Of a stretch of DNA of 45,973 bases, positions 1 to 45,973 are shown in pieces. The DNA comes from an uncultured Alphaproteobacteria bacterium (lineage in GTDB: Bacteria > Pseudomonadota > Alphaproteobacteria > Caulobacterales > Parvularculaceae), in contig CADEDN010000027.1 of NCBI GenBank assembly GCA_902826095.1, positions 1 to 45,973 on the forward strand, given 5' to 3'. Numbering within the stretch: position 1 is the stretch's first letter; every line of letters starts with the position of its first letter. The translations under genes and the position numbers were made by a program. The notes below the pieces were generated by a model, which did not search any database, was not told where the DNA came from, and worked only from the letters and a program-made list of their open reading frames with translations.

Positions 1-50
1 GGAACTTCTTCAAAGCCCAAAACTATGTCGCAGATTAATCGCCCGATGCT

Positions 51-1247
51 CTAGCCCTTGGCCGCTTTCAGCGCGACGACGTTTTCGGGTTCTTCCGCCT
101 CGCCATACATCGACACCAATGGCGCGTCGTCGACGATCGCTTCGCCATATTCGCCAAAGCCGTTGAAACGCGTCGCGAGCGCCGCGCCATAGGCGCCCGT
201 CTGGCCGAATTCGATATAATCGCCTTCGTGCACGTCCGACGGCAGCATGAACGGGCCCTTCAGCGTGTCGATCGAATCGCAGGTCGGCCCGTACAGCTTG
301 AACGGCTTCAGGACGCGGCGCGGTCCCTTCTTGGCGCGCAGGAGCCGCGTCGGATAGACGAGGCCGTCATGCGCGGCGTCGAACAAGGCGCCGTAGGCGC
401 CGTCGTTCAGGTAGAGCGAATCGCCCTTGCGGAGTTCGACGCGGACGATGTGGCTGCCGGCTTCGGCGCAGATCGCGCGGCCGGGCTCGCACCACAGATC
501 GGCATTTTCAAGCACCGGCATCGATTCGAACGCCGCGGCGATTTCCTCAATATAGGTCTTGAGGGGAGGCGGCGACAATTGCGGGTAGGCGACCGGAAAG
601 CCGCCGCCGACATCGACGATGTCGACGGTCACTTGCGCCTGGCGAATGAGGTCGGAGATGATCTCCATCGCCGCGCGATAGGCCTCGGGCCGCATGCATT
701 GCGAGCCGACATGGAATGAAACGCCAAGCTCCTCGCATGACGCGCGCGCTTGACGCAGCAGCAACACCGCCTCGGGGCCCGACGCGCCGAATTTGCCGTT
801 AAGCTTGTGCTGGGCGTAGTCCGACGACACCGCGACGCGCACGACGAGGTGCAGGTCCTTCGCGCCGTTCGTCTCCTTGATGATCTTGTCGAGTTCATCG
901 AGGCTGTCGAGCGAGAAGACGCGCACGCCGTAATCGAAATACGCCTTGCGGATCGCGGCGCGGGACTTGACCGGGTGCATGAAGGCGAGCTTGGCCTCCG
1001 GGCAGCGCGAGGCGACGAGTTCGACTTCCGGCAGGGAAGCGACGTCGAAGGCGCGCACGCCCGCCGCATAGACCGCGTCGATGATGAGAGGGTGAGGGTT
1101 CGCCTTCACCGCGTAGAGCACGTCGCCCGGAAAACTGCGCACAAAGAAATCAGCCGCCTTTTTGGCGGCCTCCGGGCGCAAGCAATGAACGGGCAATTCC
1201 GGCTGGTCCGCTAGGACCAGCGCAAGCGCAGACTGGTGTCTGTCCAT
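51..1247 (-). CDS. Ornithine (or lysine/ornithine) decarboxylase, fold-type III PLP enzyme
   Basis: This 398-residue protein belongs to the eukaryotic-type ornithine/diaminopimelate decarboxylase family, which makes putrescine from ornithine (some members use lysine) in the cytoplasm. Visible motifs are YAVKANP with the PLP lysine at K48, HVGSQ near residue 180, the GGGFP glycine loop, EPGR, and GPTCDSID with the paired catalytic Cys323-Asp324. Tyr353 in GAYGAA fits the PLP-phosphate/dimer region. The Cys-Asp pair argues for ornithine/lysine rather than diaminopimelate or carboxynorspermidine. The start ATG has a GAGG nine bases upstream, and that GAGG is part of a leader hairpin (see the leader entry). 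No polyamine transporter is adjacent. Ornithine versus lysine preference cannot be read from the sequence. Confidence 0.9.
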   Translation of the reverse strand: MDRHQSALALVLADQPELPVHCLRPEAAKKAADFFVRSFPGDVLYAVKANPHPLIIDAVYAAGVRAFDVASLPEVELVASRCPEAKLAFMHPVKSRAAIRKAYFDYGVRVFSLDSLDELDKIIKETNGAKDLHLVVRVAVSSDYAQHKLNGKFGASGPEAVLLLRQARASCEELGVSFHVGSQCMRPEAYRAAMEIISDLIRQAQVTVDIVDVGGGFPVAYPQLSPPPLKTYIEEIAAAFESMPVLENADLWCEPGRAICAEAGSHIVRVELRKGDSLYLNDGAYGALFDAAHDGLVYPTRLLRAKKGPRRVLKPFKLYGPTCDSIDTLKGPFMLPSDVHEGDYIEFGQTGAYGAALATRFNGFGEYGEAIVDDAPLVSMYGEAEEPENVVALKAAKG

Positions 1248-1252
1248 TTCAT

Positions 1253-1304
1253 GGAACCTCGCTATTCAACCACAACCAAGACGCCAATCTTGCGGAGAGG
1301 TCCC
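1253..1304 (-). promoter_or_regulatory. Structured 5' leader that pairs the decarboxylase ribosome-binding site
   Basis: On the minus strand, GGGACCTC (1304-1297) can pair with GAGGTTCC (1260-1253), eight pairs with one G-U, and the second arm contains the GAGG ribosome-binding site of the decarboxylase. Inside lies a second hairpin, CAAGA/TCTTG (1292-1288 with 1281-1277). Formation of the outer stem would block translation. A conserved leader element called speF is known upstream of alphaproteobacterial ornithine decarboxylases; whether this is that family was not tested. The rest of the gap (1305-1613) holds the promoters of the two divergent genes but no gene I can support. Confidence 0.45.
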
Positions 1305-1613
1305 ATGGGATTGACGAAACGCGCACATATGAATGTTCCGCCGACTTGTAAAGATTTGCTGAAAGAAATTTCCGCCGCGTAATCGACGCAGCGGTGACGC
1401 CGACGCCGGCCAGCGAGAATTTGGGCGGCGCGCGGCGTCTATGTCGCGCGCTTATCAGCACCCGCTTGCGGATGCTGCTAACTCATTGATTTAACGATAA
1501 AATCTTCGATTCCCTTGTTGCGCCGCCGGCAGCGTCGAGGCAAGATTTGCCGGCTAGCGTAGTCTGGCGCCGGCGGGATTGCGCGCCGGCGCCGACCATC
1601 AAAGGGGCGTTGT

Positions 1614-1883
1614 ATGAGTAACGAGTCGCCGCTTGCCCTCCAGCTCAAGGGCTATCGTCTCGCCACGGCCGAGATTCTCTACCACCTTCCAGACCACCCA
1701 AAGCTTCTCCAGACCTATGTCTGGCAGGACTACGACATCGCGCCGCGCTATCCGGTCCTCAACCGCTTTCTTGATTTCTGGACGCGCGAGATCGAGGGGC
1801 GGCTCCACTCCGTGCGCGTCACCGGCAAGGAACTCATTTCCGCCGCCGAGATGCGGGTCGGGACGCTGCTCAGTTTGCAGTAG
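1614..1883 (+). CDS. usg: Usg family protein
   Basis: This 89-residue protein matches the small Usg family of alphaproteobacteria, named for a gene upstream of trpFBA in Caulobacter. The family pattern is clear: an N-terminal L.GY.L.TAEI block, the central PDHPKLLQTYVWQDYD stretch, and FLDFWTREIEG.LHSVRV. The function of the family is unknown to me. An AAAGGGG ribosome-binding site precedes the ATG. Here it stands alone, without trp genes on either side, so its usual context is not kept. Confidence 0.85.
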   Translation: MSNESPLALQLKGYRLATAEILYHLPDHPKLLQTYVWQDYDIAPRYPVLNRFLDFWTREIEGRLHSVRVTGKELISAAEMRVGTLLSLQ

Positions 1884-2258
1884 GGCGCGGCCGCTGACGG
1901 GCGGCCAAGCTTCGCCTCCCGCGCGAAAACGTCGACGCAAATACATCTTTTCGCTCGCTTGAATTCGCGGGCGGACGGGCCACGTCCATTCTCGACACAG
2001 CGAGCGCGACAGCGCCCGCAGCTCTTTGACAATATGGTATTGCAGCGTTCCGGCGGTTCTACCGCTGGCGACTGCTATTGCGATGTCGACGCCATGCTCG
2101 CGCGTCGCCGGCCCGCCCGCATTGCGCGTATCCCGGAAATGCGGAAAATACAGACAAAAGCGCTGCGACCCGCAAGGAATCTGGACTTAAACAAGGAAGG
2201 GAGCGGGGGACAATCCGCAAATTGCGGACAAGTCGGCGCTCACGCGACGATATCCCGG
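1884..2258. other. 375-base gap without a supported gene
   Basis: No open frame here resembles a real gene. Two structures are visible. One is a stable hairpin at 2050-2068 (CCGGCGGT / ACCGCTGG, extended by GCAG 2042-2045 pairing with CTGC 2072-2075). The other is the near-perfect inverted repeat TCCGCAA-A-TTGCGGA at 2214-2228, 30 bases past the stop of the minus-strand Mur ligase, which could help end its transcript although no T-run follows. Confidence 0.5.
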
Positions 2259-3659
2259 TCAGCGCGCTTTCAGCCGATCGACAAGCGCCGCAGCGAAAAC
2301 CGACAACGTGTCGTCCCTCGCGCCCATGACGATAATGCGGTCGCCGCGACCCGCAAGCGAGAGCAGCCGTTCGCCGCAGGCCTCGCGCGTCGCCAGCGCT
2401 TCCGCCTTTCGGCCCCGCATCCGGACGCCGGCGGCGATGTCTTCGCTGCCGACGCTGCGGTCGACCGTGCCGCCGAAATAGACTGGCTCCGGCATGACGA
2501 GGACATCTCCGGGAGAGAGGTTGCGCGCGAAACAGTCGATGAATTCCGCCTTCATCTTCTTCAAGGGTCCAAAGCCTTGCGGCTGGAACATGACGAGGAG
2601 ACGCCCTGGAAACTCCTGCAGCGTCGTCAAGGTAGCGGCGATCTTGTCGGGATTGTGCCCGAAATCGTCGATGACGGTGACGCCTTTCGCCTCGCCGACG
2701 AGTTCAAACCGGCGCTTGACCCCTTCAAAGGAGGAAAGCGCCCGCGCCGCCCTGACGAAAGGAACGCCCGCGGCGGTCGCCGCGCCGATCGCCGCGAGCG
2801 CGTTCGACACATTGTGGCGGCCCGGCATTTTCAACGCGACGGCGATTTGCTCATCGCCGCGATAATCGATCGCCATGAAGGAGACGCCGAACGGCTCCGG
2901 CCTGATATCATAAGCGCCGAAATCGCCGTCGGCGGTGTCGATTGAGTAGGTGATCGCGCGCGCGGCGCGCGGGGCGAGGCGCATCGTCTCTTCATTGTCG
3001 ATATTGAGCACTGCGGTGTGCGCCTTGGCGATGAAATCGCCGAACAGCGTCCGCAGGTCGTCCATCGATTTGTGATCGAGGGAGATATTGTTGAGCACGG
3101 CGATCATCGGACGGTAAAGCGCGATCGTGCCGTCGCTTTCATCAAGCTCGCTGACAAAGGCTCCGCCCTTGCCGACGAGCGCGCTGGCGAAGAGCGCCTT
3201 GTCGCTGGCGAAATTCTTCATGACAGCGCCGTTCATGACGGTCGGATCCATTCCCGCCGCATGGAGAATCCAGGCGATCATCGCGGTCGTCGTTGATTTT
3301 CCGGACGTCCCGGCGACGCCGATTGGCGTTTGCGCGGCATTGAACAGCTCGGCGAGGAGCTCGGCTCTCCCCATCCGTTTCGCGCCGAGGCGGATCGCCG
3401 ACTGGACGTCTGGAACTGTCTCTTCGATGGCGGCCGAGGCGATGAGCAGCTGGCCGGGGCTGGCGACCCCTGAGCCGTCCTGCGGATAAAGGCCGATCCC
3501 GAGCGAGCGCAGATAGTCGAATTTCGGCGCTGTCCGCCCCTGATCGAGCGCCCGGTCGGACCCCGCGACCGCATGTCCTCCGGCCTTGAGGATCAGGGCG
3601 AGCGGCAGCATGCCGCTGCCCCCGATCCCGCACAGAAAATATTGACGCTTTTCACCCAT
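2259..3659 (-). CDS. Mur ligase family protein, Mpl/MurC-like
   Basis: A 466-residue three-domain Mur ligase. The N-terminal Rossmann domain starts with GIGGSGM near residue 11. The central ATP-grasp-free Mur domain has a P-loop GTSGKSTT near 117-124 in place of the usual GTHGKTTT, and LNNISLDH resembles the family's metal/carbamate region. The C-terminal domain has FEGVKRRFE and DDFGHNP, where MurC and Mpl usually have D(D/Y).AHHP. The overall form fits Mpl (UDP-MurNAc:L-Ala-D-Glu-mDAP ligase) or a MurC paralogue. Its divergent neighbour is an LD-carboxypeptidase, which makes the tripeptide that Mpl reuses, so a recycling role is inferred. It is unlikely to be the essential murC, which normally sits in the dcw cluster. 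Confidence 0.75.
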   Translation of the reverse strand: MGEKRQYFLCGIGGSGMLPLALILKAGGHAVAGSDRALDQGRTAPKFDYLRSLGIGLYPQDGSGVASPGQLLIASAAIEETVPDVQSAIRLGAKRMGRAELLAELFNAAQTPIGVAGTSGKSTTTAMIAWILHAAGMDPTVMNGAVMKNFASDKALFASALVGKGGAFVSELDESDGTIALYRPMIAVLNNISLDHKSMDDLRTLFGDFIAKAHTAVLNIDNEETMRLAPRAARAITYSIDTADGDFGAYDIRPEPFGVSFMAIDYRGDEQIAVALKMPGRHNVSNALAAIGAATAAGVPFVRAARALSSFEGVKRRFELVGEAKGVTVIDDFGHNPDKIAATLTTLQEFPGRLLVMFQPQGFGPLKKMKAEFIDCFARNLSPGDVLVMPEPVYFGGTVDRSVGSEDIAAGVRMRGRKAEALATREACGERLLSLAGRGDRIIVMGARDDTLSVFAAALVDRLKAR

Positions 3660-3721
3660 GTTCGAACGACCATAAATCAGGTTTCTTGAACAACCTCTTA
3701 TTCGCGAGGCGCGTCAACAAC

Positions 3722-4573
3722 ATGGCGAGAGCCGCCAGATCGATCGTCGTCGTCGCGCCGGCGAACCGGCTTGCGCCGGAAGCGGCGGAAAAAGTCGCGG
3801 CGATCGCGCGCGAAGCCTATGGCGATCGCCTGCGGCTCGATTTTCACCCGCAATGCTTTCTCGCCAGCGGGCATTTCGCCGGAACCGACGAAGATCGCAC
3901 GAAGGCGTTCCTCGACGCGGCGAATGATCCCGCCTATCACGCCGTCTGGTTTGCAAGGGGCGGTTACGGCTCCTGCCGGCTCGGCGACGACATGTTCGGC
4001 AAGCTCAACCGGGCGGCTCATCTTAAAGACTATCTCGGCTACAGCGACATGGGATTTCTCCTCGGGCGGCTCGCTCGCGAGGGCGTTGGTCGATCAGTAC
4101 ACGGACCAATGCCGTCGGACGTCGCCCGCGACGGCGGCGAGGCGTCGGTCCTGCGGGCTCTCTCATGGCTCGTCGACCGCGACGCGACCGCGCTCGAAGC
4201 GCACTGGCGCGCCGACGCGCGCGCCTTTGCGTTCAATTTGAAGGTGCTGAGCGATCTCCTCGGGACGCGCGCCGAACCGAGTTTCGCCGACGCGACGCTG
4301 ATGATCGAGGATATCGACGAACATCACTACCGGATCGACCGCGCGATGTTTCATGTGACGTCGAGCGAGAATGTGCGCCGCTGCGCCGGCGTTCGCCTCG
4401 GGCGCTTCAGCAAGATTCCGGAAAACGACCCGCCATTCCAGAAGACGGACCGCGAGATCGTCGAATATTGGTGCGCGCGCGCCGACATCCCCTTTCTCGG
4501 CGAGGCTGATATCGGTCATGACGCCGACAACAGGATCGTTCCGTTTCCGACAGCGCTTTCGACGACCGCGTAA
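3722..4573 (+). CDS. ldcA: LD-carboxypeptidase, peptidase family S66
   Basis: With the ATG at 3722 the protein has 283 residues; an earlier in-frame ATG at 3686 would add twelve poorly supported residues. It is a serine peptidase of family S66, which removes the terminal D-Ala from murein tetrapeptides in the cytoplasm during wall recycling. The nucleophile is Ser108 in LGYSDMG, the HGPMPSD stretch follows, Glu196 or Glu200 in the IEDIDEHHYRID block is the likely triad acid, and His266 in GHDADNRIVPF the triad base. No signal peptide is visible, which fits the cytoplasmic role. It diverges from the Mpl-like ligase with about 60 bases between starts, so the two probably share a control region. 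Confidence 0.88.
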   Translation: MARAARSIVVVAPANRLAPEAAEKVAAIAREAYGDRLRLDFHPQCFLASGHFAGTDEDRTKAFLDAANDPAYHAVWFARGGYGSCRLGDDMFGKLNRAAHLKDYLGYSDMGFLLGRLAREGVGRSVHGPMPSDVARDGGEASVLRALSWLVDRDATALEAHWRADARAFAFNLKVLSDLLGTRAEPSFADATLMIEDIDEHHYRIDRAMFHVTSSENVRRCAGVRLGRFSKIPENDPPFQKTDREIVEYWCARADIPFLGEADIGHDADNRIVPFPTALSTTA

Positions 4574-4710
4574 AGTGGGATGCGTCCCGCGGGGCGCGAT
4601 CAATTCGCATGCGAATGAGCGCCGCGAGGTCGGATTAACCAATGCGGCATTGACCGTTCGATGGACGGCGCCCAATGTGCGCCGCGCCCGGCGGAGACTG
4701 GAGATTTGAC

Positions 4711-6492
4711 TTGATTTTCGGCCTTGACGCATTCGCGCCTTATGTCGCCGCGCTTGTGCTTGTCGTTCTGTTCGTCGCTTTCGCGAAAGAATGGCGCCCG
4801 CCCGAAGTCTGCGCGCTGGCGGCGGTCGGCGTGTTTCTGGCGCTTGGAATCCTCTCGAGCGACGATTTCGTCGGCGTGCTCGCCAATCCGGCGCCGCTGA
4901 CCATCGGCTCGATGTTCATCATGTCGGCGGCGCTCGTTCGCACCGGCGTTCTCGACGAACTCGCGCGCGCTCTTATTCGGCGCGTCGGAAAGCGTCCAAA
5001 TCTCGCCATCCTCGGCTTTTTGACAATCGTCGCGGCGCTGTCGGCCTTCATGAACAATACGCCGCTCGTGATGCTGATGATTCCGGTCGCGCTCGCGCTG
5101 TCGGAGCAAGTGAAAGAATCGCCCTCGCGGCACATGATTCCGCTTTCCTACGCCGCAATCCTTGGCGGCACGATCACGTTGGTCGGAACGTCGACGAACA
5201 TTCTGGTCGACGGCGTCGCGCGCAATGAAGGCCTTGAGCCCTTTCACATCTTCGAAATCGCGCCGCTTGGAATATTGAACGCGTTTCTCGGCGTTCTCTT
5301 CATCCTGGCGTTTCGGAGGTTCCTGCCCGAGCGCACCGCGATGGCGTCACTGCTGTCGCGCAACGAATCGCCGCGCTACATGCTCGAAATCGCGATTGAG
5401 CATGAAAGCCCCTATATCGGCCAGCGCGCGCTGGACGTGAAGTCGTTCAACGACGCCGACAGCCGCCTGGTCGACGTCATCAGGGGCGACGCGTCGCTCC
5501 GCCGGGAGATGCAGGACGTCGTTCTTGCGGAAGGCGACATCGTCGTGCTGCGCTCGCCCGTCAGGGACATTCTCGGCTTCAAGCAGTCGCCGGGCATGCA
5601 AACGCCCGACGGCGGATTGCAGCCTCTCAGCGCGCGTTCTTCGATTCTCGTCGAAATACTGCTCGCGCCCGGCGCGGCCTTTATCGGTAAAACGCTCCGG
5701 CATTTGCGCCTGCGCCGGCGTTACGGCGTCTATCCCGTCGCGCTTCACCGGCGCAGCGCCAATCTCGCTGACCGGTTTGAATATGCGCCGCTCGAAGTCG
5801 GCGACACAATTCTCATCGAAGGCGCGCCGGACGATCTGAAACGCCTTTGCGATGACAATGATCTCGTCAATATCGCGATGCCGAGGGAAAGGGCCGTCAA
5901 GAAGAGCCACGCGCCGATCGCCATCGCGACAATCGCCGGCGTCATCATCCTCGCGACGATCGGGGTCATGCCGATCGCCGGCCTCGCCGCCATCGGCGCC
6001 GGCGTCGTGCTGGTGACGCGGTGCGTCGAGGCGGATGAGGCGTTCGAAGCGGTCGACTGGCGCATCCTCGCGCTCATCCTCGCGATGCTCGGCGTCGGCG
6101 AGGCGCTCGAAAACACGGGGCTTGTCGAACTCGCCGTTTCGACCGCGACGCCGCTGCTCGCCGGCGCGCCGCCGATCATCGCGCTGGCGCTCGTTTACAT
6201 TCTCGCCATGACATTGACTGAAATCGTCACGAACAACGCGGTCGCGATCGTCGTGACGCCGGTGGCGATCGGCCTTGCGCAGTCGCTCGGCGTCGATCCG
6301 CGCCCCTTTGTCGTCGCTGTCATGTTCGCCGCCAGCGCCAGCTTCATGACGCCGATCGGCTATCAGACCAATACGCTGGTCTATTCCGTCGGCGGATACA
6401 AATTCACCGATTATCTAAGGCTCGGGACGCCGCTCAATACGTTGTGCGCGGTCACCGCCGTTCTTCTTATCCCCGTTTTCTGGCCGTTCTGA
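4711..6492 (+). CDS. SLC13/DASS-type anion permease with two RCK_C (TrkA-C) domains
   Basis: A 593-residue inner-membrane transporter of the ArsB/NhaD-SLC13 superfamily. Its two membrane halves flank two cytoplasmic RCK_C domains at about residues 200-380. The characteristic re-entrant motifs are present: FMNNTPLVMLMIPVA and GTSTNILVDG in the first half, and TEIVTNNAVAIVVTPVA and MTPIGYQTNTLVYSVGGY in the second. Relatives carry sulfate, citrate or dicarboxylates with sodium; the substrate here is unknown. I chose TTG at 4711 because GGAGA lies six bases before it; an in-frame ATG at 4675 has only a weak ribosome-binding site and would prepend a non-hydrophobic stretch. It reads as a single-gene unit. 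Confidence 0.85.
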   Translation: MIFGLDAFAPYVAALVLVVLFVAFAKEWRPPEVCALAAVGVFLALGILSSDDFVGVLANPAPLTIGSMFIMSAALVRTGVLDELARALIRRVGKRPNLAILGFLTIVAALSAFMNNTPLVMLMIPVALALSEQVKESPSRHMIPLSYAAILGGTITLVGTSTNILVDGVARNEGLEPFHIFEIAPLGILNAFLGVLFILAFRRFLPERTAMASLLSRNESPRYMLEIAIEHESPYIGQRALDVKSFNDADSRLVDVIRGDASLRREMQDVVLAEGDIVVLRSPVRDILGFKQSPGMQTPDGGLQPLSARSSILVEILLAPGAAFIGKTLRHLRLRRRYGVYPVALHRRSANLADRFEYAPLEVGDTILIEGAPDDLKRLCDDNDLVNIAMPRERAVKKSHAPIAIATIAGVIILATIGVMPIAGLAAIGAGVVLVTRCVEADEAFEAVDWRILALILAMLGVGEALENTGLVELAVSTATPLLAGAPPIIALALVYILAMTLTEIVTNNAVAIVVTPVAIGLAQSLGVDPRPFVVAVMFAASASFMTPIGYQTNTLVYSVGGYKFTDYLRLGTPLNTLCAVTAVLLIPVFWPF

Positions 6493-6565
6493 TTTGCTTT
6501 TCGAGCGGCCTCGGCTAGGCTCGCGCCCGAATTTTCGGGGACTGACGCCCATGGAGGAAAAATCA

Positions 6566-7555
6566 ATGAATGTGAAACTGATGCTGACGGCGGCGCTTGG
6601 CGCGGCGCTGCTCGCGGCGCCCGCCTGCGCGAAGAAGGCGGCGGAGAAGACGGACGCTGCAAAGGTCGACGCGGCGATCGCCGCAGAAGCGGCCAAGGCG
6701 GGCGAGGCCGCGCCGGCGCCGGCTAAGCCCAAGGTCGATCCGGCGAAGCTAGCGGTCGACAACGCAGCGAAGTCTGAAAAATTCCTCGCCGACAATGCGT
6801 CGCGCGAGGGCGTCAAGGCGACGCCGTCAGGCCTCCAATATAGGGTGCTTTCGGAAGGGCCGGCGGACGGCGCAGCGCCCAAAGCGGAAGATGTCGTCGT
6901 CGTTCATTACGTCGGCACGCTGACGGACGGAACGGAATTCGATTCGTCCGTGCGCCGCGGCGCAGCCGCGAAGTTCCCGCTCAATCAGGTCATTCCCGGC
7001 TGGACCGAAGGCGTGCAGCTGATGAGCGAAGGCGACAAGTTCCGCTTTTTCATCCCGCCGGAACTCGCTTATGGCGAAAAAGGCGCGCCTGGCGCCATCG
7101 GCCCCAATGAGGCGCTGATCTTTGATGTGGAGTTGATCCGCGTGTCAGGACCTGTACGAAATCTCGCCGCTGCGCAAAAGTTTCTTGAGGCGAACGGCAA
7201 GAAGGCCGGCGTCAAATCGACAAAATCCGGCCTGCAATATGAAGTGCTCGCCGAAGGCGCCGCCGGCGGCCGATCGCCGACCGACGCCAACAAGGTGAGC
7301 GTGCATTACGAAGGACGTCTGCTCGACGGCTCAGTCTTTGATTCATCCTATGATCGCGGCGAGCCGATCGAATTTCCGCTCGGCGGCGTCATCGCCGGCT
7401 GGACCGAAGGCGTGCAGCTGATGAGCGAAGGCGACAAGTTCCGGTTCTACATTCCGCCCGCGCTCGCCTACGGCGAACAAGGAACGCCCGGCGGCCCGAT
7501 CGGCCCGAATGAAGCGCTGATCTTCGACGTTGAGCTTCTCAAGGTCGTCGACTGA
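6566..7555 (+). CDS. Exported peptidyl-prolyl isomerase with two FKBP domains
   Basis: The ATG at 6566 follows GGAGG by eight bases and gives 329 residues. A signal peptide ends near APAC-AKK at about residue 20; the cysteine suggests a lipoprotein, but the residue three before it is Ala rather than Leu, so this is uncertain. A short Ala/Lys-rich linker leads to two FKBP domains of about 110 residues each (roughly 95-195 and 225-329). Each carries VHY.G.L.DG..FDSS, GW.EGVQLM and IPP.LAYGE, so both look catalytically intact. It should act as a proline isomerase/chaperone in the periplasm. The two domains share a 49-base identical stretch (see findings). A strong terminator follows. Confidence 0.9.
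   Translation: MNVKLMLTAALGAALLAAPACAKKAAEKTDAAKVDAAIAAEAAKAGEAAPAPAKPKVDPAKLAVDNAAKSEKFLADNASREGVKATPSGLQYRVLSEGPADGAAPKAEDVVVVHYVGTLTDGTEFDSSVRRGAAAKFPLNQVIPGWTEGVQLMSEGDKFRFFIPPELAYGEKGAPGAIGPNEALIFDVELIRVSGPVRNLAAAQKFLEANGKKAGVKSTKSGLQYEVLAEGAAGGRSPTDANKVSVHYEGRLLDGSVFDSSYDRGEPIEFPLGGVIAGWTEGVQLMSEGDKFRFYIPPALAYGEQGTPGGPIGPNEALIFDVELLKVVD
6996..7443 (+). repeat. 49-base exact direct repeat inside the FKBP gene (6996-7044 and 7395-7443)
   Basis: The stretch encoding the GWTEGVQLMSEGDKFRF region is identical at the DNA level in both FKBP domains, 399 bases (133 codons) apart, whereas flanking codons differ. It reflects duplication of the domain with either strong constraint or later gene conversion. 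Confidence 0.9.
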
Positions 7556-7583
7556 CGCTTGGCGCGGGAAAACCCTGTCTGAA

Positions 7584-7609
7584 AAGGCGCCGTCAGGCGC
7601 CTTTTTTTT
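7584..7609 (+). terminator. Rho-independent terminator of the FKBP gene
   Basis: AAGGCGCC (7584-7591) pairs perfectly with GGCGCCTT (7596-7603) around a GTCA loop, and is followed by a run of eight T. The loop holds the TGA stop of the opposing permease gene, so the terminator also encodes that protein's last residues. Confidence 0.9.
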
Positions 7610-9026
7610 GTTTGGAGAGAACGCTGCCGCCTCTGCTGAAGACGAAATAGACGACGAGTCCCGCGGCCATCCAGATGAAGAAGAATTGCTGCGTTCGCGC
7701 TTCAAGGCTCGCAAAAAGATAGAGGCAGCCGAGTATGGCCAGCGGACAAACAATGAAGGCGAGCGGCGTTCGGAAGGGCCGTTCGCGGTTGGGCTCGGTC
7801 CGACGCAAGATGAGAACGGCGGCGGCGGTCGCGATGAAGGCCGCGAGCGTTCCCGCATTCGCAAGCGCGGCGATGTCTTCAAGCGGCACGAGCCCTGCGA
7901 TGATCGCGCATACGACGGCGGTGACGACCGTCATCGCGACCGGCGCGCCGCTCTTCTTGTCGATCGCCGCAAGCTGGCGCGGCAGCAATCCGTCGCGCGC
8001 CATCACGAAGAAGATGCGGCTCTGGCCGAACATGAAGGCGAGAATGACGGTCGGGATGCCGATGATCACCGCGAGGCCGAGCGCCGAGGCGACGCCTTCG
8101 TAGCCGATGCCGCGCAGGATGTGAGCGAGCGGCTCGCCGGAGCCCGCGAATTCCGTGAACGGCATGGCGCCGACGGCGGCAGCGCAGACGGCGAGATAGA
8201 TGAGCGTGCAGATCAGCATCGATCCGATGATGCCGATCGACAGATTCTTGCCTGGGTCCTTGGTTTCCTCGGCCGCGGTCGACACCGCATCAAATCCGTA
8301 AAACGCGAAGAAAGTGATCGCCGCCGCCGACATCACGCCGCGCGGAACCGCCTCGCCGTCGATGATCGTCGTCGTCGCCGGAAAGCCATATGGCATGAAC
8401 GGATCGAAATTGACGATGTTGAAGTGGAGGAGGGCGATCACGATAAACGCCGCAAGCGCTGTCAGCTTGATGAGAACGAGCCACCCGTTGACAGTGGCGC
8501 TCTCGCGGGTGCCGATCATCAACAGCCCGGCGACGACGCCGATGATGGCGATCGCCGGCAGGTTGACGAGCCCGCCTTGCTGCGGTCCGACCGCTAGCGC
8601 CGTCGGCAAATCGACGCCGACGCTTTGCAGAAATCCGACCGCGTAGCCGGACCAGCCGACCGCGACCGCCGACCCAACGACAGTGTATTCGAGGATGAGC
8701 GCCCAGCCGATGATCCAGGCCGGAAGCTCGCCCATCGAAGCGTACGCGTAGGTGTAGGCGCTCCCTGATGCCGGCATCATGGTGGCGAGTTCGGCGTAAG
8801 CGAGCGCCGCAAAAGCGCACACAAGACCGGCGACGACGAAAGCGATCATCACCGCGGGGCCCGCGCGCTCGGCGCCGACGCCGATCAGCGTATAAATCCC
8901 GGTCCCGACGATCGCCCCGACGCCAAGCAGCACAAGATGCCACGCGGATAACGACCGCCGAAGACGGTCTGGCGCCGTGTGATCGATCAGAGTGTCGATC
9001 GGCTTGCGCCGGAATAGGTCGCTCAT
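7593..9026 (-). CDS. APC-family amino-acid permease
   Basis: A 477-residue, roughly twelve-helix inner-membrane transporter of the amino acid-polyamine-organocation family, closest in form to the bacterial relatives of cationic amino-acid transporters. The first helix carries the substrate-binding GVGAIVGTGIY motif near residue 36, and helix 3 the ELATMMPASGSAYTYAY signature. The FAFYGFDAVSTAAEETKDP motif is typical of this subgroup. ATG at 9026 is chosen because GGAGG lies just upstream; the open frame extends further but without family similarity. Its C-terminal tail (KQKKGA) overlaps the FKBP terminator. It diverges from phhB. The substrate is not identifiable. Confidence 0.88.
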   Translation of the reverse strand: MSDLFRRKPIDTLIDHTAPDRLRRSLSAWHLVLLGVGAIVGTGIYTLIGVGAERAGPAVMIAFVVAGLVCAFAALAYAELATMMPASGSAYTYAYASMGELPAWIIGWALILEYTVVGSAVAVGWSGYAVGFLQSVGVDLPTALAVGPQQGGLVNLPAIAIIGVVAGLLMIGTRESATVNGWLVLIKLTALAAFIVIALLHFNIVNFDPFMPYGFPATTTIIDGEAVPRGVMSAAAITFFAFYGFDAVSTAAEETKDPGKNLSIGIIGSMLICTLIYLAVCAAAVGAMPFTEFAGSGEPLAHILRGIGYEGVASALGLAVIIGIPTVILAFMFGQSRIFFVMARDGLLPRQLAAIDKKSGAPVAMTVVTAVVCAIIAGLVPLEDIAALANAGTLAAFIATAAAVLILRRTEPNRERPFRTPLAFIVCPLAILGCLYLFASLEARTQQFFFIWMAAGLVVYFVFSRGGSVLSKQKKGA

Positions 9027-9112
9027 CCGCCCCTCCGCTCTTGGACTGTCGACCTTGTCGGCTGGTTTCGCTGTTTGAAGCAAGGCGTCGGCGCGTGTAG
9101 GAATGCGGTCGC

Positions 9113-9418
9113 ATGACCGCAATATTGACAGGATCCGAGCGCGATGCGCTCCTTGCGGAATTCCCCGGCTGGGAGCTCGGCGCGGGCGGTCATTCCATCC
9201 GCCGATCATTTAAATTCGCCGATTTCAGCGAGGCGTTCGGCTTCATGACCCGGGTCGCGCTCGCGGCGGAGAAGGCCGATCATCACCCCGAATGGTCGAA
9301 TGTTTATAACCTTGTGGAGATTGTGCTGACGACCCATGACGCCGGCGGGCTGACGGCCCGGGATTTCGCGCTCGCCAGGGCGATTGACGCGGCCGCCCAA
9401 AGGCTTACGTCACAATAA
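9113..9418 (+). CDS. phhB: Pterin-4-alpha-carbinolamine dehydratase
   Basis: A 101-residue protein of the PCD/DCoH family, which dehydrates 4a-hydroxytetrahydrobiopterin and so recycles the cofactor of aromatic amino-acid hydroxylases. The signature [12 protein letters not shown], with the two catalytic histidines, is intact, as are the [11 protein letters not shown] helix before it and the [13 protein letters not shown] strand after it. Length is normal. No phenylalanine hydroxylase gene is adjacent; in many alphaproteobacteria PCD proteins also occur without one, where they may serve molybdopterin or other pterin chemistry. Confidence 0.92.
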
Positions 9419-9495
9419 AGCCGCGCCGGCGCCTTTGTGGCGCCCGCCAAACCCCGTTAGGGTCCGCCCTGACGATTTTTCGGGGAAGACAGAAA

Positions 9496-10191
9496 ATGGC
9501 TACAATCGCCCTTGTCGATGACGACGCGAACATCCTGACTTCGGTCTCAATGGCGCTGGAAGCGGAAGGTCACCAGGTGAAGACCTTTGAAGACGGCGCC
9601 GCGGCGCTCGCCGACATCTCGGCGACGCCGCCGGATCTCATCATATCCGACATCAAGATGCCGACGATGGACGGCATGGAGCTGCTTCGGCGAATCCGGC
9701 AGGCGTCCGATCTGCCGTTGATTTTCCTGACTTCGAAGGATGAAGAAATCGACGAAGTGCTCGGCCTCACCATGGGCGCCGACGATTATGTGAAAAAGCC
9801 GTTCTCGCAGCGCCTCCTTCTCGAGCGCGTCAAGGCCGTGCTTCGCCGCCGCAATGCGGGGCCGTCGCCGACGAAGGAAGAAGAAAAACAGATCATCCGA
9901 CGGACGAGCCTGACGCTTGACCCGATGCGCCACGCCTGCGTCTGGAAAGGTCAGGCGGTGACGCTGACGGTGACGGAGTTCCTGATCCTTGAATCGCTTG
10001 CGCAGCGACCCGGATTCGTGAAAAGCCGCGACGCGTTGATGGATGCGGCCTATGACGATCAGGTCTATGTCGATGACCGCACCATCGACAGCCACATCAA
10101 GCGGATTCGGAAGAAGTTTCGCGTCGTCGATCCCGAGTTCGACTCAATCGAGACGCTTTACGGCGTCGGCTACAAGTACAAGGAGATTTGA
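9496..10191 (+). CDS. chvI: Response regulator ChvI (OmpR family)
   Basis: A 231-residue DNA-binding response regulator. The receiver domain (1-120) has the acidic pair DDD at 8-10, the phospho-acceptor Asp52 in IISDIKMP and Lys in VKKPF. The C-terminal winged helix (about 140-228) ends with YGVGYKYKE. Identification as ChvI rests on the sequence and on the neighbours: chvG, hprK, EIIA and HPr follow directly, the standard alphaproteobacterial order. ChvI controls envelope and acid-stress genes in this class. Ribosome-binding site GGGGAAG precedes the ATG. Confidence 0.92.
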
Positions 10192-11936
10192 TCGCGCGGA
10201 TGAAAGTGGGGGCGGCCAAGCGACCGCGCCAATCCGCTGGCGGCCCGTCGGCAAGAGGCGGGGGAGCCGGCGTCGCCGTATCGCGGCTGACGCTGACGAT
10301 CGTGCTCGCCAATTTCATCGGCCTTGTCATTCTTCTGGTCGGGTCGCTCGGCGTCACCCAGTATCGCGACGGTCTCGTGCAGGCCAAGCTCCAGGGCGTG
10401 CGCGCGCAGGCCCAACTCTTCGCCGATGTTCTGGCGCAGGCCGCCGTCGATGAATCGGGGTGCCAGCCGGCGCTCAGCGACGAGAATCGCGCCGAAACGA
10501 TGATCTGCGGGCATTCCTTGTCCAGGCGCGACGTCAATGAAGTCTTCAATCGCGTCTGGGACAGCTTTGAAGGACGCGTGCGCATTTTCAATGCGCCGCA
10601 ATCGGGCGAAACGCCGCCGGTAAAGGACGCCGGCGCCTTGCTGATTGACGACGTCATGTTGCGCGAAGACGCGATCGTCGTCGAACCGCTGGCGCCTGTC
10701 GATGACGCCAGCGCCGACAATGCGTTCTGGCGGATCGGCCGGGGAGCTGAAGGCATACTTAAGCGCTTCATGACCGGCGCATTCCGGCGACAGGCGGCGC
10801 GACGGACGGTCGAAGCCGAACTCAATGAGGCGCTCGCGTCATCGCCATTTGCGGCGGATCGCGGCGCGACGTCGGTGCGTTTCAATGAAGACGGCGAACT
10901 CGTCGCGTCGGTTTCCGTTCCGATCCGCCGCGTCCAGGCGATTTACGGGATCGTTACAGCCGAAATCGGCGGCATCGAAGAAGTTGTTGCGGACGCAAGG
11001 CTCGCGATCCTGCCGTTCTTCGGTCTCGCCTGCGCGGCGGCCATCCTGTCGTCATTGCTGTTGACAGCGGCGATCGCTCAGCCGATCCGGCAGCTCGCGG
11101 TCGCCGCCGACAAGGTCCGCGAAGGGATTGCGGCGGCGGGCCGCGCGCGCATCCCCGACTTCTCGCATCGAAGGGACGAAATCGGCGAACTCTCCTCGTC
11201 ATTGCGCGCGATGACGCAGGCGATCTACGCGCGAATAGAAGCGATCGAGAGTTTTGCGGCGGACGTCTCTCATGAGCTCAAGAACCCGCTGACATCGATA
11301 AGGAGCGCGACTGAGACGCTTGAAATCGCGACAAAGCCGGAAGCGCGCGAAAAGCTGATGGGCGTGATCAAGAAAGACGTCGCGCGCATGGACCGCCTGA
11401 TTACCGATATTTCAAATGCGTCCCGCCTTGACGCCGAGCTTGCGCGGGAGGCGAGAGAGGCGGTCGACATCAGGAAGCTTCTCAGCGACATCGCCGAGCT
11501 CTACCGGATGACCGCGAAGGAGAAAGAGGCGCGCGTCGCGTATGATCCATCGGGCGCGCCGATCTACCTCTTCGGCAACGCGACGGCGCTGGGACAGGTG
11601 TTCCGCAATCTAATCGACAATGCGCGCTCATTCTCGCCGATGGACGGCGAAGTGCGGGTTTTTCTCGCGCCGCCGACGGATCGCCATCGCAGCGCGCAAG
11701 TGATCGTCGACGATGACGGTCCAGGCATACCGCCGGACGCGCTCGAAAAAGTGTTTTCGCGATTTTATACGAAACGGCCGCAAGGCTCCGCCTTCGGCAA
11801 TAATTCCGGTCTCGGCCTTGCGATCTCGCGCCAGATCGTCGTCAGTCATGGCGGCGTCATCTGGGCGGAGAATAGGGCGGATGAGAACGGCGCGACGAAG
11901 GGCGCCCGGTTCGTCGTCGAATTGCCGGTCGCTTGA
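10188..11936 (+). CDS. chvG: Sensor histidine kinase ChvG
   Basis: A membrane histidine kinase of up to 582 residues. A proline/glycine-rich cytoplasmic N-terminus is followed by a first membrane helix (about 37-57), a long periplasmic sensor region, a second helix (about 270-295), HAMP, HisKA with the phospho-histidine in [13 protein letters not shown], and an ATPase domain with N-box [18 protein letters not shown] and [11 protein letters not shown]. It is the partner of ChvI, and in relatives is held inactive by a periplasmic inhibitor (ExoR) in some lineages. The start is uncertain: TTG at 10188 overlaps the chvI stop, but AGGAG ends only two bases before it; ATG at 10200 has 14-base spacing. 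Confidence 0.92.
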
Positions 11937-12454
11937 GCGTGGCCGCCCATCTCCTCCATGGCGCCGCGGTCGGCGTTGCGCAGGACGCAGCCGGCCCGCT
12001 TCTTGGCGTCCTCATTCTCGGCGGCGAGGGCGCTGGCAAATCGTCGCTTGCGCTCCTGCTGGTCGACGGCTGCATTAGCCAGCGCACCGCTCTCATCGCC
12101 GACGATGTCGTCAAGGTCGAGATCGCCGGGCGAGGCTTGGTCGCGAGCGCGCCCGCGGCCCTTCGCGGCCTGATTGAGGTCAGGGGCTACGGACCCGCGC
12201 CAATCCGCCATATCGACGCCCTGCCGCTCCTTCTCGCGGTCGACCTTTCCGGCGCGGCTGAGCGCGTCCCGGAGCCCTCCCTCTTTGCGCCGATCAAGGG
12301 CGGGCCCTCGATTCCGGCCTATCCCTTCCTGTGGAAAGGCGCCGAAGCGACCGCCGCCGCGCGTCTCCGGCGGATGGTTTGCGCGATTTCCAGTGGACAA
12401 AGCCGTGAACGCCAGCAGGATAGCGGCCAGTATTTACAGAACGGCGCTTCATGA
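11933..12454 (+). CDS. hprK: HPr kinase/phosphorylase, short alphaproteobacterial form
   Basis: A protein of about 171-173 residues corresponding to the C-terminal catalytic domain of HprK only, as is usual in alphaproteobacteria. The P-loop GGEGAGKS lies at 30-37, LIADDVV follows near 59, and the GLIEVRGYG region near 83 is the HprK signature. It phosphorylates HPr on serine and can remove the phosphate. The start is TTG 11933 (overlapping the chvG stop) or GTG 11939; neither has a clear ribosome-binding site, which suggests translational coupling. The stop overlaps the next start as ATGA. Confidence 0.9.
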   Translation: MSVAAHLLHGAAVGVAQDAAGPLLGVLILGGEGAGKSSLALLLVDGCISQRTALIADDVVKVEIAGRGLVASAPAALRGLIEVRGYGPAPIRHIDALPLLLAVDLSGAAERVPEPSLFAPIKGGPSIPAYPFLWKGAEATAAARLRRMVCAISSGQSRERQQDSGQYLQNGAS

Positions 12455-12858
12455 TCGGTCTTGTCATCGTCACTCATGGGCGGCTCGCCGAGCACTTCCT
12501 CGAGGCGACGGTCCATGTCGTCGGCCCGCAGGAGCGGATCGAAACCGTGTCGATCGAAGCTGACGACGATATGGAGCGGCGCCGGGCGGATATCGTCGCC
12601 GCCGCGGAAAGGGTTGATGACGGAAGCGGCGTCATCATTCTGACCGACATGTTCGGCGGAACGCCGTCGAACCTCGCAATCTCGATCATGGAAAAGGCGA
12701 ACGCCGAAGTCATCGCCGGCGTCAATCTTCCAATGTTGATCAAGCTCGCATCGATCCGCGCCGACAAGCCCTTGAAGGACGCGGTCGCCGCAGCGCATGA
12801 CGCGGGTCGCAAATATATCAACGTCGCGTCCTGGGTCCTCGCCGGCGAAGGCGGCTGA
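12451..12858 (+). CDS. PTS EIIA component, mannose family
   Basis: A 135-residue EIIA domain of the mannose/fucose-type PTS family. The phosphorylation site is His9 in VIVTHGRLA, and TDMFGGTPSN is the family's second signature. No IIB, IIC or IID gene is present, so this is a regulatory rather than sugar-transporting EIIA; phosphate is expected to flow from HPr (next gene) to His9. Such a protein next to ChvIG and HprK is standard for the class. The start ATG overlaps the hprK stop by four bases. Confidence 0.92.
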   Translation: MIGLVIVTHGRLAEHFLEATVHVVGPQERIETVSIEADDDMERRRADIVAAAERVDDGSGVIILTDMFGGTPSNLAISIMEKANAEVIAGVNLPMLIKLASIRADKPLKDAVAAAHDAGRKYINVASWVLAGEGG

Positions 12859-12886
12859 ACGATCCGGCTATCAGAACGAGCGTTCA

Positions 12887-13186
12887 TTGCACGGCGAGCC
12901 ATCATCAGCACAAACGCCGATCGTCAAAACCGCCTTGATCGTCAATCGGCGCGGCCTGCATGCGCGCGCGTCGGCGAAATTCTGCGCCGTCGCCGGCGCT
13001 TTTGACGCGACGATCCGGGTGACGAAGGACGATCTGACGGTCGGAGGCCGATCGATCATGGGCCTGTTGATGCTTGGCGCGGGCGTCGGCTCGCCGGTGA
13101 CGCTGTCGGCGACAGGGCCGCAGGCGAGCGAAGCGGTCGACGCGCTGGCGAGGCTGATCGCCGACAAATTCGGCGAGGGGGAGTAG
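12887..13186 (+). CDS. ptsH: Phosphocarrier protein HPr
   Basis: HPr passes phosphate from enzyme I to EIIA. The core from about residue 12 is unmistakable: VNRRGLHARASAKF with the active His25, and GGRSIMGLLMLGAG with the regulatory serine that HprK modifies. No ATG fits. I chose TTG at 12887, giving 99 residues; the only ATG in this frame (12797) lies deep inside the EIIA gene and would add thirty unrelated residues. The gene for enzyme I is not in the window. It ends two bases from the stop of the opposing efflux adaptor. Confidence 0.85.
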   Translation: MHGEPSSAQTPIVKTALIVNRRGLHARASAKFCAVAGAFDATIRVTKDDLTVGGRSIMGLLMLGAGVGSPVTLSATGPQASEAVDALARLIADKFGEGE

Positions 13187-13188
13187 CG

Positions 13189-14337
13189 TCAGCTCGTCGC
13201 GCCGCCGCCGGCGTTCGATTGAATGACGACCTTTTGACCGTCGCGCAGGCGTTCGCCGCCCCGGATCACGACGCGGTCGCCCGCTTTGACTTCGCCAATG
13301 ATTTCGATGAGGTCGCCGTCGGCCGCGCCGAGTTCGACGTCGACTTGCTTGGCGACATCGTCCGCGCCGACGACGAAGAGGCTGACGCGATCGGCCCGCA
13401 AGATGATCGCGTCGCGATGCGCGGCGACAACTTTTTTCGGCGCGCTGCGCGGCAGGCTGACCTGAACGGCGGAGCCGATATGCCAGTCCGTCTCCGGCAG
13501 AATGAGTCGCAATTCCAATGTGCGGCTGACCGTATCGCCGACAGGAACGACCGCGCGCACTTTTGCGCTGATCGTTTCGACGCCATTTGAAATCCTGACA
13601 TTGTCGCCGGCGTGCACCGCCGCAAGAAGCGTGTCCGTCGCTTGCGCGGTCACTTCAAGCTCATCGATATTGACGAGACGCGCAATCGGCGCGCCCGGAT
13701 TGGCGAACTCGCCGACTTCAATCTCCCGCGCGGCGATGCGGCCGTTGAACGGCGCCTTGACCTCGGTTCTTTCAAGCGCCGTTTCAGCGCGGCGCAGCGC
13801 GACGCGCGCGCGTTCGAGGTTTTGCTGGGATTCATCGCGATCGGCGCGCATCTGATCGACCGCCGCCTCGGATTCGCCGCCATCTTCGCCGAGCCCCTCA
13901 TGACGGCCGACCAGCCGGGCGAGATACCCGGCCCTCGAGGACAGGCGCTTGATGTCCGTGCGCGCTTCGTCTCGCTGCTGGCTGGCGTCCGCCGGATCGA
14001 TCCGGGCGATGATTTCGCCGGCCTTCACTTCGGATCCGATTTCGGCGACCCAGAGCACCTGGCCTGGCGTCGCCGCGGCGATAAGGCTGTCATTGACGCT
14101 GACGACCGATCCTGGCGCATCCGCATGCGGCGCAAGGCTTGTCGCGACCGCTTCCGCGACGCGGACATTCGCCGGCGGCGGCGCGGGCGGGCCGGCCTCC
14201 GCCGAAGCCTTCGCCTTGTCATTGAACGCGCCGGCGAAATAGGCGCCGGAGCCTGCAAGCGCGACGAGCGCAACAGCGCCGGCGAGGAGCGGGCCCGGTC
14301 GTCGGAGATTCAGTTTGGGCATGGCGTTCATCCTCAT
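13189..14337 (-). CDS. RND efflux periplasmic adaptor (membrane fusion protein)
   Basis: A protein of 377-382 residues of the AcrA/HlyD family that links the inner-membrane pump to an outer-membrane channel. An N-terminal membrane anchor (about 12-33) is followed by a lipoyl/barrel-sandwich half (VLWVAEIGSEVKAGEIIARID), a helical hairpin (about 120-180), the second lipoyl half (VKAPFNGRIAAREIEVGEF) and beta-barrel domains. It is the second gene after the RND pump: its first ATG overlaps the pump stop by four bases. The in-frame ATG at 14322 has a better ribosome-binding site (GAGGA, eight bases) and may be the true start. Confidence 0.9.
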   Translation of the reverse strand: MRMNAMPKLNLRRPGPLLAGAVALVALAGSGAYFAGAFNDKAKASAEAGPPAPPPANVRVAEAVATSLAPHADAPGSVVSVNDSLIAAATPGQVLWVAEIGSEVKAGEIIARIDPADASQQRDEARTDIKRLSSRAGYLARLVGRHEGLGEDGGESEAAVDQMRADRDESQQNLERARVALRRAETALERTEVKAPFNGRIAAREIEVGEFANPGAPIARLVNIDELEVTAQATDTLLAAVHAGDNVRISNGVETISAKVRAVVPVGDTVSRTLELRLILPETDWHIGSAVQVSLPRSAPKKVVAAHRDAIILRADRVSLFVVGADDVAKQVDVELGAADGDLIEIIGEVKAGDRVVIRGGERLRDGQKVVIQSNAGGGATS

Positions 14338-17300
14338 TCGGCCGGCTGAAGGATCAAGTCGCGGCTCCGCGCGGCGGACTTTGCGGAGCCGAGCTGCAAC
14401 ATGGCCGGCATCAGGACCAGCGTGAAAATGGTCGACACCGCAATCCCGCCGAAAATGACGGTTGCCAAGCCGCGATAAATTTGCGCGCCTTCCCCCGGCG
14501 CGACGATCAGCGGCAGCATGCCCATCAAGGTCGTCGCGGTCGTTGCGAAAATCGGCCGGGTCCTGAGGCGCAACGCTTCGCGCACGGATTCCGCGCGCGA
14601 CTTGCCTTCCGCTTCCGATTGCCGCGTCTGTTCGACAAGAAGGATCGCGTTGTTGACGACGATGCCGAGCAGAATAATGAATCCAATCATTCCGAGCAGG
14701 TCGAGCGGCGTCGGATTGACGAGGTTGAGGATTCGGATCGCGATGACGCCGCCGACGGCCGCCATCGGCAGCGCGACGATGACGATTGCGGCGTCGCGCA
14801 GCGATTTGAAAAGCGCCGCCATGATCAGGAAAAGGATTGCGACAGCGAGCAGGAAATTGCCGCCGAGATTGCTGATGGCGCGGTTCAGGCTGTCCGCCTC
14901 GCCGGCATAGGCGAGCGACGATCCTTCTGGCAGCGCCGCATATATGTCCTTCTCCGCGCTTTCCTTGAGTTTGGCGATGACGTCGCCAAGCGCCATTCCT
15001 TCCGGCGGGTTGACGCCGAGCGAAATCGTGCGACGCCCGTCATAGCGGATGATTTGTTGCGGCCCGACGGTTCGCTCAAATCTCGCGAGTTCTCCGAGCG
15101 GGACGATTGAACCGTTCGGCGTCGCCATCGGCGCCGTCGCCAGATATTCAGGCTCGCCCCATTCATTCGCCTCAAGGATGATGTCGACGCGCGAATCTTC
15201 ATGGAAGAATTCGCCGAGCCACAGACCGTCGCCGAGCGCGCGCACGGCGCTCGCGACGCTGTCGCGCGTCATGCCGACCTCGGCGATGCGGCGGTCATTC
15301 GGAATCAGCGTGATTTCAGGATTGACGATCTGCGGATCAGGATTGGGCCACACCGACGCGCCGGGGAGGGCGGCGTTGATGATGTCGATCGCCGCCGGTG
15401 TCGCATCGAGGAGCGCGTTATAATCGGCGGACTGGAGGTCGACCCGGATGCCGCCGCCGCCGCCGAAATCGCCGAAGAGTTCGCCCTGTTGCGCGAAAAC
15501 TCGCGTGTCGGGAAATCCCGCAAGGATCTCCTCATTGACGATCTTTTCGAGCTCGCCCATTTTCGACTGGATTTTAGGGCGGACGCCGATATTGCCGCCC
15601 CATTCGCCGGAATAGAGATAATAGTTGAGCAGCGCCGGCTCTTGCTCGCCCTTCATGTACGGGTCGAGTCGTTTCACGACGACCTCGGCGAATTCCTTGC
15701 GGATCATGTCGGCGCTCGCTCCCGACGGGAAGGATATGAAGCCGTCAATCGCCGCGCGTTTGACCGGCGGCAGGTAATTCAGGGAAGGGAAAAGCATGAC
15801 CGCTAGGGCGACCGGAGCAACGGTCAATCCGGCGATCCAGGCGATGCGCCGCTTCGGCGTCCGCGTCAGGCCCATGACGATGTCCGGAAGCTGTTCGAAG
15901 AATGACGGCTTCGTCGCCGCCAATCTCGGCTGCTCCTTTTTCTTCATGAACAACGCCGCGCCAAGCGGCAGAACCGTCGCCGCCACGACGAGACTAAAAC
16001 AGACCGCGGCGGCGATCGTCAGCGCCAGATCGGCGAAAAGCTGGCCTTCGACGTCTTCAAAAAACATGATCGGAATGAACACGGCGACGGTCGTCACCGT
16101 CGACGCGAAAAGCGCGCCGAACACCTGCTTGACCGCCAGATAGGCGGCCTCCTTCGGCTCGCGCCCTTCGTCGCGCATTCGGACGAAATTCTCAAGAACG
16201 ACAATCGCCGCGTCGAGCACCATGCCGGTCGCGAACGCAAGGCCCGCAAGCGAAATCACATTGATCGAGCGGCCTGTCATGTTGAGAAAGACGATGGTCG
16301 CGACAAGGCAGATCGGGATCGCTGAAGCGATGAGCAGGGTCGCGACCGTGCGCCGCAGGAACGCCCACAAGATGCCTGTCGCGAGCAGGACGCCGAGCAG
16401 CAAGTTCCCCGTCAGCATCGACAAGGCGTTCTTGATGAAGAGCGACGGATCGAAGCTCTTGTGGATGGCGTAGCCCATCTCCGCGAGCTGGCCTTCGTTC
16501 AGCTCATCGATCTTGTCCGTAATGGCGTCGATCGCCGCGAGCGTGTTCGCGCCAGGCTCGCGCATGACGCGCATGCCGATCGCCGGATTGCCGTTTTGAT
16601 AGACGACGCCGCCGCGGCGATCATTGGCGACTTCGACTTTGGCGACGTCATTCAGCCGAATCGGCGAGCCGTTGCGCCAGGCGAGGATCGTGTCGCCGAG
16701 CTGTTCGGCGGTATAGCGGCCTTCAAAGCGCATCGTGTAATTGCGCCGGCCGACTTCAACCGATCCGCCGGTGACGTCCGTCGACCGGTTCACGGTTTGC
16801 GCGACCTGATCGATGGTCACGCCGAGCTGCGACAGTCGGAACGGGTCGAATGAAATCCGGATGATTTCCTCGCCGTCATCCGAATTGACATCGACGCCCG
16901 CGACGCCGTCGATCGCTTCGAGTTCGGGCGCCACGCGCGTCTGCGCGAACTCCGTCATCTTGCCGGACGCATTGTCATGTCCCGGGAGGCGCTGCATGAA
17001 AAGGAATATCAGCGTGTCGCCGGCCGAGCCGCCGCCGAAATCGCCGATCGAGGGCCGGTCCGCCTCGGCCGGCAGACCGCGCACGCGTTGCAGTCGGCTC
17101 GTGACTTCGGTCAGAATCTTGTCCATGTCGGTCCCGAGCGCGAATTCAAGACGCACGAAACCGCCGCCGGAATTCGAGAAGGACTGCATGGTTTTAAGGC
17201 CCGGTATCCCGCGCAATTCGCGTTCGATGGGCTCGATGATTTCGCTTTCGACCTCGCGCGGGCTGGCGGCGCGCCAACCGGTCCAGATGCCGAGTTCCGG

Positions 17301-17426
17301 CCGTTCGATGTTGGGAAGAAGCTGGATCGGCAAGCGCGTGATCGAGACGACGCCGAGCAGCGCGATCAGCGCCAGGACGACGCCGACGGCTGCGGGATTT
17401 TTCAAACAGAGCTTGGTCAGACCCAT
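14334..17426 (-). CDS. RND efflux pump permease (AcrB/HAE-like)
   Basis: A 1030-residue proton-driven pump with the full RND layout: twelve membrane helices and two large periplasmic loops (about 35-330 and 560-860). The fourth-helix motif reads GMVLDAAIVVLEN, keeping the first aspartate of the classical DD pair but with Ala in place of the second; this is a common variant outside the Mex/Acr branch. The tenth/eleventh-helix stretch GIVVNNAILLVEQ is intact. It is the first gene of a two-gene minus-strand operon with the adaptor. No outer-membrane factor (TolC) gene or regulator is adjacent, so it probably uses a shared channel. The substrate is unknown. Confidence 0.92.
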   Translation of the reverse strand: MGLTKLCLKNPAAVGVVLALIALLGVVSITRLPIQLLPNIERPELGIWTGWRAASPREVESEIIEPIERELRGIPGLKTMQSFSNSGGGFVRLEFALGTDMDKILTEVTSRLQRVRGLPAEADRPSIGDFGGGSAGDTLIFLFMQRLPGHDNASGKMTEFAQTRVAPELEAIDGVAGVDVNSDDGEEIIRISFDPFRLSQLGVTIDQVAQTVNRSTDVTGGSVEVGRRNYTMRFEGRYTAEQLGDTILAWRNGSPIRLNDVAKVEVANDRRGGVVYQNGNPAIGMRVMREPGANTLAAIDAITDKIDELNEGQLAEMGYAIHKSFDPSLFIKNALSMLTGNLLLGVLLATGILWAFLRRTVATLLIASAIPICLVATIVFLNMTGRSINVISLAGLAFATGMVLDAAIVVLENFVRMRDEGREPKEAAYLAVKQVFGALFASTVTTVAVFIPIMFFEDVEGQLFADLALTIAAAVCFSLVVAATVLPLGAALFMKKKEQPRLAATKPSFFEQLPDIVMGLTRTPKRRIAWIAGLTVAPVALAVMLFPSLNYLPPVKRAAIDGFISFPSGASADMIRKEFAEVVVKRLDPYMKGEQEPALLNYYLYSGEWGGNIGVRPKIQSKMGELEKIVNEEILAGFPDTRVFAQQGELFGDFGGGGGIRVDLQSADYNALLDATPAAIDIINAALPGASVWPNPDPQIVNPEITLIPNDRRIAEVGMTRDSVASAVRALGDGLWLGEFFHEDSRVDIILEANEWGEPEYLATAPMATPNGSIVPLGELARFERTVGPQQIIRYDGRRTISLGVNPPEGMALGDVIAKLKESAEKDIYAALPEGSSLAYAGEADSLNRAISNLGGNFLLAVAILFLIMAALFKSLRDAAIVIVALPMAAVGGVIAIRILNLVNPTPLDLLGMIGFIILLGIVVNNAILLVEQTRQSEAEGKSRAESVREALRLRTRPIFATTATTLMGMLPLIVAPGEGAQIYRGLATVIFGGIAVSTIFTLVLMPAMLQLGSAKSAARSRDLILQPAE

Positions 17427-17504
17427 GCGCGGCTCCGCGGAAATGACGTGAGCGACAAATGTCGCAACGTCGCATAAACTCCCGGAAAACCCTTAATAAC
17501 AAGA

Positions 17505-17533
17505 GGCCGTCGGTCGTCTTTCGACCAACGGCC
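17505..17533 (-). terminator. Hairpin after the M56/M23 gene
   Basis: GGCCGTCGGTCG and CGACCAACGGCC (11 of 12 pairs) enclose a TCTTT loop. On the minus strand the stem is followed by CTCTTGTTATT, a weak T-rich tail. It lies about 40 bases past the stop of the M56/M23 gene and upstream of the pump gene, so it would separate the two transcripts. Confidence 0.55.
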
Positions 17534-17573
17534 CGATGAAAGCGACGAAGTGAGAACCGCGTCGACGATCCGC

Positions 17574-19997
17574 TCAGCGCTGGTGGTCCTGCTGCGACAG
17601 TTTCTCTTCGAGTTCCGCAATCTCGCGTTCGATGTGTGATTGCTGCGCTTCGAGATTTCTCCGGGCGCCATCAATCGCGCGTTTGTGATGATCGGCGTCG
17701 CGCCGCAGCTGGCGTCGCGCTTCTTCAATCGATCGCCGAGCCTGTTCAATATCCTTGTTCGCCATTTCCTGTTCGTCGAGTTCGGCTTCCGCCTCGTCGA
17801 GATCGGCGAGCGCGTCGGCGACGCTGTCTTCAACGTCCTCGTCGATGTCCCCTTGCGCGTCGATGACAGCTTCCAGTTCGGCTTCAAGCGCCTCGCGCCG
17901 TTCAATGATCAATTCGTTGCGCGCTTGCGCGTCCTCCTCGCCGTTCCAGGCGAACGCATAGGCGCCCGACTCATCAGCGATACGCATCGCGTCGCGGCGG
18001 GCGCGCTCCGCTTCTCGGCGCCATTCAGTTTCGGCGCGGCGCGATTCCCGCAGCGCGCGATCGCGCTCGCGTTTCATGTCCGCGAGCGCCTGGCGAAGTT
18101 CGGCGCGCTTCTCCGTAGTCATCGGCTCGTCGCTCGTGAAGCGGTAGACCTTGTCGCCGGTGCGAAGCGTCAGATCATAAACCGCGCCGTTTTCGCCATC
18201 GATCGCGCCAAGGAGGCGGTCCTCGATGTCGTCCGCCATCAGGTCGGCGGCGGCCGACCCGTCGGCGAAGGCGAATTCTGTCGGCTCCGTGAAGTGAAAC
18301 GCGCCTTCAGCGAAGATCGGCGCGCGTGCGGTCACGACCGGATTGATGATCTTGAAATCAGGAAATCCCGTCGGCGAAGGCGCCATTCTGAACGAAAATC
18401 CTCTGATGTGCGCCGGCGCAGCGGCGGGCGCTGGATCGGCCGCCGGCATCGGCGTCGGCGCGTCAACCGGCATTGGCGCTTCGGCGGGTGTCGGCGCCGC
18501 CTCCGGCGTTTCGACAGGTTCGGCGACTTCCGCCTCGATGACCGCGACGGGATCGACCGCTTCGCCGCTCTTCAGCGTCTCAAAATGCAGATGCGGGCCG
18601 GTCACTTTGCCGGTGGCGCCGACGGTTGCAATCACATCGCCGGTCCTGATGCGATCGCCCTTTTTCACACGGTAGGAATCAAGATGCGTATATCGGGTCA
18701 CAAGACCGCGGCCGTGATCGATGATGACGACTTTGCCGGACGCCGGCGACTCATCAAAATGATCGGTCGCTTCGACGACAATGCCGTCGCCGGGAGCGAA
18801 GACTTTCGCTCCCTTCGGCGCTTTGATGTCGAGGCCGCGATGCGCGAGGCCTTCCTCGCCATTGTCGGCCGGCCGTCTTTCGCCAAATCCCTGCGTGATG
18901 TCGCCGATGAGCGGCATGCTCGCCAGGGCGCGACGGCGCTCCTTGGCGCTTTCCGGGTCGACGGCGAGCGCGGCCTGGCCGACAGCGACGAGCGCGATCG
19001 TTGACGCCGCCGCCGACAGCATCAGCCTGGTCGCGAGCGGCGTTCTTTGTTGCGTTTCAGGCGCAAGGATCGAGTTCAGGCGACGCCGACGGCCGTGGCG
19101 GTCGGCCGGCGTGAAGGACGGCGCGAGCGCCGGCTGCGCGTTCAGCTTTGACGCGGCGAATTTCAATCCCTCGACAAAACATGCGGCGTAGCGGCGACGG
19201 TCGACCCCGCGCGCCAGGACGAGGGCGTCGGCGCTTTCCTCCGCTGCAAGTTCGGCGTGGGCTGCGATGCGGCCGACGATTGGGTTGAACCAGAAAATGA
19301 CGCGCGCAAGCTGCGTCGCTGTGAACAGTCGGGTGTCGCCGCGGCGGACATGCGCCAGCTCATGAGCGCACATCAAAACCAGATCGTCCGCGGAAACGCG
19401 CGCTTCGATGCCGTCGGGAACAAGGATTGTCTGCTTCATCACGCCGAAAATGCAGACGCTCGACACATGACGCGAGCGCCTGATCACCGGGCGCGTGACG
19501 CGAAGCAGTTCGGCCCATTCGTCAATTCGCGCCAGAAGGCGCGCGTCGTCGATGCGCTCGGCGCGCCAGATCGCATAATAAAGACCGAGATTGCGCGCGG
19601 CCCAGAGGAAGAGAGTGAGTATGACGCCATAGACATAGATGATCGCGGCTGCGCCGACGACCTGGTCGAAATCCACCGGCTGAAGCGCCGGGACGGGCTC
19701 AGCGCTTCCCAGGTCCAATTCGGCGGTCATGTAGGGCGCGGCGATCGTGTCGACGATGATTGGCTGATCCGCCTTGCGCAGCGAAACGCCGAACGCTGCG
19801 AGCGTCGGCGCCGCAAGCGAGGGAAGCACGGCGAAAAGCAGCGCCGCCGTCCACAGCCGTTCGGCGGATGACATCGCGCCCGACCGTTCGAGCCCTCGCG
19901 CGCCGAGAAACAGCGCGCCGGCCCAGATGACGGACGCGCCAAGACAGATCAGCAGCGCTTCAGCCTGATATTCGGAAAATGCGATGAGGCCGCTCAT
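17574..19997 (-). CDS. BlaR1-like M56 metallopeptidase fused to an M23 murein endopeptidase
   Basis: An 807-residue membrane protein. Residues 1-345 form the M56 unit: membrane helices near 12-33, 48-70 and 113-140, then the zinc site HELAH at 212-216 and EESAD at 253-257, and a further helix near 325-345. Residues about 360-485 are a LytM/M23 domain with zinc ligands H386 and D390 (HRGLD) and H471, and catalytic H438 and H469 (GPHLH), so it should cut murein peptides in the periplasm. A Pro/Ala linker (490-525) leads to a 280-residue charged, coiled-coil-rich tail. The stop of the BlaI-type repressor gene overlaps the start by four bases. In BlaR1/MecR1 systems the M56 domain cleaves or triggers removal of the repressor; that role is inferred here. 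No penicillin-binding sensor domain is visible. Confidence 0.9.
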   Translation of the reverse strand: MSGLIAFSEYQAEALLICLGASVIWAGALFLGARGLERSGAMSSAERLWTAALLFAVLPSLAAPTLAAFGVSLRKADQPIIVDTIAAPYMTAELDLGSAEPVPALQPVDFDQVVGAAAIIYVYGVILTLFLWAARNLGLYYAIWRAERIDDARLLARIDEWAELLRVTRPVIRRSRHVSSVCIFGVMKQTILVPDGIEARVSADDLVLMCAHELAHVRRGDTRLFTATQLARVIFWFNPIVGRIAAHAELAAEESADALVLARGVDRRRYAACFVEGLKFAASKLNAQPALAPSFTPADRHGRRRRLNSILAPETQQRTPLATRLMLSAAASTIALVAVGQAALAVDPESAKERRRALASMPLIGDITQGFGERRPADNGEEGLAHRGLDIKAPKGAKVFAPGDGIVVEATDHFDESPASGKVVIIDHGRGLVTRYTHLDSYRVKKGDRIRTGDVIATVGATGKVTGPHLHFETLKSGEAVDPVAVIEAEVAEPVETPEAAPTPAEAPMPVDAPTPMPAADPAPAAAPAHIRGFSFRMAPSPTGFPDFKIINPVVTARAPIFAEGAFHFTEPTEFAFADGSAAADLMADDIEDRLLGAIDGENGAVYDLTLRTGDKVYRFTSDEPMTTEKRAELRQALADMKRERDRALRESRRAETEWRREAERARRDAMRIADESGAYAFAWNGEEDAQARNELIIERREALEAELEAVIDAQGDIDEDVEDSVADALADLDEAEAELDEQEMANKDIEQARRSIEEARRQLRRDADHHKRAIDGARRNLEAQQSHIEREIAELEEKLSQQDHQR

Positions 19998-20377
19998 TTT
20001 CGATCCTCCGCGCGCAGGATTTTCTCAAGCTCGCCGATTTCCTCTTCGGTGAGGAGTTTTGAATCCGCGAACATGACCGCCGAAGGGGCGGCGTCGAGTT
20101 CAAGAACGCGGTCGGAAAAGTCGCGGATCATGCGCGAGAGCAGGGCGACTTTGCCGATCGCCGCGGCGTAGACATTGACCCCGTCCGCGCTCTTCTTCCG
20201 CAAAAGCCCCTTTTCACACATCCGTTCGATGACGGTGCGCATGGTCGAATAGGACCAATCGAATTCCGGCGCGACTTCGTCGGTAATTTCCCGCGCTGTC
20301 AGCGATTTTTTTCGCCAAAGGAGCTTCAGGACGGCGAGTTCGGGCTTGGTCGGCTGCAGGGTCGGATCGATGGCCAT
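19994..20377 (-). CDS. BlaI/MecI/CopY family transcriptional repressor
   Basis: A 127-residue repressor. The N-terminal winged helix (about 8-75) contains ELAVLKLLWRKKSLTAREI and the recognition helix around SYSTMRTVIERMCEKGLL; the C-terminal half is the dimerisation region where M56 proteases cut in relatives. It is the first gene of a two-gene operon with the M56/M23 protein. A 33-base palindrome sits 29 bases upstream of its start and is the likely operator for self-repression. No beta-lactamase gene is adjacent. Confidence 0.93.
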   Translation of the reverse strand: MAIDPTLQPTKPELAVLKLLWRKKSLTAREITDEVAPEFDWSYSTMRTVIERMCEKGLLRKKSADGVNVYAAAIGKVALLSRMIRDFSDRVLELDAAPSAVMFADSKLLTEEEIGELEKILRAEDRK

Positions 20378-20405
20378 CGGACGGTCCTTCGGTTTTCGGT
20401 CGGCA

Positions 20406-20438
20406 GCGACAAGTGTAGCAGCATGTTACAGTTGTCGC
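20406..20438. promoter_or_regulatory. Candidate BlaI-type operator
   Basis: Arms GCGACAAGTGTAGCA (20406-20420) and TGTTACAGTTGTCGC (20424-20438) are inverted repeats matching at 13 of 15 positions around GCA. The inner TGTA...TACA boxes are the bases recognised by BlaI/MecI/CopY repressors. It is placed just upstream of the repressor start. Confidence 0.75.
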
Positions 20439-20607
20439 AAGCGCCGCGGCGGCGGCGCGCATTCCCGGCCGAGCGCGCAGATTTTCAAGAGATTTTTCGA
20501 CAAAAGGAGCGCGCTTGGCGGCGGGACGCCGGCGGCCGGCATCATTAACCCGTTCTTCAGGTCGCGGTCGCAATGTGTCCCTTTGGGCGGCTAAGCGCGA
20601 GAAAGCC

Positions 20608-20937
20608 ATGGGCAGCCAGAACAAACCAAGCCTTACCGACATCGACGATCGGGCCGAGCCGGATTCTGTCGACCTCCTCAATATAGATGAGCGGCGGGCT
20701 TCGGTGCGCCGCCCGACTTTCAAGGCGGCGGAGATCATTGCGAGCGACGGGAAGACCTATCGTTGCGTCGTCCGCAACATCAGCGAGAGCGGCTGCCTGA
20801 TGAAGCTCGACAACGCCGATCTGCTGCCGGACCTCATCGACATCAGGATCGACCTCGACAAGCCGGCGCGCACGGCTGAGATCGTCTGGCGCAGCGCCAC
20901 GCTCGCCGGCGCGATGTTCGTTCGAAAGCCGTCTTGA
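20608..20937 (+). CDS. PilZ domain protein
   Basis: A 109-residue protein with a single PilZ domain, a cyclic-di-GMP receptor. Both binding motifs are present: RRASVRR (about residues 28-34, fitting RxxxR) and NISESGC (about 57-63, fitting D/NxSxxG). A short acidic, disordered N-terminus precedes the domain. ATG at 20608 is preferred over upstream starts because similarity begins only after it. It stands alone; nothing adjacent tells which process it controls (motility, polysaccharide and cell cycle are the usual ones). Confidence 0.88.
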   Translation: MGSQNKPSLTDIDDRAEPDSVDLLNIDERRASVRRPTFKAAEIIASDGKTYRCVVRNISESGCLMKLDNADLLPDLIDIRIDLDKPARTAEIVWRSATLAGAMFVRKPS

Positions 20938-20942
20938 ACCGA

Positions 20943-21686
20943 TCAGGCAACCTGCTCGACGAGCCTAATGATTCGCTCGATTTCATGCGGCTTTGAAAGC
21001 CGGTGATCGCCGGCCTTGATCAAGGTCAATTCGAGATCCTCCGTCGCCAGACATTCCGCAAAGCGCAGGGCGTGGCGCCACGGCACATCCCTGTCAGCCA
21101 TGCCCTGAATGATCCGCACGGGGCAGCTTATATCGATCTCGCCGCCGAGAATGAGGTGCTTGCGGCCGTCTTCAATCAGGGCGCGCGTGATGACGGTCGG
21201 CTCCTCCGAATATTGCGAGTGTTCGACCGCTCGCCCGCTGCGCAAAATCTCGTCGCGCTCCGGGCCGGTCATCGCCTCCCAGATCAGGACTTCGGTGAAA
21301 TCCGGCGCCGGCGCGATAAAGACCATGCCGGCGACGCGCTCCTTGCGTCGAAGCGCGGCGAGCGCGGCGATCCAGCCGCCCATCGACGAACCGACAAGGA
21401 CGAGGGGCCCCTCCGTAAGCCGATCAATCGCCGCGAGCGCGTCGTCCCGCCATTGCGAGATCGTTCCGTCTTCAAATCGCCCGCTCGAAGCGCCGTGCCC
21501 GGAATAATCAAACCGGAGGAAGCCGCGGCCGCGCTCCGCGGCCCAATTCGACAGCGCCTGCGCCTTGGTTCCAGTGAGGTCCGATTTGAAGCCGCCAAGC
21601 CAGACGACCGTCGGGCCTTGGCCCGCGACGCGCCGAAAGGCGATGCGCCCCTGGGGCCGATCGAGGAATCCGATCTCATCCGTCAT
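20943..21686 (-). CDS. Alpha/beta hydrolase
   Basis: A 247-residue serine hydrolase. The nucleophile elbow is GSSMGG near residue 98, the oxyanion-side motif is WLGGFKSD near 29, FDYSGHGAS near 60 marks strand 4, and the acid/histidine are probably in GMADRDVPW and AGDHRLSKP. It resembles short ABHD10-like thioesterase/esterase proteins with no signal peptide. ATG at 21686 is preceded by CAAGG; longer frames upstream run into the opposing glycosyltransferase promoter. Convergent with the PilZ gene, five bases apart. Confidence 0.85.
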   Translation of the reverse strand: MTDEIGFLDRPQGRIAFRRVAGQGPTVVWLGGFKSDLTGTKAQALSNWAAERGRGFLRFDYSGHGASSGRFEDGTISQWRDDALAAIDRLTEGPLVLVGSSMGGWIAALAALRRKERVAGMVFIAPAPDFTEVLIWEAMTGPERDEILRSGRAVEHSQYSEEPTVITRALIEDGRKHLILGGEIDISCPVRIIQGMADRDVPWRHALRFAECLATEDLELTLIKAGDHRLSKPHEIERIIRLVEQVA

Positions 21687-21761
21687 GCCTTGCTTGATCT
21701 CGCCGCCGCGGTCGGCCCTATATGCTCGACCGGGAACCAGCCGCCAAGCGATCCGCTTCGA

Positions 21762-22937
21762 ATGCGATTTGAAAAGACTGTGCTGCAAGTCATTCCCGCG
21801 ATGGATGCGGGCGGCGCCGAGCGTACGACCCTTGAAATGACGAAGGCGATTGTCGCGGCGGGCGGCCGGGCGATCATTGCGACGACGGGCGGCCGGCTCT
21901 GTGCGGAACTCGAACAGTCAGGCGGCCGCGTCGCCCTGATGCCGGTCGGTTCGAAAAATCCGCTGACGATCCTTGCGAACGCCGGACGCCTTAAAAAGCT
22001 GGTCCGTAAAGAAAAGGTCGACCTCATTCATGCGCGCTCACGCGCGCCGGCGTGGAGCGCGCTCCTGGCGGCGCGGGCGCTGAAAATCCCGTTTGTCACC
22101 ACCTATCACGGCGCCTACAAAGCCGGGTCGCGCTTCAAGCGATTGTTGAATTCCGCGATGGCGCGCGGCGATGTCGTGATCGCGAATTCGACGTTTACCG
22201 CCGAGTCCATTCGCAAATCCTATGATGTGGGCGATCGCCTGCGCGTCATCCCGAGGGGCGCCGACCTCGACATTTTCAACCCCGAGGCGATTGATCCGGA
22301 ACGGGTCCGCCGGGTTCTTGAAGGCTGGGGCCTTGTGGAAAAAGAAGCCGCCCTTCGCCTCCTGCTGCCCGGCCGGCTTACGGACTGGAAGGGCCATCGC
22401 GTCGCCGTTGACGCGATCGCTCGCCTTTGCCGGGCGCCGGAGGCTGGCGCGACAGCCGATTTGCGGTTAATTTTCGCCGGGGACTCACAAGGGCAAGGCG
22501 GCTATGCTGCCGCCCTCGTGCGGCGGGTGGATGAGTTGGGGCTTCAGCGAATGATTCGCTTTGTTGGCCATTGCGACGACATGCCGGCGGCCTATGCGGC
22601 GTGCGACATCGTGCTTTCGCCGTCGACGCGGCCGGAAGCGTTCGGCCGAGTGGCGGTGGAAGCCGGCGCGATGGGCAAAGTCGTCATCGCCGCCGATCAT
22701 GGCGGCGCCCGCGAAACAATCGCAGACGGCGAAACCGGCGTTCTGGCGTCGCCCGGGTCGGCGGAAGAGCTTGCGGCGGCGATCGCGAAGATCATCGCGC
22801 TTGGCGAAAGCGGTCGGCGCGCGATGGGCGCGCGCGCGCGGGCCCGAATTGCTCGGCAATATTCGGCGAAAGCGATGATTGATGCGACGCTCGACGCCTA
22901 TCAGGGCCTTTGCGTCGGGATGAGCGCGCCGCGATGA
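21762..22937 (+). CDS. Glycosyltransferase family 4
   Basis: A 391-residue GT-B enzyme that probably adds a sugar to lipopolysaccharide core or a related glycan at the inner membrane. The N-terminal domain opens with VLQVIPAMDAGGAERTTLEM, and YHGAYKAGSRFKRLLN plus ANSTFTAESI are typical of GT4. The donor-site E-x7-E motif is in RPEAFGRVAVEAGAMG. ATG at 21762 has a poor ribosome-binding site, but everything upstream in the same frame is antisense to the hydrolase. Its stop overlaps the next start (ATGA), so it is co-transcribed with the GT9 gene. Confidence 0.88.
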   Translation: MRFEKTVLQVIPAMDAGGAERTTLEMTKAIVAAGGRAIIATTGGRLCAELEQSGGRVALMPVGSKNPLTILANAGRLKKLVRKEKVDLIHARSRAPAWSALLAARALKIPFVTTYHGAYKAGSRFKRLLNSAMARGDVVIANSTFTAESIRKSYDVGDRLRVIPRGADLDIFNPEAIDPERVRRVLEGWGLVEKEAALRLLLPGRLTDWKGHRVAVDAIARLCRAPEAGATADLRLIFAGDSQGQGGYAAALVRRVDELGLQRMIRFVGHCDDMPAAYAACDIVLSPSTRPEAFGRVAVEAGAMGKVVIAADHGGARETIADGETGVLASPGSAEELAAAIAKIIALGESGRRAMGARARARIARQYSAKAMIDATLDAYQGLCVGMSAPR

Positions 22938-23911
22938 CGGCGCGATCGCAAAATATCCTCGTCATCAAGACGGATGGTCTTGCGGCTTTTGTCGCGGCCG
23001 AGCCTTTGTATGAGGCGATCCGCGCCGCCCATCCCGGCGCCCGGATCAGCCTGCTGACGCAGGATCATCTGCAACGCGTCGCACGCGCCTCGCCCTATTT
23101 CGATCAGGTCGCCGCAATGCCCGATTTCCGGGACAATGAGGCGAAGAAGGCGTTCGTCAAACAGGTGAAGACGTCGCGGTTCCAGTACATCTACGATCTG
23201 GCGGCGAATGAGGACGCCAAGAAATTGTTCGCCGCGCTTGGCCCGTTCCGGCCGAAATGGCGGTCCGTCGCCCCGGCGTCGCGGTCGGCGCGCAGGCGAG
23301 GAACCCCGGAAGAGGGTCTGCCGAACACCAGGAAATTCGCGGCAACTGTCGGATTTGAAGCGCCGACGCGGCTGCCGGATTTCGGCTGGGCGCTCGCGAG
23401 CCGCAAGGAATCGGCGAGCATGCAGCCGGGCTGGTTCGGAATTTCGGGCGTTTACGGCCTGCTGATGCCGGGCCTTGATGAAACGCGCCGCTGGCCCGCC
23501 GCTCGCTACGCCGAACTCGCGCGGATGATGGCCAAGAAGGGCGTGATGCCGGTGATGGTCGGCGCCAAGGAACTGCACGCCTTTGCCGACGAAGTCGCGC
23601 AGGCCGCGCCGGAACTGGTCGATCTTACAGGCAAGGCCGATCATTTGCAGCTTGTCGCGCTCGCCCAGACCGCCGCGTTCTTTGTCAGCGACGCGGCCGA
23701 AGAGGTCCATCTCGCCGTCAGCGTCGGCTGCGCCGGCGTCCTAATCCGAAAGTCCGGCGAGGAGCATCTCTCGCCCAAGGGGCGCAATATCATTACGCTG
23801 ACGACCAAGATCGACATGAGCGAGGCCAAGCCGGAATTCGTTTGGCGCGCCCTCGAAAACATGGGTCTCATTCCCAAGGGTTCAGCCAATCCGCGCTCGG
23901 CGGTGCGTTGA
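22934..23911 (+). CDS. Glycosyltransferase family 9 (heptosyltransferase-like)
   Basis: A 325-residue GT-B protein of the ADP-heptose:LPS heptosyltransferase family. It starts with ILVIKTDGLAAFVAAEPLYEAIR, the GT9 pattern, and the C-terminal half has the VDLTGKADHLQLVALA and VSDAAEEVHLA stretches where family members bind the nucleotide sugar. In canonical enzymes the loop reads D(S/T)GPMHLA; here it is DAAEEVHLA, so the donor or activity may differ. It overlaps the GT4 gene by four bases and is probably an LPS core gene. Its stop region overlaps the candidate infC promoter. Confidence 0.82.
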   Translation: MTARSQNILVIKTDGLAAFVAAEPLYEAIRAAHPGARISLLTQDHLQRVARASPYFDQVAAMPDFRDNEAKKAFVKQVKTSRFQYIYDLAANEDAKKLFAALGPFRPKWRSVAPASRSARRRGTPEEGLPNTRKFAATVGFEAPTRLPDFGWALASRKESASMQPGWFGISGVYGLLMPGLDETRRWPAARYAELARMMAKKGVMPVMVGAKELHAFADEVAQAAPELVDLTGKADHLQLVALAQTAAFFVSDAAEEVHLAVSVGCAGVLIRKSGEEHLSPKGRNIITLTTKIDMSEAKPEFVWRALENMGLIPKGSANPRSAVR

Positions 23912-23935
23912 TCTTGGCGGGGTTCCCCCTATATA
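23908..23935 (+). promoter_or_regulatory. Candidate infC promoter
   Basis: TTGATC (23908-23913) and TATATA (23930-23935) are spaced by 16 bases, overlapping the end of the GT9 gene and about 95 bases before the infC start. It is the only good sigma-70-like match in this gap. Confidence 0.45.
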
Positions 23936-24028
23936 CCGCAACCGTTGGTCGGCAGGCGTTAACAGACATTTGCGCCTCCGCCCTCAATATCGCATTCGCC
24001 CCTGAAGCAACCGAAGGAGAGTAAGCCC

Positions 24029-24568
24029 ATTTCCCGCAGACCATTCGCGCCAGCGGCGCCCAAAGGAGACGGACCGCGCATCAATGAAGAAATCGGCGTT
24101 CCCCAAGTCCTGCTAATCGATCATCTTGGCGAAAAGCGCGGCGTCGTGCCAACCGCGCGCGCGATCGAGATGGCCGTCGAACAAGGCCTCGACCTTGTCG
24201 AAGTCTCGCCCCAGACCCAGCCCCCGGTGTGCAAGATTCTCGACTACGGCAAGTACAAGTTCCAGCAGCAGAAAAAGAAGGCTGAAGCCAAGAAGAAGCA
24301 AAAGGTCGTTGAGATCAAAGAGATCAAGATGCGGCCGAACATCGACGACCATGATTATGAGGTCAAAGCCAAAGCGATGCGGCGCTTCTTCGAGGAAGGC
24401 GACAAGGTCAAGGTGACCTTGCGGTTCCGCGGACGGGAAATGGCCTATCAGGATCGCGGCATGGCGCTTCTGGAAAAAGTGAAGGTCGACTTTGAGCAGG
24501 TCGCCAAGGTCGAGCAGACCCCGAAACTCGAAGGCAAGCAGATGATGATGGTGATGGCGCCGCGATAA
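24029..24568 (+). CDS. infC: Translation initiation factor IF-3, starting at ATT
   Basis: IF-3 binds the 30S subunit and checks start-codon pairing. The reading frame begins at ATT (24029), eight bases after AAGGAGA (24014-24020), giving 179 residues, the normal length. The N-terminal domain includes GPRINEEIG and a PQVLLID strand, followed by the [12 protein letters not shown] helix region. The linker is lysine-rich ([13 protein letters not shown]), and the C-terminal domain has [17 protein letters not shown] and [13 protein letters not shown]. An AUU start on infC is known from other bacteria and lets IF-3 repress its own translation. No ATG, GTG or TTG gives a complete N-terminus: the first usable one (GTG 24146) removes the first 39 residues. 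rpmI and rplT do not follow. Confidence 0.95.
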
Positions 24569-24619
24569 TTCTCGCAAAACGAGAAGGTCAGCGGGCGTTT
24601 CGCCCAAACGAAGAATTTG

Positions 24620-24652
24620 CGGCGCTCCAGATCGGGGCGCCGATTCTTTTTT
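24620..24652 (+). terminator. Rho-independent terminator after infC
   Basis: CGGCGCTCC (24620-24628) pairs with GGGGCGCCG (24634-24642), nine pairs with one G-U, around AGATC, followed by ATTCTTTTTT. Confidence 0.85.
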
Positions 24653-24746
24653 GGGGCCGGTTGTGGCGCGCCGCTTGCTCTTGCCTAGGCGATTGCTATG
24701 CGGAACGACCCGGGGGCGGACCGCGCCAGCGGACGGCGAAGGCTCA

Positions 24747-25097
24747 ATGGGCGAGAATTTTCAGGCTTTGTTCGGCGATTCGCCCTGGGGGCCGATGGCG
24801 CTGGCCTTCCTGTTCGGGGTCGCTTTCGGCTGGGTCGTTTGGGGCGCGCGTCGCGACGACAGAGATGATGCCGACGACGAGCGCGACGCAATCGTTTCTG
24901 CGTCGCCCGGGGAAGAGCCGAAAGAAATCGTCGTCATCAAGGCTGAAATCCAGGCTGTGAAAAACCTGCTTGACCAAAATGATGAAGGGGACGCGGCGAT
25001 CACCGAACAATTGTCCAAGCTCGATGAAGCGATGAAACGGGCGAATGGACGATTGAAATTGATTATCTCGGCGATCAAGCGCGCCGGCGGCGGCTGA
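24747..25097 (+). CDS. Small single-pass membrane protein with coiled coil
   Basis: A 116-residue protein of unknown function. One membrane helix (about 16-34, MALAFLFGVAFGWVVWG) is followed by a charged Asp/Arg segment and a helical C-terminal half with heptad-like spacing (IKAEIQAVKNLLDQ and EQLSKLDEAMKRANGRL). The ATG at 24747 has GAAGG before it; the frame is open further upstream but runs into the infC terminator. The layout fits a membrane-anchored scaffold protein. I recognise no family. Confidence 0.6.
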   Translation: MGENFQALFGDSPWGPMALAFLFGVAFGWVVWGARRDDRDDADDERDAIVSASPGEEPKEIVVIKAEIQAVKNLLDQNDEGDAAITEQLSKLDEAMKRANGRLKLIISAIKRAGGG

Positions 25098-25203
25098 CAG
25101 GCGCTGAGGCCGCGAGCGCCGTTCGGCCAGTCCCATTTTGGGCCAGGTATTGTCTCCTTACCGGTCATGTCGGAGCATGGGGCGACGAATCGAGGGGCGC
25201 GCC

Positions 25204-25647
25204 ATGGCCGGGGAAATACCCTTTTTTGAAGAAATATTGATCGCCGCCGCGATGGTCGCGGGAACGGTCTTCTTTCACGCCGTCATTATTTCCGCTCTGG
25301 CGGCCGGCTTTCGGGCGACATCAAGCCGCGTGTGGGGGCCCATGCGTTTTGTGCGCGACGCCGTCGTCCTCAGCATCGAGAGCCTCATCTTGATGGCCGC
25401 GCACGCTGTCGAGGTCGCCGCCTGGGCCTTCCTTTTCCTCAACATCGAGGCGTTCGCGACCGTCGAAGAGTCTCTTTACTTCGCCTCCGTCGCATATACG
25501 ACGCTCGGTTTCGGCGATCTCCTGATGCCGGTGGAGTGGCGCGTGTTGGCGGGGGCGCTCGCCGCGAACGGCATGCTCCTATTCGGCCTGTCCGCCGCGT
25601 TCTTGCTCGAATCGGCGTCGCGCTTGCGGATCGGCGAGGAACATTAA
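25204..25647 (+). CDS. Ion channel protein, potassium-channel pore type
   Basis: A 147-residue membrane protein with helices near 9-34, 47-76 and 112-135 and a pore loop between the last two. The selectivity-filter stretch is TTLGFGD (about residue 98-104), close to the TVGYGD signature of potassium channels with Phe replacing Tyr. It matches the stand-alone Ion_trans_2 type without a cytoplasmic RCK gate. ATG at 25204 is chosen because GAGGGG lies about a dozen bases upstream. Its stop overlaps the stop of the convergent MFS gene by four bases. Confidence 0.8.
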   Translation: MAGEIPFFEEILIAAAMVAGTVFFHAVIISALAAGFRATSSRVWGPMRFVRDAVVLSIESLILMAAHAVEVAAWAFLFLNIEAFATVEESLYFASVAYTTLGFGDLLMPVEWRVLAGALAANGMLLFGLSAAFLLESASRLRIGEEH

Positions 25648-26903
25648 GCTGCGGCCTCGCTCGTCCTCGGCCTTTGAATGCGAGCGAACGCCGCAAGCAG
25701 CGGGAGAATGGCGAGCGCGGTGAGCGCGGACGCGACCAGAAACGGCGCGCCGGGCAAATAAATCGGCGCGTCGGCGTCGGAGAATTTCGCGAAGATCTGC
25801 GTCATCATCAGCGGGCCAATGATCATGGCGACGCCTGAAATCGATCCGATCGCGCCTTGCAACTCGCCTTGCGCGTTCGCGGGAACGGTTCTCGACATGA
25901 TGCCTTGCAGGGCGGGTCCGGCGACGCCGCCAAGCGCGCCGAAGGCGATCAGCGCGTAGATCATCCACCCCTGCGTCGCCAGGCCATAGCCGAAATAAGC
26001 GATGATCGCGATCGCAAACCCGCCGAGCGCCGCGCGGCGCTCGCCGAACTTTGGCACGATCAAGCGGGTAAGGCCGCCCTGGACGACGACCGAGGCGAGG
26101 CCGACCGCCATCAGCGAAAAGCCGATCTCCCGCGGCGACCACTGAAAGCGCTCTTCCGCGAAATAGGCCCACACCGCTGGAAACGCCCAATGCCCGATAT
26201 TGAACAGGAAGATCGAGAAGGCGATCGGCAAAATGCTCGGGTACTGACGAAAATGCCTGAAGCTGCCGAAAGCGTTGGCTCTGGCGATGGAAAACGCGCG
26301 CCGGTTTTCTCGCCGCAGCGTTTCGGGCAGGAAAATCCAGCCATAGACGAAATTGCAGAAAGCGAGCGCCGAGACCGCGTAGAAAGGCGCGCGATGGCCG
26401 AATTCGTCGCCGATGAGGCCGCCGAGCGCCGGCCCGATGATGAAGCCGAGCCCGAATGCGCCGCCCATCAGCCCGAAATTCGCGGCGCGCTTTTCCGGCG
26501 GCGTGATGTCGGCGATATAGGCGTTCGCCGTCGAATAGGTGGCGGAAAGCCCGCCGGCGAGAATGCGCGCGATGAAGAGCACGCTCAGCGTCGGCGCGAT
26601 CGCGAGAAGCAGCGAGTCGAGAGAGAACGCCACGAGCGATCCAAGCAGCACCGGCCGCCGGCCGTAACGATCTGAAAGCGCGCCCATCACCGGCATCATG
26701 ATGAACTGCATCAGCGCATAGGCGAGCGCCAACACGCCGCCCCAGCGCGCGGCTTCGGCGAGGCCTTCGCCGGTCACATCCATGATCAGCCTCGGCATCA
26801 CCGGCATCAGGATGCCGAAGCCGATCATATTGGTCATGACCGTGATGAAAATGAATAACAGGGCGTTTCGGCCCGGCTCGCGCGTCGGCGCATCCTGATG
26901 CAT
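25644..26903 (-). CDS. MFS drug transporter, TetA-like (TCR/Tet family)
   Basis: A 419-residue twelve-helix major-facilitator protein. Motif A is [16 protein letters not shown] near residue 75, [31 protein letters not shown] covers motifs B/C of the tetracycline-pump group, and [19 protein letters not shown] matches the DHA12 motif C region. Chromosomal relatives of this kind are usually general exporters, so tetracycline resistance should not be assumed. It lies downstream of the CorC-type gene in the same direction, with a 21-base gap, and could be the last gene of the aroK-aroB-corC run. Confidence 0.87.
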
Positions 26904-26924
26904 GGAAGGGAAAATATCCTTGAC

Positions 26925-28235
26925 CTAAATGTCCTTGTATTCCGGCCGCGCGGCGAATTCGATGGGCGTAACCTTGATCGCAGTGATTTGATTGCGCCGC
27001 CGCCGAATGATCCGAAAACGAAATCCATGAAATGAAAATGTCTGACCGACGTCGGGGATAGACTGCGATTCGTGAATGACAAGGCCGGCGATGGTCACGG
27101 CTTCGTCATCGGGCAGATTCCATTCCATCGCCCGGTTTAGGTCGCGGATCGTCACCTGGCCGTCGACATTGACCGATCCGTCGGACTGCGGGCGGACGCC
27201 CTGGACCGGGCTGTCATGCTCATCTTCAATTTCGCCGACGATCTCCTCGATAATGTCCTCAAGCGTCACAAGCCCCATGATTGATCCGTATTCGTCGACG
27301 ACGAGCGCGAAATGCTCCTGGCGGCGTTTGAAATTGTCGAGCTGCTCGGTGAGCGTCGTCGTTTCCGGCGTGAAATAGGGCGGGCGAACGAGATTGGCGA
27401 TCTTGACTTTGCTGGCGTCGCCTTCGGCTTCCCAAAGCGCGCTGAGAAGGTCTTTCGCATGCAGCACGCCGACGATGTTTTCAGTGGTGTCCTTGTAGAG
27501 CGGCAAACGGGTGTGGCCGCTCTTCAGCGCCTTGGACAGCAGCGTCGCCGGTTTCTCGTCGATGTCGAGCATGTCGATCGACTTGCGGTGGACCATCACC
27601 TCTTCGACACGAATGTCGTCGAGATCGAGAGCGCCGCGGAATATGTCGCGCACGCCCTTGTCGAACGCGCCTTCTTCATGGTGAAGGTCGACCGCCCCCC
27701 GCAATTCATCGGCGGCGGAGAACAGGCTTTCGTTTTTTTCGACATTGAGGCCGACCAAATGCAACCCGCCGCGTATCAGGAATCGGAGCGCCGCCGTGAC
27801 CGGCGTGAATATCAGCACGACCCAGCGCATCAGCGGCGCGACCAGCATCGCGATCTGGTCCGGGCGGGCGATCGCCGCCGTTTTTGGCGCGACTTCGCCG
27901 AAGATTACGGTCAGAATCGTCATTGTGACCGTCGCAATGGCGATCGCCGCGCCTGTCGTGTCGAAAATCTTGAGGAACAGCGCCGATGCGAGGGTCGCCG
28001 CGAGGGTGTTGACGATATTGTTGCCGACAAGAATGGCGCCGATCAGCCGCTCGCGGTCGCGGATCAGCAAATTCACTCGCGCCGCGCGCCGGTCGCCGTC
28101 GCTTTCCAGCTTGTGCAACCGCGCGCGCGACGTCGCTGTCAGGGCGGTCTCCGACCCGGAAAAGAATGCGGACAACATCAGCAGCAAAATAATTGCGCCG
28201 CCAATGGCGAAAACGTCCGGGTCGATATCGGTCAT
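26925..28235 (-). CDS. CorC/HlyC (CNNM-like) family membrane protein
   Basis: A 436-residue protein with the DUF21/CNNM membrane domain (about 1-190), two CBS domains (about 205-330) and a C-terminal CorC_HlyC domain (about 345-425). Visible marks are FFSGSETALTA near residue 25, LVGNNIVNTLA, IFGEVAPKTAA, and the CBS pieces TRLPLYKDTTENIVGVLHAKDL and FALVVDEYGSIMGLVTLEDI. The family takes part in magnesium/cobalt efflux; older annotations call it hemolysin, which is misleading. It follows aroB by 25 bases, a known alphaproteobacterial order. Confidence 0.9.
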   Translation of the reverse strand: MTDIDPDVFAIGGAIILLLMLSAFFSGSETALTATSRARLHKLESDGDRRAARVNLLIRDRERLIGAILVGNNIVNTLAATLASALFLKIFDTTGAAIAIATVTMTILTVIFGEVAPKTAAIARPDQIAMLVAPLMRWVVLIFTPVTAALRFLIRGGLHLVGLNVEKNESLFSAADELRGAVDLHHEEGAFDKGVRDIFRGALDLDDIRVEEVMVHRKSIDMLDIDEKPATLLSKALKSGHTRLPLYKDTTENIVGVLHAKDLLSALWEAEGDASKVKIANLVRPPYFTPETTTLTEQLDNFKRRQEHFALVVDEYGSIMGLVTLEDIIEEIVGEIEDEHDSPVQGVRPQSDGSVNVDGQVTIRDLNRAMEWNLPDDEAVTIAGLVIHESQSIPDVGQTFSFHGFRFRIIRRRRNQITAIKVTPIEFAARPEYKDI

Positions 28236-28260
28236 GGGTCGCGTGAGCCTCTCGGGATTA

Positions 28261-29376
28261 TCAATGGGCGCCGGCTGATTTCAGGAAATCTAGCACTGAG
28301 CCCGCGTCAACGGACTTCGCAATGAAGGCTTCCCCAAGCCGGCGCACCAGAATGAGCGTCAGCGCGCCGGCTTCGACTTTTTTGTCCTGCATCATGTGTC
28401 GGAGGAGCGCGTCGGCGGAGAGTTCCCCGCTGTCCTTTAGGTCCCGAAGGCCGGTCGGCAGCCCGGACGCGGAAAGATGCGCCTTAAGGCGCTTTGAATC
28501 CGCGGGCGGGCAAAGGCCGCTCGCGACAGAATAATCAAAGGCGAGCGCCATGCCAGCGGCGATCGCTTCGCCATGAAGCAGCTTGTCGGAGTAGCCGAAC
28601 GAAGATTCCAATGCGTGCCCGAAAGTGTGCCCGAGATTGAGCAGCGCCCGCTCGCCTCTTTCTTTTTCGTCGCTCGTGATGATCTCCGCTTTGGTCGCGC
28701 AAGAGCGCTTCACCGCGACGCGGCGCGCTGACGCGTCGCCGGCGAGCAGCGCCGCGCCGCGGTTTTCGAGCCAGGCGAAGAACGGCTCATCGCCGAGCGC
28801 GCCGTATTTCACGACCTCGGCGTAGCCAGCTTTCAACTCACGGGCGGGCAAGGTCGACAGCGCCGCGATATCGGCGATGACGATCGAGGGCTGGTGGAAG
28901 GCGCCGATGAGGTTCTTGCCGTGTGTTGAATTCACCGCGGTCTTGCCGCCGACGGCGCTGTCGACCTGCGCGAGAAGGGTTGTCGGGATCTGCGCGAAGC
29001 GGCAGCCCCGACGAAGGATCGCCGCGGCGAAGCCTGTCAAATCGCCGACGACGCCGCCGCCGAAGGCGATGACCATGTCGTCCCTCTCGACGCCGAGACT
29101 GATCAGCTCGTCGAGGAGCGCCTCAAGTCCGCGGAACGACTTTGCGCTTTCGCCGGGCGCAAGGACGATCTTGCGATGGTCGATTCCGGCGTCGGACAAG
29201 CCCTTGTACAGTCTCGCGCCTTGCGCGGAGTCGACATGGCTGTCGGTGACGACCACCGTGAAAGGCCGCGCCAGCAGCGGCCGCACAAGCGCGCCGCATC
29301 GCTCAAGCAAACGCTCGCCGATGTGGATGTCGTAGGCTTTCGCGCCGAGTTTGACCTGGCAAATGTCGACACTCAT
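28261..29376 (-). CDS. aroB: 3-dehydroquinate synthase
   Basis: A 371-residue enzyme of the shikimate pathway that turns DAHP into 3-dehydroquinate with NAD and a metal. Seen motifs: GGGVVGDLTGFAAAILRRG (NAD-binding glycine run), QIPTTLLAQVDSAVGGKTAVN, KNLIGAFHQP, GYAEVVKYG, and the metal ligands in LNLGHTFGHALE and LLHGEAIAAGM. Length and motif order are normal. The first codon overlaps the aroK stop by four bases, so translation is coupled. Confidence 0.95.
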   Translation of the reverse strand: MSVDICQVKLGAKAYDIHIGERLLERCGALVRPLLARPFTVVVTDSHVDSAQGARLYKGLSDAGIDHRKIVLAPGESAKSFRGLEALLDELISLGVERDDMVIAFGGGVVGDLTGFAAAILRRGCRFAQIPTTLLAQVDSAVGGKTAVNSTHGKNLIGAFHQPSIVIADIAALSTLPARELKAGYAEVVKYGALGDEPFFAWLENRGAALLAGDASARRVAVKRSCATKAEIITSDEKERGERALLNLGHTFGHALESSFGYSDKLLHGEAIAAGMALAFDYSVASGLCPPADSKRLKAHLSASGLPTGLRDLKDSGELSADALLRHMMQDKKVEAGALTLILVRRLGEAFIAKSVDAGSVLDFLKSAGAH

Positions 29377-29942
29377 GCAACGGACTCCCTGGCGAGATAG
29401 TCGGCGAGCGCGGCGATGATCGCATTGACGGTTCGCGCGTGGCCGCCGGCGCGGCTGTCGACGGTGATGTCGGCGGTCTCGTAAAGCGGCGTGCGCGCCG
29501 CAAGCAGGCGCGCGATCGTTTCTTTCGGATCGCCGGATTTCAGCAGCGGCCGCGTCGGCCGCTTCGTTGCGCGTTTGACCAGCGTTTCGACTTCCGCGCG
29601 TATCCAGACTGAAATGGCGTTCTTCTTGATCAGCGCCTTGGTCGCCGGCGTCGTCAGAGCGCCGCCGCCGGTTGCAAGAACGATCGGCCCGCCGGAGAGC
29701 AGGCGTTCGATGATCTGAGCCTCACCGCGTCGAAAGCTCTCCTCGCCATGGCGCTCAAAGAGTTCCGCGACGCTCATTCCGGCCGCCTGCTCGATTTCGG
29801 CGTCTGCGTCGCGGAAAGGCAGATTGAGCGCAGCAGCGAGACGCCGACCGACGGTTGTCTTGCCCGCGCCCATCATGCCGACAAGCGCGATCGGGCGGTC
29901 GATCTGGGGCGAAGTAGGAAGTTTGCGACGGGTCGAGGCCAT
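29373..29942 (-). CDS. aroK: Shikimate kinase
   Basis: A 189-residue kinase that phosphorylates shikimate. P-loop GMMGAGKTTVGRRLA near residue 21, substrate Asp in FRDADAEIE, the Arg of the FRRGEAQ helix, GGGALTTPATK, and the lid RPTRPLL are all intact. ATG at 29942 gives about twenty residues before the first strand. The frame is open further upstream to a TTG but without family similarity. It heads the aroK-aroB-CorC run. Confidence 0.94.
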   Translation of the reverse strand: MASTRRKLPTSPQIDRPIALVGMMGAGKTTVGRRLAAALNLPFRDADAEIEQAAGMSVAELFERHGEESFRRGEAQIIERLLSGGPIVLATGGGALTTPATKALIKKNAISVWIRAEVETLVKRATKRPTRPLLKSGDPKETIARLLAARTPLYETADITVDSRAGGHARTVNAIIAALADYLARESVA

Positions 29943-30062
29943 AGAGCGCTCAGTCTCTAATGAAGGCCGGCGCCCCGCGCCAGTGACAGGGCAGTTTCGT
30001 TTGGCGGCCAACCTGCGCTAGAAAGCCGGCGTTGATTCGGCGGCCCCAGGAGCACAATTATC

Positions 30063-30191
30063 GTGCGGTTTGTCATTGCCATCGTCGTTATCGCCTTGCT
30101 CGCGATTGTCGGGCTTTACGCGTATTCGCTGACCATTCAGCCGGAAACACGGGTCATCGAGCAGGACGCGGTGAGCGCCGCCGATGCTTAG
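30063..30191 (+). CDS. Small 42-residue membrane peptide
   Basis: GTG at 30063 with AGGAG (30048-30052) ten bases upstream opens a frame encoding one membrane helix (about residues 3-21, FVIAIVVIALLAIVGLYAY) followed by SLTIQPETRVIEQ. Its stop overlaps the start of the next gene by eight bases, so the two look co-translated. Short single-helix proteins ending in a PETR-like motif occur at this spot in related genomes as far as I recall. Function unknown. Confidence 0.65.
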   Translation: MRFVIAIVVIALLAIVGLYAYSLTIQPETRVIEQDAVSAADA

Positions 30192-31782
30192 GACCCTGAC
30201 GGCCGCCCTGTTGCTGGGGTGCGCTACGGCGCAGGCGCAGACAACGGCCCCCCTTGCGCCGATCGAGCAGACGGCGTTCGCGACCGACGCCTTTTCGACC
30301 GGCATCCTTGATCGGGAGAGCGGCGCCTTGCCGGCGGGCCTGTGGCGCGGCGCAACGAGGGAGGATCTGACCTTCCTGCTCGGCGCGCTGCCGACCCGGC
30401 CGTCTTCACCGGCGCTCGGTTCCGCCATGCGGCGCGTGCTGCTGTCGCCAGGCGAATCGCCTTTCGGCGGCGCGGCGCCCCTCGGCGGCCTCAAACTTCG
30501 CGCTCTAGCAAGGGCCGGGTTCGTTGACGAGGCTCGCGAGATCGAGGGCCTGTCGACCGGCGCGAAGACGGACCCCGCGAGCGTCGAAGCGATGGCGATC
30601 GCCGACCTTCTTTCCGGCGACCAATCCTCGGCTTGTGAAAAAGGACGCCGTGTCGAAGCGACGCGCGATAATCCTTTCTGGATGCGGCTCAGGGTCATTT
30701 GCTACGCAGCATCGAATGAGCTGGACGCGGCCGAACTCGCCCTCGGCATTCTCAGCGAGACCGGCCGCCTTGGCGAGATAGATCGCGAGCTGCTCGCGCC
30801 GCTGGCGTCCGGCGGCAAACCGAAGGCGCCCGTCGCGCCGGTCGATGCGCTGCATCTGGCGGCCGTCAAGGCGATGAAAATGCCAATCAGCGCCGGACTA
30901 TTGAACCGCGCGGACGCCGGCGTCGTCGTCGCGGTGGCGAATGACGCCGCCGTTGATTGGCCGACGCGACTTGCCGCTGCTCGAAAAGCCGCCGGCATGG
31001 GCGTCATGGGCGGCGCGGCGCTGAAAGCGCTCTACAGCGCGGCGCCGGCGGAAGCTGCGCCCGCTTTCCGGGCGATTTCATCGATGAGCGCCCCGGAATT
31101 CCTTCGCGACAAGGCGACGCGCGTCGCCGCCGAAATCGCCGCGGCCGGCGATTTCGAAGGCCTTAATGCGACCTCTCTTCTTTATACGGATGACATTCGC
31201 GCGCTCGAAGGCGCGGTCGTTCCGCTCGGCGAAGCGAACGCCTTCGCGCTTGCGCGGCTCGCCGTCGGCGACGCGGTCGGTGCGGAGCGATGGCTCGCGG
31301 CCGCCGCGCCAAGCGTGCGACAGGGCGCGGCCGGCGAAGAGGCGATGCGGCACATCGATCTGATCGGCGTTCTCAGCGTTCTCGATAAGGCGGGCGCGGA
31401 CCGCGTCGCGAGCGCGGCGAATGCGGCGGCGCAAAAGCCGCCGGTCGTCTTGCCGCCCGCCGCCGGCGCGTCGCCGCAGAATCTGGCTCAACTTGTGGGC
31501 CTCGCGATCAGCGCGGCGCGAGAGGACTCTCCTGGCGCGGCGACGCTCGTCGCGATCGCCGCGTCCGAGGCGGCGGCCAAAGGCGATGCGATCGCCTATG
31601 CGACGATGATTGAATCGCTTGCGGTTGGCGGCCTTTTGGATGTCGTCCGCCGCCAGCATGTCGAACGGGCGATCGCGGCGATGTATCCGGCGTCCGCGGC
31701 GCCGGCGCCAGCTGTGGCAGCGACGCCGGCATCGGCGCCGCAGGGCGTTGTTCCACGCTTGAAGCCCAAGCGCGAGTCATGA
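30184..31782 (+). CDS. Secreted or periplasmic helical-repeat protein of unknown function
   Basis: A 532-residue protein with a signal peptide (MLRTLTAALLLGCATAQA, cut after about residue 18) and then almost only alpha-helical, Ala-rich sequence with helix-pair repeats reminiscent of TPR/HEAT solenoids (for example LKLRALARAGFVDEAREIEGL and ASNELDAAELALGIL). The C-terminus is a Pro/Ala-rich tail. No catalytic motif is visible. It is followed by xerD with an ATGA overlap and preceded by the 42-residue membrane peptide; this context suggests a cell-envelope or division-linked role, but that is inference. Confidence 0.7.
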   Translation: MLRTLTAALLLGCATAQAQTTAPLAPIEQTAFATDAFSTGILDRESGALPAGLWRGATREDLTFLLGALPTRPSSPALGSAMRRVLLSPGESPFGGAAPLGGLKLRALARAGFVDEAREIEGLSTGAKTDPASVEAMAIADLLSGDQSSACEKGRRVEATRDNPFWMRLRVICYAASNELDAAELALGILSETGRLGEIDRELLAPLASGGKPKAPVAPVDALHLAAVKAMKMPISAGLLNRADAGVVVAVANDAAVDWPTRLAAARKAAGMGVMGGAALKALYSAAPAEAAPAFRAISSMSAPEFLRDKATRVAAEIAAAGDFEGLNATSLLYTDDIRALEGAVVPLGEANAFALARLAVGDAVGAERWLAAAAPSVRQGAAGEEAMRHIDLIGVLSVLDKAGADRVASAANAAAQKPPVVLPPAAGASPQNLAQLVGLAISAAREDSPGAATLVAIAASEAAAKGDAIAYATMIESLAVGGLLDVVRRQHVERAIAAMYPASAAPAPAVAATPASAPQGVVPRLKPKRES

Positions 31783-32714
31783 ACGCCCTAACGGAGGATG
31801 GGCGTCTGATCGCGCTCTTCCTCGACATGATGACGGTCGACCGCGCGGCGGCGGCCAACACGCTGAAAAACTACGGCCGCGACCTCGAACGATTCTCGGC
31901 CTTTGTCGCAACGCGCAAGGAATCGCTGATCACCGCCGGCGCTGACGACATCTCAGCCTGGCTGGAAACAATCGAGGCCGAGGGCCTCGCCGCGTCGACC
32001 GCCGCGCTCAAATGTTCAGCGCTCCGGCAATTTTACGCCTTTCTCTACGAAGAGAGCCGCCGCGCCGACAATCCGGCGACGGCGGTCGACCGGCCAAAGA
32101 CGCGCCGGCCGCTTCCGAAAATCCTCACGGAGGAGGAAGCCGCAAGGCTGGTCGGCGCCGCGACAGGCGAGGGGGCGAAAGCGGTTCGGCTTCGCGCGAT
32201 GGTCGAACTTCTTTATTCGTCCGGCCTGCGCGTATCGGAACTCGTCGGGCTGCCGCTCGCCGCAGCGAAGGCGCGCGGGGGAACGATGATCGTCAGGGGA
32301 AAGGGCGACCGGGAGCGGTTGGCGCCCGTCGGCGGCGCCGCCCGGCGCGCGCTTGATGAGTATCTTCTTGTCCGCGACGAATTCATCAGGGGCGCGCGCC
32401 GTAAGGAATCGCCCTGGCTTTTCCCGTCGCGCGGCAAAACCGGGCATATGACGTCGGCGCGCTTCGCGCAGCAGATCAAGGAACTCGCCGTCGCCGCCGG
32501 CATTGCGCCCGAGCGGGTGTCGCCGCATGTCCTGCGGCACGCCTTCGCCACGCATCTTCTGTCGGGCGGCGCCAATCTGCGCAGCGTTCAGGCGATGCTC
32601 GGCCATGCCGACATAACGACGACCGAGATTTACACCCATGTGGCGCAAGATCGCCTCAAGGAGCTGGTGTTCACCAAGCATCCGCTGGCGGGCAAGAAGT
32701 CCCGGGGCGGCTGA
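31779..32714 (+). CDS. xerD: Tyrosine recombinase XerD
   Basis: A 311-residue site-specific recombinase that resolves chromosome dimers at dif with XerC and FtsK. The SAM-like N-terminal domain spans about 8-95; the catalytic domain has the full set R151 (SSGLRVSEL), K175 (RGKGDRERL), H250 and R253 (PHVLRHAFATHLL), H276 (MLGHADI) and the nucleophile Y285 (TEIYTHV). It is not next to a tRNA or phage genes and sits between housekeeping genes, so it is the chromosomal XerD rather than an integrase. Confidence 0.93.
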   Translation: MNALTEDGRLIALFLDMMTVDRAAAANTLKNYGRDLERFSAFVATRKESLITAGADDISAWLETIEAEGLAASTAALKCSALRQFYAFLYEESRRADNPATAVDRPKTRRPLPKILTEEEAARLVGAATGEGAKAVRLRAMVELLYSSGLRVSELVGLPLAAAKARGGTMIVRGKGDRERLAPVGGAARRALDEYLLVRDEFIRGARRKESPWLFPSRGKTGHMTSARFAQQIKELAVAAGIAPERVSPHVLRHAFATHLLSGGANLRSVQAMLGHADITTTEIYTHVAQDRLKELVFTKHPLAGKKSRGG

Positions 32715-32762
32715 GCGTCGCGCGCGCTTGATCGTTATCGCGGCGAAGCCTAGATCATTCCC

Positions 32763-33731
32763 ATGCAGAAATATCTCGATTTCGAAAAACCGATCGCCGA
32801 CCTTGAAGGCCGCATTGAGGAGCTGAGAAAGCACGGCGCTGAAAAGGAAGGCGTCGCCAACGAAATATCGCGCCTCGAAACGCGCGCGCATGATCTGTTG
32901 AAGGACACCTACCACAGCCTGACGCGATGGCAGAAGACTCTGGTCGCCCGCCACGCGGAACGCCCGCATTTCTCGGATTATGTGCGCTTGCTGGCGGAGG
33001 ATTTCACGCCGCTCGCCGGCGACCGGTCGTTCGGCGAGGATCATGCGATCGTCGGCGGTCCCGCGCGCCTGCGCGGCCGCTCGATCATGTTGATCGGGCA
33101 TGAAAAAGGCTCCGACACCGCGAGCCGGGTCAAACACAATTTCGGCATGGCCAACCCCGAAGGCTATCGCAAGGCGATCCGTCTGATGGACATGGCCGAA
33201 CGCTTCAATTTGCCGGTCGTCACGCTTGTCGACACGCCCGGCGCTTATCCGGGGCGCGGCGCCGAAGAGCGCGGGCAGGCCGAGGCGATTGCAACGTGTA
33301 CGGAGAAATGCCTCGGTCTCGGCGCGCCGGTGATCGCCGTCATCGTCGGCGAAGGCGGCTCCGGCGGCGCTGTCGCGCTCGCCGCCGCGAACAAAGTGCT
33401 GATGCTTGAGCACGCGGTCTATTCAGTGATTTCGCCGGAAGGCTGCGCGTCGATCCTGTGGAAGGACGCGCAAGGCAAAGGCGACAGCAAGGCGCCGGAT
33501 GCTGCGGAAGCGATGAAAATCTCCGCGGTCGATCTCAAGGCGCTGGGCGTCATTGACGCCGTCGTGCCGGAACCCGTCGGCGGCGCGCATCGCGATCCGG
33601 CGCTTGCGGCCGAGCGCCTCGCCGACGCGATTGAGGGCGCGATCGAAGAGATGGAGCGGCTGACGCCGGATCAGCTTCGCCGCCATCGGCGCGACAAGTT
33701 CCTCGCGATCGGCCGCGCCGGCGTTTCCTGA
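32763..33731 (+). CDS. accA: Acetyl-CoA carboxylase carboxyltransferase, alpha subunit
   Basis: A 322-residue subunit of the enzyme making malonyl-CoA for fatty-acid synthesis; it works with AccD, biotin carrier and AccC, none of which is in the window. It begins with [19 protein letters not shown] and includes the crotonase-like core: [17 protein letters not shown]-type region ([20 protein letters not shown]), [10 protein letters not shown]-type loop ([17 protein letters not shown]) and [10 protein letters not shown]. Length is normal. Follows xerD by 48 bases. Confidence 0.95.
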
Positions 33732-33799
33732 CGCTTTGGACTTTTTGATTTGGCGCGCCTTTGCGCGCGAAACCGGTTTCCGCTTTCGCGTCCGGCGCG

Positions 33800-34792
33800 C
33801 TATTGGGGCTGTTCGAGATTGAGCGTGTCGACGGCTTCGGGCGTTTGCGCTTCAAGGAAGCGGCGAATGGCGTTGGCGGTCGCTTCCGGCGCCTCCTCCA
33901 TCGGCAAATGGCCGACATTCTCGAAAATGACGACTTCCGCATTCGGCATGCGCTCGTTGAAAGTCTGCGCCGCCGTCGCGTAGACAAGCTGGTCTTGCGC
34001 CCCCCAGAGGATCAAGCTCGGCTGTTCGATCTGATGGAGCCGACCAGCGTAGGCGGCTTCGCGGTCCGTCGTCGAACGGATTGATGCGGCCCGGCGATTG
34101 CCGGGGAAGCGCAATAATTCCCAATAGCGATCGATCATCTCCTCGGTGACGATTGTGTCGACAGCGACGCTTTCAAGGAGCGACTTCCTGACGAGGCTGC
34201 GCGGCGTGATTTGCTCGGCCAGCGGCCGCGCGAGCGGATTGCGCAACAGCCGGAAGCCGATATTGAGGCGCGGCGGCGTTTCGCCCTCGCGAAGCGGCGC
34301 GCCGGCCGAATCGATCAGGATCAGACCGTCGACGCGTTCCGGGTGCGCCAGCGCGTATCGCCAGGCGACCCAGCCGCCCATCGAATTGCCCGCAAGGTAA
34401 AAGTGATCGAGCCTGGCCGCGTTGGCGACGGCGTCCAGCGCCTCGAACATGCCCGCCGCGGAATAGTCGTCGCGCGGATGCGGGCCGGTAAGGCCGTGTC
34501 CTGGCTGATCGAAAGAGATGATGCGGTATTCGCCGCCAAGTTCGTCGACCATCGGCGCCCAAGTTTGCAGGCTCGCATTCGAGCCGTGCACAAAGATGAT
34601 CGCCGCGCAGTCACGACAGCCATCATCGCGCCAGTGCACGCGCATCCCGCCGGCGCCGTCCGCAAAGAGCGCGTCTTTGCCGCCATATTTGGCGATCATT
34701 TCGTCGCGATCCGTGTCCGGCGTTCGCAGCATCGCGAATACGAAAGCGAGAACCGCAATGGCGGCCGCGGCGATGGTGAGAACTCTTTTCAT
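33800..34792 (-). CDS. Membrane-anchored or exported alpha/beta hydrolase
   Basis: A 330-residue hydrolase with an N-terminal membrane helix or uncleaved signal (about 3-23). Motifs in order: FVHGSNASLQTW (oxyanion side), FDQPGHGLTG, nucleophile elbow GNSMGGW near 139, acid in WGAQDQLVYA and the histidine in FENVGHLPMEEAP. It resembles lipases/epoxide-hydrolase-like esterases. It lies just downstream of aroC on the same strand (30-base gap) but has no obvious metabolic link. Substrate not identifiable. Confidence 0.85.
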   Translation of the reverse strand: MKRVLTIAAAAIAVLAFVFAMLRTPDTDRDEMIAKYGGKDALFADGAGGMRVHWRDDGCRDCAAIIFVHGSNASLQTWAPMVDELGGEYRIISFDQPGHGLTGPHPRDDYSAAGMFEALDAVANAARLDHFYLAGNSMGGWVAWRYALAHPERVDGLILIDSAGAPLREGETPPRLNIGFRLLRNPLARPLAEQITPRSLVRKSLLESVAVDTIVTEEMIDRYWELLRFPGNRRAASIRSTTDREAAYAGRLHQIEQPSLILWGAQDQLVYATAAQTFNERMPNAEVVIFENVGHLPMEEAPEATANAIRRFLEAQTPEAVDTLNLEQPQ

Positions 34793-34822
34793 ACTGATCC
34801 GGCGCTTTTCATTCGATCGTCT

Positions 34823-35920
34823 TCATCCGCACTGCGCGCGATGACGCAGCGCATGATCCGCAAGGACGCAGGCCGTCATGGCGACGCCGACGGGAACCGC
34901 CCTGACGCCGACGCACGGGTCATGGCGGCCTTTGGTGGCGATTTCGGTTTCTTCGCCGTCTGCCGTGATTGTCTTGCGCGGCGACAAGATTGATGAGGTC
35001 GGCTTCACCGCAAAACGCACGACGATGTCCTGCCCGGTTGAAATGCCGCCAAGGATGCCGCCGGCGTTGTTCGACAGGAAATGCGGCTTCTTCTTGCGCA
35101 TCCTGATTTCATCGGCGTTTTCCTCGCCGGTGAGTTCAGCGGCCGCCATCCCCGCGCCGATCTCCACCCCTTTGACGGCGTTGATCGACATCATCGCGGC
35201 CGCGAGATCGGCGTCGAGCTTTCCATAGACGGGCGCGCCAAGGCCGGCCGGAAAACCGCTCGCGACGACTTCAATGACCGCGCCGAGCGACGACCCGGAC
35301 TTGCGCGCGCTTTCAAGCGCTTTCTCGAATTCGGCGGCGGCGCGCGCGTCAGGGCACCAGAACGGATTGTTGGCGACTTCCCGCCAATCAAAGCGCGCGC
35401 GATCGACCGCGATCCTGCCCATCTTCACAAGGCAGCCGCGGATTTCGATTTTTTTGTAAAAGCTCGCCAGCACTTTGCCGGCGACAGCGCCGGCGGCGAC
35501 GCGGCAGGCCGTCTCGCGCGCCGAAGACCGGCCGCCGCCGCGATAATCGCGAAGGCCGTATTTCTGATCATAGGTGAAGTCGGCGTGGCCGGGCCGGTAT
35601 TTGTCGCGAATGTCGGCGTAATCTTTCGAGCGCTGATCGACATTTTCAATGACGAGGCTGATGGGCGTTCCGGTCGTTTTGGGACCGCCCGTCCGATCGT
35701 CTTCAAAGACGCCGGAGAGGATTTTGACCGTGTCCGGCTCGCGCCGCTGCGACACGAATTTCGAGGTTCCGGGTTTCCGTAAATCGAGCGCCGCCTGAAT
35801 GTCGGCTGGCGTCAGCGCGATCCCCGGCGGGCAGCCGTCGATGACGCAGCCGATCGAGGGCCCATGGCTCTCGCCCCAGGTCGTCACCCGAAAAAGTTGT
35901 CCGAAAGTGTTATGCGACAT
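34823..35920 (-). CDS. aroC: Chorismate synthase
   Basis: A 365-residue FMN-dependent enzyme, the last step of the shikimate pathway. Family signatures: [18 protein letters not shown] near residue 11, the second block [22 protein letters not shown], and [22 protein letters not shown] with [19 protein letters not shown] toward the C-terminus. Length is typical. ATG at 35920 ([10 protein letters not shown]) is the family start; upstream codons have no similarity. It diverges from pdxH. Confidence 0.95.
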
Positions 35921-36002
35921 CGTCGCCGCCAGTCTCATTATGAATCACGCGGCGCATCCTATAGAACGATCCGCCGAGTCTTGGGAAACCCTCAAAGCCG
36001 TT

Positions 36003-36659
36003 ATGAGCAAGAAACCCCTCATACCGCCGAGCCCGTCCGCCGAAGCCTATCGCGCCGATGAAGACCAGGGCGAGGTGTTCACGGGAAATGATCCGCTGGC
36101 GCTCTTTCTCGACTGGTTCGATCTCGCCAGGAAGAAAGAGCCGAATGACGCCAATGCGATGGCGCTCGCGACCGTCGATCCTGACGGCGCGCCAAATGTC
36201 CGGATGGTCCTGCTGAAGGACATCGACGCAGGGGGACTGACGTTTTTCACAAACCTTGAGAGCGCCAAGGGTTCAGAACTCGCCGTAAGGCCCAAGGCCG
36301 CCCTTTGTTTCCACTGGAAGTCGATCCGGCGCCAGGTGCGGTTTCGCGGTCCGGTCGAACCGGTCGACGCGGCGGAAGCCGACGCCTATTTCGCGACGCG
36401 GGCGCGCGACGCGCAAATCGGCGCCTGGGCGTCGACGCAGTCGCGCCCGATGGAGGGACGCTTCGCCCTCGAGAAAGAAGTCGCCAAACAGGCGGCGCGA
36501 TTCGGACTTGGCAAAGTGCCGCGCCCGCCGCATTGGTCGGGTTTCAGGCTAAGCCCCGTCGAGATCGAGTTCTGGGTGAACCGACCCTTCCGCCTGCATG
36601 ACCGGCTGCAGTTCAGGCGGGCGGGCGAGGGCTGGAAAGCGTTAAAGCTTTATCCGTGA
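36003..36659 (+). CDS. pdxH: Pyridoxamine 5'-phosphate oxidase
   Basis: An FMN enzyme making pyridoxal phosphate from PNP or PMP. With ATG at 36003 it has 218 residues, the usual size. FMN contacts are in [12 protein letters not shown] and [11 protein letters not shown], substrate contacts in [13 protein letters not shown], and the C-terminal signature [14 protein letters not shown] is complete. An earlier ATG at 35940 would add 21 residues without a ribosome-binding site. PLP serves the decarboxylase at the left edge of the window, but the two genes are not linked. Confidence 0.93.
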
Positions 36660-36701
36660 CCGGAATTGTAGGATCATCCCGCCTGCGGTGAGGGGGGCGA
36701 C

Positions 36702-37223
36702 ATGCACATCCTGATTGCTGTTCTCGGCGCGCTTGCGGCCGCCTTTTGGGCGTTCACCCATTTCGTCGGCGCTGCGCGCGAAGGGCAGGACGCCATCCGC
36801 GACGTTCGGGGAGCCTTCCGCGGCGCGAAATGGTCGAAAAAAGTCGGGCAGCGGCTGATCGAACAGCTGACCGATCCGCGTGAAGCCGCTGCGATCTTGC
36901 TCTATCAGATCGCCGCCTATGACGGCGCGGTCACCGATCGTCAACGACAGGCCATCGTCACTGACATGAAGCGCGCCTTTGCCGCGGACGACGAAACCGC
37001 CGAAGGGCTCTTTGCTTTCGCGCGCGCCGCGACAGGACAGATCAACGACGCCGCGAACAGCCTGAAAAAGATTCTAAAACCGGTGCAAGAATCGTGTTCG
37101 CCGCAGGAACGCCGCGAGCTGATCGACATGATGCTGAAAGCCGCTGAAATCGAAGGCCCGGCGTCGGACGTCCAGAACCGCCTCATCGCCGAGGCGCGGC
37201 GGGTGTTGCTGGCGGCGGAGTGA
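36702..37223 (+). CDS. TerB-like membrane-tethered protein
   Basis: A 173-residue protein. An N-terminal membrane helix (about 2-22) is followed by a polar stretch and a helical domain (about 55-170) resembling the TerB/DjlA N-terminal fold: LYQIAAYDGAVTDRQRQAIV, then EGLFAFARAATGQINDA and ERRELIDMMLKAAEIEG. TerB-like domains appear in tellurite-response and co-chaperone proteins, but their chemistry is unclear. GAGGGG precedes the ATG. It follows pdxH by 42 bases. Confidence 0.7.
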   Translation: MHILIAVLGALAAAFWAFTHFVGAAREGQDAIRDVRGAFRGAKWSKKVGQRLIEQLTDPREAAAILLYQIAAYDGAVTDRQRQAIVTDMKRAFAADDETAEGLFAFARAATGQINDAANSLKKILKPVQESCSPQERRELIDMMLKAAEIEGPASDVQNRLIAEARRVLLAAE

Positions 37224-37293
37224 AGCAAGTCGGCGAGAGCGAACGACGGCGGCCCGTCGAACCGGCGCCGTGCGTGAAAGGAGCGGTTGGCGC

Positions 37294-37998
37294 GTGCTTC
37301 GTTTTGTCGTCAAATCCGATATCTGGTCGGCGACGTCCGAAGCCGCCCGCGCACGGCTGAAGCCGGAACTCTATTGGCATTTGAAGAATATCCAGGACGC
37401 CGTAGCCATCGAACGCCTGATTGAACTGCGCGACGCAACGATTGGCGAAATTGGCGGCGGCGATTCACGGCTGCTGCCGCTTCTCGCCAGGAAGAACCGG
37501 TGCTTCAATATTGATCGCTTTGACGGCGATCCGGCGGCCGGCATGGGCCCTCGCGCCGTTCCGAACATGCCAGACGTCAAGGCGATCATCGGATTTGTGG
37601 GCGACCCGTTGGACCATCCCGACGATAGTTTCGATTTGTTGTTTTCAGTTTCCGTTGTCGAACATGTGCCCGTCGACAAGCTGGATGCGTTCTTCACCGA
37701 TTGCCGGCGCTTGCTGAGGCCGGACGGACGCATGCTTCATCTGATTGATGTGTATCTTGAGGATACTCCGAACCATCATCTTGCAAGGCGGATCGAAAAA
37801 TACCGGGCGCCGTTTGGGAGCTGGCTTGAGGCGCAAGGCCCAGTCATCGCCGCCGCCGACCAGAAATTCTCCTGCGCCTATGCGACCAATCCAGACCACA
37901 TGATGGCGTGGTGGAACGAGCTTGTGCCAAGACTTGCTGAAAAACGAGCAGTCGCGCAGTCCTGCACGCTGATTATGGACGGATGGAAACGGCGGTAG
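37294..37998 (+). CDS. Class I SAM-dependent methyltransferase
   Basis: A 234-residue protein with a Rossmann-type methyltransferase fold. The SAM loop is GEIGGGDSRLLPLLA (about residue 47), DPLDHPDDSFDLLFSVSVVEHV forms strands 3 and 4, and LRPDGRMLHLIDVY is strand 5. GTG at 37294 is chosen as start because AAAGGAG lies ten bases before it; an earlier GTG (37270) lacks one. It stands alone and its substrate is unknown; similar proteins occur in glycan clusters. Confidence 0.78.
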   Translation: MLRFVVKSDIWSATSEAARARLKPELYWHLKNIQDAVAIERLIELRDATIGEIGGGDSRLLPLLARKNRCFNIDRFDGDPAAGMGPRAVPNMPDVKAIIGFVGDPLDHPDDSFDLLFSVSVVEHVPVDKLDAFFTDCRRLLRPDGRMLHLIDVYLEDTPNHHLARRIEKYRAPFGSWLEAQGPVIAAADQKFSCAYATNPDHMMAWWNELVPRLAEKRAVAQSCTLIMDGWKRR

Positions 37999-38098
37999 CG
38001 CCGTCGATCTGCGGCCTGCGCATCGTCGCCATTGCAATCGACCGCGCGATCTGCGCGAATAGCGACGCCGCATTCTGCGGCCAAACTGGGGAGTGACT

Positions 38099-39142
38099 AT
38101 GAACATCGTCAAGACCGCGGCCGTCGCCGCGGCGATCGCCTTTTTGTCCCCCGCCGCCCTCGCCGCATGGTCCGCGCCCAAGGCGCTCGGCGCGACGACG
38201 CTGGCGACATCCAATCCTAGCTGCGCGTAAGTCGCAGCGACGGAAGTCGTGTGCGCGGTGCGCAACCAGAACGGCCGGCTCGCCGTCAATCGATATGTCT
38301 CGAACGCGTGGACCGGCTGGACAGAGCTCGCCGGACTCATCGGCTCTGATTCTTCGTGCACGGAGCGTGGGACGCGCGAAGTCGTATGCGCCGCGCGCAA
38401 TGAGGCGAACGCGCTCGTCTTCACGCGGTTCAACGGCGCGACCTGGAGCGTTCCCGCCGTTGTCGGGGGCAAATTCCATTCCGCGCCGAGCTGCGCGCGC
38501 GTTTCGGCCACGAAGCTGATCTGCGTCGGGCGCTCCGCTACGGGCGGGCTCTCCTATGCAACCTACTCGAACGCGGCGTGGAGCGCCGTCTCAAACCTTG
38601 CGATCACGGGCGGGACTTATTCGCCGCCGAGCTGCGCGACCGACGGCGGCGGCGGCGTTGTCTGCAACACGCTGAACGGCGCCTCGAACGTTCTCGCGAG
38701 CCGCTACACCGGCACGGCCTGGCAGTCGACGATTAACATCACCGGCGTCGCCAGCGACGCGCCGACTTGCGTCAGGAACGGCGTTGTCGGCGGCGCGCTG
38801 TGTCTCGTGCGCGGCAATCTCTCGGCTTTCATCAACCGTTACAACGGCGGAACCTGGGCGCTCGGGTCTTGGTCCGGCTTCGTCAATCTTGGCGGCGCGA
38901 TCAGCACGCGCGTGCAATGCGCGAACCCCGCTGGCGGCCGTATCGTCTGCACGACGCTCGGCATCCAGGTCGGCCGCCGTCCCTATTCGAACACATTCAA
39001 CGGAACGAGCTGGACCGGATGGATCCAGATCGCGACGACGGCCGCGATCAATGAGACCGCCTGCGCCGCCTATGATTCGACGAACGCGCTCTGCGTGTTC
39101 ACCGGCCCCAACAACCAGCTGTCAAGCCGGATCGGCTCGTAG
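38099..39142 (+). pseudogene. Secreted seven-blade propeller (lectin-like) gene with an in-frame stop
   Basis: ATG at 38099, five bases after GGGGAG, opens a signal peptide (to about residue 24, LAA) and then stops at TAA (38228-38230, codon 44). The same frame continues without break to 39142, for 347 residues in total. The sequence is built from seven repeats of about 45 residues, each with a Cys pair about ten residues apart, then an aromatic and a Trp (for example CAVRNQNGRLAVNRY then WTGW). The last repeat lacks the Trp half, which instead follows the signal peptide (WSAPKALGA), the usual way a propeller closes on itself. The stop lies between the two Cys of repeat 1, where other repeats have polar residues. 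It is either a recent nonsense mutation (CAA to TAA is the simplest), or a sequencing error. Similar propellers bind sugars on surfaces. Confidence 0.8.
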
Positions 39143-39145
39143 GCG

Positions 39146-40054
39146 TCAGGCGAGAACGTATTCGCTCCCCATGGTCGGCGCGCCGTCGCAGCGGACGGCG
39201 CCGACCTTCACCAGCCGGATCAGATGCGCATAGACATTGAGCGCGGCGGCGCCGTGGAGGCGCTTGTCGATATCGGCGTAGATCGCCGGCGTGATGTCCT
39301 TGATCCGTGTGCGGCCCTTGCGGAGCTGCTCAAGTATTTGCCCGTCGCGGATGCGGCGATGGGTCCTTACCGCGCGCACGAAGGGCTTCGGGTTGACGAT
39401 CGGCGCGCCATGCGTCGGGTAATAGATCGCGTCGTCGCGGGCGAGGAGCTTGTCGAGGCTTTCAAGATAGGCGCCCATGTCGCCGTCGGGCGGGGCGACG
39501 ACGGTCGTCGCCCATCCCATCATGTGATCGCCGGTAAAAAGCGCATTCTCCTCTCGCAAGGCGAAGCACAGATGATTGGAAAGGTGGCCGGGCGTTGCGA
39601 CCGCTTCAATCGTCCAGCCGGCGCCGGCGACGATCGCGCCGTCCGCGATGACGGCGTCCGGCGCGAAGGAATAGTCCGCGCCTTCATCGAGGGCCGGCGC
39701 GTCATGGCGTTTGTCGCGGACGGGGTGCGGACCCATCGCGCGGATCGGCGCGGCGACCGTCTCGGCGAATTTCCGGGCGCCGCCGCAATGGTCGCTATGG
39801 GTGTGCGTGATGAGGACGTCGCTGACGCGCGCGCCGCCGACGGCGCGGACAAGGGCGCCAAGATGCGCGCCGTTCGCCGGACCCGGATCAATCACGGCGA
39901 GCGGCCCATCATCGGCGCCGACGAGATAAGTTCCGCTGCCCGTAAACGTGAACGGCCCGGGGTTTTCACAGATCACGCGGCGGATCAGCGGCGAGAGCCT
40001 GTCCGGCCGTCCATATTCGAATTCGATGTCCTTGACGAAAGGGATCGCCGCCAA
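39146..40054 (-). CDS. MBL-fold metallo-hydrolase (LACTB2-like)
   Basis: A 302-residue metallo-beta-lactamase-fold enzyme. Metal-binding motif HTHSDHCGG near residue 83, a further His in ATPGHLSNHLCF, and GDHMMGW. A C-terminal helical domain (about 225-302, RRIRDGQILEQLRKGRTRIKDI) resembles LACTB2/glyoxalase II-like proteins. It starts with TTG (40054), seven bases after GAAGGG; no ATG is available near the N-terminus. The gene is two bases downstream of the ATP-grasp-like gene and overlaps its control region, so both are one operon. Substrate unknown. Confidence 0.85.
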   Translation of the reverse strand: MAAIPFVKDIEFEYGRPDRLSPLIRRVICENPGPFTFTGSGTYLVGADDGPLAVIDPGPANGAHLGALVRAVGGARVSDVLITHTHSDHCGGARKFAETVAAPIRAMGPHPVRDKRHDAPALDEGADYSFAPDAVIADGAIVAGAGWTIEAVATPGHLSNHLCFALREENALFTGDHMMGWATTVVAPPDGDMGAYLESLDKLLARDDAIYYPTHGAPIVNPKPFVRAVRTHRRIRDGQILEQLRKGRTRIKDITPAIYADIDKRLHGAAALNVYAHLIRLVKVGAVRCDGAPTMGSEYVLA

Positions 40055-40056
40055 AA

Positions 40057-40989
40057 TCAGCCCTTCAGCCGCTCATCGACGAGCTCGGCGAAAGCGTCCG
40101 CGAGCCCGCGCATCGCCGTCAGTTTGTCTTCGTTTGAAAGCGCCGATGGCGGGCCCATGTCGGTCTTGTTCGCATCGACAATGTAAATGCGGCCGTCCTC
40201 GCGATCGCGCAACACGTCGAGCCCGCCGAAATCGAGCGCCATCGCCTTCGTGAATTCGGCGATTTTCGCCTGTTCGTCCGTTGACAGCATCGCATCGACC
40301 GGCGCGAGATCGACCCGGTGGTTCTCGTTCGAGAAACGAAGATCGCGCGAGCGGCGTTTTAAATAGACGAACGGCGTCTTGCCGCCGACGACGGGGGTGC
40401 GGATGTCGACAAATTCGCGTCCGTCGAACGTGTTGTCGACGAGGCGCTGGTATACGCGGTCGCTTCTGGGCGCGTCGACCGGGCACTCGATGATCCGCCC
40501 GTCATGCTTGCCGTTGAGTTCGGATTTTTCAACCGCCTGTCCCCGATGCGTATGCGGATCGATGGTCAGGGAATAGCCGAACACTTCGCCGAACACGCGG
40601 CTGACGACGCTTTTCCGGATGTCGTGGCAGCCGATATTGAAAGCGGCCTTGTTCGTGGGCGCGCGCAAGGGCGCGGTGCGAAACTCGCGGTCCTCGAAAA
40701 AGAAATGGAGGTCGGCGTCGGCGGGATCGTCGACGATCTTGACATCGGCCAGCTGGCAGACCGGCCAGATCGCGTAATAGGAATGGGGCTTCTTCGGAAA
40801 GAACGAGATCTTCGCCCGCGGTTCGCGCCCCTTGACGACGCGGGTCGCGCGCAGGCCTTGGACGAGGCCGATAAACGACGCGATCCGCAGCGCGTCGCGC
40901 GCGAAGGCCGGGCTCCAGCGGATTTGCGCGCCGGTCTCCTTGGCGAGGATGCCGCCGCCCGTGAACTCGAAATCGGAAAAGAAAGCCAT
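40057..40989 (-). CDS. ATP-grasp-like protein of unknown function
   Basis: A 310-residue protein. The C-terminal third carries DFGGLDVLRDREDGRIYIVDANKTDMGPPSA, matching the magnesium/ATP-binding strands of ATP-grasp ligases; FVYLKRRSRDLRFSN could be the preceding ATP-grasp strand. The N-terminal half (FFPKKPHSYYAIWPV, DPADADLHFFFEDREF) has no domain I know. No signal peptide. It is the first gene of a two-gene operon with the MBL-fold enzyme, which suggests a shared small-molecule pathway. Assignment to ATP-grasp is moderately sure; the substrate is unknown. Confidence 0.6.
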   Translation of the reverse strand: MAFFSDFEFTGGGILAKETGAQIRWSPAFARDALRIASFIGLVQGLRATRVVKGREPRAKISFFPKKPHSYYAIWPVCQLADVKIVDDPADADLHFFFEDREFRTAPLRAPTNKAAFNIGCHDIRKSVVSRVFGEVFGYSLTIDPHTHRGQAVEKSELNGKHDGRIIECPVDAPRSDRVYQRLVDNTFDGREFVDIRTPVVGGKTPFVYLKRRSRDLRFSNENHRVDLAPVDAMLSTDEQAKIAEFTKAMALDFGGLDVLRDREDGRIYIVDANKTDMGPPSALSNEDKLTAMRGLADAFAELVDERLKG

Positions 40990-41135
40990 TTGGCGATTGG
41001 CCCCGTTTACCCTGTTATGGTTCTTTGGCGCTGTTCAACATGGCTTTTTCCGCGCTGACAAGGAAATAAAGTCCGCGTGACGAGCGGCTGCGACAAGATG
41101 GGGACCCCCGGCCTTGCTTTTGCGACGGCCGGGCC

Positions 41136-41483
41136 ATGTGTGCCAGTCGTAAACAGAGTGTTAACGCGGTCGCCGGGGTTGTGGTCCTTTTGGCGGCGAT
41201 GTCTGCTCCCGCGAAGGCGGGCGAGCGCTCGGCGGGCGGCCTCGCCCTTGGTGAAAGCCATGGCGGGATCACGGATCAAGCCTATGTGATCGCGCCGCCG
41301 AACTGGCTCTATGTCGTTGAAAAGGAACGCGGCAGCTTTCTTGATTGCGGGGAAGGCCAGGAAATCCGGACGACCGACGACTCCGGCCGCGACGCCGCCC
41401 AGCTGACATGCGGCGTCACGCTCACCGAAACGATTGTCATCCCCGCCGCCTCAACCAGCGCGCGCATCATCATCCATTTCTAG
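41136..41483 (+). CDS. Small secreted protein of unknown function
   Basis: A 115-residue protein with a clear signal peptide (to about residue 28, SAPAKA) and a mature part with two cysteines (LDCGEG and LTCGVT) that may form a disulfide, and beta-rich predicted sequence to the C-terminus (ARIIIHF). No ribosome-binding site is visible before the ATG: a hairpin (CCCGGCC 41107-41113 with GGCCGGG 41127-41133) ends two bases before it. I recognise no family. Confidence 0.6.
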   Translation: MCASRKQSVNAVAGVVVLLAAMSAPAKAGERSAGGLALGESHGGITDQAYVIAPPNWLYVVEKERGSFLDCGEGQEIRTTDDSGRDAAQLTCGVTLTETIVIPAASTSARIIIHF

Positions 41484-41540
41484 CGCGGCGTGCGCAAAAG
41501 GGCGCGCGGTTTTGCGCAGGGACGGCGCGAAAATCAAAGA

Positions 41541-41975
41541 CTAGCGGCCGCGCAGCGATTCGAGCGCCCGCCGCTGACCGGCGATATTGTAGCCGGCCGC
41601 CGCCGCCTCCTCGATAATGTGATCGACATCCTCGCCGGCGCGGGCGCGGGCGAAAGCGCGCAGCACGGTCGAGCGCGTGCCGGATCGGCAATAGGCGAGA
41701 ATGGCGCCCTCGCGGCCGGCGACCGCGCGGTCAAAGTCGTCGAGGTGGGCCGGGCCTATGCCCATGCCGCTCACCGGGATTGAAACATAGTCGACGCCGA
41801 CTGCTCGCGCCGCCGCTTTGATCTCGGCGCCGGCGGGCTGGCCGGATTCCTCGCCGTCCGGTCGATTGTTGATGATCAAGGTGACGCCGAGATCCTTCGC
41901 CGCCGCCACATCATCAATGACGATCTGCGGCGACACAAAGAATCGGTCGCCCAGCAATGTGAACCGCTCCGTCAT
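41541..41975 (-). CDS. TIGR01244 family sulfurtransferase/phosphatase (rhodanese-like)
   Basis: A 144-residue protein of the family also found fused to metallo-beta-lactamase domains in BLH proteins. NNRPDGEESGQPAGAEI (about 36-52) and the active loop AYCRSGTRS with Cys96 are diagnostic. The loop CRSGTR has the six-residue rhodanese form rather than the CX5R of phosphatases, so sulfur transfer (persulfide chemistry) is the better guess. Stand-alone here; the opposing VOC gene starts 65 bases away. Confidence 0.85.
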   Translation of the reverse strand: MTERFTLLGDRFFVSPQIVIDDVAAAKDLGVTLIINNRPDGEESGQPAGAEIKAAARAVGVDYVSIPVSGMGIGPAHLDDFDRAVAGREGAILAYCRSGTRSTVLRAFARARAGEDVDHIIEEAAAAGYNIAGQRRALESLRGR

Positions 41976-42040
41976 CCCGCGTCCCGTCCAATCAACTGAT
42001 AATATGGCGGCGGCCCGCCGGGCGCGCTAGGCTTGACGCC

Positions 42041-42469
42041 ATGACAAACGCCCGGATGCCGCCCTTTCACCTGGCGATCGCCGTCGACGACCTTGCGACG
42101 GCGGACGCCTTCTATCACGGCCTGCTCGGTTGCCCACATGGCCGACGGTCTGAGTTCTGGATCGATTATGACTTCTTCGGCCACCAGCTCGTCGCGCATC
42201 TCTCGCCGGCGGATTGCGCGGCGGCGCGGACTAATGTTGTCGACGGGCACAACGTGCCGGCGCGCCATTTCGGGGTCGTGATGGCGCCGAAGGACTGGCG
42301 GGCGCTCGCCGACAGGCTGGAGAAAGCGGGCGCCGCCTTCATCATCGAGCCTGACATCCGCTTCAAAGGCGAACCGGGCGAGCAGGGGACGTTCTTCATC
42401 CGCGACCCCGCGGGCAATGCGCTCGAATTCAAGTGCTTCGAGGATATGCGCCAGCTGTTCGCGACCTGA
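42041..42469 (+). CDS. VOC family (glyoxalase/dioxygenase fold) protein
   Basis: A 142-residue protein with two paired beta-alpha-beta-beta-beta modules. Metal-ligand positions fit FHLAIAVDD (His near residue 7), HFGVVM (His near 68) and GNALEFKCFED (Glu near 130). The pattern FFIRDPAGNALEFK is typical of small VOC dioxygenase-like proteins. Substrate cannot be named. ATG at 42041, diverging from the TIGR01244 gene. Confidence 0.85.
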   Translation: MTNARMPPFHLAIAVDDLATADAFYHGLLGCPHGRRSEFWIDYDFFGHQLVAHLSPADCAAARTNVVDGHNVPARHFGVVMAPKDWRALADRLEKAGAAFIIEPDIRFKGEPGEQGTFFIRDPAGNALEFKCFEDMRQLFAT

Positions 42470-42559
42470 CGGCGACGCGCCCGGCCGATTCAGGCTCCCC
42501 AACCGCAGCACGCCTGCATTGCGCACAATAACGGGAAGCGGCCGTTCGGGCCTTCCTTA

Positions 42560-42931
42560 TCATCGGGCCGGCCGGATCCGCCCAAAAAAAGCGCGCCACA
42601 TGAGAATGACGCCCGCGACGATCAACAATGCGGGCCCAAGATGCAAATTCAGTTCGTACATCTCGCTTGCGCCGCCCGCCACAAACGCCAGTCCGCACAC
42701 GACCCAAAAACCGCTGACCTCCGCCTTGCCGATCCAGGCCGCAGTCTCGGCGCCGAGCACAATCGCGCCGACGCCGATAATGAACCAGGACCATGGCACG
42801 TTGGCAAACATCGCCAGCCCGATCCAGATGAAAAATGCCGCCCAGGAGGCGGTGTCGATCCGCCGCTTGCGTGCGCTGATCGTGCCGAACGCAGTTTCGT
42901 CCGCGCCGCTAATTCCAGTCGACTCGATCAT
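42560..42931 (-). CDS. Small integral membrane protein
   Basis: A 123-residue protein with four likely membrane helices (about 29-44, 47-66, 73-89 and 95-113) and a polar N-terminus. GGAG precedes the ATG by five bases, which supports the start. The mix of Trp/Gly helices resembles small DUF membrane proteins found near stress genes, but I cannot name a family. It sits between the VOC gene and the amidohydrolase. Confidence 0.65.
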   Translation of the reverse strand: MIESTGISGADETAFGTISARKRRIDTASWAAFFIWIGLAMFANVPWSWFIIGVGAIVLGAETAAWIGKAEVSGFWVVCGLAFVAGGASEMYELNLHLGPALLIVAGVILMWRAFFGRIRPAR

Positions 42932-43018
42932 AAGCGCTCCTCAAATTAATGAAACAAGATGAGCTCGAACAGCCATGGCGCATTGACGCGCATCAATTCA
43001 CGAAACGCTTGAGCGCCG

Positions 43019-43047
43019 GGCGAAAAAGCAGCTGCAGGTTTTTCGCC
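43019..43047 (-). terminator. Candidate terminator between the amidohydrolase and the membrane protein gene
   Basis: GGCGAAAAA (43019-43027) pairs with TTTTTCGCC (43039-43047), nine pairs, with an 11-base loop containing GCAGCTGC. It lies 24 bases past the amidohydrolase stop; the A/T end of the stem is next to the loop and no T-run follows outside it. Confidence 0.4.
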
Positions 43048-43070
43048 AATTCAGCGCGCAAAACGAAAGA

Positions 43071-44795
43071 CTAGTCGACTTCTTCTTCCGCTTGCGCCTT
43101 GAAGATGATGCCGCCGTCGACGACCGTCATCACGGGTTTGGCGGTCAGGATCTCCGCCTCTGGAACCGTCATGATGTCTTTCGAAAAGACGGTGAAATCG
43201 GCTTTCTTGCCGACCTCGATCGTGCCGAGATCGGCTTCCTGAAAAGACGCGAACGCGGCGGCGGAGGTGAACATGGCGAGCGCTTCGGCGCGCGTCACTC
43301 TTTCGCCCGCACGCCAGTCGGGTCCGGATTTTCCTTCAAGGTCCTTGCGCACGGCGGCGGCGTAAAACTCGATCAGGGGATCGCCGCGCTCGACCGGCGC
43401 GTCCGATCCGCCGGCGATGACGGCGCCCGAGTCAAGCAGGCTCCGCCAGGCGTAAGCGCCGTCAAGACGCGAATCGCCGAGCCGCGCCGGGGCGAAATAA
43501 AAATCGCCGATCGCGTGCGAGGGCTCCATCGAGGCGATGACGCCGAGCTTTGCAAAACGTGCGATGTCCTCGACATGGAGAATTTGGGCGTGTTCGATGC
43601 GCCAGCGCGGATTGGCGACTTTCCGCTCTTCCGGCGGAACCGCGTTAAACGCCTCTTCATACCAGTCGAGAACCAGCTTGTTCGCGCGATCGCCGATCGC
43701 ATGAGTCTCGATCTGCACGCCGTCGCGCAGCGCCTGTTTGAGGAACGGCGCCATTTCTTCATGCGACGTCAGCATGAGCCCGCTCGTATCGGGCCGGTCC
43801 GAATAGGGAGCGGTCAGCGCCGCGCCGCGGCTTCCAAGCGCGCCGTCGGCGTAGAGCTTCACCGCTCTCGTGATGATGCGTCCCGTATTGTCAGCGCGCG
43901 GCGCGCTCACTGCGAGATCGCCATAGCCGCTTTTCTCAATCCCGTTGTAGACGCGGATGGCGAGGTCTCCGGTCGCCGTAGCTTCCTCCATCAGCCCGAC
44001 ATCCGCCGGATCGACCGATACGTTGTGAAGGCCGGTCCAACCGTAAGCGGCGTAGACTTCGCCGCCGACCTCGTAGGCTTCGCGCTTTTTTGCGTCGGAG
44101 GGCGCGGCGATAAGCCCGGCGACGAGCGCCATCGCATGATCGATGAACATTCCGGTCGGCTCGCCGGCGGCGTCCTTCTCAATTCGGCCGCCATCGGGAT
44201 CGGGCGTCGCGCGCGTCACGCCTGCTTTTGCGAGCGCCGCGGTATTGACGACGAGGGCGTGCCCGTCGGCGCGTTCAAGAACGATCGGATGCGCGACGCT
44301 CGCCTGATCGATGTCCTGCCGCGTCGGAAAGCGTTTCTCGGGCCAATGCGTTTCGATCCAGCCGCGACCGTAAATCGTTTCGCCCTCGGGGGTTTCCTGC
44401 GCCGCGGCGGCGACGATATCAATCATCTCCTCGATCGACGCGACGCCTTCGAGATTGAGCGTCAGCTCGCGCATGCCGATCCCGAGAAGATGCGCATGCG
44501 AATCGACGAAGCCCGGATAGAGCGCAGCGCCCGCAAGATCAATGATTTCCGTGTCCGGCCCGATCGATTTTTCGACGCCGGCTTTAGCGCCGACCGCCGC
44601 GATGCGGCCGTCCTTGACGGCGACGGCTTCAACGACGGGCGCGCCGGCCGCGCCTGTATAGATCGGCCCCCCGAAATAGACTGCGTCGGCGGCGATCGCC
44701 GGATCGGCCTTTCCGGCGTCCTTCGTCGCGGGCTTGCCGCAGGCGGCAAGACAGAGGGCGGAAATCGCCAAAGCGGCGCGCAGGTCAATGTTCAT
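43071..44795 (-). CDS. Lipoprotein amidohydrolase (YtcJ-like, amidohydrolase 3 family)
   Basis: A 574-residue metal-dependent hydrolase. The lipobox is LAAC with Cys19 after a short hydrophobic signal, so it is anchored in the envelope. The amidohydrolase fold starts at YFGGPIYTG (about 43); metal ligands are HAH in GFVDSHAHLLG (about 100), ETHAIGDRANK and RIEHAQILHVEDI further on, and the Asp in AGGSDAPVERGDPL. The final KADFTVFSKDIMTV is the family's closing beta strand. The family cleaves N-acyl or cyclic amides (N-substituted formamides in some members); the substrate here is unknown. Confidence 0.9.
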   Translation of the reverse strand: MNIDLRAALAISALCLAACGKPATKDAGKADPAIAADAVYFGGPIYTGAAGAPVVEAVAVKDGRIAAVGAKAGVEKSIGPDTEIIDLAGAALYPGFVDSHAHLLGIGMRELTLNLEGVASIEEMIDIVAAAAQETPEGETIYGRGWIETHWPEKRFPTRQDIDQASVAHPIVLERADGHALVVNTAALAKAGVTRATPDPDGGRIEKDAAGEPTGMFIDHAMALVAGLIAAPSDAKKREAYEVGGEVYAAYGWTGLHNVSVDPADVGLMEEATATGDLAIRVYNGIEKSGYGDLAVSAPRADNTGRIITRAVKLYADGALGSRGAALTAPYSDRPDTSGLMLTSHEEMAPFLKQALRDGVQIETHAIGDRANKLVLDWYEEAFNAVPPEERKVANPRWRIEHAQILHVEDIARFAKLGVIASMEPSHAIGDFYFAPARLGDSRLDGAYAWRSLLDSGAVIAGGSDAPVERGDPLIEFYAAAVRKDLEGKSGPDWRAGERVTRAEALAMFTSAAAFASFQEADLGTIEVGKKADFTVFSKDIMTVPEAEILTAKPVMTVVDGGIIFKAQAEEEVD

Positions 44796-44836
44796 GACGG
44801 CAGTCTAGGGCGCCGGAGGCGCTTTCGCCAGCGCGG

Positions 44837-45445
44837 TCAGCTTTTGACGGCGGGCGGCGGCAGATATTCGTCGAAGATGATGCGCCAACCGTTCGGGCGC
44901 TTCCGCCATATTCTGACGTAATGGCCGACCCGCACGACATCCCCGTCGACCGGGCGCCCCTCGCCATAGGTCCACACAATATCCCCTGCGTCCGATGCGC
45001 CGCCGCCAAGATGTTTCATCGCCATCCGACGCGGCCTCGCCTCTAGCGCCAGCGCATGATCCGCTTTCGTTTTCGCCGGCGGCGGGCCGTCCGAATGCAG
45101 ACGCGAATCCGGATCGAGATATGCTCCGTAAGCGGAGGGAAGATCGCGGGCGGCGATCTTAGCCAGCGATCGCTCCGCGGCAAGGACGGCGTTGAACGCG
45201 GCGTCCGGCGAAGCGGAGCCGAGGCCGCCCGGTTTCAGATGTTCGACCGGCGATCCTTGAGGCGCTTCGGCTGAGGCGTCAGCGCCGACTCCGGCGTCGA
45301 TCACCCATTTCCAGGCGCCGTCAGGCTGTTTTTTCCAGACCGTGAAGTAATGCCCGCGCCGATCCTCGTCGATCGCATAGGGCCCGGTCGTAAATCCGAG
45401 ATCGCCGGATGTCGCGATGCCGACGCAATGGACTTCCGCAATCAG
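44837..45445 (-). pseudogene. NTF2-like (DUF4440-type) gene lacking its 5' end
   Basis: The frame holds two NTF2-like halves. The second (about the last 120 codons) is complete, from DAAFNAVLAAERSLAKIA to GHYVRIWRKRPNGWRIIFDEYL. The first keeps only its end: GIATSGDLGFTTGPY and GHYFTVWKKQPDGAWKWVIDAG, readable up to about 45445. Upstream the frame stays open but passes into a tRNA 3'-end repeat and shows no family similarity or start codon; the first start codon in frame is GTG 45304, inside the domain. The missing beginning should hold the signal peptide and about 70 residues. The upstream boundary is approximate. Confidence 0.65.
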
Positions 45446-45533
45446 CCTGTGCCGAGGCGGTTTCTTTTCGGGATGAAAACCGCAGGTGATTCGCTGTTGC
45501 CGGCTCGCCGAGCCAAAGCTCGAAGAGCGAAGG

Positions 45534-45559
45534 CTGGTCGGAGTGAGAGGATTCGAACC
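45534..45559 (-). repeat. Duplicated 3' end of tRNA-Pro (26 bases)
   Basis: The 26 bases at 45534-45559 are identical to 45619-45644, the T-loop to CCA end of the tRNA-Pro gene plus one base. The rest of the tRNA is missing and the T-stem does not pair fully, so this is a fragment. Such copies mark recombination at a tRNA 3' end, the common attachment site of integrating elements. Confidence 0.85.
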
Positions 45560-45619
45560 CTTCGCGCCTTCGGCGCGACTCTTTAGTTTTGGAGGTTCGA
45601 AGTTCGATCGGGCGAGTCC

Positions 45620-45696
45620 TGGTCGGAGTGAGAGGATTCGAACCTCCGGCCCCTAGCTCCCGAAGCTAGTGCTCTACCAGGCTGAGCTACACTCCG
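45620..45696 (-). tRNA. tRNA-Pro (anticodon CGG)
   Basis: 77 bases including the encoded CCA. Acceptor stem CGGAGTG/CACTCCG, D-arm AGCTCAGCCTGGTAGAGC, anticodon stem CTAGC/GCTAG with loop TTCGGGA (anticodon CGG, G37 as expected for proline), T-arm with TTCGAAT. Confidence 0.97.
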
Positions 45697-45836
45697 ACGG
45701 TGCGCCCCTATAGCGGCGGCGCCTGGGCATTGCAACGAAGCAATTCCGGGGCTTTCTTCGACAGCGCCCAGGCTGCGGCAACACGCGGATTTGGCGTTGA
45801 TTTCCGTTCCCGGCAGCGCTATCAGGCCGGGCCTCT

Positions 45837-45911
<75 letters not shown>

Positions 45912-45922
45912 ATTTTCCTTGG

Positions 45923-45973
45923 TCCATTCCGGACACATGGGTTACAGATTATTCCCGAGACATAGGTAACACA
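45923..45973. mobile_element. Possible insertion-sequence end, cut by the window edge
   Basis: Just past tRNA-Gln the DNA becomes A/T-richer and contains ACATGGGTTACA (45935-45946) and ACATAGGTAACA (45960-45971), 10 of 12 bases alike and 25 bases apart. From memory, repeated GTTACC-type motifs of this kind are found at the ends of IS481-like elements. No transposase is within the window. Confidence 0.35.

Follow-up and report, generated by a model that had tools for sequence, protein, structure and literature searches.

The window, a stretch of 45,973 nucleotides, carries on its minus strand four genes in the order blaI, M56-M23 gene, RND permease and RND adaptor. The BlaI-type repressor gene (19994–20377; 127 amino acids; Pfam Penicillinase_R, 1.2e-22) shares a four-base overlap with the gene of an M56-M23-helical tail receptor/protease (17574–19997; 807 amino acids), and the genes, order and overlap of this pair are those given in the initial annotation. 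They are followed on the same strand by an RND efflux permease (14334–17426; 1030 amino acids; Pfam ACR_tran, 1.1e-186) and an RND periplasmic adaptor (13189–14337; 382 amino acids; TIGR01730 RND_mfp, 179.8 bits against a cut-off of 94.9). A terminator-like hairpin of 13 pairs (17504–17534, minus strand) is located between the receptor gene and the pump. It has the longest stem of the five terminator-like sites detected in 17300–20700, the others having 5–6 pairs; shuffled sequences give an expectation of 4.4 sites, and the class is thus not enriched in this region. The genome of origin (3.8 Mb, 58 contigs) contains a single M56 match above the Pfam cut-off, and a second match, below the cut-off, is HtpX-like by eye. 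The nearest named relatives in a scan of genome contigs are Parvularculaceae metagenome-assembled genomes, Marinicaulis, Parvularcula and Amphiplicatus, and it is on this kinship that the assignment to the family Parvularculaceae is based.

The repressor matches the Penicillinase_R profile essentially over its full length (residues 10–122; 80.8 bits against a curated cut-off of 22.6), and residues 7–122 align to the structures of MecI and BlaI. In this alignment, F103 falls on Phe102 of MecI, which occupies P1′ at the established cleavage site, and it is kept in all 39 BlaI sequences compared.

Residues 1–345 of the receptor (18963–19997, minus strand) comprise four membrane helices and an M56 protease, predicted to be cytoplasmic, with profile matches to BlaR1. 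Pfam Peptidase_M56 covers residues 47–276 (2.2e-24), with H212, E213, H216 and E253 as the zinc-site residues. The only PDB matches of a 12-row M56 profile at E ≤ 0.001 were two BlaR1 chain sequences, and the profile matches to S. aureus BlaR1 reached 1e-19 and, for a 17-row profile, 1.7e-14. In the 17-row alignment, F295 is placed on Phe284 and R306 on Arg294 of BlaR1, with S294-F295 at the position of the scissile pair Ser283-Phe284. Likewise, BlaR1 H201/E202/H205, Glu242, Asp246 and Tyr261 align with H212/E213/H216, E253, D257 and Y270 of the receptor. The roles of most of these residues in BlaR1, including Ser283-Phe284 and Arg294, are described in the accessible text of PMC9834060. F295, in the autocleavage loop, and R306 are both invariant in 17 of 17 rows.

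Hydrophobic stretches at residues 10–36, 45–74, 108–143 and 319–348 agree with the helices of the AlphaFold2 model (9–39, 42–68, 110–144 and 321–345), the membrane part of which matches BlaR1 in Foldseek. The model is of moderate quality (mean pLDDT 72, pTM 0.46), with values of about 90 for most of the M56 part, about 70–90 for the M23 domain and below 50 for the linker at 488–583. The loop ahead of the last membrane helix is basic (residues 301–322, with five Lys/Arg against one Asp/Glu), as expected for the cytoplasmic side; combined with the N-out/C-out layout of BlaR1, which the receptor is predicted to share, this gives a predicted periplasmic location for the M23 domain. An M23 domain facing the cytoplasm, which had been named beforehand as evidence against a wall-reading role, is therefore not what the predicted topology indicates.

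The region beyond the membrane part departs from BlaR1. A Pfam scan of the whole receptor matched no penicillin-binding or transpeptidase family, so that no class D-like sensor was recognized, and the NCBIfam model blaR1_generic scored 60.1 bits against a cut-off of 400. Instead, residues 358–488 (18534–18926, minus strand) form an M23/LytM domain, assigned by Pfam (Peptidase_M23, residues 386–483, 3.5e-31) and by Foldseek matches to ShyA, EnvC, DipM and LytM. The HxxxD motif, the second His, the HxH motif and the fold are all found in the protein, and the active site is complete, with H386, D390, H438, H469 and H471 present, exactly the five residues on which the initial annotation had based its description of a complete hydrolase domain. 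We take H438, from LytM work, to be the catalytic rather than a metal-binding His. The remainder (residues 489–807; 17577–18533, minus strand) had been described as a 280-residue coiled-coil tail, a description that the structure prediction does not bear out. The model gives a low-confidence linker of about 95 residues (488–583) that by eye is rich in Pro and Ala, then a small helix/hairpin element (582–621) and some 180 residues of long, charged helix (628–742 and 747–806). No Pfam family was matched in residues 490–807 either, which agrees with the earlier claim that the beta-lactam sensor is missing.

A recurring dyad of the type GCGACA-NN-TGTCGC was found upstream of blaI in the relatives, and conserved dyads of this kind, candidate operators on sequence grounds, lie at the promoter of the window's own blaI. 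The distal site, GCGACAACTGTAAC (20425–20438, minus strand), lies at −61 to −48 relative to the ATG and overlaps a −35-like TTGCGA; the proximal site, GCTACACTTGTCGC (20406–20419, minus strand), overlaps a −10-like TACACT. The two sites are 19 bases apart, and the −35/−10-like pair, recognized by eye, is spaced by 17 bases; a consensus promoter scanner listed no promoter in this region. The initial annotation ended at 20438, the exact outer edge of the distal site. A third site, the perfect palindrome GCGACAAATGTCGC (17452–17465), is situated after the 13-pair hairpin and 25 bases before the ATG of the RND permease.

The pattern G[CT][GTA]ACANNTGT[ACT][AG]C gave 57 matches in 40 loci (678,081 bases), against 3 for the backward pattern. 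Position relative to the genes was scored in 39 loci, where 55 of 56 matches precede blaI or the RND gene. The counts at blaI are partly a matter of construction, because the pattern was built from regions upstream of blaI, but neither the RND matches nor the scarcity of matches elsewhere is due to it. At least one match precedes blaI in 34 of 38 loci (29/29 long-form and 5/9 short-form systems, as defined below). Twin sites are spaced by 19 bases in the window as well as in L033, L034 and L035, its three nearest relatives, and by 28 bases in 12 other loci. A strong site precedes the RND gene in 8 of the 24 loci scanned, among them L033 and L034, the only two of the nearest relatives that have the RND gene; two more congeners (G024 and G039) also have one, and none was found before the pump of L052. 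Elsewhere, joint transcription must be assumed. From these sites, control by the switch seems to extend to the neighboring efflux pump. The pair of repressor and receptor is real, but the two-gene circuit originally proposed is too narrow: permease and adaptor follow downstream and have their own BlaI-type operator, and the distribution of 55 of 56 matches argues for a regulon of repressor, receptor and pump. The pump and the operators, which the initial annotation does not mention, provide the strongest evidence on the output of the circuit.

The dyad is also present before blaI outside the family, twice in an Alteromonadaceae locus, as perfect copies in Duganella L127 and L130 and as a near copy in L129; a palindrome scan found none upstream of blaI in Flammeovirga. 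Further copies in the relatives, examined in 20 stretches, mostly pointed to no target common to several genomes. The main exception is an M16 peptidase gene: in a survey of 30 loci, 12 of which had no usable upstream region, the operator score exceeded 20 in 5 of the 18 usable regions and was about 14 in 2 more, the remaining 11 having a weak operator or none.

The initial annotation had supposed that the fusion occurs in relatives and had proposed a listing of its conserved neighbors. All 60 genomes of the family Parvularculaceae that were searched gave matches, many of them to M23 alone, and 40 loci were chosen from these for analysis of the neighborhood. The repressor gene precedes the receptor gene in 39 of the 40, and the remaining locus is truncated at the edge of its contig. 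Repressor and receptor genes are separated by a second M56 gene in L064 and L065, and the M56 part of L052 was missed by tblastn and found by phmmer. The long form, with tail, accounts for 31 loci, in 25 of which an RND gene adjoins the receptor; two of the six long-form loci in which no RND gene was seen stop at a contig edge (L056 and L069). The other nine loci have a short form that lacks the tail, with open reading frames of 453–479 residues and one of 575 (stop to stop), and no RND gene was found in the stretches fetched around them. Amphiplicatus metriothermophilus, a cultured relative, has blaI and the receptor, and no RND gene was detected next to them.

The pair is therefore conserved in Parvularculaceae, and it recurs beyond them. 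Single open reading frames with M56 and M23 beside blaI were found in an Alteromonadaceae strain, three Duganella, one Telluria and Flammeovirga, as well as in two other families of the same order (f3 and f161). In the three Oxalobacteraceae loci examined, an open reading frame for a TonB-dependent receptor lies downstream, 4 (L127), 689 (L128) and 3 (L130) bases on. A search of 289 genomes of the class, with at most five candidates scored per genome, returned, besides the genome of the window, only G242, of the same order, with the full M56-M23 fusion among the matches listed. Thirteen more loci from the order or family (L278–L290) were checked: 7 of them have both domains in one open reading frame, and all 13 have a blaI-like frame, weak in two. 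None of 3720 matching records in a plasmid search covers 80% of the query, and the 15 rows listed match its M23 end.

The two catalytic sites were compared among the homologues. All 42 rows keep the M56 residues H212, E213, H216 and E253. In the 38 rows scored for M23 (two second M56 proteins without M23, one contig end and one split frame being left out) the site is intact in 25, has His438 replaced by Gln in 9 and is lost in 4. The losses arose by an in-frame gap in L035 and by decay in L052, L070 and L072. In a rapidly built tree based on the M56 part, they amount to three changes, all forced by well-supported branches, and the Gln state to three changes, at least two of them forced; one loss and part of the Gln changes are less sure, because the distant rows and the short forms sit on long branches. 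The forms of L035 and L052 come from one assembly each, with the frame open in both. Between clades, M23 is better conserved than M56 (57 v 43, 55 v 40, 54 v 38 and 55 v 45%) in four of five comparisons, with equal values of 46% in L057, which indicates that it is under constraint at this distance; in the nearest intact relatives, it is the less conserved of the two (69 v 75% in L033 and 63 v 69% in L034). Because the M56 zinc site is invariant and 13 of 38 rows have an M23 site that is changed or gone, M23 catalysis seems dispensable for signaling, to judge from these alignments. A sensor that binds through the M23 groove fits better than an obligate hydrolase, with hydrolysis as an option. 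The murein-cutting role that the initial annotation had offered next to murein binding is weakened to that extent, but the intact site of the window's protein, as of the majority of its homologues, means that catalysis may matter here. The losses may also mark altered systems, since L035, which kept its tail, has no pump next door, and L052 combines a decayed M23 with the missing pump operator.

Taken with the missing penicillin sensor, the BlaR1 hallmarks that are kept bear out the view of a BlaR1-type circuit with M23 in the place of the beta-lactam sensor. Architecture, hallmarks, operator-like sites, gene order and loss pattern are all read from the sequences; with the predicted orientation of the receptor, they are consistent with the following scheme, in which we infer the binding of BlaI to the sites, its cleavage, the signal and the induction of the pump. 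A BlaI dimer bound to the operators at its own promoter and upstream of the RND pump would keep both switched off. The receptor would span the inner membrane with both ends outside, its M56 part in the cytoplasm and M23 and the long helix in the periplasm. A periplasmic event would alter the engagement of M23 or the tail and release the M56 cleft from the autocleavage loop; BlaI would then be cut before Phe103, and receptor and RND pump would be made. The M23 groove would most likely act as a sensor by binding stem peptides or cross-links of peptidoglycan and would not be an obligate enzyme, and in several lineages the binding sensor would be an M23 domain with an altered active site or none. 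We consider this scheme as a whole, a BlaI-BlaR1-type switch with M23 as binding sensor that induces receptor and RND pump, reasonably probable, and what the switch perceives may be the condition of the wall and not penicillin. As an account of the receptor class, the reading is more tentative, with a somewhat less than even chance: a LytM-type hydrolase turned sensor of a BlaR1-type protease, the groove of which would recognize stem peptides or cross-links in peptidoglycan, while its catalytic activity, depending on the lineage, would have been retained, reduced by the change of His to Gln or abolished. Such a receptor would drive an envelope regulon consisting of the RND pump here and perhaps of the TonB-dependent receptor in Duganella and the M16 peptidase in a Marinicaulis-type subclade.

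Other functions of the M23 domain can be envisaged. It may be an active, membrane-anchored endopeptidase produced on demand, the output of the circuit being the remodeling or repair of the wall, while something else is sensed through the membrane part or through the long helix. The five intact residues here and in 25 of 38 homologues, the stronger conservation of M23 between clades and the candidate operators before the receptor's own operon would all suit such an enzyme, which we nevertheless regard as unlikely in view of the 13 homologues with a lost or altered site and unchanged M56 zinc residues. M23 folds that have degenerated mediate contacts between proteins (PMC9662197, in the portion available), and the LytM domains of EnvC and DipM are among the best Foldseek matches, so the domain could instead dock an amidase or division protein in the manner of EnvC/NlpD, with its release signaling division or envelope stress; the full site in most homologues, unlike EnvC/NlpD as that portion of the review describes them, makes this quite improbable, and no amidase was noticed next to the receptor gene.

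It is also conceivable that the real signal is a substrate of the pump, an antimicrobial or envelope toxicant perceived through the membrane or the tail, with M23 as a mere wall anchor. Of the 31 long-form loci, 25 have the RND gene next to the receptor gene, in some with its own operator, which speaks for this, and L035 lost M23 yet kept the tail. The same L035, however, has no pump beside it, and the short forms retain M23 or a decayed M23 despite lacking both tail and neighboring pump. We assign this explanation a low probability. The binding-sensor reading remains the one we prefer.

The locus resembles the BlaI-BlaR1 and MecI-MecR1 systems of S. aureus in several respects: repressor and M56 receptor are neighbors, the predicted arrangement in the membrane is alike, and the zinc site, the Ser-Phe of the autocleavage loop, the P1′ Phe of the repressor and operator-like dyads over its own promoter are shared. 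It differs from them in that M23, linker and helix replace the penicillin-binding sensor, in that the candidate output is an RND pump instead of a beta-lactamase or PBP2a, and in the half-site, which is GCGACA/GCTACA here. The staphylococcal operator has the form TACA...TGTA. In B. licheniformis, a peptidoglycan dipeptide acts as coactivator on BlaI in the cytoplasm, which, as described in the available part of PMC3305447, sets a precedent for a BlaI-type circuit that reads a wall fragment, with the difference that M23 plays no part in that description. LytM, ShyA, EnvC and DipM share the M23 fold, with the full active site in the window's protein, but here M23 is the outer domain of an M56 receptor. 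A 2022 review (PMC9662197), in its accessible text, names M56 among the rare added domains of M23 proteins, without a demonstrated role in peptidoglycan cleavage, and puts M23 proteins with any other catalytic domain at less than 1% of matches. The domain pair is the same, and that text gives no repressor, operator, pump, topology or function. Beyond this mention of the architecture, our literature search, which mostly did not extend to subscription papers, returned nothing on a circuit of M56, M23 and BlaI, on its operators or on a BlaI-controlled RND pump. As far as this search goes, the parts and the M56-M23 architecture are already known, and the circuit, operators, output and M23 decay pattern are new. 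The locus bears on a standing question, namely the signal perceived by M56 receptors that have no penicillin sensor; the authors of the BlaR1 structure name the M. tuberculosis homologue as one such receptor (PMC9834060, accessible text). It supplies a candidate for the sensor, operator sites defined to the base at three positions and a pump as candidate output, which makes signal, cleavage and output testable by reporter. If the scheme is correct, a receptor that reads the wall controls efflux in Gram-negative bacteria.

Across the genome of origin, the pattern GCKACANNTGTMGC gave 4 matches, against 3 for the backward control. A perfect copy of the operator lies in this genome 180–167 bases before degP. 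As a conserved envelope-stress target, degP was discarded: the operator is absent before the gene in all six genus relatives with a usable upstream region, four of the six starts having been extrapolated from alignments that begin at residue 24–37, and one truncated row and one second copy having been left out. In the genome of origin, degP is followed by response-regulator-like and kinase-like genes, as judged by eye.

Two of the fetched loci of relatives carry tandem M56 (BlaR1-type protease) genes downstream of the repressor gene blaI (L064:9589-11199 and L065:6320-7969), in the order blaI, an M56 gene lacking the M23 wall-enzyme domain, and an M56 gene bearing it. Two relatives within the same order (L278 and L279) pair blaI with an M56 protein that contains a proline-rich stretch, and the C-terminal end of the L278 protein gives a weak match to TonB_C that falls below the cut-off (23.0 versus 24.6); the outer portion of M56 receptors appears modular. 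A further copy, in which the M56 and M23 parts are split over two overlapping open reading frames (L059:6097-8477), is broken or mis-assembled.

A small PilZ-domain gene (window 20515-20937, forward strand) lies divergent from blaI, and was detected by tblastn in three of the 40 fetched loci (L033-L035). A TonB-dependent receptor reading frame follows the M56-M23 gene in three Oxalobacteraceae loci, two from Duganella and one from Telluria (L127, L128 and L130).

Candidate copies of the BlaI-type operator, a GCGACA-NN-TGTCGC-type dyad, were found upstream of a TonB-dependent receptor-like gene in L246 and L240, the gene identity being Pfam-tested for L246 only, and before the gene for a TonB_C protein in L250. 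The genome to which the window belongs holds a perfect operator palindrome upstream of degP (G000:C4:34086-34099, equivalent to L201:8087-8100), which is not conserved in relatives. In a Marinicaulis-type subclade (L291-L295), a candidate BlaI-type operator is located 139-156 bases upstream of an M16 peptidase gene.
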